From positions 2,493,985-2,557,984 of the forward strand of contig RPFO01000072.1 of NCBI GenBank assembly GCA_009746045.1: 64,000 nucleotides of DNA, read 5' to 3'. This document shows, piece by piece, positions 1-64,000 of this stretch; position 1 is the first letter of the stretch, and each line of letters opens with the position of its first letter. The stretch is from Mesostigma viride. Taxonomy: Eukaryota > Streptophyta > Mesostigmatophyceae > Mesostigmatales > Mesostigmataceae. The notes under the pieces were generated by a model that saw only the letters and a list, made by a program, of their open reading frames with translations, was not told the DNA's origin and made no database searches. Both the position numbers and the translations under genes were made by a program.

Positions 1-739
1 CCAGCTATTTGCCCCGCAGCCTCTTGTTCCGGCCGGGCGGCCTTGTGGTAGCTGTGGGCAGCCGCTGGATCCCACGGGGACTCACTACCTTGCCTGCATG
101 GGGGGCCAACAGAATCAGAATTGGTATTTGTATTTGCACACTGTCCTCCTGACGGTGGTGCTCGCCATGATTCGGTCGGTTTTCCCCCACGCGAACATCC
201 GGTCCGAGGATGCGGATGGCGCTGCCTTCTATTCCCCCAACCACCGGCCTGACATCGTGGTGCTGGACTTTGAGGGGGGTGGCCGGCATCTGCTTATTGA
301 CGTTTCGGTGGCGCGGCCCTTGGCTCTTAGCCACGTGGCTGGGGCCTCCCTCACGGCAGGTTACACGGCGGACCGGGCGGAGCGGGCCAAGCTCCTGGCC
401 TACGGCGACGTCGGGCACCATCGTGTGGTGCCCTTTGTCCTGGAGGAGTTTGGGGCCATGGGGCCCCTGACCTCCGCCTTCTTCAAGGAGTGTTGCCGGC
501 TCCGGGAGGACCGGCTGGACCTGGAGGGCCAGCGGGCCCCATGGTCGGCGCGGACCTGGACGTCATATTGGCGTCAGCGCTTGTCGGTGGCGCTGACTCG
601 GGCCATGGCTGACATCATGCTCCGCCGTACGCGGGCTGATTTTGCGGTGCAGCAGGGCTATTAGGTTCCTCCCGTTAGGCGTTTCCATTGGTCTTATCGT
701 AGTATAGAGCTTTGACATGGCTCTGTATATAGGTTTATA
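1..739 (+). mobile_element. Non-LTR retrotransposon 3' fragment, copy A (RLE domain)
   Basis: This is the 3' part of a non-LTR retrotransposon, already open at the first base of the window. The reading frame runs from base 2 to the stop at 662-664. It has an HRPDIVV segment, then LLIDVSV, then A-x2-A-K-x3-Y. This matches the PD-(D/E)XK restriction-like endonuclease (RLE) that ends R2- and Dualen-like elements; in that family the domain nicks the target DNA. A CxxC-x9-H-x3-C zinc knuckle lies just upstream in this copy and in copy D. The reverse transcriptase is absent. A 3' UTR of about 75 bp follows and breaks off where the inverted copy B begins. Family assignment below the RLE level is inference. 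Confidence 0.75.
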
Positions 740-1417
740 TATATTAAAAATATAAATTTTACTTACAGCAGAGTGAAATCACTCAAACCAAAGCAAACGC
801 CCAGCTATAAACCTATATACAGAGCCATGTCAAAGCTCTATACTACGATAAGACCAATGGAAACGCCTAACGGGAGGAACCTAATAGCCCTGCTGCACCG
901 CAAAATCAGCCCGCGTACGGCGGAGCATGATGTCAGCCATGGCCCGAGTCAGCGCCACCGACAAGCGCTGACGCCAATATGACGTCCAGGTCCGCGCCGA
1001 CCATGGGGCCCGCTGGCCCTCCAGGTCCAGCCGGTCCTCCCGGAGCCGGCAACACTCCTTGAAGAAGGCGGAGGTCAGGGGCCCCATGGCCCCAAACTCC
1101 TCCAGGACAAAGGGCACCACACGATGGTGCCCGACGTCGCCGTAGGCCAGGAGCTTGGCCCGCTCCGCCCGGTCCGCCGTGTAACCTGCCGTGAGGGAGG
1201 CCCCAGCCACGTGGCTAAGAGCCAAGGGCCGCGCCACCGAAACGTCAATAAGCAGATGCCGGCCACCCCCCTCAAAGTCCAGCACCACGATGTCAGGCCG
1301 GTGGTTGGGGGAATAGAAGGCAGCGCCATCCGCATCCTCGGACCGGATGTTCGCGTGGGGGAAAACCGACCGAATCATGGCGAGCACCACCGTCAGGAGG
1401 ACAGTGTGCAAATACAA
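128..1417. repeat. 612-bp near-perfect inverted repeat
   Basis: Arms 128-739 and 806-1417 are reverse complements over equal lengths, with a 66-bp spacer. They consist of RLE copies A and B joined 3' end to 3' end. Read-through RNA from either side would fold into a very long hairpin. Confidence 0.85.
740..1417 (-). mobile_element. Non-LTR retrotransposon 3' fragment, copy B (RLE domain), inverted
   Basis: Minus-strand copy of the same RLE fragment, with its stop codon at 881-883. The 178 residues encoded are identical to the matching part of copy A. Bases 806-1417 mirror 128-739, giving 612-bp arms around a 66-bp AT-rich spacer. Its 5' truncation point abuts the start of an ORF1-LINE tail (CTAGGAATATATA), the same target motif that copy D hit on the other strand. 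No clear target-site duplication brackets copy B alone, so the pair may come from an insertion followed by rearrangement. Confidence 0.7.
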
Positions 1418-1914
1418 CTAGGAATATATATACCAGTAGTGTAGATTAGTAAGGCTTAGTAGCCTAGCATGTGGCCCACGCGCATGTGCGCCCATATTAT
1501 TGGCCCCCATGGATGACTGATGCCTTCAACATTTAGCCATGCTTTGTCTATAATGGGACCCCCATGGATGTTGCATTAATAATTTAGCCATGATATGCCA
1601 TGCAGAGAGATGCTCTCTGTCGAGAAGCCATGTCCTAGCTCTTGTATAGCCATGATGACCTTCCTCCCCCGTGCCAGGATCCCCCCCTTAGGCGGGTTGA
1701 ACCTGAGACAGCATGGTGGTGCGGGTGCCTTGGTGCACCTAGAGCACGGGTAGCTTACATTCCCACCCTTGCATGAAGTAGCCTAGGATGTATTAAAAGC
1801 CATATGCCCCTTCTCAGGGATATGTGCTACATTGACTCCCAACGGAGTGATGTTGATAATTAATTAATTAATTAATTAATTAATTAATTAATTAATTAAT
1901 TAATTAATTAATTA
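1418..1914 (+). mobile_element. Orphan 3' tail of ORF1-LINE family E1
   Basis: This matches the roughly 450 bp that follow the ORF1 stop codon in the full E1 copy at 31,891. It starts with the ACCAGTAGTGTAGATTAG segment, contains the paired CCCCCATGGATG motifs, and ends with ACTCCCAACGGAGT and an (AATT)n run at about 1858-1914. The ORF1 part is missing, as expected for a 5'-truncated LINE insertion. Confidence 0.6.
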
Positions 1915-2080
1915 ATATCCCTGAGAAGGGGCATAATATGGCGTTCAATACATTCTAGGCTACTTCCTGCAAGGGTGGGAATGTAAACTACCCCTGCTCT
2001 AGGTGCGCCAGGGCACCTGCACCCCCATGCATGATCTATCAAGCTATGCCCAGCTAAGGGGGAGCCTGTCATGCAGGGAT
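1915..2080 (-). mobile_element. E1 3' tail fragment, tail-to-tail with the previous one
   Basis: The sequence after the (AATT)n run is the reverse complement of the last part of the preceding tail (ATATCCCTGAGAAGGGGC, then the GGTGGGAATGTAA segment). The two tails therefore face each other across a shared AATT microsatellite. Confidence 0.55.
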
Positions 2081-2339
2081 GAACGGTGCCTACTCAAACA
2101 GTTGGTACATCACTTCGGTACAGCAGCTTTGTACATCACTTAGCTCCCAACATACGGAGGCGCGTGAATGAATGTTGAGGATTTATGCTTGTGTGACGTA
2201 CGTCTGAATAAATTGGTTAACCTGTCTAGAGTCTAGTAGTCAACAGGGTTGCGGACCCCACGGCCTAGCTGAACCGCTAAAATGTGGGCGGAGCCGCGAA
2301 ACCTAACTACTAAGCTAACTCTAAGCTAAGCTGAAAATC

Positions 2340-2530
2340 CTAACTACTCTACTCAGCACGTACAGCGCCCCTTCCTCCGGTGGGGGGGGGGGGGCTTGCC
2401 CACAGGCCGGGGCACTGGCGTGTGAGCCTCAGTGGACAATCGTCTGCCACCTCTTCTTGTTCTGCATAGCAGTCCAAGCAACTTAGAGAGAGGGAGGGAA
2501 TGAGGTGTTCAAACTTTGACGTCGGCCATG
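2340..2530 (-). mobile_element. Retroelement fragment, family E3
   Basis: Shares a block (CCACCTCTTCTTGTTCTGCA followed by TAGCAGTCCAAGCAA) with 28,920-29,040 and, on the other strand, 36,265-36,380. Read on the minus strand the block encodes a Q-N-K-K-R-W-K/Q-T segment followed by a Pro/Lys-rich end. It is probably the C-terminal end of a LINE reading frame. Its 3' sequence carries the same CCCAACGG-type element in the better copies. Confidence 0.4.
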
Positions 2531-2861
2531 CAGCAACTGCTGTGTATAGTTCATGGCAGGTTTACCCATCATTCTAGGAATGTCCTTCTTGGGATCAGGC
2601 CAGGTCAGGATACTGATATGCCGCCCTGGTTGGCCAGGCCGCTGGGGGCCAGCCAGACCGAGGGCAGTGTCTACCTGACGTTGGTGCAAGCAAAACGTCC
2701 TGCAAATGAGCACTATGAAAAACATGGCCTACGTAGGCATTTAGCAAGTGCGTGCAAGATTAGCTCGAGGCCTCACTTGAGGCCCATGCATGTTTTAATT
2801 AGACTAGCTGTAGAAATACATCTCCTTGATACATGTGGTTGTCTCCTTGATACATTCTGAT

Positions 2862-3045
2862 TTGGCACGCCGCAAAGGTGAAAACCATTTGCGTTCAGTG
2901 CCGGTCCACGGAAAACGCGGAAGACGCGATCTGCAAATGAATCCGACCGGAATCGAACTGGGGACCTCTCGCACCAACTTTCGCTGACTATAGGATGGAC
3001 GTCTCCGGATCCTAGGGCATCGCCAACTTACACCTACAGTCATTA
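2862..3045 (-). mobile_element. tRNA-like SINE fragment, family S1
   Basis: On the minus strand this contains AGTTCGATTCCGG, a good match to the pol III box B / T-arm of a tRNA, about 50 bases after a box A-like TTGGCGATGCC. It is a diverged copy of the dimer at 29,440-30,213. It ends next to (AATT)n and an E1 tail. No intact tRNA cloverleaf was found. Confidence 0.45.
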
Positions 3046-3350
3046 ATTAATTAATTAATTATCAACTGACATCACTCCGTTGGGAGTCAATGTAGCACAT
3101 ATCCCTGAGAAGGGGCATATGGCTTTCAATACATCCTATAGGCTACTTCATGCAAGGGTGGGAATGTAAGCAACACTTGCTCTAGGTGCCGCAAGGGCAC
3201 CTGCACCGCCATGCTGTCTCAGGTTCAACCCAGCGAAGGGGATCCTGGCACGGGGGAGGAAGATCATCATGGCTATACAAGAGCTAGGGCATGGCTTCTC
3301 GACAGAGAGCATCTCTCTGCATGGCATATCATGGCTAAATTCTTAACCCC
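3040..3350 (-). mobile_element. E1 3' tail fragment
   Basis: Reverse complement of the E1 tail: (TTAA)n, then CACTCCGTTGGGAGTCAATG, ATCCCTGAGAAGGGGCATAT, and on to the GCATGGCATATCATGGCT segment. It is truncated before the part that would adjoin ORF1. Confidence 0.55.
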
Positions 3351-4879
3351 TAAATGGTCTTGCTGCCGATTTTCCGCCAAAAATCGAGTTCCAGCCGATG
3401 CATCGGCCCCTTCTCGGGGGACCAGATGCCGCGAAATCTATTGAGAATTAGGAAAAGTTTAGCTGAGAAGATCGAAAGTTTATAAGTTTCTTCACAGCAT
3501 GGTATATGGGTTTGCATACTTCTGACAAAGTTATAGAGGTGTTCTGGCCGGTCAAAGTACAAGGGGTCAGGGTACTTTTTCACGTACAACGTGCATTCCG
3601 GAAAACGACGACCTGGCCATGGCGGCTTGCGCCCACGCATGGCATTTACGTTTTCGTTCGAATTTTCTGACCAAACTTAGGATATTGATTTTATACGTCC
3701 TAAAGATCATACAGGCCAATTTTTGGTTCGCGGGAATGCCATTTGATAGGTGTCGGCAGCGTTCTTGCTTGAAAAAACTGCGATCAGGCCGGACGATAGA
3801 AACGTTGACAGCAATACCTTTCCGGCGTATTTTAAAGGATATATCGGTTTCTTTGTAATTTTTATGATGTATAGTAGTCGCAAACGTGCAAGGGTGGCCA
3901 GAAATCGCCGAATCCAGCGACCATGCTGCACAACTTTGGTGTGCCGAAATGCGCCATTTTGCGGCCACCGCCTGGGCCAAGGAAACGCCATCCATGCCTG
4001 GTAAAGCTTAAGCATCGTTTTCCTACTATCGATGTTTGACGTTTATATGTACGTTCTAGCTTGTGTAGCACATTCTTTTTGCATTATTCATGCTCTTTCT
4101 TGACCCTGGACTGGCCCCTTTCTAAAACACCCTTCTTAGATGCTTCCCTCAGTCAGTTGACCTGCCACAGGGTGATGGTGATAAGTTTCAGAGGCTGTAT
4201 GGGTTTGAATACCTCCATATATGTTTGTTATACATTTCCCATACACATATTGCATGAGTGTGAGGCAGTTGGCTGGTCTCTGTGGCATCATCAAGCACGT
4301 AACTGGTGAGTAAAAGCTTCCCATTGACAGCATGTGCCACCAGGTGTGCTGGCCATCACCTGGCAAGCTATAGCAGCTTAGGCCTAGTTTATCCTTGCTA
4401 GGGCAGGCTGAAATAGGCTCAACATCACTAGTTTGTTGGTGGCTGCCTCCTAGAATGCATGCCTTGCGTAGGGTATCCGTACCACGTTACCTACGTGCAT
4501 GGACAAGGTAGCACCTGCACATAGGTGCCATGTAAGGGCAGTGTGATGATGCAGTTATGTTTTCCCATCATTGTGGAAGGGAAAGGTATTGTTTGGCATG
4601 GTTGGTGGCCATATTAGTAGGTAGTATGCCCACCCCTACCCCCTTGGTTGCTTTTTACCAACGGTACCCCTATGGGCTGTACTGGGTGTAACTGCTGGTA
4701 TACCCACCCAAATGATGACCCCAATGGCTCAAACTGTTCAGCAACTAATTGTTTATCATCCCTGAAGTGGTAGGTGCCTAGGTCTGATAACATAATTCAA
4801 AATGCACATTGTACCAAAAATGAAAACGCGCGTCTTGACCCCCCTGACTTTGACGGCAGTTATATATGGCCTACCCTGC
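3351..4879. other. Unassigned stretch
   Basis: AT-richer sequence with only short overlapping open frames on both strands. I recognise no conserved protein, RNA gene or terminal repeats here. Confidence 0.4.
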
Positions 4880-4892
4880 ATATATATGTGAG

Positions 4893-5532
4893 CCATGATC
4901 CGGTCGGTTTTCCCCCACGCGAACATCCGGTCCGAGGATGCGGATGGCGCTGCCTTCTATTCCCCCAACCACCGGCCTGACATCGTGGTGCTGGACTTTG
5001 AGGGGGGTGGCCGGCATCTGCTTATTGACGTTTCGGTGGCGCGGCCCTTGGCTCTTAGCCACGTGGCTGGGGCCTCCCTCACGGCAGGTTACACGGCGGA
5101 CCGGGCGGAGCGGGCCAAGCTCCTGGCCTACGGCGACGTCGGGCACCATCGTGTGGTGCCCTTTGTCCTGGAGGAGTTTGGGGCCATGGGGCCCCTGACC
5201 TCCGCCTTCTTCAAGGAGTGTTGCCGGCTCCGGGAGGACCGGCTGGACCTGGAGGGCCAGCGGGCCCCATGGTCGGCGCGGACCTGGACGTCATATTGGC
5301 GTCAGCGCTTGTCGGTGGCGCTGACTCGGGCCATGGCTGACATCATGCTCCGCCGTACGCGGGCTGATTTTGCGGTGCAGCAGGGCTATTAGTAGGTTCC
5401 TCCCGTTAGGCGTTTCCATTGGTCTTATCGTAGTATAGAGCTTTGACATGGCTCTGTATATAGGTTTATAGCTCAGTGGGCGTTTGCTTTGGTTTGAGTG
5501 ATTTCACTCTGCTGTAAGTAATTATATTTTTA
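4893..5532 (+). mobile_element. RLE retrotransposon fragment, copy C, with target-site duplication
   Basis: A 5'-truncated insertion starting at CATGATCCGGTCGG. It encodes the RLE domain (stop at 5390-5392) and a 3' UTR ending in TAATTATATTTTTA. It is bracketed by a 13-bp direct repeat, ATATATATGTGAG, at 4880-4892 and 5533-5545. This is the signature of target-primed reverse transcription and fixes the element's 3' end. The coding part matches copies A and D almost perfectly, so the insertion is young. Confidence 0.8.
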
Positions 5533-5689
5533 ATATATATGTGAGGTTGTGATATACCAACCCGAAGGGCAACTCATGGACATGCTTGGCCCCCAAGGAC
5601 AGCCATTGGATATGGGTAGGTTGGATGGCATCTGGTTTGCAAAATTGTGAAGATCCAGCCGATTTATCGGCAGGATCTCAGACCATTTA

Positions 5690-5842
5690 GGGGTTAATGC
5701 AACATCCATGGGGGTCCCATTATAGGCATGGCTTGGCTAAATTCTAAAGGCAACATCCATATGGGGGCCATTGTGGGCGCACATGCCCGTGGGCCACATG
5801 CTAGGCTAACGGCCTTACTACTAATCTAGCTACACTACTGGT
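5690..5842 (-). mobile_element. E1 tail belonging to the ORF1 copy at 6678-8024
   Basis: Reverse complement of the beginning of the E1 tail (CCCATGGATG motifs, GTGGGCGCACATG, CACTACTGGTATATA). It is separated from its ORF1 only by the inserted RLE copy D. Confidence 0.6.
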
Positions 5843-5854
5843 ATATATATTCCT

Positions 5855-6667
5855 CGGTGGCGCTCCGGCACCAGCTATTTGCCCCGCAGCCTCTTGTTCC
5901 GGCCGGGCGGCCTTGTGGTAGCTGTGGGCAGCCGCTGGATCCCACGGGGACTCACTACCTTGCCTGCATGGGGGGCCAACAGAATCAGAATTGGTATTTG
6001 TATTTGCACACTGTCCTCCTGACGGTGGTGCTCGCCATGATTCGGTCGGTTTTCCCCCACGCGAACATCCGGTCCGAGGATGCGGATGGCGCTGCCTTCT
6101 ATTCCCCCAACCACCGGCCTGACATCGTGGTGCTGGACTTTGAGGGGGGTGGCCGGCATCTGCTTATCGACGTTTCGGTGGCGCGGCCCTTGGCTCTTAG
6201 CCACGTGGCTGGGGCCTCCCTCACGGCAGGTTACACGGCGGACCGGGCGGAGCGGGCCAAGCTCCTGGCCTACGGCGACGTCGGGCACCATCGTGTGGTG
6301 CCCTTTGTCCTGGAGGAGTTTGGGGCCATGGGGCCCCTGACCTCCGCCTTCTTCAAGGAGTGTTGCCGGCTCCGGGAGGACCGGCTGGACCTGGAGGGCC
6401 AGCGGGCCCCATGGTCGGCGCGGACCTGGACGTCATATTGGCGTCAGCGCTTGTCGGTGGCGCTGACTCGGGCCATGGCTGACATCATGCTCCGCCGTAC
6501 GCGGGCTGATTTTGCGGTGCAGCAGGGCTATTAGGTTCCTCCCGTTAGGAGTTTCCATTGGTCTTATCGTAGTATAGAGATTTGACATGGCTCTGTATAG
6601 AGGTTTATAGCTGGGCGTTTGCTTTGGTTTGAGTGATTTCACTCTGCTGTAAGTAATTATATTTTTA
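5855..6667 (+). mobile_element. RLE retrotransposon fragment, copy D, nested in an E1 element
   Basis: The longest coding version: the frame enters at 5857 and stops at 6532-6534. It has a zinc knuckle (C-x2-C-x9-H-x3-C, about residues 20-37), then the RPDI and LLIDVSV endonuclease motifs. A 12-bp direct repeat, ATATATATTCCT, lies at 5843-5854 and 6668-6679. The insertion splits an E1 element exactly between its ORF1 stop and its tail. There is no genuine start codon: this is a 5'-truncated 3' end and not a host gene. The reverse transcriptase that should precede it is missing. Confidence 0.8.
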
Positions 6668-6677
6668 ATATATATTC

Positions 6678-8024
6678 CTAGTCTGAGGTGGCAGGAGGGG
6701 GCTGCCAGGGCTTGTGGTCAACGTGGATGACCGCCCCCCTCCAGTATACCGGCTTCCCCCTTGCGCTCTGCCGGAGCTGAAGGTAGGTCGGCCATAGCTC
6801 GCGTCGCCGCTGTTGCTGGGCCAGGGTCAAGTCGTCGTCTAGCGTGAAGCGAGTCTCCGAGAGCTTCTTGCGGCATTTAAGGAACGCCAGCTTGTCCGCC
6901 ATGTACTTAAAGGTGAGGAGCACGGGTGCCGGGCCAGCCTTCCCCCGCGCGCGGGGGAGGCGGACAGCCGACATGTCCAGCTCACCAGTGAGTAACATGG
7001 GGGCAAGAATGGCGCGCTTAAATGCCTCAAGAAGGCTCGTGGAGGTCTCACCTGCCTGCTGGTCGAAGTGCTTGACGATGACATTGTGGCTGCGCCGGGC
7101 GATGTCGGCTTCCTCGCGAAGGTCGAGGGCTTGTTGCTTGAGTTGTGCCGAGATGGTGGAGGTGGTGGAGGTGGTGTGTTGCTTAAGCAAGTCCGCCCAG
7201 GTGGAGGGAGCATCGCCGGCCGGGCCAGCAGAAGCCGGCTGGGCGGCGATGTCCTTCACCGCCTGGGCGGTGAGGCCGGCGGTGTCATGCAAGCTCTCAA
7301 GGGCGTTGGCGGTGGCTTGAAGGCGTTGGTCGAGGTCGAGGAGCTGGGCTTTGATGTCGGCAGTGGAGGCGGAAATGGCCGTGGAGGTGGAGGCGGCGGC
7401 GGTGGAAATGTGAGGAAGTTCAGCAGTCAGCGTGCCGCCGATTGCTGCTATGTCGGCAGCAAGGGGGGTCACGTGCTGCTGAAAGGCTTCCGTGAGGATG
7501 GAACGGAGGGTGGAGGCGGAGATGGATGGAGCCCAGATCTCGCCGTCAGAGCGCTGGAGAAGGGAGTTGAGGATGGCGTGCTGGAGCTGGGGGCGGGGGC
7601 AGCCAAGCATGGCACCGTGGGCTTGCCAGCGGCTGCCGTTGCTGCAGAGGAGGCGACCTTGGTCGTAGAGATGGATGCACAGGTCGTAAAGCGAGGCGTA
7701 GTCCCCGAAGAAGATGCAGTCCATAGCATCGTCCGGAGACATGTTGCTCCAGTCGTGATCATCGACCTTGAAAGGGTGGGGCCGAAAGCGCGGTTCCGAG
7801 GGGCGGGACCATCCTGTTTTGTCGGCTGGGCGGGTGCGTTTCGGGTCAGGCGATGCCGATGGCGAGGCATTAAGCCCGGGAGGTTGCTGGGTGACCACCA
7901 GTGCACGACGAGTGTCACCGCTGCCTGCCGGACCTGATGGCGAAGCTGCAGCCGCAGCTGCCGCATTTTCATGGGCGAGCGCATCCGCCAAACTGCGTTG
8001 CGTCAAAGGACGTTTGCTCGTCAT
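6678..8024 (-). CDS. ORF1 protein of non-LTR retrotransposon E1 (intact, 448 aa)
   Basis: Intact reading frame starting MTSKRPLTQRSLADAL and ending PPPATSD. Residues 1-90 are Ala/Ser/Pro-rich and low in complexity. Residues about 190-270 form an Ala/Leu/Asp-rich helical stretch likely to be a coiled coil (TADIKAQLLDLDQRL). The C-terminal third (from about residue 315) reads NVIVKHFD, then AVRLPRARGK, PVLLTFKYMADK, TLDDDLTLAQQQRR and KPVYWRGAVIHVD. This is the layout of L1-type ORF1 proteins, an RNA-binding module plus C-terminal domain, which in that family package the element RNA. No endonuclease or reverse transcriptase frame follows. The stop codon is joined directly to the 3' tail, with copy D inserted at the junction. 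Confidence 0.75.
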   Translation of the reverse strand: MTSKRPLTQRSLADALAHENAAAAAAASPSGPAGSGDTRRALVVTQQPPGLNASPSASPDPKRTRPADKTGWSRPSEPRFRPHPFKVDDHDWSNMSPDDAMDCIFFGDYASLYDLCIHLYDQGRLLCSNGSRWQAHGAMLGCPRPQLQHAILNSLLQRSDGEIWAPSISASTLRSILTEAFQQHVTPLAADIAAIGGTLTAELPHISTAAASTSTAISASTADIKAQLLDLDQRLQATANALESLHDTAGLTAQAVKDIAAQPASAGPAGDAPSTWADLLKQHTTSTTSTISAQLKQQALDLREEADIARRSHNVIVKHFDQQAGETSTSLLEAFKRAILAPMLLTGELDMSAVRLPRARGKAGPAPVLLTFKYMADKLAFLKCRKKLSETRFTLDDDLTLAQQQRRRELWPTYLQLRQSARGKPVYWRGAVIHVDHKPWQPPPATSD

Positions 8025-8165
8025 ATATAGCGTTTTAGATTCGGAAAATTATATCAGCATGTGCGTCTTAGAAAGACGAAGCGATAGTGATATTCACAGC
8101 TGAATTTGGGGCTCAAACGTGAAAGTTATGAGCTCCGTCGTCAGCCATGGCTACCTCGTGGCCAT
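8025..8165 (-). mobile_element. 5' UTR of E1 copy 1
   Basis: Near-identical to the reverse complement of 30,405-30,541, the sequence just upstream of the other ORF1. Homology stops at the CCACGAGGTAGCCATGG segment. Beyond it lies a piece related to the S1 SINE flank (CATCCGCAAAAGTTCTCCT). Confidence 0.5.
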
Positions 8166-8240
8166 GTAACCTACAGTCATCCGCAAAAGTTCTCCTTTCC
8201 GGAGAGTGATGCAAGCCTTTCGGATTTGGTACTAGATTTG

Positions 8241-8365
8241 ATACATGTACATATTGACGTCTTAATTGGGGAAACATCCACTAAATCTTAAATTTGGGAA
8301 TTCAGTGCTCCGTGGTCCCCCAACGGGGACACGAGACTAATTAATTCAATAATTAATTAATTGAC
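8241..8365 (+). mobile_element. Retroelement 3' tail, family E4
   Basis: Contains ACATATTGACGTCTTAATTG and later GTGCTCCGTGGTCCCCCAAC, then ACGAGACTAATTAATTC. It is homologous to 37,935-38,065. It ends in the same CCCAACGG hairpin plus AATT-rich tail as families E1 and E2. Confidence 0.45.
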
Positions 8366-9042
8366 CGGCAAAATGCGTTGCTACTGACAACAAAACTACA
8401 CATATGTACAACCATTCAGGTGACAGCAGCCAGTGCAGAGCCCTCTCTAGAAAAATATTAGACCAAGCAAAAGGCCTACCACGAAGTGTTTCCCTCTGGT
8501 GGGCTTTACCACAGCCCATCCTTGGCCGACCACCACAATACACGTGTCAGACATTGCATGCATGTCCACGTACCGGCACCCCTAACAAAACTTTTCATGC
8601 TCCTTATTAAATCGATCTCGTTTTCATGCATGTCCTACGCCATCCCCAGTAGCTGCCACAAGACTCCTTAAAGAGAACACTAGCTCCCACATTCTAAACA
8701 CAACCTTGTACTTGTGGACAACAATTGTTGAACGGCTAGCCCCATCAGAGTGCCTGATCGATTCTAATGACGTCGGCCTACAACTAATCACTCTTCTGTA
8801 TGCATCAGGATTCTGGGCAAAAGTATCCAAGCGTGGGAGGGCAACGTGCAGGCCATGCCCCTGCCTAGCTTCCTACTGTGTCAGCTTGGCCTCGAAGCCT
8901 CCCCACTTTGCCACCACACCGGGGGGCAGCTCACTGGGCTTGCTGCCATCAGCTGGGAGTCCCTGCGATGCAATTTGTTCCTGTGATGGCGCGACCAGAC
9001 AAGCACACCAGAATCAACACCGAAATTTGAGGCTACGTGAGT
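8366..9042. other. Unassigned stretch downstream of the CCD1-like gene
   Basis: No conserved coding or repeat signal was recognised. It probably includes the 3' UTR and terminator region of the minus-strand CCD1-like gene. Confidence 0.35.
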
Positions 9043-21183
<12,141 letters not shown>

Positions 21184-22207
21184 GCTTCAAGAAATGTTTC
21201 ACGAAGAAAGTCGTCGAGAAAAGCGCAGGGGGGAGTGCGTTTCCGGACTAAACAATAACACGTTTTTAGATCAGCTTCCGACGTGTAAGGACTTCGACGC
21301 AGCACTTACAACGCCTTGTTGGCTGCTTATCGCACAAGTCCGTGCAGGCTGTCACCGCAAAGCACGGGATGACGCGACACGTGTACAAAATGCTTGGCCA
21401 TTGGAAGGCCTTGCTGGCAAACAGATACAGAAGCAGAAATTAAAACAGAAACGGAGACCTCGACCTGATTCACCTGAAGTCTCCTGAAGACGTGACTGCA
21501 GAGGGCTGGGGCCGGGCCGGGGCCGCGAAGCCCACCGCGCTGCCTGTACAGTACAGTCGCTGCCTGTAAGCACGTTAGGTACAGTACATACGTGTACATA
21601 CGTCAACGAGCCGGCGCGGCGCCACCGGCTAGCGGGAATGGCAAACCAACGCGGGGGCCGAATGGCAACAACGAGCTGGACTCGGCGAATCGCCCTGTGC
21701 TGATGGGTGACGAGATCGTGGTCAGACTTTCGGTCTTCCAGATTCGACAGGTTGACGTGGCTAAAAGCTGTAGTCTGGTTAATCTGGCACAACCCTGACC
21801 TGTTTGACTGCCAATCACAAGCCTCCAAGCATGCAGATGTTTCGAATTCGTGGTAGATTTGAAAGAAACAAGCTAAAGGAAACCGAAATCTGAAAAGACG
21901 CGCACGCAAAACGCTGGCTTGGATAAAGATGCCAAGGGCTTTTGTGCGAATTTGTTCAAAAATTTCTTGGCGAGCTCCCACCAAGAATTTGTCGATACAG
22001 CACAATACACGCTGCAAAAGTCAGCTGATGTGAATTCGGCAGATTGTAGGATTTTGTTTTGTGAACTAGGAGAAACCATGGCATCGATTGGTAGTAGTAT
22101 ACATGTTCTAATTTGGTGCGAGCGGGCGTGCGCCTTGCTTTTTTAAGGTGTCACGTGTTGTGAAGTGTCGACTCCCTTCTTGAATTGTAAACTCGCTCTC
22201 TTCAACT
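21184..22207. promoter_or_regulatory. Divergent intergenic region between the CCD1-like gene and MAF1
   Basis: About 1 kb between two genes transcribed away from each other, so it should hold both promoters and 5' UTRs. I see no convincing TATA box or named motif. The open frames here carry no recognised domain. Confidence 0.5.
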
Positions 22208-25200
22208 ATGAAGTTCCTCGAATATCCACCCCTGCAGAAGTGAGTTCCTTTGCTGGTTTCCCCTAAGCCAAGTTGCGGTCATGTTACCGAGGTGCCGACG
22301 AGTTAAAAAACCACTTCAGACAAGCGGACAGTTGTCTTCCCCTGGCATTGAGCCTGGCACCGGTGCCTGCGGATGCCCTGCTGGATTATTTAGCGTGGAT
22401 GATTGTATCGTATGTGCCTGAATGATGATCGTTCTCTTCCGTTTTTCTCCGTCCGCGGTGCCGCTTTTCACAGGTTAAACGGATTTCTTGACAACCTGAA
22501 CGTTGGTGACTACTTCATCCAAGGAGTAATAGAGGCGTATTCATGTAAGTTTTCCAGATTGTTTGTTTTGGTTTTACCGCAATGTTCGCATACTCTTTTA
22601 ACCGATAAGATGATTGTTGTCTGACAACGATTTTATCTTGGTGCGCTATCCTCCCACGCTTTTCATCAGGCAAACTGGCCGGAATCGACAAAAAGCTCTC
22701 CAGGAGTCTTGACCAGGAGGTACAATGACATTTTCGCTGTTATTGGTTGGTTTGTAAACGTCCATGTGGCTGGCAAGCATGTCTACCTGGGCGCTCTGCT
22801 TTTGAATGGCTGGTTCTCTTGATGATGTACACTACATCACTTAGATGCTTACGAGAGCGTTTCTTTTTTGTTTGTTTGTTTTTGAGCTCGTGCAATTCAT
22901 CTCGGACTTGTTTGGCTTAGCCTGTGCTTGCAGATGCCATGTGGTGATCCAAGGGTCCATTTATTTGGCAAGATGGTTGTTTTGCCTTTTCCCCATACTG
23001 CTTTCACCACACTCAGTTATGTGTCTGCATATTTTTTGGTGTCGATGCCCAATCCCCATGGCAGGTTATGGACTCACTTGGGGCATCCGGAACATCCCCT
23101 TTAATAAGCTGCTCGCCCGTAGGGCCACTGACGGAGTCTGCGAGGCAAGTTCTATACATGATGCTATTGCTGGTAAACCGGTCTACAATGGTCGATAGGG
23201 TCACGAAAATAAATCCTGAAATTTATTTTTTAGTATCTACGTCGAGAGATCTCCGCGAGAGGATCCTGGATCATGCGATACTGGAAAGTCGATTTCCAGT
23301 TGAGTGGCAGTAGGGCTACAAGACAGGGGGAAATGGCTGTATGCTGGCCCCTCAGCATCAAATGCGAAAAGTAAAGGCAGGCCAAGTAGGACCTTGGCTT
23401 CGTCCAATATCAAGTTTACGGATCGACAGGTCTCGATGAGGGCAGTCAGAATTTTAAGTTCACATGCCAGGATTGTCAATATTTGGACAGCAGGAGTCAA
23501 ATCCGAAACTCCCAACGCCAAAAGTTAATTATTTCGCCAGAATGTGCCTGTCTTCCATGGTATACGAGTCTGTCGCCAATAGGGTCACTTGTTATATTGA
23601 GTTAGATTGAATGGATCTTCAGGTTGTCAGAAAAAACATTTATAGGGTCGAACTTGATAGGGGGGCATTGGTTCTGGGGTCCGGTCTTGCTACATGAGTG
23701 GTAGCCTTGACTCAGCATCAGGATAGTATGGTTGCTCAGTTCGTTGCGGTGCTTGCGTTGGTATTGTTGGCTTGATGCCAGTTGGAAAAACTCATGGTAC
23801 AATCACAGGTTAAAGCGCGCTGGTCACATATGTGACTTGGATTGAACGCCCAGGAACCCTTGATCGAATTCATGTACATGATGCCACACAGATTCCCCAA
23901 AGCCGTTACCTCGCAATTGCTGTATCCTCATTCTGCCCAATACATGTCTATCCATCGTGCCTGTTCACATGGGACAATCTTCGCAACCTTCGGTTCTGGA
24001 CCCTGCTCTTCCTGAATTCCACCCTGTGGCGCAAATGGCAAGCAGCCGGAAGACCCTCATCTACCTCATCCTCACGTTAAACCACATGTACCCGGACTAC
24101 GACTTCAGGTAACCCGGCGTCAGTTTTCTTTCATACTGTGGATTTCTAGATAGCAATGATACCTACAGGGTGCCATGTTGAGTATAATTGTGGGCTCATG
24201 GGGTTTATGGACAAGCCTCAACATCAAAATGCCTGCAAGGTGGACCGCCCAGAGGAAGTAAGCGGTGGTATAGCATGAGTATGCGAAGTGTGTATGAGCT
24301 CATGATTCCCTTTCCCACTTGTGATATTGTTGCCGCATTGGGTTTCCGAATTGGCTACATATCTTCCTAGGAGACACAATCCCGTTCATGTGATTGTAGG
24401 GTGTAGTACAAGGTTTCGTTGTTATTACATTTCATTGTTATTTACTCATTACAACGAAGTGTTTCTGAGCCGCCCGCCCTCTCCAAGGAGAGCTCGACAT
24501 TGACAGCGCTCTTTTGCCACTTGCCCGAAAGCCTCCTGCATGGCAGCTGCGTTTTTCTTCTGGTTGCAGTAGGCATTGGGCATGTGAGAGCTTGGGGCTG
24601 TGGGCATCTGGGCATCTCCTGTTGTTTGACGCAGCCATGTTGCGCTCTGTGTGTCGGGAAGCATTAGACGATGATGTTATATGGAATTTGTTTTGTTCAT
24701 AGATGTAGGGTACAATATAATCGAGGACTTTCTGTGCCAGTTGTAATGGACAGATGCTTGTGCCTGACGCAATCTCATCCTACGGGAACATCTGCATCTA
24801 CTGCCGTGGGGGTTGCCTGCCGTCATCCCTTTGTATTTGATGATGCGCCACACTGCTCACCAAATCGTGTGCTCCCTGCCCGCGGGCCATGCTGCATGGT
24901 AGCTCCACCACATCGTAGCAATATCAAGCAAATGAAAGGTGATGGCATTTTACCAGGCGACAGCAGTATCGGTCCCATTAGCGTCCCGGTATCATCCTCT
25001 CTCACCGTCTGGTCACAACTTGGTTTACCATGTAGCATCACGGGCACAGCAATAGTGGTAACGCCAAATCAGCGGCTGTAGCAGCAGTCGGGTGAAGGCT
25101 GGGGCCGTGGAGATGTCAAAGGAAGCGATGTCAATGGTTGGCAGGCAGTCGGCTTGACTGTCACCCCATACCTGGGGTTTGTGAGTTCGATTCTCGCCGC

Positions 25201-27447
25201 TTTCTTTACCGTTGCATACTGAGATCTCCGGCCCCTTCCAGCAGTTGGTAGCTCCGCGCGCCTTTAAAAAAGTGCCTCACGCTGACACCCAGCCTTGTGG
25301 CGGGTCAGTTGATGGCTGGCTGCCGGATGGTGCCAACTCTGGTGACATGCCTTTTTACCCTCGCGCTTCCCAGAACCCTCTTCACGCCAAGAGGGGCAGC
25401 TGGGGCCCGCCTAGGTGTCCACTAGTATCTCGCCACCACCAGTTATTTTTGGTCATGTCGTCACCCATAACTGGCGCACAATTCAGTTGATGTTGGTGAG
25501 GAGTTCTGAACGGTAGGTTTCCTTGCAAGGTGTTCTGGTGAAATCCCTGTGCACGTCCTAATTTTCGTGCTCCTTTCTTTCAACTACCTACTTGTAATGG
25601 TAAGGGATATATGTTCGCTTGTTTAGGCGGAGGTGGATCCAGGGGGGTGCGCATGCTTGGCGGTGTTGTAAGATTACCTGACACATAACTTGCAAATGTT
25701 GGCCGTTCTGCTTGTGTAATGGTGTGTTGGGAGGGGGGGAGATGGAATGGGGAGCAAGTCATGGGGGGCAAGTCTTGCAACAAGAAGTGATTATTGTTGC
25801 TGGTCTGCAGGGCTTCTTTGAAGAGGATTGCTGGAGATCTGCCATGGTTATGTGTGGATGGGAGGAATGATGTTTGGAAGTCTTCTGTCCACGGTGACTC
25901 ACGTTGGGGAAGATTGCCTGGCTTCCTACAGCCTAAATGCAGGCTCTGTGAATGGTATTCATGAATGGTGGGTTCTGCGTACCTGGTATGCATTTTGTGT
26001 TTGCGATTCCTCTGCTTCCATGCATTCACTTTGCCCTTTTCTTTGCCGTGTCTGCGGATGTGGCCTAATAACCGCGCTGTGACTCGGATGTCCTGCATAT
26101 CTGTCCCTCTAATAGTACGCTGCGTGCCCATCATTTCACAAAAGAGGCCTCCATCGCTGGTGTCAAGCAGAAATTAAACGACTCCTTGATGGAGGCATCC
26201 AAGGTAGGCCCTCTACGCTGCCCACGCACCCCCATGTTTGTGCCATATCAGATGTTCATTCCCCCCCCCCCCATCCCTAAGCATGCCTTGCCCATGTATG
26301 GTTTTCCCTGCCTTTTTGCGTGCCACCGGCATTCAGTGGATGATAATGGTTCTTAGCCTTGACCAGTTAAACTCCTAGGCTTCTTCACCTGCTTGTTTCC
26401 TTCACCGTACCCTCTTTATTTCCTGCATCAGTTTTGAGAGCAGGTGGCTGGCATATAGAGAGCCATTCCTTCCGTTTGCCGCATTTTCCCTTATTCAAAG
26501 CCTCCTGTGAGTGGCTCTTGGTCACTCCCTCTTGTGGATGTGGCTTGAAGGGCAATGGTTTGCGATGATTACGGGAATGCTTTTCAAATACCTTTACCAT
26601 TTACTGAGATTTACTAAGACAGTGGGATCGCGTTTTCTAAGACGGCATGGGGTGTGTTGCTTGTTGAATAATGATGACACCAGGTGTGGGCGGCCACGGA
26701 GGGGGATGACTCATCGTCGCTGCTGGAGATGCTCTGGTCGGTGATCGACGAGGTGATCGAGCTGGTGGACACGGACGTGTACAGCTACAAGTCGGACTTG
26801 CTGGAGGGGGACCCCTTCGGGGAGACGGGCAACCTGTGGTCGTTCAACTACTTTTTCTACAACCGCAAGCTGAAGCGCATCCTCTACTTCAGCTGCAAGT
26901 CTGTAAGGTATAATTCTGTCTGCATGTCTCTAGTGTACCACGTTAATTGCAGGCTTGTAAGGTGGCACGAGTTTCATGACTCCGGACACACAGGTATGTG
27001 TGCGTATGCAGGTTTGGAACCTACAACAGTCTGCAAGGTTAGCTTATGTGCTTAGAACGATCGCATCACCTAGTATAGCTTGAAGTAGTTCTTCATGATT
27101 AGGGAAGGGTTATTAAGCCAAAGCTATGTGATATGTAGTGCCACCAACGTAATTTGCTTTGGTTGCTACTAGATGTTTTCTTTGTTGCTAGGGATTTCAC
27201 TTATTTGAATGGCTTAGATGAAAACATTTTCCTAGTCCAACTCCCTACCACCGAACACTATCTGCAGGTAGGATCTCAGTAAACTGACGTCTTCTTCAAA
27301 CGTTGTTGCCTGTCCTGCCACACTACGTTGCTAATGCGTCACATGTGCAACAGTAAAACAGCGCTTGACAAGTCATCCACGGGAAGCGAGGCCAACGATT
27401 ATGATGTGGGGGACATGGACTTCGCATCGGAAATGGATATGGCATGA
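22208..27447 (+). CDS. MAF1: Maf1, repressor of RNA polymerase III transcription (8 exons, 233 aa)
   Basis: Exons 22208-22239, 22474-22544, 22670-22719, 23065-23144, 24046-24108, 26116-26203, 26684-26907 and 27354-27447; phases join perfectly and total 702 nt including the stop. The product begins MKFLEYPPLQKLNGFLD, has IEAYSCKLAGIDKKL (box A), then SRKTLIYLILTLNHMYPDYDF (residues about 91-111), HFTKEAS, a helix SLLEMLWSVIDEVIEL, and the family's most conserved block DPFGETGNLWSFNYFFYNRK with LKRILYFSCKS (boxes B/C). It ends in an acidic tail, EANDYDVGDMDFASEMDMA. Maf1 binds Pol III and blocks its recruitment under stress and nutrient limitation. Length is close to plant Maf1. Intron 4 uses a GC donor. 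Confidence 0.93.
23145..24045 (+). other. GC-AG intron of MAF1
   Basis: Exon 4 ends GAG and the intron begins GCAAGT, the usual strong context of the minor GC donor. The acceptor is GGCAAGCAG. Only this junction gives the phase (AG plus C) that restores ESASRKTLIYL. Confidence 0.85.
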
Positions 27448-28190
27448 GGGCAACGCTGGCATACTCGTCTCATGAGGTCAAAGCTGCCCCCCCCCCCGGC
27501 TGCGTGCCCAGGAATGGCTGGGTGTGTGGGGCGATCATCATCCAATCTCAAACCCTACAGGCATGGTGGCCTTGCTTTCCTGGGCTGTGATGGACTATTA
27601 TCTGCATCGGCTTGCCTGATAATGGCGACATGGTGACAACGTCACATTAGGCTGCGCTCCGCATGAGCCCATCGTTGATGTGTGTGCTTGCTACTGCATT
27701 GGTTTCAGGCTGCCAGGAAAAATATGCACGGCTTACGTGCCGTCTACACAAGACGCAGCTGCTGGGAATGTGAATTCAGTGGATAGGCACGAATGGATAC
27801 TGCTCTTCGATGTATATCTTCCACCCATGTGGTAATGTGGTAGCGATTGCTGGTTCGTTGGCACCAGCTCATCCATTGTCATTCTACTGTCGAAGTGCTT
27901 GTACCCTGTAGTGCCACAGATTTGAGCACTTACTTCCGTTTGAACTGCTCAGCTGATGCTGGGTAAGTTTTGTACATAACTTGTTGTCTCGTCGGTACTT
28001 CCCATGAGTATATGTTTGGCTGAATGTGCCGCAGGGCATGTGCACTGAAACCTCACTTCTGTCAGTCCAATCATGGACTGTTACTCTAGAAAACTTTGTT
28101 TCCAAACTGTGCATCGTAACTTTGTCAGGTTTGCTTTCTTTTTTTTTGTTTGCCGTGTTCTAAGCTAATCAATTAACCAATTATTCAAGC
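27448..28190. other. MAF1 downstream region
   Basis: Presumed 3' UTR and intergenic sequence. No conserved frame or repeat was recognised. Confidence 0.4.
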
Positions 28191-28194
28191 GGTC

Positions 28195-29130
28195 CTGTTA
28201 ATTAATTTTTTGAAACACACGCTCCGGTTGGGGAGTCACGGAGCACCAAAATGCGGAGTTGAAGTGCTTTCATCCCTGTATGTTGCACGCTGGGAAGGGG
28301 GCATTTAGAGTCACCCGTCTTCTCTCATGCCCAGTGGGAAGCCGCATCTGCAATCGAAACTACTCACGAGGAGAGGCTGGCAAAACGTACTTTGGATGCA
28401 CGAATGCTGAAGTGTGTCTGGGTGGCAATTGATTAAACCCGTGCTCCCGTTGGGGATCGAGTCACGGAGGATAGATCTCGATGGATTAAAAATTAAATGA
28501 AATTAAATTATAACATGCCTCCGTGGGGAGATCATGTAGCACATATTCCATGATGGATGGGGTGGGGGAAGCCGCGTAATCGAACTATCCTAACTCTAAG
28601 CTATCTAGTCTAGAAAATCCTCACTACACTACTCATCAAAACGCCTCCTCCGCTGGGGGGGAGGGGGCTTGCCCACAGGGTCTCGATGGATAGATGGATT
28701 AAAATTAAATTAAATTATAACATGGATGGATGGAGTTATGTTACAATTCAATTCAATTCAATTCAATGGATGGATTAAATTATAACATGACTCCGTTGGG
28801 AGATAATGTAGCACGTACATATTCCCTTGCTGGATGGATCTGGAAGTGGGCGAAGCCGCGAAACCGAACTAGTCTAACTCTAAGCTAATCTATCTAGGGG
28901 GGGGGGGGGGGAACTAACTACTCTACTCAGCAAAGCGCCCCTTCCTCTTGGGGGGGGCGCTTGCCCACAGGGGCTGGCGTGTAGTGAGCCTGGATAATCG
29001 TCTTCCACCTCTTCTTGTTCTGCATAGCAGTCCAAGCAAGAGAGAGGGAGTGAATGCGATGTTCAAACGGGGCTGGGACCACTAGGTCGGCCAGCAACAG
29101 CTGTGGGTAGGTAATGGCATGCTTAAGACG
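28195..29130 (-). mobile_element. Cluster of retroelement 3' ends (families E2/E3-like)
   Basis: Contains several copies of the CCGTTGGGGAGTCACGGAGC-type hairpin (reverse of the tail hairpin) near 28,225, 28,450 and 28,795. Two E3 bodies (AACCGAACTA, CTAACTCTAAGCTA, then GCGCCCCTTCCTC...GCTTGCCCACAGG) lie at about 28,570-28,680 and 28,850-29,040. Minus-strand translation gives MQNKKRWKTII then TPAPVGKRPP. Short (AATTC)n runs mark tails. Confidence 0.5.
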
Positions 29131-29232
29131 CACTCGCCAGTATTAATTAAGTAATATTAAATTAGTATTAATAGACACGTGACTGCGTCACGTGAGCATA
29201 AGTCCTCAGTGGGAGGGGAACATGGAACAATT

Positions 29233-29390
29233 AATGAAATCATAGCTCCGTTGGGAGCATATGTAACACATAGCCCTGAGAAAGGGGCATCTATGGGTTT
29301 GTAATACAATCAGGGCTACAACCTGCAGGTGGAGGATGTACAACTGTCACCTGCTCTGGGTGCACAAGGTGCATGCACCTGCACACATCA
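29233..29390 (-). mobile_element. E1-like 3' tail fragment
   Basis: CATAGCTCCGTTGGGAGCAT followed by CCCTGAGAAAGGGGCAT and the GTGCACAAGGTGCATGCACC segment, the reverse of an E1 tail. Confidence 0.5.
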
Positions 29391-29439
29391 CCTAAAAACG
29401 GCCTTTTTTGTTACATGGGGTCATATCTCCCACACATAT

Positions 29440-30213
29440 TCTGATCAGACACTCCGCAAAGGTGAAAACCTTTGCGTTCAGTGCCGGGCCGCGGAAAACG
29501 CGGAAAACGCGATCTGCAAATGAATCCGACCGGAATCGAACTGGGGACCTCTCGCACCAATTTTGCTGACTATAGGACGGACGTCTCCGGTTACCATGGC
29601 ATCGCCAACTTACACCTACAGTCATCCGCAAAAGTTCTCCTGTCCGGGGAGTGATGCAAGCCTTTCGGATTTGGTACTAGATAAATCACTCGAGATCTGT
29701 GTGTAGGAGTACTACACACGTGTCTGCACGCGAGACTTGTTCAGTCTCGCACCGTGAGACGGGCTGAACACGGCTGAATCCTTCTTTAGAAGGGGGCGTA
29801 GCCGGTACTATCGAAATCAGCCAAGCGTATATTCTGATCAGACACTCCGCAAAGGTGAAAACCTTTGCGTTCAGTGCCGGGCCGCGGAAAACGCGGAAAA
29901 CGCGATCTGCAAATGAATCCGACCGGAATCGAACTGGGGACCTCTCGCACCAATTTTGCTGACTATAGGACGGACGTCTCCGGTTACCATGGCATCGCCA
30001 ACTTACACCTACAGTCATCCGCAAAAGTTCTCCTGTCCGGGGAGTGATGCAAGCCTTTCGGATTTGGTACTAGATAAATCACTCGAGATCTGTGTGTAGG
30101 AGTACTACACACGTGTCTGCACGCGAGACTTGTTCAGTCTCGCACCGTGAGACGGGCTGAACACGGCTGAATCCTTCTTTAGAAGGGGGCGTAGCCGGTA
30201 CTATCGAAATCAG
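29440..30213 (-). mobile_element. Tandem dimer of SINE S1 with 11-bp target duplication
   Basis: Two nearly identical monomers with a period of 393 bp. The pair is bracketed by CCCACACATAT at 29429-29439 and 30214-30224, so it appears to have inserted as a dimer. On the minus strand each monomer has a tRNA-like box B (AGTTCGATTCC) and a weak box A-like segment upstream. Together with the diverged copy at 2862-3045 this suggests a tRNA-derived SINE, although no cloverleaf is intact. Confidence 0.6.
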
Positions 30214-30224
30214 CCCACACATAT

Positions 30225-30541
30225 AGTCAGATCGGGGTGCCTTTCTGGACTTAAGGTCCCCCTAGGACCCTGTTCACATCACATAAATTGGGGGGCCAAC
30301 TGACCTATTTTTAGCATCAAACCGTGACGTGGAAAAGTGCAAAAAATGATGTTTTCCAGGCATAAGGAGGCATAAGGATGGCTTCTGATGACGCCTCCAA
30401 ATTCCGGCCACGAGGTAGCCATGGCTGTCGGAGCTCATAACTTTCACGTTTGAGCACCGAATTTAGCCGTGAATATCACTATCGCTTCGTCTTTCTAAGA
30501 CGCACATGCTGATATAATTTTCCGAATCTAAAACGCAATAT
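30225..30541 (+). mobile_element. 5' UTR region of E1 copy 2
   Basis: The last 135 bp are shared with E1 copy 1. They contain a short hairpin (CGTCTTTCTAAGACG). The exact 5' end of the element is not resolved. Confidence 0.45.
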
Positions 30542-31890
30542 ATGGCGAACAAACGCGCCTCGACGCAACGCAGCCTGGCGGCTGCGCTCGGCAATGAAAA
30601 TACGTCTGCAGCTCAGGCTGCAGCTTCGCCTTCAGGTCCGGCAGGCGGCGATGACACTAGTCGTGCACTGGTGGTCGTCCAGCAACCCCCCGGGCTTAAC
30701 GCCTCGCCATCTGCATCGCCTGACCCCAAGCGCACCCGCCCAGCCGCCGACACAGGAGGGTCTTCACGCCCAGAACCGAGCTTTCGGCCCCGGCCTTTCA
30801 AGGTCGCAGATTACGACTGGGCCACCATTTCTCCGACCGATGCTATGCGCTGCATCTTCTTCGGGGATTACGCTTCGCTTTACGACCTGTGCCTCCATTT
30901 CCACTCCATCAATCGCCTCCTCTGCCCAGACGGCCGCCGCTGGGACAACATCTACGGGCTGTCCGGCTGCGTCCGCCCCCATCTCCAGCACGCCATCCTC
31001 AACTCCCTTCTCCAGCGCTCTGACGGCGAGATCTGGGCTCCACCCCTTTCCGTCCCCACCCTCCGCTCCATCCTCACGGAAGCCTTTCAGCAGCACGTGA
31101 CCCCCCTTGCTGCCGACATAGCAGCAATCGGCGGCACGCTGACTGCTGAACTTCCTCACATTTCCACCGCCGCCGCCTCCACCTCCACGGCCATTTCCGC
31201 CTCCACTGCCGACATCAAAGCCCAGCTCCTCGACCTCGACCAACGCCTTCAAGCCACCGCCAACGCCCTTGAGAGCTTGCATGACACCGCCGGCCTCACC
31301 GCCCAAGCGGTGAAGGACATCGCCGCCCAGCCGACGCCTGCTGGCCCGGCCGGCGATGCTCCCTCCACCTGGGCGGACTTGCTTAAGCAGCACACCACCT
31401 CCACCACCTCCACCATCTCGGCACAACTCAAGCAACAAGCCCTCGACCTTCGCGAGGACACCGACATCGCCCGGCGCAGCCACAATGTCATCGTCAAGCA
31501 CTTCGACCAGCCGGCAGGTGAGACCTCCACGAGCCTTCTTGAGGCATTTAAGCGCGACATTCTTGCCCCCATGCTACTCACTGGTGAGCTGGACATGTCG
31601 GCTGTCCGCCTCCCCCGCGCGCGGGGGAAGGCTGGCCCGGCACCCGTGCTCCTCACCTTTAAGTACATGGCGGACAAGCTGTCGTTCCTTAAATGCCGCA
31701 AGAAGCTCTCAAGGACTCGCTTCACGCTGGACGACGACTTGACCCTGGCCCAGCAACAGCGGCGACGCGAGCTATGGCCGACCTACCTTCAGCTCCGGCA
31801 CAGCGCAGGGGGGAAGCCGGTATACTGGAGGGGGCGGTCATCCACGTTGACCACAAGCCCTGGCAGCCCCCTCCTGCCACCCCAGACTAG
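30542..31890 (+). CDS. ORF1 protein of non-LTR retrotransposon E1, copy 2 (late frameshift)
   Basis: About 90% similar to the 448-aa protein at 6678-8024, starting MANKRASTQRSLAAALGNEN. It has the same Ala/Ser/Pro-rich N-terminus, helical centre and C-terminal NVIVKHFD, VRLPRARGK, PVLLTFKYMADK and TLDDDLTLAQQ motifs. A run of five Gs at 31830-31834 replaces six in the other copy and shifts the last 20 or so codons, so translation passes the old stop at 31888-31890 and ends at 31912. As in copy 1, the stop codon is followed directly by the 3' tail with no ORF2. Confidence 0.75.
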
Positions 31891-32337
31891 GGAATTCATA
31901 CCAGTAGTGTAGATTAGTCAGGCTTAGCCTAGCATGTGGCCCACGCGCATGTGCGCCCATAACGGCCCCCATGGATGTTGTCTACAGAATTTAGCCAAGC
32001 CCTGCCTATAAAGGGACCCCCATGGATGTTGCATTAAGAATTTCGCCATGCTATGCCATGCAGAGAGATGCTCTCTGTAGAGAAGCCATGTCCTAGCTCT
32101 TGTATAGCCATGATGATCTTCCCCACCTATGACAGGCTCCCCTTCGCTGGGTGCTGCCTGAAACTCTGGGTGGTGCAGGTGCCCTAGTGCACCTAGAGCA
32201 AGTGTTGTTTACATTCCCACCCTTGCAGGAAGTAGCTTAGAATGTATGATAGGCCATATGCCCCTTCTCTGGGCTATGTGCTACATATACTCCCAACGGA
32301 GTTATGTTACAATTCAATTCAATTCAATTCAATTCAA
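31891..32337 (+). mobile_element. 3' tail of E1 copy 2
   Basis: Starts GGAATTCATACCAGTAGTG and runs through the CCCCCATGGATG motifs to ATACTCCCAACGGAGTTATG and (AATTC)n. This is the reference for the orphan E1 tails. Confidence 0.7.
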
Positions 32338-33452
32338 GGAGGCATAGCAGCCACACACAAGTAGTAAATGTAGTCCAATTCAGCTGGAAATGGTCATGCT
32401 TATTAATTTATATCCAAAGACAAAAACCGCCCTTAAGTATGCAATGTAGGACCAAACTATGTGCTATAATTCTGGCATACATGAGCCAAAACACCGTTTT
32501 AGTGCATTATTTTCAAACTTATGAAGCCCCTGCCAGCACATATGCGGCCCAATCAGATGCCAGAATTCGTCACATTAATAGCACAATACTTGAATTTACA
32601 CTAGAACACAAGTTGGACATATTAGGACCACTGCCGGCCCACTAAAAGTGACGGATGCAAGCAGAAATAGAGCGATTTTTGCAAAAATACTCCATATTCT
32701 GCGCCATTGTCTTGGAAAACTTTGCATTCTTCACTCAATTATCGTCATGGCTGTCATGGGATTCATATACATGCCACTGGGGCTGGATACATTAGCCAAC
32801 ACAGACTAAAAAAGCGATCATCAAGGGATAAAATCACCATCAATCACAGTAGATGCTGGCATTCGGAACAAGCACCATAGTGCCTACAAGCCTCAAGAAG
32901 GGGAGCTTGGCTGACCAGTCGTCGGTGCCTGTCGGCTGACCAGTCTCTTTTCTAAACGGGCCCCGCTCGGCAGCACACACAATCTCCTTTGCAGTACTTG
33001 GCCCACTCTGCTGGGCACCCCTGCTGTGCGTGTCTTATAGCAGCTAATCCAAATATATATCTGCCAGGTGCCTCTCTGCTACATGGAAATACAAAGCGCA
33101 ATCAAGGACAGCAGTGGCTTGGGCTGCTATTCAATTGAGCTCAGCACCTAGCTGCTGTACAACATAATTCTGCATCAGTGCCTGTCCTAATTGCGCCCCC
33201 CCGCCCCCTTGCCATCATCGTCATGCTCATCATAGTCTTTGGAACGTGCACTGAACTCCAACCCTTGGACAGTCCATAGGTCATTAAGAATCTGTGCATG
33301 TAATGCTAGCTCTTCTCAGTTGAACTCATCTACCACCCTCTCATGGTCGTGTCATCTCTCATGTAATCCACCTAGGTTTATCGTGGCCACTGATCTTTCA
33401 GCCCCTCCTGACATCAAAATCTGGGCAAACACACTGTTGACATCGCCCTTCA
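32338..33452. other. Unassigned stretch
   Basis: No convincing gene or repeat structure. Open frames here are short and lack recognised domains. Confidence 0.4.
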
Positions 33453-33740
33453 CTATACTTTTCGTCCGAGGGTGGTAAAAAGGATCCGAGGCGTAAATTA
33501 CCACGCGGTAATCTTACCACGCACGATCCCACGCCTGAGATCCAAGGCGGTAATAATTACAACGTCGAGTCTTAGGTAGTAAATTTACTAGCCGTAACGT
33601 TACCACGACGTATCTTTCGTAGTACTGTACCGACACGGGAGATTACCGCGACGGATCTTAGTTGAGAAGTTACCACCGGTAAATTAGGTGCCAGTGATCC
33701 GATGCTGTAAGATTACGTTTTAGTAAGTTACTAAGGGGGT
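33453..33740 (+). repeat. TTACCAC-rich repeat, copy 1
   Basis: Begins with a block, CACTATACTTTTCGTCCGAG then GGTGGTAAAAAGGATCCGAG, that recurs inverted at 43,545-43,596. The interior is full of TTACCAC/GTGGTAA motifs. Probably one dispersed element family with ends I cannot fix. Confidence 0.5.
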
Positions 33741-34361
33741 CTTTGCCTGTCCACGGCCAGATGGATAATTATATATTGTATAATGGTGAAGTGGGAGAAC
33801 GTGCGTGTCTATTAGCAAATGCAGCGAAATATAAAAATGTAGTTATCAGCCTTTGTCGCCTGTTCAGCAGTTGTCGTTGTCGGCCGTTGTCAGTAAGCGG
33901 CTATAGATTATGTGTGCTGGGGCCGGTGAAAAGACGCTAGCAAAGTTCGTCTGAATGGCGTCCAATAGAGGGGATTTCATTCTTATAGTGGATTGTTCGA
34001 CGAGGAGAAGGCGAGGTTGCTGGCGGAGAATGCGAAAGAGCAGAGGGAAGCAGCGGAAGCCGTGCGTGGAAGATGAGGTAACGGGATGGAGTGTGGGCCC
34101 TGGCTTCTGGTTATGAAATGATGGCGGTTGCAGGCCAGCCGTGCTCGCTGGTAATGGGTGTGTGGTGTTGAAATCCAAGTTCTGCGCTTATTCTCTTCTT
34201 TGGTCAATGATTGAAGGGATGTCGCCTTTTTTATTTTTGTGCATCTGCGTCCCGTCGTGACTGCCTCGTCATGGACGCCCAGGCGTAGAAGTTCGAACGA
34301 GGGAATGATTTTTCAAACGCCTGGATATGTTATGATGGTACGAATAAATGGTAATGGGTAG

Positions 34362-35129
34362 AGGCGGCCAAAATTTTGTTGGAAGTGTGCCAACGCCGCA
34401 CATACGACTTGAACAACCCTAGGTATCTTAGGAAAAGGAAGCACGGATACGTCGGAGTGGAGGAAGAGGAAGACGGTGACGATGGTGAAGACGGAGAGGT
34501 TTACAATGGAGGCCTTGAGAATGGGGAGACATTGAAGCAGGAGAGCAGGCTAGCGGTGAGTGGCCCGTCATGAATTACATTGTGGTTGCAGTTGTTAGCT
34601 AGGCGTGTTGATTGCTTCTTGCCGCGGGTAATCGCTAGCATGCATAACCTTCTTTTTTCAACAGGTGTTCTGGTGCATTGACTGCCGCAAAGCAATTAAT
34701 GGGACTGATTATGTGCCTATCATGCCGTTTGGGAATCATACATTGCCAACAATTTGTGTTTAGAAGGCGCGCCTTCAGAAGCATATTCAGCACCGCACGA
34801 ACCAGGTGCTGAAGGCGTGCTTGGAGAGGAAGGGGTATAAAGTGCGCATGACTGCATCGAAGAAGAAGAAGCAGCAGGAATCGGGCAAGACCATGATAAC
34901 CGAGCCAGGATTGGCTTTCGTGCATGCAGTACATGGTGCGGCGCAGGCAGTGAATGCTGCATCGATTGCAGCGGTGCAGCCTGTGGCCATGGCGGTGCAG
35001 CGCACGGGTCCTGATGTGTGGGCGTTGGCGAAGGAGATTCACGATGCTGTCATGGCCACATTGTCAAGCCAAGGAATGGGTGTTGGTTCCAGTCAGGTGC
35101 CTCGCCCGGAGGAAGCTTTTCTTCTGTAA
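34362..35129 (+). CDS. Possible hypothetical gene with in-frame TAG or tiny intron
   Basis: A coding-like stretch ends at 34555 (CQRRTYDLNNPRYLRKRKHG, then an acidic EEEEDGDDGEDGE tract) with a GTGAGT donor. CAACAG at 34659-34664 could be the acceptor of a second exon, VFWCIDCRKAINGTDY. The same frame continues from 34764 to 35129 as KARLQKHIQHRTNQ, a lysine-rich patch, and a hydrophobic Ala/Val segment. A TAG at 34761-34763 interrupts it. The 57 bp at 34707-34763 begin GTGCCT and end TTTAG, so they could be a very short in-frame intron; otherwise this is a pseudogene. I do not recognise the family. The start is not defined. Confidence 0.35.
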
Positions 35130-36020
35130 GCAGAGGTGCGGCATCAAGCATTTGCAATCGCCATGAGAGCAGTGGAGATGTCTGCGGCATGAAGCATTTG
35201 CAATCGCCACGAGAGCAGTGGAGATGTCTGCGGCATTTGGAGATCTGCAGACAATTGCAGGAGGACATTGTGCGGTACGCTTGTAGGGTGTATGCTGTGT
35301 TCCGCTCGCTAATGGACATGTGCCCCTGTAACCTCTTCCAGGCTAGTATCTGCTATCCACCTGTTCAGGCTTGAAAAGTAAATTGCTGTACGGTTCACAA
35401 TTGGCATGGCTTGACATGCACGCGTCCTTGACTGTGTTCTGCATGGGTTTGGGTTTTAGCGGTTTACATCAGACTCTGCTGTGTATCTGCTTAATCAGCC
35501 GACGTGTCACATAGGGACAGCAACGGCGCTGGGATGCCGCCCGGTGTGAATGCGAGTGAGGTACGCGCTGTCATGCATGGCGGATGGGGCGTGGAAGCCA
35601 CGACCCACGTTTTTGTGTTTGCACGGGGGGCTAGGGTGCAAGTTGTTGTGTTGCCCTGTCATTCATATGGCCATGGATACGCGGGAAGCTTTCCCCGTAC
35701 CCATACTTAATGATGCATGGACTGGTTGTCACAGCCAAGGGTTTAGCTGTCGTGGGTTTGCTGAGTAATCATGGCAGGCTGCTAGGCTGGTGCTAGAACA
35801 GCCATAGCGCGGTTACTGCTATGTCTTGCCCGTGCTAACTGATGCTGCAGCCACATGTGCGTGGAGCGCGAATCGTCCCGTGAGGAGAAGGAGGAGGCGG
35901 GGCCGGTGCACCCACGGTCAGGCCGGTCCGGAGAAGAAGGAGGCGGAGCACCCAGTGTGGGAGAAGGAGAAGGCGGGGAAGCACTGAAGCTCCACCCCAT
36001 GTCAGGCCTCTAGTATAGGT
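35130..36020. other. Unassigned stretch with a 50-bp direct repeat
   Basis: The segment AAGCATTTGCAATCGCCA.GAGAGCAGTGGAGATGTCTGCGG occurs twice near 35,148 and 35,192. Otherwise nothing is recognised. Confidence 0.4.
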
Positions 36021-36024
36021 GGCA

Positions 36025-36500
36025 GTTAACTAAACCCATGCACCTGCAGGTTGTAGCTCAGAATGTATTAAAAATCATATGCCCCTTTGCAGGTATATGT
36101 GTAACAGTGACTCCCAACGGATATATGTTCCTAATTTGTTAAATTCTTACTGAATAATTGTTGTCTTTATGAACCCATGAAGAGCAAAGCCCGGTGGGGA
36201 GTACATGTAACGCATTACCACGAGAAGGGGTCCCCACACCGCATTTCTTTGCTCTCTGTTCCTACTATGCAGAACAAGAAGAGGTGGAAGACCAATGTCC
36301 CGGCTCACACGCCAGCCCCTGTGGGTAAGCCCCCTCCCCCAAAGCGGAAGGGGCGCTTTGGGGAGAAGTGTAGTTAGGATTTTGTAGACTAGATAGCTTA
36401 GAGTTAGCTTATTTCGATGTCGCGGCTTGACCCACCTCCACCCATTCAGCAAGGAATATGTGCTACATGATCTCCCAACGGAGGCATGTTATAATTTTAT
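36025..36500 (+). mobile_element. E1-like tail and an E3 fragment
   Basis: 36,035-36,120 is a short tail ending GTGACTCCCAACGG. 36,265-36,495 is an E3 copy encoding MQNKKRWKT then TPAPVGKPPPPKRKGRFG and a stop, followed by ATGATCTCCCAACGGAGGCA and an AT-rich tail. Confidence 0.5.
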
Positions 36501-36597
36501 TTGATTGTTTAATGTAGTGTCTTGGGGCATGATGCAGATGAGATTTGTAACTTCCGTGTAATTATGTTTCTATAGAGATTAGCATAGTACTATAAAC

Positions 36598-37063
36598 ATC
36601 CATCCATCCATCCATCCATCCATCCATCCATCCATCCATCCATCCATCCATCCATCCATCCATCCATCCATCCATCCATCCATCCATCCATCCATCCATC
36701 CATCCATCCATCCATCCATCCATCCATCCATCCATCCATCCATCCATCCATCCATCCATCCATCCATCCATCCATCCATCCATCCATCCATCCATCCATC
36801 CATCCATCCATCCATCCATCCATCCATCCATCCATCCATCCATCCATCCATCCATCCATCCATCCATCCATCCATCCATCCATCCATCCATCCATCCATC
36901 CATCCATCCATCCATCCATCCATCCATCCATCCATCCATCCATCCATCCATCCATCCATCCATCCATCCATCCATCCATCCATCCATCCATCCATCCATC
37001 CATCCATCCATCCATCCATCCATCCATCCATCCATCCATCCATCCATCCATCCATCCATCCAT
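36598..37063. repeat. (CATC)n microsatellite, about 116 copies
   Basis: 466 bp of uninterrupted CATC/GATG. The MDGW-repeat open frames in all three minus frames are artefacts. Confidence 0.97.
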
Positions 37064-37132
37064 TGATCGGGGTATCAAGGAGACAACCAGCGCAGGCCAG
37101 AAATCGGGAGAATCAGAAATCGGGGTATAGTC

Positions 37133-37430
37133 CTAGTACAGCCGCCATGCTACGTCCTGGCTATGATGAGATTACTTGCCCACGCTCCTAGTGTTATGCC
37201 ATGCTCACATGGGTCTTATTGCACCCACAGATTGCCGGATCGTTAGCGTGTCCGTTTAGCTAGCGTTCCCGAATGCAGCTGTGGCATGCCTTAGGCATGA
37301 AGGAGACTGGGGGTCTCTGCCCTTTCTCCTGTTGTGCACACACAGGGATTAAAAGCACTTCGGTGCTCCGTGACTCCCCAACGGGAGCACGTGTTTAATT
37401 AATTAATTAATTAATTAATTAATTAATCGG
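37133..37430 (+). mobile_element. Orphan 3' tail of ORF1-LINE family E2, copy 1
   Basis: Matches 48,995-49,278 and 49,385-49,668: CAGCCATGCTACGTC-type start, TCTTATTGCACCCACAG, GGGATTAAAAGCACTTCGG, then GTGCTCCGTGACTCCCCAAC and GGGAGCACG followed by (TTAA)n. Confidence 0.65.
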
Positions 37431-37566
37431 GGTTAACTAATGCTCCTTGACTCCCTAATGGGGGCATGAGTTTAATAAATGAATTAAGTAGTTAGTTAAT
37501 AAATCAGGTTGATTCAGATGAGGTCCCTGCTGGTTCCTTGTGGACTGGCCAGCCAGGGAGATATCT

Positions 37567-37602
37567 TCTTACATGGTCAGGCCCTTGCCGACCATGTAAG
37601 AA
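37567..37602. repeat. Short inverted repeat
   Basis: CTTACATGGTC and GACCATGTAAG face each other across a spacer of about 14 bases. Confidence 0.6.
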
Positions 37603-37919
37603 CAAACCTGTTAGGCGACGCAGTGGCCAACATTGGACATACCGCCATATGTTTGTCTCCGCGATATGATTTTAGCTGACATGCAGAGCACAGACACTGT
37701 TGGCGTCATCCGCTCAACCCCTCTTATTCAGACATGGGACCTCGGATATGTAGGATTAGTAGCGTTGCCCAGGCGGACATTGTCAAAGACTACGACCCCC
37801 CAGTTGTGGGTCCTAGGAAATTTAACAAGCATGATTGTCTCCTTGTTGATAGGCATTAATTAATCCTTGATGATAGGCATCATCTTGCGTGCAAGAGTAG
37901 CTCGAGGCCCATATTTTAG

Positions 37920-38070
37920 ACTACTAGCTGAGCTGTGGACATACATGTAGTTATTGACGTCTTGACGGATATTGACGTCTTGGGGTGACTTCCACTATAT
38001 CTTCTTTGGGGAATTCAGAGATCCCGGTCCCCCAACATGGACATGAGACTAATTAAAATCAATTAATCAA
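37920..38070 (+). mobile_element. Retroelement 3' tail, family E4, copy 2
   Basis: Homologous to 8241-8365 (ATTGACGTCTT, GGGGAATTCAGAGATCCCGG then TCCCCCAAC, GAGACTAATT). Here the hairpin is degraded. Confidence 0.45.
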
Positions 38071-38589
38071 TGTCATGAATAGAGCGCGTTCATGACGTTC
38101 AGTCATGAACAGAGCCCTAACCTTAAACACATAAGAAAACAATTATGGCGGGCCATGTGACCAATGTAAGAAGCTTAGCCCCCAAACATATTGTTGTCTC
38201 ACGTAATGAATCACTTGCTGATCAACAAATCGATGGTTATCTCATAGGCACAATGTACCTCTGACCATCATTGCTGGCCCATGCATGCATGCACCAATGG
38301 CAGCCTACATGACACATACATCGCTTATTTGCCATGTAAAAAATGCGACAAAGTGTCCATATAGGTACTCATAGATTAGCACAAATTCCTTAGCACGATG
38401 TGGACAACTTTACTTAACGGTGAAAGCCTGTCTCGCCCTTATTGCCTTGAGGGTTCCCGGCGATAGGTCCTGTCTGTTGGTCGACATTTTTCTTTTGCAG
38501 CTGGCCATCGTCGGTAGGTATGAATGATCTCGATGCTAGCAATTACGATGATGATACCCGAGGTAGTCTATACCTCGGATCGAGAGCTT

Positions 38590-39125
38590 CTTCTTGTATG
38601 GCAATGCCGGCAGGGCGATGACGGTGACGGCCGTCACCGTCATCGCTCTCGACGGGCGTGATGGAAAGGACCTGTTTGATAGGCGGCAGCTATTTTTAAT
38701 ATAGGTCGTTTACTATTACTCCAATAAAGAGTTATGAGGTTGGCCCTCGGCATGGCGATCACGGGGCGATGACGGGGCGATGACGGGGCGATGACGGGGC
38801 GTTGACGCGCGTGATGAATAGGATCTGTTTGATAGGCGGCGGCTATTGGTAATATAGATTGTTGATTAAGAGAAGAGTTTAGATGTTGGCCCGTCGAGGG
38901 CGATGACGGTGACGACCGTCACCGTCATCGCCCTCGACGGGCGTGATGATAAGCCCATGTTTGATATGCGGCAGCTATTGGTAGTATAGGTCGTTGACTA
39001 TCACTCCGAATAAAGAGTTAACAGGTTAAGGCCCTCGGCCGGGCGATGACGGGGCGATGACGGGGCGTTGACGCTCGTGATGAATAGGACCTGTTTGATA
39101 GGCGGCGGCTATTGCTAATATATAG
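38590..39125. repeat. 130-150-bp tandem repeats with palindromic cores
   Basis: Four diverged units marked by TGTTTGATAGGCGGCRGCTA at about 38,670, 38,823, 38,957 and 39,088. Units 1 and 3 carry a palindrome (38,614-38,645; 38,890-38,941). Units 2 and 4 instead carry an 11-bp CGATGACGGGG minisatellite. The third unit's palindrome has 24-bp perfect arms and a 4-base loop. Confidence 0.75.
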
Positions 39126-39139
39126 GTCGGATATTTGTG

Positions 39140-39570
39140 TACCACCCCCCTCCTTCCCGCGGCAGGTACGCAGCGACCCGCTGTTGCATGTCCTGGCTGC
39201 AATTGTGTATCACTTGTACGGTATTTGTGTATCACTTGTAGCGTATTTGTGTATCACTTGTCCTCCTTCCCACGGCAGGTACGCAGCGACCCGCTGTTGT
39301 CCTGGCTGCAATTGTGTATCACTTGTACGGTATTTGTGTATCACTTGTAGCGTATTTGTGTACATATCACTTGTCCTCCTTCCCACGGCAGGTACGCAGC
39401 GACCCGCTGTTGTCCTGCCTGCAATTGTGTATCACTTGTACGGTATTTGTGTATCACTTGTAGCGTATTTGTGTATCACTTGTCCTCCTTCCCACGGCAG
39501 GTACGCAGCGCCCGCTGTTATACTGGCGGTATTTGTGTATCACTTGTAGCGTATTTGTGTATCACCACCC
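39140..39570. repeat. About 112-bp tandem repeat, four copies
   Basis: Each unit contains CCTTCCCACGGCAGGTACGC then GTGTATCACTTGTACGG and GTATTTGTGTATCACTTGTA. Unit starts lie near 39,151, 39,262, 39,378 and 39,487. Confidence 0.8.
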
Positions 39571-40559
39571 TCCATGGCCCATGCAGCCCGGCCCGGCATC
39601 GTGCCGTCGCCGACCCGACAACGTTTTCTCGAACAACACGAATTTGAATTTTAGGGACTGGAGCGGCTGGCACGCTAGCGGCACGACCAACGGAACAAGA
39701 GAACCGAGAAACTGTGGCCGCCAGGAGGATAAAGGTTTCAAGGCGGCATGCGTTTGAGGCTAGCCAGAACCGAATGCGAGGTTTTACTTTATCAAACCGA
39801 TGTATATCAATGTGGCCAGAATTCTTTTCCAGTTGCGGGGTCGTGTGTCGCCAATTTGTTGTTGGGCCGGGCACTTTAATCGTGATTGCAAGAAGTCAGT
39901 TCACGACGCCGTTAGCGTGGCATTTATGTACAGCAATTCATCGTTCGGCTTCTTTATCCTATCGGCAACTCCTCACGACGTGTGAGCGTGAGTCGGTTGT
40001 CGTGTGAATGGACACTTTCTGGGAAAGTAAGTCACTAGAGTGCCAATTTCACCGATCGCAAAACATTTACCCAGTTTGGGCAGATAGACCTGGCTAAATA
40101 CGAGGGCGAGCGGAAGTAATTGTTGATGCATAGCCATCTGCTTCCTGCGCTTTGTAATTGTAATGAGTTGTTCGCAAATCGGCGTCTCTAGCGGTTACTC
40201 CTCTGTGCACAGCTGGCGACCAAGAAGACTTCATTGGCAGCCGGACTGCGGATGCGCGTCGTTGGAATATTAGCAACGTCAACATGTTTGCTGCGTTTTT
40301 TGTGAAGCTTGTCTAGCCGACTGCATTTGGGAGACTTGGCAAGGTTGCCTCCAATCGTTGAAGTCACAACCTGGGTGTCAATTCACGTTTACTAGCCACG
40401 GTCATAGTAACATTCTAATGGCATTTGTCCCAGTTTCAACATGGGTTTTCACTCTGATCTGATGGAGTTAAGGGCCTAGCTCCGTGGTTTTGTGTCATTG
40501 TAGCAGTTTAGTCGCCTGCTAACGTAGTGAATCTTCCATCCCACCTCTCCCACCCCCAC
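39571..40559. other. Unassigned stretch
   Basis: No recognised coding or repeat signal. Confidence 0.4.
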
Positions 40560-40965
<406 letters not shown>

Positions 40966-41089
40966 CTCTCTTGTCCCTCCCGCACCCCTCCTCTCTCTTT
41001 CCCTTTCCCTTGGCTGTTGAGAAGGACTGGGGTGAAAAATCCAGACCGTTGGTGGCTGCCTTCAAGCAGGAAGTTTCAAGGATCAACAA

Positions 41090-41675
41090 GTTTTTGTGAG
41101 CTGTCTCATATGGTCACTGCTGCGACAAAGGTGAGTTATCTTGTTTTTCATGCAATTTTTTTGCTGTAGCTAGGTAAGCCGGCCGTTTTGTACTCCTCTT
41201 TCTTTTGCTCTCACGATTATTCTTGTTGTGGTTTATATGGTCCCGTTAAGTGGCATGCATTATCATTATCCACATTAGTGTGAGAAACCATCAGCAGTGT
41301 TGTAGCTTGCATCTACAACAACAGTTTTTGCTGCCGCCACCACTGCTATTACCAACATAAAGTCATTCTTGCTTTCTAAGCACTCTTTTTCCTCTTGGGC
41401 TGTTGGTTGGGATACCAGCCACCCTTGCACGCATAAATTCCAGCACCGGGTGCATGTGAAAACACAACCAAGGCAAGAATGTCCCCCTATCGCAATATCC
41501 CACCCACGCAACGCACCCAATGCAGCAAGAATGGGACCACCTTGTTGCCATGAGCTCTAGCACCGTAGCCACCTCTAGCTTTCTACTGTTCCCGTCCATC
41601 CTTATTTACACTGGCTGCTTTGCTTGCATTTCTGGCTCAGTGCCAGTTTGCACTTGCTAGCTTGCTAAGACAATA
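41090..41675. other. Unassigned stretch
   Basis: No recognised coding or repeat signal. Confidence 0.35.
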
Positions 41676-41689
41676 ATGCAGCTTGCAAA

Positions 41690-42065
41690 CGGCAAGGGCA
41701 AGCACCCGGGTAAGAGCAAAGGCAACCGCACGAGCAAAGGAAAGGGAAACTGGAAGAGCAAGCACAAGGCCAAGGAAAGGATTAAGGCACTTGTGCTTGC
41801 CAAAAGGGCAGGCTCAAGGGAAATGACAAGGGCAGGGGCAGGCACAAGGGAAGCGGATAAGGGCAAGGGCAGGCGCAAGGGAAAGAGATTAGGACAAGTC
41901 AAGCACGAGGGAACGGACAAGGGCACGGGCAGGCACAAGGGAAAAGATGAAGACAAGGGCAGGCACTAGGGGAAGGATGAGGGCAACGGCAAACACTGGG
42001 GATCAAAGGATAGGGGCAAGGGCAGATGCTAGGGTAACAGTTAGGGCAAAGGCAGGCACAAGAGA
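41690..42065. repeat. Degenerate GGCAAGGGCAGGCACAAGGG minisatellite
   Basis: Purine-rich imperfect repeat. The lysine/glycine-rich open frame across it (KGKHPGKSKG-type) follows from the repeat and shows no sign of being a gene. Confidence 0.6.
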
Positions 42066-42299
42066 AGAATAAGGGGCCGTGAAGTATAAGTGGAAATGCG
42101 GGTGGCGACATGGGGTTCGATCGGGCCTGCTGATGCAAATGCAGATTTCAACTGCAGTGACAAACTCAAGCGTAGACATAGGCAACGACAAATTCCTTGC
42201 ATGCGTGCCTTGCTCTTCACCGGCTGGCTCGTTTGCTAGTTGTCTAACAGTTTCTACCGATAAACATCACTTGCCATTGTAAGGTCTGCCTTGCTGCCG

Positions 42300-42540
42300 T
42301 GCTAGTGGGTAGCTGGGTGATCGTGCTTGTTCCTTGTCAAGGGAGGGATGCATGTGGAGTAGGTGGGTGGGTGTGCTTGTTCCTTGCCAAGGAAGGGATG
42401 CACAAAGGTTAGATAGGTGCACGTGCTTGTTTCTTGTCAAGGGAGGGACGCACAAAGGGTAGGTGGGGGCACATGGTTGTGCCTCGTCAAGGGCGGGATG
42501 CACGAAGGGTAGGTGGGGGCATGTGGTTGGTCCTTGTCTT
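42300..42540. repeat. About 50-bp tandem repeat, five copies
   Basis: Unit around TGCTTGTTCCTTGTCAAGGG then AGGGATGCAC, with starts near 42,324, 42,376, 42,424, 42,478 and 42,527. Confidence 0.7.
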
Positions 42541-43194
42541 TTCACCGCCCAAGCGATGGCGATGTAGCATGCATTATACATTTATTCGTGCATTAAAAAT
42601 CACTTTCCTTACAAGCGGCCTTAGCCGACTCCATCTGCCGTTGCCATTTCTCCGTATTGCATTGTCCGGACACGGTTTTTGTGTCGCAGGTCTTCCCCCG
42701 TAAAGGCACAAGCTGCCTGCGCGCGGAATTCTGTGCAGACACCTCGGTTTCCAACACGACGGCATCCCGCACATATCGAGCTCTGGATGTACAACATCTT
42801 CCCCCGGCGCACTTGCTCCCGGATGGAGCTTCTGTGCGGTGCCGACATCCCCGGAGCTGTCCTAAGCACTGCATGGAAACAGTATTTCAAGCCACGAAGA
42901 GAAGCCACGACTTTGATATTGACTTGATATTGTCGTCAGAAGACTTGATATGCTCTTTCTGTGAAGGCGTTGGATTTTTGTGCATGACATGTAATCCTGC
43001 ATGTAATAATGAAATGGTTTATGAAATAGAAACTTGTCTTGCATGAGCCTTGCTGCAAATGCCATTCATTTTTATTTTTTTTTCCGGGTAAATGGGTGTT
43101 AGGGGTTAGGTTGACCGAAATGATAAGTGAAATTCCTTCAGTGAAATTCTAAGTGACATGCGTACTGCAATTCAGAACGACATAGCGACATGAT

Positions 43195-43596
43195 AGTGTA
43201 GTACCGGTAGTGTACGCGAGAAGCATACGACGTCGTAACCTACGGGACCGAGTACCGGGATCGTAAACTACCAGGTGGTAAATTACCGTACGTACATTAC
43301 CACGTCGGAATCTTACCACGTCGGAATCTTACCACGTCGTAATCTTACCACGTCGTAATCTTACCACGTCGGAATCTTACCACGTCGGAATCTTACCACG
43401 TCGGAATCTTACCACGTCGTAACTTACCACCTCGTAACTTACGGCGTGGGATCGTAGGTAGGATCTCAGCGATAACTTACTGCGTGGGATCGTAGGTGAG
43501 ATGTATATAGTAAGAATGAGCCGAGGCGTAATTTACCACCTGGTAATTTACGCCTCGGATCCTTTTTACCACCCTCGGACGAAAAGTATAGTGTTC
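43195..43596 (-). repeat. TTACCAC-rich repeat, copy 2, with a 16-bp minisatellite
   Basis: The right end is the inverted form of the block at 33,453. The interior holds about nine copies of TTACCACGTCGGAATC at 43,297-43,440. A perfect AGGCGTAAWTTACCA-type palindrome lies near 43,525-43,560. Confidence 0.55.
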
Positions 43597-43599
43597 CGT

Positions 43600-45735
43600 T
43601 TTAGCCTGCATGGCTCCTCATGTTTACCCTTATCTCATCCCTCAACACACCTATAACTGTCTATTCATGGGCCTTGCATAGGCGGTGCATAACTGCGGCA
43701 TGATGGGGGCTTGCCAAAAATAGGTGTAAAATGCATGGGATGGCACGGGGAGGCTCACACTCATCGGTTTACAATCACACTCATGTGCTAACAGTGTCCC
43801 TCTCTGCTTTTGACACTGCATGCACATGCATTTCCTACCGGCTATATCAAGCCTTTAGTGTGGTTTGGTGCATCAAGAGAAATGGCAGGTCAGCTGAGTG
43901 CATCAGACCACATTTGTGTTAAGTGTACGCTTGCAACGCTGTTTGCCCACCGCATGGAGCTCCCCTTTCGGACAGTGGCGCAAGTAGCACTTACACCTCA
44001 CTCCCAGCCGCTCACCCTGCCCATGCTAGCAACAAGAACAAATGCATGGTCCCCATCCCAACGTAAGGTGCATCACATGGATGGCCCTGCCATCACCTAG
44101 CAGTGTGCCACCCCTCTCCACCTCAACCTACTCTGAAATGCCAGGGCCCCAACAAACCTTTCAAGACATGGCACTCCTCAAAGAAGGCAACCCCTCAAAG
44201 AAGGCGAGGCAGTTTAGGTCTAGGGGGGCTTTGGGTAAGTTAAGAGATGATAGAGTTCACTAACACAGGCCACGGCAACGACAACCTGCCTCACCCGCTG
44301 CATCCATACATCACAAGCCATAAACTGCACAGCCTCGCATGATTGCCTAAGGGTCACGTGATCCAAGGTGCCCTTCAGGCTCACCCCAGCACACCGGCCC
44401 ATCCTCACCACCCCACTGGTCATAGTCATCTACAGTGGCATCAAACTCCTCTAGTAGGACAGAGTGCAGTAAAGGCAACATAGACGTCCTGACACAATTG
44501 AATAAGAACGTGGCTGCTACCTACTGCCCTTAATAAAAAATGTCCATGGCTTGCACAAATACGCATTCAATTCTTCAAGCAAGCATGCTAACACCTTCAC
44601 AGCACATCCCAAGGTTTATATCCATCGAGCTTTGTCAACAAGCATGACTTCCTGATGCAAACTTAGCTGTCAAGCTAGGAGGAGGAAAGCTAGGTAAAGA
44701 GGTGAGATAGACCCCCCCACAGCACCTTCCTTCACCAAAACCATGACAATATCATCCAGAGCTTGCTAAATACGTACAGCTAGCCGGTAGCGGGCGACCT
44801 TGCAGTCCAGGTTCAGCGCGAACATCTCGTGTCAGCACCCGGCGGAGATGGCGGACGCGAACCCACAATGCTATAAAAGCGAGTCATAAGACTATTTCGG
44901 GGAGCGGTGAACGGCTTGGAACACCGAAGGTATGCCGCGACAAAAGCCTGAAGTTTTTCCCGGAAATACACGCCTGGATGTGGATTAGGGCACCGTTGTC
45001 GTGCTTGTGCTTGCGTTGCGAGCAGGCAACCAGTGTTTCTTGCAGTGTCGAGCAGTAACAGATGGTGGCGCGAGAGCAATATGTGACTTTTAAATCATGG
45101 CTACACAGCTTACACCTCCGCAGGCATGTTGGAACAAGCCCCGCCATGCCGTGAGCCGAAAAAAAGGAAGAAACGCATCAAGCAAGGACGGTCGTAAACG
45201 TCACTGAAAACAGCAAAATCTGACCTGCCGGCAGGTAATGCGACAGCCTGGAAAATGTGATTCGTTTCTCGAAAAACTGATTAGCGCTCGTGAAAGTAGA
45301 CTTGAAGCCCATTCGGATTCCACCTTTTGGGAATTGTGAGCTTCCAACAAAAAAGTTTCCCCCACAATTAATAAACATGCATTTTCGCTGCCGATTCCAG
45401 ATCTGGCCGACACAAAAAATCAGCGTCTCAGTTTGCGAATTATTTTGACGCATGAACATACGCGAATAATATCTACCATGCATCATCGCAAAGCAGGAGA
45501 GTTTACGCGTCGTTTGCATCCATCGCAGCGACTTAACATGCATAATTGACTTTTGACTGATATTCCGGCGGACATAGGGTCGACAGCCATGCGAGGTGGA
45601 ATTTTTCTGGTCCCGTCGTCCTCAACGCGACGCGTTCGCGCCAAAATTCCCAGGATCTCATGTAACCGGACGGACCGATTTTAGGTGATGTGCACCGCCA
45701 TGATGGTTCATGCCTCCTTAACAAGCACAGGCACC
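43600..45735. other. Unassigned stretch
   Basis: Several short frames on both strands, none with a recognisable domain. No terminal repeats seen. Confidence 0.35.
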
Positions 45736-45739
45736 CAGG

Positions 45740-46353
45740 GGGGGCTTGAGGCTCGAGGGCCTAGAAGGCCTGCATGACATATGGGGTGGAGGGTATGTGG
45801 CTAGGCTATAGCTGGTGTACACATGGCATCTCAGCAGAGAGTAACTCCCTGCATAGGCATCGCATGGCTAAATTCTTAATGCATCATCCATGGGAGGTCC
45901 CATTGTAGGCTGGGCGCGGCTAAATACTGAAAGCATCATCCATGATGGGGGCCATTATGGGCGCACATGCGCGTGGGCCACTTGCAAAGGCTAAGCCTAT
46001 CTAATCTACACTAGCTACTGGTATATTCCCTAGTCGATCTGGCCCGGTGGCAGGAGGGGCCTCACCAGGGCTTGTGGTCAACGTGGATGACCGCCCCCCT
46101 CCAGTACACCGGCTTCCCCCCTGCACGCTGCCGGAGCTGAAGGTAGGTCGGCCATAGCTCGCGTCGCCGCTGTTGCTGGGCCAAGGTCAAGTCATCGTCC
46201 AGCGTGAAGCGAGTCTCCGAGAGCTTCTTGCGGCATTTAAGGAACGCCAGCTTGTCCGTCATGTACTTAAAGGTGAGGAGCACGGGTGCCGGGCCAGCCT
46301 TCCCCCGCGCGCGGGGGAGGCGGACAGCCGACATGTCCAGCTCACCAGTGAGT
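45740..46353 (-). mobile_element. 5'-truncated E1 copy 3 (ORF1 C-terminus plus tail)
   Basis: 46,054-46,353 encodes the last 97 or so residues of E1 ORF1 (SAVRLPRARGKAGPAPVLLT onwards). The tail follows on the left. The right end stops abruptly in the codons for LLTGELDMS, where the LINE fragment below begins. Confidence 0.65.
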
Positions 46354-46389
46354 ACATGGGATGGAATGGATGTTATAAGCTATCTAGGT

Positions 46390-47335
46390 CCTAGTTACAG
46401 GGGTGTGGGCACCGCGGCCCGAATCGCTATGAATGCCATACTTGGTCACACGCGGAGCCGGCCCCACAGGCTTAGGGGTGGTCTCCTTCATCACTACTTG
46501 CCATCTATCCTTGCGCACCATCTGCCTCCATATTACAGACAAACCAGGAGGCTGCCCGGGGGTGAGCTAGCCCGTCACGTCTAGTGTAGCACATGTCCAT
46601 GCCGAGTCTATCACGAAAAGTCCACGGGTGGCGGCCCTGCCGCGCGCGGCCGGGGGCACGCCAGGTGAGGACATATCGCCCAGGCTGGGCGGACTTGGTG
46701 CCAGCTAGTCTATCTGAGGTATCTACCTGATCTGTGCGGGCCAGGTGCATGCCCGGCTAGGCCCAGGCCGGCCTGTGCCTAATAATGTGGGAAACATAGG
46801 GCAAATCAGCGTACAAATCCTCATCACTAATGTGCAAACCAAAGGGGATGTTAAGGGCCTTGCGCAGCATCTTGGTGACGGCGCCGTCGAGTCGTTGCTC
46901 CAGCTCCTGCGTCAGTGTCCACGTCTCGGCGCCGTAGGTCAGGATCGACAGAATGACGACCTTGAAGAGGTCACGCTTGACGATCCGGGGTAGGGCGGGG
47001 TTGCTCCACCAGCGGTGGTGGTCATGGAGCTTGCGCCCACGCCATGCCGATCCGTGTCGTCATGCGATCGTCCTCGCAGTCGGGAAGCCAACTGCCGAGC
47101 AGCTTGAAGCGGCCTGAAGCAGGGTAGTTGACCTCGGCATCGTCTAAGAGGCGGAGTGTGGGTGGGGGCCCTGCCATGCCGAGGGCCAGGGCCTCCGTTT
47201 TGGGGCTGATTTCTAGACCAACCGCCCGAGCCTCCGGAGCGCCAGGCAGTCCAGCCAAAGTTGGGCAGACTCCGGCTTCTCGATGAGCGTGATGTCGTCG
47301 CGGCATAAATGAGGTCAGCTAGTAAATTCTGCTTG
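46390..47335 (-). pseudogene. Non-LTR retrotransposon reverse transcriptase remnant
   Basis: Read leftwards it begins at the palm: LIYA, then DDITLIEKPESAQLWLD, the YADD catalytic box broken by a 2-base insertion near 47,300. Next come ISPKTEALALG, FKLLGSWLPDCEDD, RIGMAWAQ, and the thumb motif ILTYGAETWTLTQELEQRLD (about 46,880-46,950). The tail domain follows (RHR, LARTDQVDTS, GRARQGRHPWTFRDRLGMD). At least three frame changes make it non-functional. The endonuclease and 5' half are absent. YGAETW is typical of LINE clades with a C-terminal RT extension. The exact clade is not determined. Confidence 0.75.
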
Positions 47336-47520
47336 TTAGTCGGCCCCCCTTCCCCAAGCTCGTTCGTGATCGCTAGGCCAGGGGCACGGCCTGCAATGCT
47401 AGCAAAGCGGCTCGCCAGTATAATCCGGCGGTTACGGTTGAAACGCAGTATCGAAAAAGTTACGCACGCGACGTACAAGCAGCTAGTGACGACTCCAAAA
47501 GCAATACGTACGGGGTTTAA

Positions 47521-48879
47521 TTGGAAAAGGAGCTTTCCGGCTCCCAGCCCAACCCACTCGCCATCGTCCTTGCCGGCCCAGTCGACTGGGCCCGCAAACC
47601 CACCGCCAGCAAACCCATCGCCAAGCGCCTCGCCAGAGCCCAAGAAATTCTGCTACGAAACATGCAAATGGCGACAGTACCTGGACACGCAAGCTTTTCT
47701 TTCCGCAGCTTGCTGCGCCTGACCGACGCAGAATGCGCCGAGATAGTGCATTACTACGCACTGGAACACAAGCTCCGTGGGCCCGATGGGCCCATCCCCG
47801 CTGACCACTGACCAGGTGGAGGAGTTCCTCGTCCTGCCAGAATTCAACCATTGCCTCGCCATCATCTTCAGCTTCTTCAAGCTCACTGAAGGCGACCTCG
47901 TCGCTTGGCTCCGCAACCCAGCCCAGCTGCCTGCGCAGCCGGCAGCCACACCGGCTCCCTCCCTCTGCAATGATATGACATCCGAGCAGTGCTGGAGGAG
48001 TGCACGTGACCTGGCCGCTGGCCGAGAAGATGACATTGATGACCACAGCGCTCAATTAACACGGAGGAGGCCAAGGTCTCCAATACGGAAACCAAGGTCG
48101 CACACAACTAGTTACAACCTCAGCTCACGGCGCTGCAGACGTTCCACGTACGGCGCGCAGCTAGGCAATGATCTGAGGCGCATGCTGCACTCCTCTCCCG
48201 CCTCAACCAGGTGGAGGGGAAGTGCGGCGTGCTCATGAAGAAGCTTGAAGCCATCACCGCCCAAACCGAGGCCCTGGCCACACAGGCCCCCGAAAGATAT
48301 AATAGCGGAGCAGACGGCCACCATCGCCGGCATCCCAGCCACCCCGGCAGGATATGCTGGCGACCTCCCGCCACTCTCCTATGCGGACCTGCTGCGGTCA
48401 GCGACCGCCTCAACCACCGACGCCATCGCCAGACCAACCAACTGGAGGCCACCGACCGCACTCGCCGCAAGTGCATGCCGAGTGGTGTTGCGTCGTTTCC
48501 CCCAGAAGCCAGGTGAGACGTCAACCTCCCTTGCCTACGAGCTCAAGGACCAGCTCCTTACCCTCATGGGCCTGGTGAGTGAGGTAGAACTGCGTTGGTG
48601 CCACCGCCTTCCCCACTCACGGGACAAGGCGGCTCCCCCGCCACCTTGAGTACGTCCTGCTCACCTTTCCCACCCGTGAGGACAAGCAGTGACTCCTCTC
48701 TCGTCGCAAGAAGTTGCACGACCTCGCCTGGACGCTGGACGACGACCTGACCCCCGCTCAGAAGCACCAGCGACGCGACCTGTGGCCGGACGGAATACCT
48801 CCGCCGCAAGCAGGACCCCCAGAAGCCCAAGGTGTACTGGAGGGGCGGCAAGATGTGGACGCCCCCCGCTGCGGGCTAG
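47521..48879 (+). pseudogene. Decayed ORF1 of retrotransposon family E2
   Basis: Frame-shifted relative of the E1 ORF1. Pieces in order: LRLTDAECAEIVHYYALEHK, DQVEEFLVLPEFNHCLAIIF, then LSYADLLRSATASTTDA, RRFPQKPGETSTSLAYELKD, VLLTFPTREDKQ followed by a stop, RRKKLHDLAWTLDDDLTPAQ with KHQRRDLWP, and KVYWRGGKMWTPPAAG, ending at TAG 48877-48879. The order and motifs (GETSTSL, DDDLT-AQ, VYWRG) match E1 ORF1, while overall identity is low. No RT follows; the E2 tail does. Confidence 0.65.
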
Positions 48880-49278
48880 AATAGCTTGCATAATAGCCCT
48901 ACCTTGTATCCATGGTAGTCACTGCCGCTATGGCAGCCATGCTTAGAATGTTGCTCACGCACGGTACACAACCAGCCACAGCCTTAGCTTAGTCTTTGTA
49001 CAGCCATGCTACGTCATGGCTTCGATCAGATTACTTGCCCACGCTCCTTGCTATGATATGCTCACATGGGTCTTATTGCACCCACAGTTTGCCGGATCGT
49101 TAGCATGTCTTTTAGCTAGCGCGCCCGAATGCAGCTGTGGCATGCCTTTGGCATGAAGGAGACTGGGGGTCTCTGCCCTTTCGATCTCCTGTTGTGCACA
49201 CACAGGGATTAAAAGCAAGTCGGTGCTCCGTGACTCGATCCCCAACGGGAGCACGAGTTTAATTAATTAATTAATTAG
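48880..49278 (+). mobile_element. 3' tail of E2
   Basis: Follows the decayed ORF1 stop after about 115 bp and shares its last 280 bp with the orphan tails at 37,133 and 49,385. Ends GTGCTCCGTGACTCGATCCC, CAACGGGAGCACG and (TTAA)n. Confidence 0.6.
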
Positions 49279-49384
49279 TTCGAATGTTTGCCTAGCTAGG
49301 TGCCGACATACCTAGTCACGCGTGCTCCACTAACATACGCACGGTACACCGCTAGCCATAGCCTTATTCTGATAGCCTTAGCCT

Positions 49385-49668
49385 ATTTTCCTTGTACAGC
49401 CATGCTACGTCCTGGCTATGCCCAGATTACTTGCCCACGCTCCTTGTTATGACATGCTCACGTACATGCATGGGTCTTATTGCACCCACAGATCCTGCCG
49501 GATCGTATAGCGTGTCCGATTGCAGCTGTGGCATGCCTTTGGCCGATGAAGGAGAAAGGGGGTCTCTGCCCTTTCTTCTGCTGTGCACACACAGGGATTA
49601 AAAGCACTTCGGTGCTCCGTGACTCCCCAACGGGCGCACTCGAGTTTAATTAATTAATTAATTAATGC
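49385..49668 (+). mobile_element. Orphan 3' tail of E2, copy 3
   Basis: Same segments as the two other E2 tails, ending GTGACTCCCCAACGGGCGCA and (TTAA)n. Confidence 0.6.
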
Positions 49669-52134
49669 ATGAAGGCATGCCAACACTCGGAGGCCCAACG
49701 GCCAGCCCGGGTGGAATTCCACAACAAGGAAAACAAAATGCAGGCTTTGTAGGCACCCTGAGCATGGATGATCGAGTATATAAGTGAGATCAATGGCTGT
49801 TCCTGGCTGGCCGCGCATGGCCGGCGGTCCAATTAGTTTTGACTTTTTCCTCTTCTATTGGCTGGGGGCGTTGTTTAAGTCGGAAGTTAAGGGGAAAATA
49901 ATCCTGGTTCCATATCGCGGGGGCCGCTAGCACGTGCACCCGTTGGGGAGACACAGAGTATTAACCTCGATGAATGGATGGATGAGCAAGTATAATCCTA
50001 CCGGACTACCGGTTCTATTGTATCAATCTAATGCCTGGACTAACAAACCAAGGGACATGCCATGTAACAGCTAGTGCAAAGCCCTAGCGGCCGGGTCACG
50101 CCGCTAGCCGGTTCTAGGTGGTATTGTTGAGGCAGGGTTTCTCAATTTTAGCCATCTGGGGATCACTTGAATGGTTTGCTCTCAAATTTGCTGCGATGTG
50201 AGCGTGGTGTTTAGTAACCTTGGAACAAACTGAAACATGTGGGACGAGTATAATGCCACTGCTTATTACTGGTGTCAGAGTGAATGCCTCGAAACTTAAG
50301 CCTGGGACTTAATGATTCGGCGTGGATTTTGTGGAGGTGACAAATAATGTGGGCCAATTAATGTCCATGACTAGGACTAGGGAACTCTCCCCCAAATTCT
50401 CCGTCTGCATGATGCCACCCTCGGCATGGGGAGTGCCATGCGCCTGCGGATTCTTGTCTTGAGAATCAGCTGTATGCTCGTTGAGAGCATGCCAGCACGG
50501 GCATCGTGCAGCTCCATATATTCAGCATTTGCAAAGCTCGATAATATGTGATCAAGGGTCTGTTGCACCGGGTCAGTCCCCCAAAGGCCTAGCGTTGTGT
50601 CTATGATAGTATTAATAGTCCTCACTCCTTTCTGTCAGTTGCTAGAGGAATGCGGAAAACGTGTGATACTCGCCAGCATGGATCCGCTGCCGTGCTGGGA
50701 AAATTCAGTTTTCGGAGCTGCCGTGCTCGCCAGCGTACTTCAATATAAAATACTGTGTAGGAAACTTGTCCGAGCTATCATGGACTTTCCAACCAGGATA
50801 TTAAGCCCAGACCGTCGGTTTGGTTTGGTGGTCTGGTGGGTGGTGAGCGTAAAAATGCGATTAATTCAGGGAGGGATCGTAGAAACAGAGCCGGTGCATT
50901 CATTTGCCCAAATGCACAGGGTCCGCTTGCCAGCGATGCATTTGTCTGGAGGTTGGTTGCAGTTTTCACTAGGCATGACGTCTAAACTTTTCTGGTCGTT
51001 ACGCAGGCCTAAACAACCGCTGCAGGAGATGCATGAAACCGTTTTTCGCCGAGCTTTGGCATTTATCGGAATGGTGGTCGGTGGAATGTAGACTTCAGAA
51101 AACTTCAGTACCGACACGATTATTTTGTCCGACCTGAGCAGTGAGCAGTGAGCGGCAGCGTCCTCCAACACGTACAGGAGCAGGCTGACTGCGTGAGTCA
51201 CCCGTCGACGTCGGCCGTCGAGGCGTCGACGCGGTAGGTACCGGTATACCACGGTGACAGATGAGGCAGATATTTCCAGATGGCGCAATTGGCTCGCAGA
51301 TGGCGCAGCACGTGTGACGTGCGCAATGCTGTGCATGTACGTGGTTGTCAGTCTGGCTTTAGGTAAGATTATAGGAAGCACAGGATGGGTAATTAGTAGT
51401 AATTGCATCAGACGGGACGTTCAGAAGCGTCAGATAAGTAGTAATGAAAAGCTTACAGGTGTACGTAACTTGCTAGCTGCGTGACGAAGGCTGTATCATC
51501 ACAGGCTTTCCGAGAAGCCATTGTTTGTACTTGTGCATGCGCAATAAACTACTTATCGGTTTCCACAGACGGATAGATATAGGGAATTTGGCCTCTAGGT
51601 GTTTGAGCTCGCCCTAACGGTTGCCCACTGACGGCCAACTTAATATGAGTTCTGTCGGGGTTCACCCGCAAGCTTTTAGCCTTTTATCCATCCCCCCCCC
51701 TGCCGGAGAGGTTTTCGAGCGTCGCGGGAATTCGGCACTCCTGCCGCCAGCGTTGCGACGAGGGGCTTTACTACCACGGAATACTCTCAACGGGCGTCGT
51801 TCCCGGCATTTTCGGATTGCCAAGGCACCCTTAGAGGCCACTGCTCGGCGCGTTACCTCAAATGCGTTAAAATGTACGCACAAGTTGGTATCAATCTGGG
51901 GAGGATGTAACTGTATATATCATGCCATTCTCACATCCGTAATTTATCATTCTCAATGAATATATATCATGCAGGCTCACTTTGCTCGTCACCTAAGAAA
52001 TAGGTATAATGGAAAGAGGAACGCATCATAGCACTTTTCATTGCAGCAAGGCATCACGTTGTAGAAGGATGCCGACCGTGTTCAGAACGCGGGATGATGC
52101 AGCATGCTCAGTCATTTGTTTGTAACTGTTGATC
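49669..52134. other. Unassigned stretch upstream of the second CCD gene
   Basis: Contains a degraded tail hairpin near 49,940 (CACCCGTTGGGGAGACACAG). Several frames up to 180 codons are open but none is recognisable. It may contain the promoter and a first non-coding exon of the CCD gene that follows. Confidence 0.35.
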
Positions 52135-55100
52135 ATGGAGTGCGTTTCTAATCTCTTGCGACTACTGTCTGGTTTCATGTGTTCCCTCGGTACCTTCCAC
52201 TTTCCAGCGCGTCCGGGGGAGACGCCGCCGATCGTCCCCAAGCTGATCGATTTTCTGGACGACACAATCAACCTGCTGGCGCCGCGGAGCAGTAGCCTCA
52301 ACGGTCAGGACCCGCTCCAGGGGAACTTTGCGCCCGTCACCGAAGAGCTCCACAAGCCCAACCTGCGCGTCATCTCGGGGGAACTTCCCGCGGACTTGAA
52401 TGGGTAAACCCAGAATACCCTAAACCCTAGAGTCCACAGGACGTCTAGAACTTGTTTCCTCGCCCAGCTGGCTGACAACTGCTTATGAAAACATGTCATT
52501 GACCGGTCGGTGTGCCATGTCAGCTGCACCATGGGGATGACGTCAGCTTGCTCCGCAAAGCAATGGTTATTTTCTGCCGCTCTGGGACTTGCTTGGCTGG
52601 CCAAAGGGTGAGCTGATTGCAACGAGCTGAAATGTGGCAAGGGGCAAAGCCAACTAGTAAACATTGCGACAACTGTTCATCTCTACTGTAGCTGTCATAG
52701 ATGTGCCACCCAGCCAAACCCGGCTTTCGCATTTCACCCCCACCAGTCCCACGTTGAGTTGTCCTCCTCATTCCCCCCCCCTGTGTTACCAATCATCCCC
52801 CCCCCCCCCCCCCCCCCAACCACCAGTTCAACCCACTTTCTCCATGGTTGATATTTCTGTCCCTCTCGTCAAGCTGTTGACGCCTGCACAGAGCCCGGCA
52901 AAGAGCTCCCTGCGTATGCCTGTCATGCGGCTATTTGAAATGCTGTCGCATGCTCCCATGTCCTGCAGGGCATTCATCCGAAATGGGCCCAACCCAAAGC
53001 TGAAACCGACCAACGGCTACCTCTGGTGCGTCATGCGTGTACACCAGCGCGCGGATGAGCATGTTTTCTGAGTAACGGAGCTTGTTTGACTGCGCTTTCT
53101 GGGCGACCGTCAAAGCCAAGCAGTCACATACTATGTAGCCCCGTATAGCGGTTATACAGCGTTATGCACTTGGATGTTGAGAATGTTTGTATGTTGGGAC
53201 TGGCGAAGGGTGGTGTGGGGGACGTTGAGCAGAATTAGGGATGCTTGCCAGAAAGGTATGCGAGAGCCCTACTACTCAGACGTCTGACTATGATGTAGTA
53301 TGTCACAACGTCCAACAGTAGCTGTGACGCGGTATGGCACAACGTCCAACAGTAGCCATGACGTAGTATGGCACAACGTCCAACAGTAGCCATGACGTAG
53401 TATGGCACAACGTCCAACAGTAGCCATGACGTAGCATGGCACAACGTCCAACAGTAGCCATGACGTAGTATGGCATAGTGTCCAACAGGAGCTGCTGTAC
53501 TACCCTGGAGGCATCGCTTTCATACCTATGCATGCCTTGGTAGTGCGCGGCCAGCTTCAGGATGGATGCCCTGCCTGACTTCTGTCCCACGATGAGCTCA
53601 GGGCTCAAGCTTGAACAGGCTTTGTCAGGTCTTTTGGCTTGTTCTTTGCGGCTCATCAGCCCAGGCCAAACGTTTCCAAACCTTGGTAGCATTTCATTCA
53701 TTAGTAAAACAGCTGCTTGGTGTGCTCATGTCGCATGGCATCCTTAGTGTTGCGTGCTTAGAAGCAAGTGGGCACTAGAAATGAGAGGCCTGCTTCGCTT
53801 CTCTCTGATGCCTTTGCCCTGTTTCGTTCACTCACTGCTATTCATGGAACTAGAGGGTTGGCCCACGGACTGCCTGCCTGCCCATACATGGCAGTCCAGG
53901 AACGCTAGCTGTTTGGATGGTGGCAATCGGCCATGGCAATGTGGAATGGCAATGGTGCACCGATGCACGCGCTTGTGAAACGGAGGGCTGGTTGCGTGTG
54001 GGCTATGGGCTACGGAGCCACTTGGTGTATGATTTGTCATCTGCCTGCGGTCCACAACTGGTCGGGAGCGGTTTGCAGACAAACCGCTTTGCCGGGCAGC
54101 CACACGAATGTCACTATAGCAATGCCAGCTACAACGATGCTGTTGCTGTAGGAGGCAGCCGCTGGTGGCATGGTTGAATGAAACTTTCTCCTCATGACTT
54201 CTAACCTGGCTACTGATTTTTCCTGCGTTTGTATTCGGTGGAACTGGTGGCACCCTTGTGCGATTCCCGGCATCCTGCGGTTGTGAACCCACCGGCTTGG
54301 TCCGTTGGGATGACCGCGATTACGGCCACATGGTGAATTCCCGGCGCTGCGCGGGAGGACCCTGGGCGACTCCGGACAATGGGCGCGTTCTGAACTCTGT
54401 AATGGGCCCATATCGCTGGGACTTGGCGCATGGCGCTTGACGTTTGGGTACCTCTGGCGACGTGCCGTGCTGGCGACTGGCGATGGCGCATGCTTGCGGT
54501 GCTACTTGCTTTTGCGGGGGGCGCAATTGCCGCTGGCGTTGGCCAGGATTGATGGGGACGGGTGCGTACTGGCACCCTTTTTCTGCAAATAAGCAGTTAC
54601 AAGCTAACTGATTGAGCCCAACGTGGGTGCACTGACAGCCACATGGTCACCGTGCGGTCCATAACCAACTTGGATCATGTCCTGCTGATCGTTGGCATTT
54701 GTGCACTCCCTTACTTGACAGAACCCCTCATTTTGGAATGCATGCTCTCACGCTCGAACATGTTGATTGTTCACACGGGATCAAACGCATAATTGAGTAC
54801 ATCATCCCTCAAGTTCCCGGGCTATGCTCTCTGCACTTAGTTATATCTGGCCATGCCCTTAGCTATATGTCGTCCTGTAAATGCTGTTCAAGTAAGTGAG
54901 CTGCTTTACTTCTTCTCCCGTTAACGTCTGTTCGGGCTAGAGGGCCAGGGGTGAGGTACGAGGTGGCCACCCTGAGCCCGCCGACACCAGCCCGTAGATG
55001 TAAATGCCCTCTCATCCTTAAGGTGTGACGAGTCGCTTGATTCACTCTTGTCTGCCGCATTTAATATGCTCGGTTGACTGCTAACGTGAAAGCCTCTAGT

Positions 55101-58100
55101 GGTGCCATATTTTTTTTCCCGTTCGCCAGCATGCTGCACGCTGTGCGGGTCAAGGGTGGGAAGGCCACATACAGCAACCACCTGATCCAAACCAACCGGG
55201 TGCTGGGGGAGTTGCAGGCGGGACGTGCATTCAACGTCAAGGTGAGGAACAGATGCTTTGCTCGTACTTGGTTGTGGGTGCCTGTGATTTCTTGAATTTA
55301 TAGCCTGTCTGCTCTCGATTTTCTAGGCGCGTTTTAGCGCGCGTAATTAAATGGTTGTGGGTAGAACTGGGGGGGGGGGGCGGGGGGGGGGGGGGGAAAG
55401 AAGGGGGGGAGGCCAGCAGGGAAGGGGATGGCCCCTTCATACAGGGTGATCACCCGTGTTGGTCTATCCTATACACCGGGTATGGCAGTATGGACCAGCG
55501 TGGATGATCAATGCGCAGGGTGGCTTACCCTGGTGCTTTTCCCACACCATGATGTCGTGCCGCTGCCGTACTTGCGGGTGTGCTGGTTTCTGGTTAATCA
55601 GTTCTGGTTAATGAATTGTTTTATAGTTAACCAATTTCTGGATCGTTTGTTTCTGTTGAGTGGATGTCTGGCACCCCCCTGGGGACAGGTGGGCGATATG
55701 TTCGGTGTTCCTGGCCTTCTGCGTGTGATGCTCGACAAGTGGCGGCGCCACATCGGCCTTGTGGACCCTGAGAGCAGCCAGAATGGTGTGTGCGGCAGCA
55801 GGCATGTAGACGTGCTTCTTGTGACAGAGTCGACCAATAGTGTTGATGTCAGGAGGTGTGCGGAGTGCTGACTGCTATCGTTGTTGTGAAATGCTGTAAT
55901 GTGGTCAGAGTTTGGGTTGCCTGTTTATGGAAAGTGCTTAGGCAAAGCCTGTCTGGGTGGGCATGACGCTTGCCGTAGCATGTGACTGGGAAGCTGTGAT
56001 TGTGGTTGTGCATGAGTGCTGGGGGGGGAGGGGGCGAGAAGGAAGGAGACCTAGGATTGCGTGGTGAGGGAATGGGTGCGCATGGGCATGTTTGCAAGGG
56101 AATGGGTGTGCTTGTTGGCATGTTTGCAAGCTATGGCCACCCTGTTCAGTGGATCGTGGTTACCAAACTGGAGTCGGTTGTGGTTACCCTGGCTGGCATA
56201 CCAATCATAATTAAAAAGTCATGACCGTTTGACTAAGGTCAGGTCTTGTTACCGTTTCCCCTCATCTCCCGTTTTTCCCTCTACCCTTTGGCCGCTCGCC
56301 CCTGTCTCCCCCCCCCCATCACCTTTCCACTCCAGGCAACATCTCCATCGTGTTTCATGCCGGCCAGCTAATGGCACTGAATGAGAACGACTTACCATGT
56401 GAGTACGAGATGTGAAAACAAAAATGACCTCACATGTGAGTTGGTACACAAGCGAAGCGGGGCAAGGCTAGGTTGGGCTCGGCTAGCGTAGGCTAGGCGG
56501 TGTTGGCCTAGGCTAGGCGGTCTTTGGATGATGCTTGGCGGCGTTGCGTGAAGCTAGGTGGTGTTGGGCTCTTGGGCTAGGCGACGCGCGTTGAGGCTGG
56601 ACAGGCCATGCTGGCTGTGTGATGAGGGCTAGGCTGGTTAGGCAGGCAAAACTCATCCACAACGGCCAGGCAGCTTACAGTCCCATGACGTGTTTCGGGC
56701 TTGCACGTAAGAGCAGGGTCAAACATGACTTTATTTAGCGTGACGAAATCTTCTTTGCCTGTCTCAGGGGAATGTTGTTTTGTCCATCGTCCGCTGTGCA
56801 AGACGCCAAGGAGGATTTATAAATGCATCGACTGATCTCATATTTTTCCGTCGACCCGGTGTGAGCCTACTCTTAGGACAGCTGCCGCTTGCAAGTCGTG
56901 GCTAATGCAACGCAACCATGGGCCTTTTTTTACCAATGGGAGCTAGGGGAGTAGTTGCTACAAAAGCAACATGCCTTGTAGCCCATCTAGGCCAATTTTC
57001 TGTCACTTTTGGTCATCACTCGTGCCTATTGTCCTTGCCCCCATCTTTGGCAGACACCATGAAACTTGTGGCACGATTGGTCATCACTCGCGCCTATTGT
57101 CCTTGCCCCCATCTTTGGCAGACACCATGAAACTTGTGGCACGATTGGTCATCACTCGTGCCTATTGTCCTTGGCCCCATCTTTGGCAGACACCATGAAA
57201 CTTGTGGCACTTTTGGTCATCACTCGTGCCTATTGTCCTTGCCCCCATCTTTGGCAGACACCATGAAACTTGTGGCACTTTTGGTCATCACTCGCGCCTA
57301 TTGTCCTTGCCCCCATCTTTGGCAGACACCATGAAACTTGTGGCACGATTGGTCATCACTCGTGCCTATTGTCCTTGCCCCCATCTTTGGCAGACACCAT
57401 GAAACTTGTGGCACGATTGGTCATCACTCGTGCCTATTGTCCTTGCCCCCATCTTTGGCAGACACCATGAAACTTGTGGCACGATTGGTCATCACTCGTG
57501 CCTATTGTCCTTGCCCCCATCTTTGGCAGACACCATGAAACTTGTGTCACGATTGGTCATCACTCGCGCCTATTGTCCTTGCCCCCATCTTTGGCAGACA
57601 CCATGACACTTGTGTCACGATTGGTCATCACTCGTGCCTATTGTCCTTGGCCCCATCTTTGGCAGACACCATGAAACTTGTGGCACTTTTGGTCATCACT
57701 CGTGCCTATTGTCCTTGCCCCCATCTTTGGCAGACACCATGACACTTGTGTCACGATGGGTCATCACTCGTGCCTATTGTCCTTGCCCCCATCTTTGGCA
57801 GACACCATGAAACTTGTGCCACTTTTGGTCATCACTCGTGCCTATTGTCCTTGCCCCCATCTTTGGCAGACACCATGAAACTTGTGGCACTTTTGGTCAT
57901 CACTCGCGCCTATTGTCCTTGCCCCCATCTTTGGCAGACACCATGAAACTTGTGGCACGATTGGTCATCACTCGTGCCTATTGTCCTTGCCCCCATCTTT
58001 GGCAGACACCATGAAACTTGTGGCACGATTGGTCATCACTCGTGCCTATTGTCCTTGCCCCCATCTTTGGCAGACACCATGAAACTTGTGGCACGATTGG

Positions 58101-61100
58101 TCATCACTCGTGCCTATTGTCCTTGCCCCCATCTTTGGCAGACACCATGAAACTTGTGCACGATGGGTCATCACTCGTGCCTATTGTCCTTGCCCCCATC
58201 TTTGGCAGACACCATGAAACTTGTGGCACGATTGGTCATCACTCGTGCCTATTGTCCTTGCCCCCATCTTTGGCAGACACCATGAAACTTGTGTCACGAT
58301 TGGTCATCACTCGTGCCTATTGTCCTTGCCCCCATCTTTGGCAGACACCATGAAACTTGTGGCACGATTGGTCATCACTCGTGCCTATTGTCCTTGCCCC
58401 CATCTTTGGCAGACACCATGAAACTTGTGGCACTTTTGGTCATCACTCGTGCCTATTGTCCTTGCCCCCATCTTTGGCAGACACCATGAAACTTGTGGCA
58501 CGATTGGTCATCACTCGTGCCTATTGTCCTTGCCCCCATCTTTGGCAGACACCATGAAACTTGTGGCACTTTTGGTCATCACTCGTGCCTATTGTCCTTG
58601 CCCCCATCTTTGGCAGACACCATGAAACTTGTGGCACTTTTGGTCATCACTCGCGCCTATTGTCCTTGCCCCCATCTTTGGCAGACACCATGAAACTTGT
58701 GGCACGATTGGTCATCACTCGTGCCTATTGTCCTTGCCCCCATCTTTGGCAGACACCATGAAACTTGTGGCACTTTTGGTCATCACTCGTGCCTATTGTC
58801 CTTGCCCCCATCTTTGGCAGACACCATGAAACTTGTGTCACGATTGGTCATCACTCGTGCCTATTGTCCTTGCCCCCATCTTTGGCAGACACCATGAAAC
58901 TTGTGGCACGATTGGTCATCACTCGTGCCTATTGTCCTTGCCCCCATCTTTGGCAGACACCATGAAACTTGTGGCACGATGGTCATCACTCGTGCCTATT
59001 GTCCTTGCCCCCATCTTTGGCAGACACCATGAAACTTGTGGCACGATTGGTCATCACTCGTGCCTATTGTCCTTGCCCCCATCTTTGGCAGACACCATGA
59101 AACTTGTGGCACGATTGGTCATCACTCGTGCCTATTGTCCTTGCCCCATCTTTGGCAGACACCATGAAACTTGTGGCACGATTGGTCATCACTCGTGCCT
59201 ATTGTCCTTGCCCCCATCTTTGGCAGACACCATGAAACTTGTGGCACTTTTGGTCATCACTCGTGCCTATTGTCCTTGCCCCCATCTTTGGCAGACACCA
59301 TGAAACTTGTGGCACGATTGGTCATCACTCGTGCCTATTGTCCTTGCCCCCATCTTTGGCAGACACCATGAAACTTGTGGCACGATTGGTCATCACTCGT
59401 GCCTATTGTCCTTGCCCCCATCTTTGGCAGACACCATGAAACTTGTGGCACGATTGGTCATCACTCGTGCCTATTGTCCTTGCCCCCATCTTTGGCAGAC
59501 ACCATGAAACTTGTGGCACGATTGGTCATCACTCGTGCCTATTGTCCTTGCCCCCATCTTTGGCAGACACCATGAAACTTGTGGCACGATTGGTCATCAC
59601 TCGTGCCTATTGTCCTTGCCCCCATCTTTGGCAGACACCATGAAACTTGTGGCACTTTTGGTCATCACTCGTGCCTATTGTCCTTGCCCCCATCTTTGGC
59701 AGACACCATGAAACTTGTGTCACGATTGGTCATCACTCGTGCCTATTGTCCTTGCCCCCATCTTTGGCAGACACCATGAAACTTGTGGCACGATTGGTCA
59801 TCACTCGTGCCTATTGTCCTTGCCCCCATCTTTGGCAGACACCATGAAACTTGTGGCACGATTGGTCATCACTCGTGCCTATTGTCCTTGCCCCCATCTT
59901 TGGCAGACACCATGAAACTTGTGGCACGATTGGTCATCACTCGTGCCTATTGTCCTTGCCCCCATCTTTGGCAGACACCATGAAACTTGTGGCACGATTG
60001 GTCATCACTCGTGCCTATTGTCCTTGCCCCCATCTTTGGCAGACACCATGAAACTTGTGGCACGATTGGTCATCACTCGTGCCTATTGTCCTTGCCCCCA
60101 TCTTTGGCAGACACCATGAAACTTGTGGCACGATTGGTCATCACTCGTGCCTATTGTCCTTGCCCCCATCTTTGGCAGACACCATGAAACTTGTGGCACG
60201 ATTGGTCATCACTCGTGCCTATTGTCCTTGCCCCCATCTTTGGCAGACACCATGAAACTTGTGGCACGATTGGTCATCACTCGTGCCTATTGTCCTTGCC
60301 CCCATCTTTGGCAGACACCATGAAACTTGTGGCACGATTGGTCATCACTCGTGCCTATTGTCCTTGCCCCCATCTTTGGCAGACACCATGAAACTTGTGG
60401 CACTTTTGGTCATCACTCGTGCCTATTGTCCTTGCCCCCATCTTTGGCAGACACCATGAAACTTGTGGCACGATTGGTCATCACTCGTGCCTATTGTCCT
60501 TGCCCCCATCTTTGGCAGACACCATGAAACTTGTGGCACGATTGGTCATCACTCGTGCCTATTGTCCTTGCCCCCATCTTTGGCAGACACCATGAAACTT
60601 GTGTCACGATTGGTCATCACTCGTGCCTATTGTCCTTGCCCCCATCTTTGGCAGACACCATGAAACTTGTGTCACGATTGGTCATCACTCGTGCCTATTG
60701 TCCTTGCCCCCATCTTTGGCAGACACCATGAAACTTGTGGCACGATTGGTCATCACTCGTGCCTATTGTCCTTGCCCCCATCTTTGGCAGACACCATGAA
60801 ACTTGTGGCACGATTGGTCATCACTCGTGCCTATTGTCCTTGCCCCCATCTTTGGCAGACACCATGAAACTTGTGGCACGATTGGTCATCACTCGTGCCT
60901 ATTGTCCTTGCCCCCATCTTTGGCAGACACCATGAAACTTGTGGCACGATTGGTCATCACTCGTGCCTATTGTCCTTGCCCCCATCTTTGGCAGACACCA
61001 TGAAACTTGTGGCACGATTGGTCATCACTCGTGCCTATTGTCCTTGCCCCCATCTTTGGCAGACACCATGAAACTTGTGGCACGATTGGTCATCACTCGT

Positions 61101-64000
61101 GCCTATTGTCCTTGCCCCCATCTTTGGCAGACACCATGAAACTTGTGGCACGATTGGTCATCACTCGTGCCTATTGTCCTTGCCCCCATCTTTGGCAGAC
61201 ACCATGAAACTTGTGTCACGATTGGTCATCACTCGTGCCTATTGTCCTTGCCCCCATCTTTGGCAGACACCATGAAACTTGTGGCACGATTGGTCATCAC
61301 TCGTGCCTATTGTCCTTGCCCCCATCTTTGGCAGACACCATGAAACTTGTGGCACGATTGGTCATCACTCGTGCCTATTGTCCTTGCCCCCATCTTTGGC
61401 AGACACCATGAAACTTGTGGCACGATGGTCATCACTCGTGCCTATTGTCCTTGCCCCCATCTTTGGCAGACACCATGAAACTTGTGGCACGATTGGTCAT
61501 CACTCGTGCCTATTGTCCTTGCCCCCATCTTTGGCAGACATCATCGAGCTGCACAACAACGGTTCCCTGCGCACTGTCGGGCTGGAGAGGTTCCAGGGCC
61601 GGCTCACGCATAGCTTCACCGCGCATCCAAAGATAGACCCGCAGACAGGTGCCCACACCAATGCCCGTTAATACGTATCGCATTTTTATACCTGTTGCTG
61701 GAGTGGAAGAATCTTGTTGCATTCAAAATACGACCCTCAGACAGGTACCTGTTACTGTACTGGTCACTATTTGTAAGTGTACATGTTACAGTTGTGGAAG
61801 AACCCTGTCAGACCCTTGGATGATATCTGTCACCGCTGGGTTATTCCGGCGTATGCCCCATGTTGGTGGTCCCATGAGCACTTACCGCCTACTCAATAGA
61901 GACACGCTAGAAGCTGCATAATCTATTATTAGCCCTTGCTGGATGCGGAGCATTGCAAGACAAGCCATACCTGTACCTGTCCAATTTCTAGATTCGCTCA
62001 TCCAGCCACTGATGTTCCCAGGCGGCGTGGCAATTAGTAACCGTGATCAACCATGGTCAACCGTGATGAACCATGGTCAGCCATAATGAAACATCATGAA
62101 AAGTTCATCATCAATCAAATTTGAGCCATCCTTCAATCCCAACGGTGCGTCCTTCGTCCGAATTGTTGCCCCTCCGGGTCTTCCTGCCCACATGGATCTC
62201 CTTTCCCTTCTCCCAGGCGACATGGCTTCATCAGCGCTTCGAATAAACCATGATTTCACCCCGGCGATCTTACCCGTGCCTGCCCGTGCCTGCCCATGCC
62301 TGCCCATGCCTGCCCATGCCTGCCCATGCCTGCCCATGCCTGCCCATGCCTGCCCCTGCCTGCCCCTGCCTGCCCGTGCCTGCCCCTGCCTGCCCATGCC
62401 TGCCCATGCCTGCCCATGCCTGCCCATGCCTGCCCATGCCTGCCCCTGCCTGCCCCTGCCTGCCCCTGCCTGCCCCTGCCTGCCCGTGCCTGCCCATGCC
62501 TGCCCATGCCTGCCCATGCCTGCCCATGCCTGCCCATGCCTGCCCATGCCTGCCCATGCCTGCCCATGCCTGCCCATGCCTGCCCATGCCTGCCCATGCC
62601 TGCCCATGCCTGCCCATGCCTGCCCATGCCTGCCCATGCCTGCCCATGCCTGCCCATGCCTGCCCATGCCTGCCCATGCCTGCCCATGCCTGCCCGCGGT
62701 GCCCCATCGTCCCACTTTCTTATCCCCCCATTTCCAAGCAAGATGCTTATCATCAACACCGCCCTATCAACCCCTGTTTCGCCACTTCCTACTTCTTACT
62801 TCCTACTTCCTACTTCCTATTTCCTACTTCCTACTTCCTACTTCCTACTTCCTACTTCCTACTTCCTACTTCCTACTTCCTACTTCCTACTTCCTACTTC
62901 CTACTTCCTACTTCCTACTTCCTACTTCCTACTTCCTACTTCCTACTTCCTACTTCCTACTTCCTACTTCCTGCAGATATGTTCGTTTTCCGAGATGTTT
63001 GTTACACCTCATTCTATCATCCCCAGGTGTGGTCAACCAAGTTCGTACGCCCACGCGGAAGCCCTTTTCGTGATCCAAACTACAACTTAAACCATCCTGT
63101 GATCCCCTTTTGGGCCCCCGTCCTATCCCCCTGCTACACCCCCAGGCGAGATGTTCATCATCGGCTACGACATGGAGAAGGCACCGTACCTCCACTACAG
63201 CGTGATCAACGCGGACGGCCGCCTGCGGCACTCGGTGCCCATCACCCTGCCGCGGCCCGTGGTCATGCATGACTTTGGCATCACAGAGAGATATGCGCTC
63301 TTCCTCGATCTGCCCTTCACGTTCTCGCTCGCGGTGCGTGGATGCAAATATCTCATTGTCTCCTTGATGATAATTTAGAGGGTGATGGTAAAGTCGATTG
63401 GGTTGGGATACGTGAGGGGGTGTTGATGGCACGTCCTCGCTCGCGGTGTGTGGATAAAAAAATATTGATGCCTCCTTGGTATTCGTAGGGGTGTGGTGCT
63501 GAAATCAAGGTTGGGAACATAGGGGGGATTTTGATGGCATGTTCGCGCTCTCGGTGCGTGGACTTAGTATGTACATAGTGTGTTACGAAATTGTTTGCAC
63601 ATGCAAAATTGAGGGATTTAATAGCACTTTTCGGGCAGTTTGATATACGAAGCGTGAGCAGCCTTACAAGAGTAATTCCTAGTATAACTTATCAATCTCT
63701 ATCTCAACGAAAGCAATGCCAGGACTCTGACAAAATATCATGGACCCTACCTGCGACCAACCTGACGCCCAGTTGATGGATTAAACAAAAGAAATTTCTT
63801 GATGCTTGTTTGGCTTTCTCCTAGTTTGCCTGCACAGGACATAGAACACATGCTTACCTGCCCATCCAGAGGTGCAGGGAACCCTATTTTGCACGAGATC
63901 ATTTGTCTCCGTTCACATGTCCTTTTATCCTGCCTTTGCACTAACCTTGCAGGGCATGGTCGGCCCGCTGCCGTTCCAATAGCCCACGTCACCTTGTCCC
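52135..64000 (+). CDS. Second carotenoid cleavage dioxygenase, CCD1-like paralogue (5' part, continues beyond window)
   Basis: Exons 52135(or 52208)-52403, 52969-53025, 54547-54561, 55130-55241, 55689-55785, 56336-56398, 61538-61648 and 63146-63333, with matching phases. The product shows LIDFLDDTINLL, GNFAPVTEEL, LPADLNGAFIRNGPNP, W-IDGDG-MLHAVRVKGGK, FHAGQLMALNENDLP, YIIELHNNG, RLTHSFTAHPKIDPQTGEMF and PVVMHDFGITERYALFLDLP. The first two iron-binding histidines are present (TAHPK and VMHDF); the other two would lie beyond the window. The usual Phe of FDGDG is Ile, and the family TANTA segment is GNISI, so substrate or activity may differ. The start is uncertain: ATG at 52135 or an upstream exon spliced to the acceptor at 52207. 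Confidence 0.82.
53290..53490. repeat. 34-bp minisatellite in intron 2 of the second CCD gene
   Basis: About six copies of a unit containing TATGGCACAACGTCCAACAG then TAGCCATGACGTAG. Confidence 0.85.
54547..54561 (+). other. 15-nt microexon of the second CCD gene
   Basis: GATTGATGGGGACGG, between the acceptor GGCCAG and the donor GTGCGT. It completes the Trp codon split by exon 2 and joins in phase to the CATGCTGCAC of exon 4, giving W-IDGDG-ML. Same length and phase as the microexon of the paralogue. Confidence 0.8.
57000..61537 (+). repeat. About 67 copies of a 68-bp unit carrying a 3' splice site, in intron 6 of the second CCD gene
   Basis: Unit: GGTCATCACTCGTGCCTATT, GTCCTTGCCCCCATCTTTGG, CAGACACCATGAAACTTGTG, then GCACGATT. 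The stretch from GGTCATCACT to TTTGGCAG is identical to the sequence just before exon 7 (acceptor at 61535-61537), and the following ACACCAT resembles the exon start ACATCAT. Most units are exactly 68 bp; a few are 1-8 bp shorter. Variants (CGCGCC, CACTTTT, GTGTCAC) recur in patterns in the 5' half, whereas about 59.3-61.1 kb is nearly uniform. The many overlapping 66-codon frames are artefacts. Confidence 0.95.
62266..62695. repeat. 10-bp minisatellite TGCCCATGCC, about 43 copies
   Basis: Lies in intron 7 of the second CCD gene, with CCC-TGCC and CCG-TGCC variants. The PAHACPCLPM frames are artefacts. Confidence 0.95.
62784..62972. repeat. 7-bp CTTCCTA repeat, about 27 copies
   Basis: Pyrimidine-rich array in intron 7 of the second CCD gene, ending in CTTCCTGCAG, itself an acceptor-like sequence. 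Confidence 0.9.
63318..63561 (+). repeat. Three copies of the exon-8 donor junction, second CCD gene
   Basis: The true junction, ACGTTCTCGCTCGCG then GTGCGTGG, is followed by related blocks at 63,430-63,453 (CACGTCCTCGCTCGCGGTGT) and 63,538-63,561 (GTTCGCGCTCTCGGTGCGTG), spaced about 110 bp. Confidence 0.7.

Follow-up and report, generated by a model that had tools for sequence, protein, structure and literature searches.

A tandem array of 67 near-identical 3' splice sites in intron 6 of a Mesostigma viride CCD gene

The CCD gene and its gene models

The window, i.e., the entire 64,000-nucleotide stretch analyzed here (2493985-2557984 of contig C113), carries two paralogous carotenoid cleavage dioxygenase (CCD) genes, gene p, whose exons were placed at 10005..21183 of the minus strand, and gene m on the plus strand (52208..63333 for exons 1 to 8; exons 9 to 14 lie beyond the window). 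Gene m was delineated by homology and spliced translation, and joining its 14 exons yielded an intact protein of 530 aa, counted from the first exon found. Residues 31 to 524 of the 530 were aligned with solved carotenoid 9,10-dioxygenases (E value of 2e-129 for 9m3e), and a 288-residue part matched the RPE65 family PF03055 at 225.2 bits, with a cut-off of 27. A candidate exon 9 at 63953 was rejected, as it contains a stop codon and the gene model P0001 (Mesvir1/25547) puts the next exon start at 64072.

Exon 6 (56336..56398, plus strand, the same in P0001) ends in phase 1 at CCAT/GTGAGT and is followed by intron 6 (56399..61537, plus strand), which at 5139 nt is the longest of 37 introns in four CCD genes (median of 1120 nt). 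Exon 7 (61538..61648, plus strand), placed by homology, is 111 nt long and of phase 1-1, ends at the donor CAG/GTGCCC, and contributes to the dioxygenase alignment a matching block with the motif FTAHPK, the histidine of which we take to be an iron ligand. Joining of the phase 1 end of exon 6 to exon 7 restores a Tyr at the junction; the position of intron 6 is shared by gene p, whose model P0121 carries the same Tyr.

Because exon 7 is of phase 1-1, it can be skipped in frame by joining exon 6 to exon 8 at 63146, and the initial annotation had named disuse of exon 7 as a finding that would count against it. The available models are divided on this point. P0001, the only other model found for gene m, is identical to the translation of exons 4 to 6 (90/90 residues) and of exons 8 to 14 (313/313) and is devoid of exons 1 to 3 and of exon 7 (DLP-C-EMF, in frame), and thereby of the FTAHPK histidine, whereas the two paralogue models, P0121 for gene p and P0122, which is closest to gene r, retain theirs; as read by eye, both go on from the exon-proximal donors of exons 7, 9, 10, and 11. 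That exon 7 is missing from P0001 may be due to a failure to assemble the array and not to the biology of the gene; judging from their '-RA' labels, the Mesvir1 models probably stem from the MAKER-annotated Illumina assembly of strain CCAC 1140 described in the excerpted genome report (PMC7027972). Separately, exon 12 is entered in P0122 (Mesvir1/1011) from further upstream, in a frame differing from that conserved in the paralogues, probably due to a prediction error.

The array in intron 6 and the reading of its decoys

TRF reported a 68-bp period on the plus strand at 57009..61544 (66.8 copies, 98% matches, score of 8722), which extends across the start of exon 7 at 61538. Within it we counted 67 GGCAG acceptors, i.e., 66 decoys and the genuine site, with first exon-like bases running from 57054 to 61538, in agreement with the 4.5-kb array of about 67 acceptors initially annotated. 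The step from acceptor to acceptor was 68 bp in 62 of 66 cases and 67 bp in the remaining 4. With the genuine site counted, 55/67 copies were identical to the genuine acceptor over positions -45 to -1 and 64/67 over -20 to +3, confirming that the units repeat the polypyrimidine tract and acceptor of exon 7. The 45 intronic bases of the genuine acceptor itself (61493..61537) are identical to the unit consensus; the last unit is indeed the genuine acceptor, as had been claimed, and it opens exon 7 within an intact CCD gene. In the consensus, a pyrimidine-rich stretch precedes a single AG, the acceptor reads CAG/ACACC, and two TCA(Y) motifs, found by reading 35 to 38 nt upstream of the AG, are candidate branch points. 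The 66 units fell into 13 sequence types, the consensus accounting for 39 of them, and the variant units were clustered early, with 20 of 27 among the first 33. When the array together with exon 7 was used as a query against the 439.9-Mb assembly of 2243 contigs, at least 11 matches were obtained, and the 11 listed all lay at the array's own locus on the contig of the window (C113). The array is not attributable to chance.

Both ends of the array bear on its origin. The left flank, TGTCACTT at 57001..57008 (plus strand), is a leftward continuation of the intronic part of the unit; the sequence of this flank, TGTCACTTTTGG, is that of two minority variants, G18T (found in 9 units, 5 within the first 33) and G22T/A23T (12 units, 10 within the first 33), with the TT form retained in the flank and the last intronic half-unit being of the consensus form. 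Since the flank matches minority variants, 57001..57008 probably marks the founding left end. At the other end, the exon-like part of the unit matched exon 7 at 6/7 and 9/15 of the first bases (P about 0.004 for the latter), so that the unit does extend a short way into the exon, as proposed, but with a weak match. These features point to an old tandem duplication across the intron 6/exon 7 boundary, which would have taken in about 53 nt of the intron end and about 15 nt of the exon start; unequal exchange or slippage may then have expanded and homogenized the repeat to 67 acceptor modules, each with one AG behind a pyrimidine-rich stretch and no donor. Being equal to the consensus on its intronic side, the genuine acceptor was apparently homogenized there along with the array, unlike the exon, and exon 7 would have been held by selection.

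We then determined the consequences of decoy use by joining each decoy to exon 6 and translating as far as the exon 7 donor. Stop codons were reached after 25 codons with 61 of the 66 decoys, including the first (57054), and after 55, 70, 70, and 115 codons with four others. The remaining one, decoy 65 (first exon-like base at 61403), met no stop and joined exon 7 in frame, adding 135 nt, or 45 codons, before it. Thus the prediction that decoy use would truncate the protein stands for 65/66 decoys and fails for decoy 65. The in-frame status of this decoy depends on a 67-bp unit with a 1-bp deletion (one T gone), also found in unit 29, and a long-read deletion error could account for it.

Other readings of the units were considered and rejected. 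The array is not protein-coding, as 68 is not a multiple of 3 and a 66-aa ORF reappears with each unit; the longest listed array ORF, of 156 aa, spans units with indels. The hallmark of recursive splicing is an acceptor placed immediately before a donor, i.e., AG/GT. Recursive (ratchet) or cassette splicing within the units was set aside, given CAG/ACACC and the lack of a donor: the best donor-like site in the array unit scored 0.85, below the weakest real donor (2.1), and array units should therefore not form exons of their own. Among the four CCD genes, the acceptor of exon 7 ranked 17th of 40, and its donor was among the weakest, ranking 44th of 45.

Boundary-spanning duplications in four CCD genes

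To place the array in context, we surveyed 85 splice junctions, on a single allele and in a single gene family, from four paralogous CCD genes, m and p (C113), q (C1469), and r (C1801). A junction copy was called when a local copy spanning the junction scored at least 14 at +1/-2 within 1.5 kb. Such copies were found at 12/45 donors and at 1/40 acceptors, the latter being the 68-bp array (Fisher test, 0.002, for genes that are paralogous and some copies of which are probably shared). The 12 donors do not represent 12 independent events; by exon number, donors were affected at five positions (exons 7 to 11) and acceptors at one (exon 7). The counts leave out, in gene q, the two junctions of exon 4; in each of p, q, and r, exon 3, the acceptor of exon 5, and the final exon; and, in p, the small exon between exons 4 and 5 that is seen in P0121. 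Further CCD genes (two on C1757, one each on C1942 and C667) were too diverged for their boundaries to be placed and were likewise excluded.

Pooled random positions across two gene spans, in which exons are mixed with repeat-rich introns, scored as high as the junctions or higher, and exon and intron controls were therefore separated. None of 1044 exon-interior positions had a junction-type copy (0/237 in the gene q part), and a local copy was found for 664/2723 intron positions outside the array, with control positions sampled each 3 or 15 bases and not mutually independent. Because the introns are this full of local duplication, the copied donors resemble intron DNA at large and are not in excess of it. 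The rarity of copied acceptors, 1/40, suggests that acceptor copies are usually harmful.

Of the copied donors, 10/12 score within about 2.2 units of the real donor; the copies of p exon 9 and p exon 11 have lost the GT. In gene m, the junction at the exon 8 donor has a copy at 63430..63455 (plus strand), 112 bp downstream of the real junction, and the donor end of exon 7 is partly copied at 61719..61749 (plus strand; 77% over 31 bases, 96 bp deeper into intron 7), with a score under the survey threshold. The exon 7 donor end of gene p (minus strand, real end at 15707-15736) is followed downstream by three further intronic copies, at 15239-15268, 15107-15136, and 14999-15028, with start-to-start distances of 108, 132, and 468 bp and the GT retained in 2/3. 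Small donor arrays were found at two sites: at exon 10 of gene m, beyond the window, a 33-bp unit is present in about 3 copies, and at exon 10 of gene q a 45-bp unit is present in 4.3 copies. At the latter position the close paralogue r carries a single copy and part of another, a probable copy-number change of a splice-site repeat between q and r. Gene p also has an array of its own in intron 6 (16093-16594, minus strand; 31 bp by 16 copies), which does not overlap a junction; on the coding strand, a pyrimidine run is seen in its units and a CAG in most of them, and by eye they are unlike the 68-bp unit.

Some donor copies seem to be shared among the paralogues. A single base change is common to the copies of the exon 9 donor in p, q, and r, and introns 7 and 11 of p and r were alignable only near their starts and at repeats, donor copies included; no alignment of intron 9 of p with that of q or r was obtained at 1e-3. 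From these comparisons, some donor copies may predate the gene split, with gene conversion as the alternative. The exon-end copies of p and r are among the few intronic stretches alignable in introns 7 and 11, which could reflect conserved function or repeated gene conversion.

Splice-site choice in the array and related systems

The array is best filed as a "mirage," a rarely described but already named class of minisatellite-like tandem duplications of an exon-intron boundary (PMC3087553). In the excerpts of that study considered here, mirages are described for the amphioxus genes Adh3, with units of 10 to 72 bp, and the globins BflGb6 and BflGb9; in BflGb6, the 3' intron end and the 5' part of the exon are duplicated, in 6 and 3 repeat units of 150 to 160 bp. 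Many units, not all, carry the splice signals of the boundary, and units evolve in concert within a cluster, those at the boundary excepted (PMC3087553). The array shares with these mirages a tandem repeat lying across an exon-intron boundary; its 68-bp unit is inside their range as excerpted, and both boundary types are affected in amphioxus, as in the Mesostigma CCD genes. Unlike BflGb6, as described there, it comprises 67 acceptor copies with nearly all modules identical, and unlike the amphioxus mirages it resides in a streptophyte green alga whose CCD genes show copied donors much more often than copied acceptors. It is an extreme case of the class. Our open-access literature searches returned no mirage report from a green alga.

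NAGNAG acceptors lie a few bases apart and share one branch point, whereas the array spaces complete acceptor modules at 68-bp intervals. The two are alike in offering rival acceptors for one exon, as far as the excerpted account of close tandem acceptors goes (PMC1449888). Internal tandem repeats of human segmental duplications also lie across boundaries and change splicing (PMC2812944, in part); those repeats reportedly form novel introns or variable exons, whereas the intron here has only grown, as far as can be read from the DNA.

We favor, with a probability of about 0.6, the reading that the array is a mirage-type minisatellite in which the last acceptor prevails through exon definition, while some splicing leaks to decoys or skips exon 7. 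The last acceptor would dominate as the one acceptor paired, across a short exon of 111 nt, with a donor. Because the exon 7 donor is weak and the decoys are equally strong, leakage is expected: some transcripts would skip exon 7 in frame or take a decoy, the first or one of the last few, giving dead transcripts and possibly one in-frame isoform. The last acceptor is favored if sites pair across the exon first, and the first acceptor if they pair across the intron first or in order of transcription. In support of the last acceptor, amphioxus mirages reportedly leave regular splicing undisturbed, by the excerpted account (PMC3087553), and in human the bias toward the upstream of two acceptors is significantly reduced under exon definition (PMC9225289, in part). 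Against its dominance, the same excerpts report that the upstream site is preferred overall when human acceptors are at least 20 nt apart (PMC9225289); use of the first decoy would give an intron of 655 nt, more typical than 5139 nt, P0001 is devoid of exon 7, and the scarcity of copied acceptors and the density of local duplication in the introns weigh on the same side.

Expression tuning by the array is possible, although unproven. It would take the form of dose control, i.e., acceptor competition and exon 7 skipping setting the share of functional CCD mRNA, with array length varying expression between strains. The model for this is the human ABCA7 intron 18 VNTR, whose 25-bp unit starts with a donor and whose length, in the excerpted report, is tied to lower expression and more in-frame skipping of exon 19 (PMC5954066). 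Like the array, this VNTR is intronic, with a splice site in its unit and a neighboring exon skippable in frame; it is a donor-side parallel with a measured length effect, whereas the array is acceptor-bearing and known from the sequence of one allele. The rank of the exon 7 donor, the in-frame phase of exon 7, and its omission from P0001 would all fit dose control, but copies were found at 0/26 acceptors tested in p, q, and r, so that no conserved regulatory role is visible, and we regard this explanation as unlikely. Still less probable is a loss of gene function in progress, with most splicing using decoys or skipping the exon. Sixty-six decoys are transcribed ahead of the real site, nearly all of them truncating if used, and P0001 lacks the conserved FTAHPK histidine; against decay, 14/14 found exons are intact and P0001 is identical and open over the exons that it covers.

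An assembly or annotation artefact, with the repeat collapsed or inflated, is very improbable. The 1-bp deletion that the in-frame decoy needs is typical of long reads, the published assembly of strain NIES-296 was built from PacBio reads polished with Pilon (PMC6947507, as excerpted), and the copy number may be inexact; the unit differences are nonetheless patterned into 13 types, and 4.5 kb is below the published read N50 of 11.2 kb (PMC6947507, as excerpted). An unrelated satellite ending at exon 7 by chance is hardly credible, even with tandem arrays as common as they are (20 TRF rows with a period of at least 7 in the gene m span), given that the last unit is the exon 7 acceptor in phase, that the unit continues into exon-like sequence, and that the genome matches listed fall at one locus.

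Beyond the favored last-acceptor reading, we tentatively propose, at somewhat less than even odds, that Mesostigma is a second independent lineage that routinely grows introns by boundary-spanning duplications, in which duplicated donors are tolerated and duplicated acceptors purged. The donors would be tolerated because the real donor is exon-proximal and transcribed first, and the acceptors purged because decoys are transcribed first. The 66-decoy array would then be a tolerated exception, needing either an unusually decisive exon-definition signal in exon 7 or decoys acting as dose control.

The choice of the spliceosome between identical sites has been studied with few competing copies. 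Here, a single natural pre-mRNA from an early-branching streptophyte would present 67 near-identical, evenly spaced acceptors, and junction counts by copy would report on donor proximity, across-exon proximity, and transcription order in one experiment. The recurrence of boundary duplications in the sister genes suggests a mutational route for intron growth, and the asymmetry between donors and acceptors is testable genome-wide.

Elsewhere in the window, a tandem duplication of 393 bp is present at 29436-30215 (2.0 copies, 100% matches). Related long ORFs lie at 6681-8048 (minus strand), at 30518-31909 (plus strand), and, beyond the window, at 75323-76129 (minus strand, extended coordinates); they begin with FSESKT.YM or FSDAITQYT and probably derive from a repeated mobile element.
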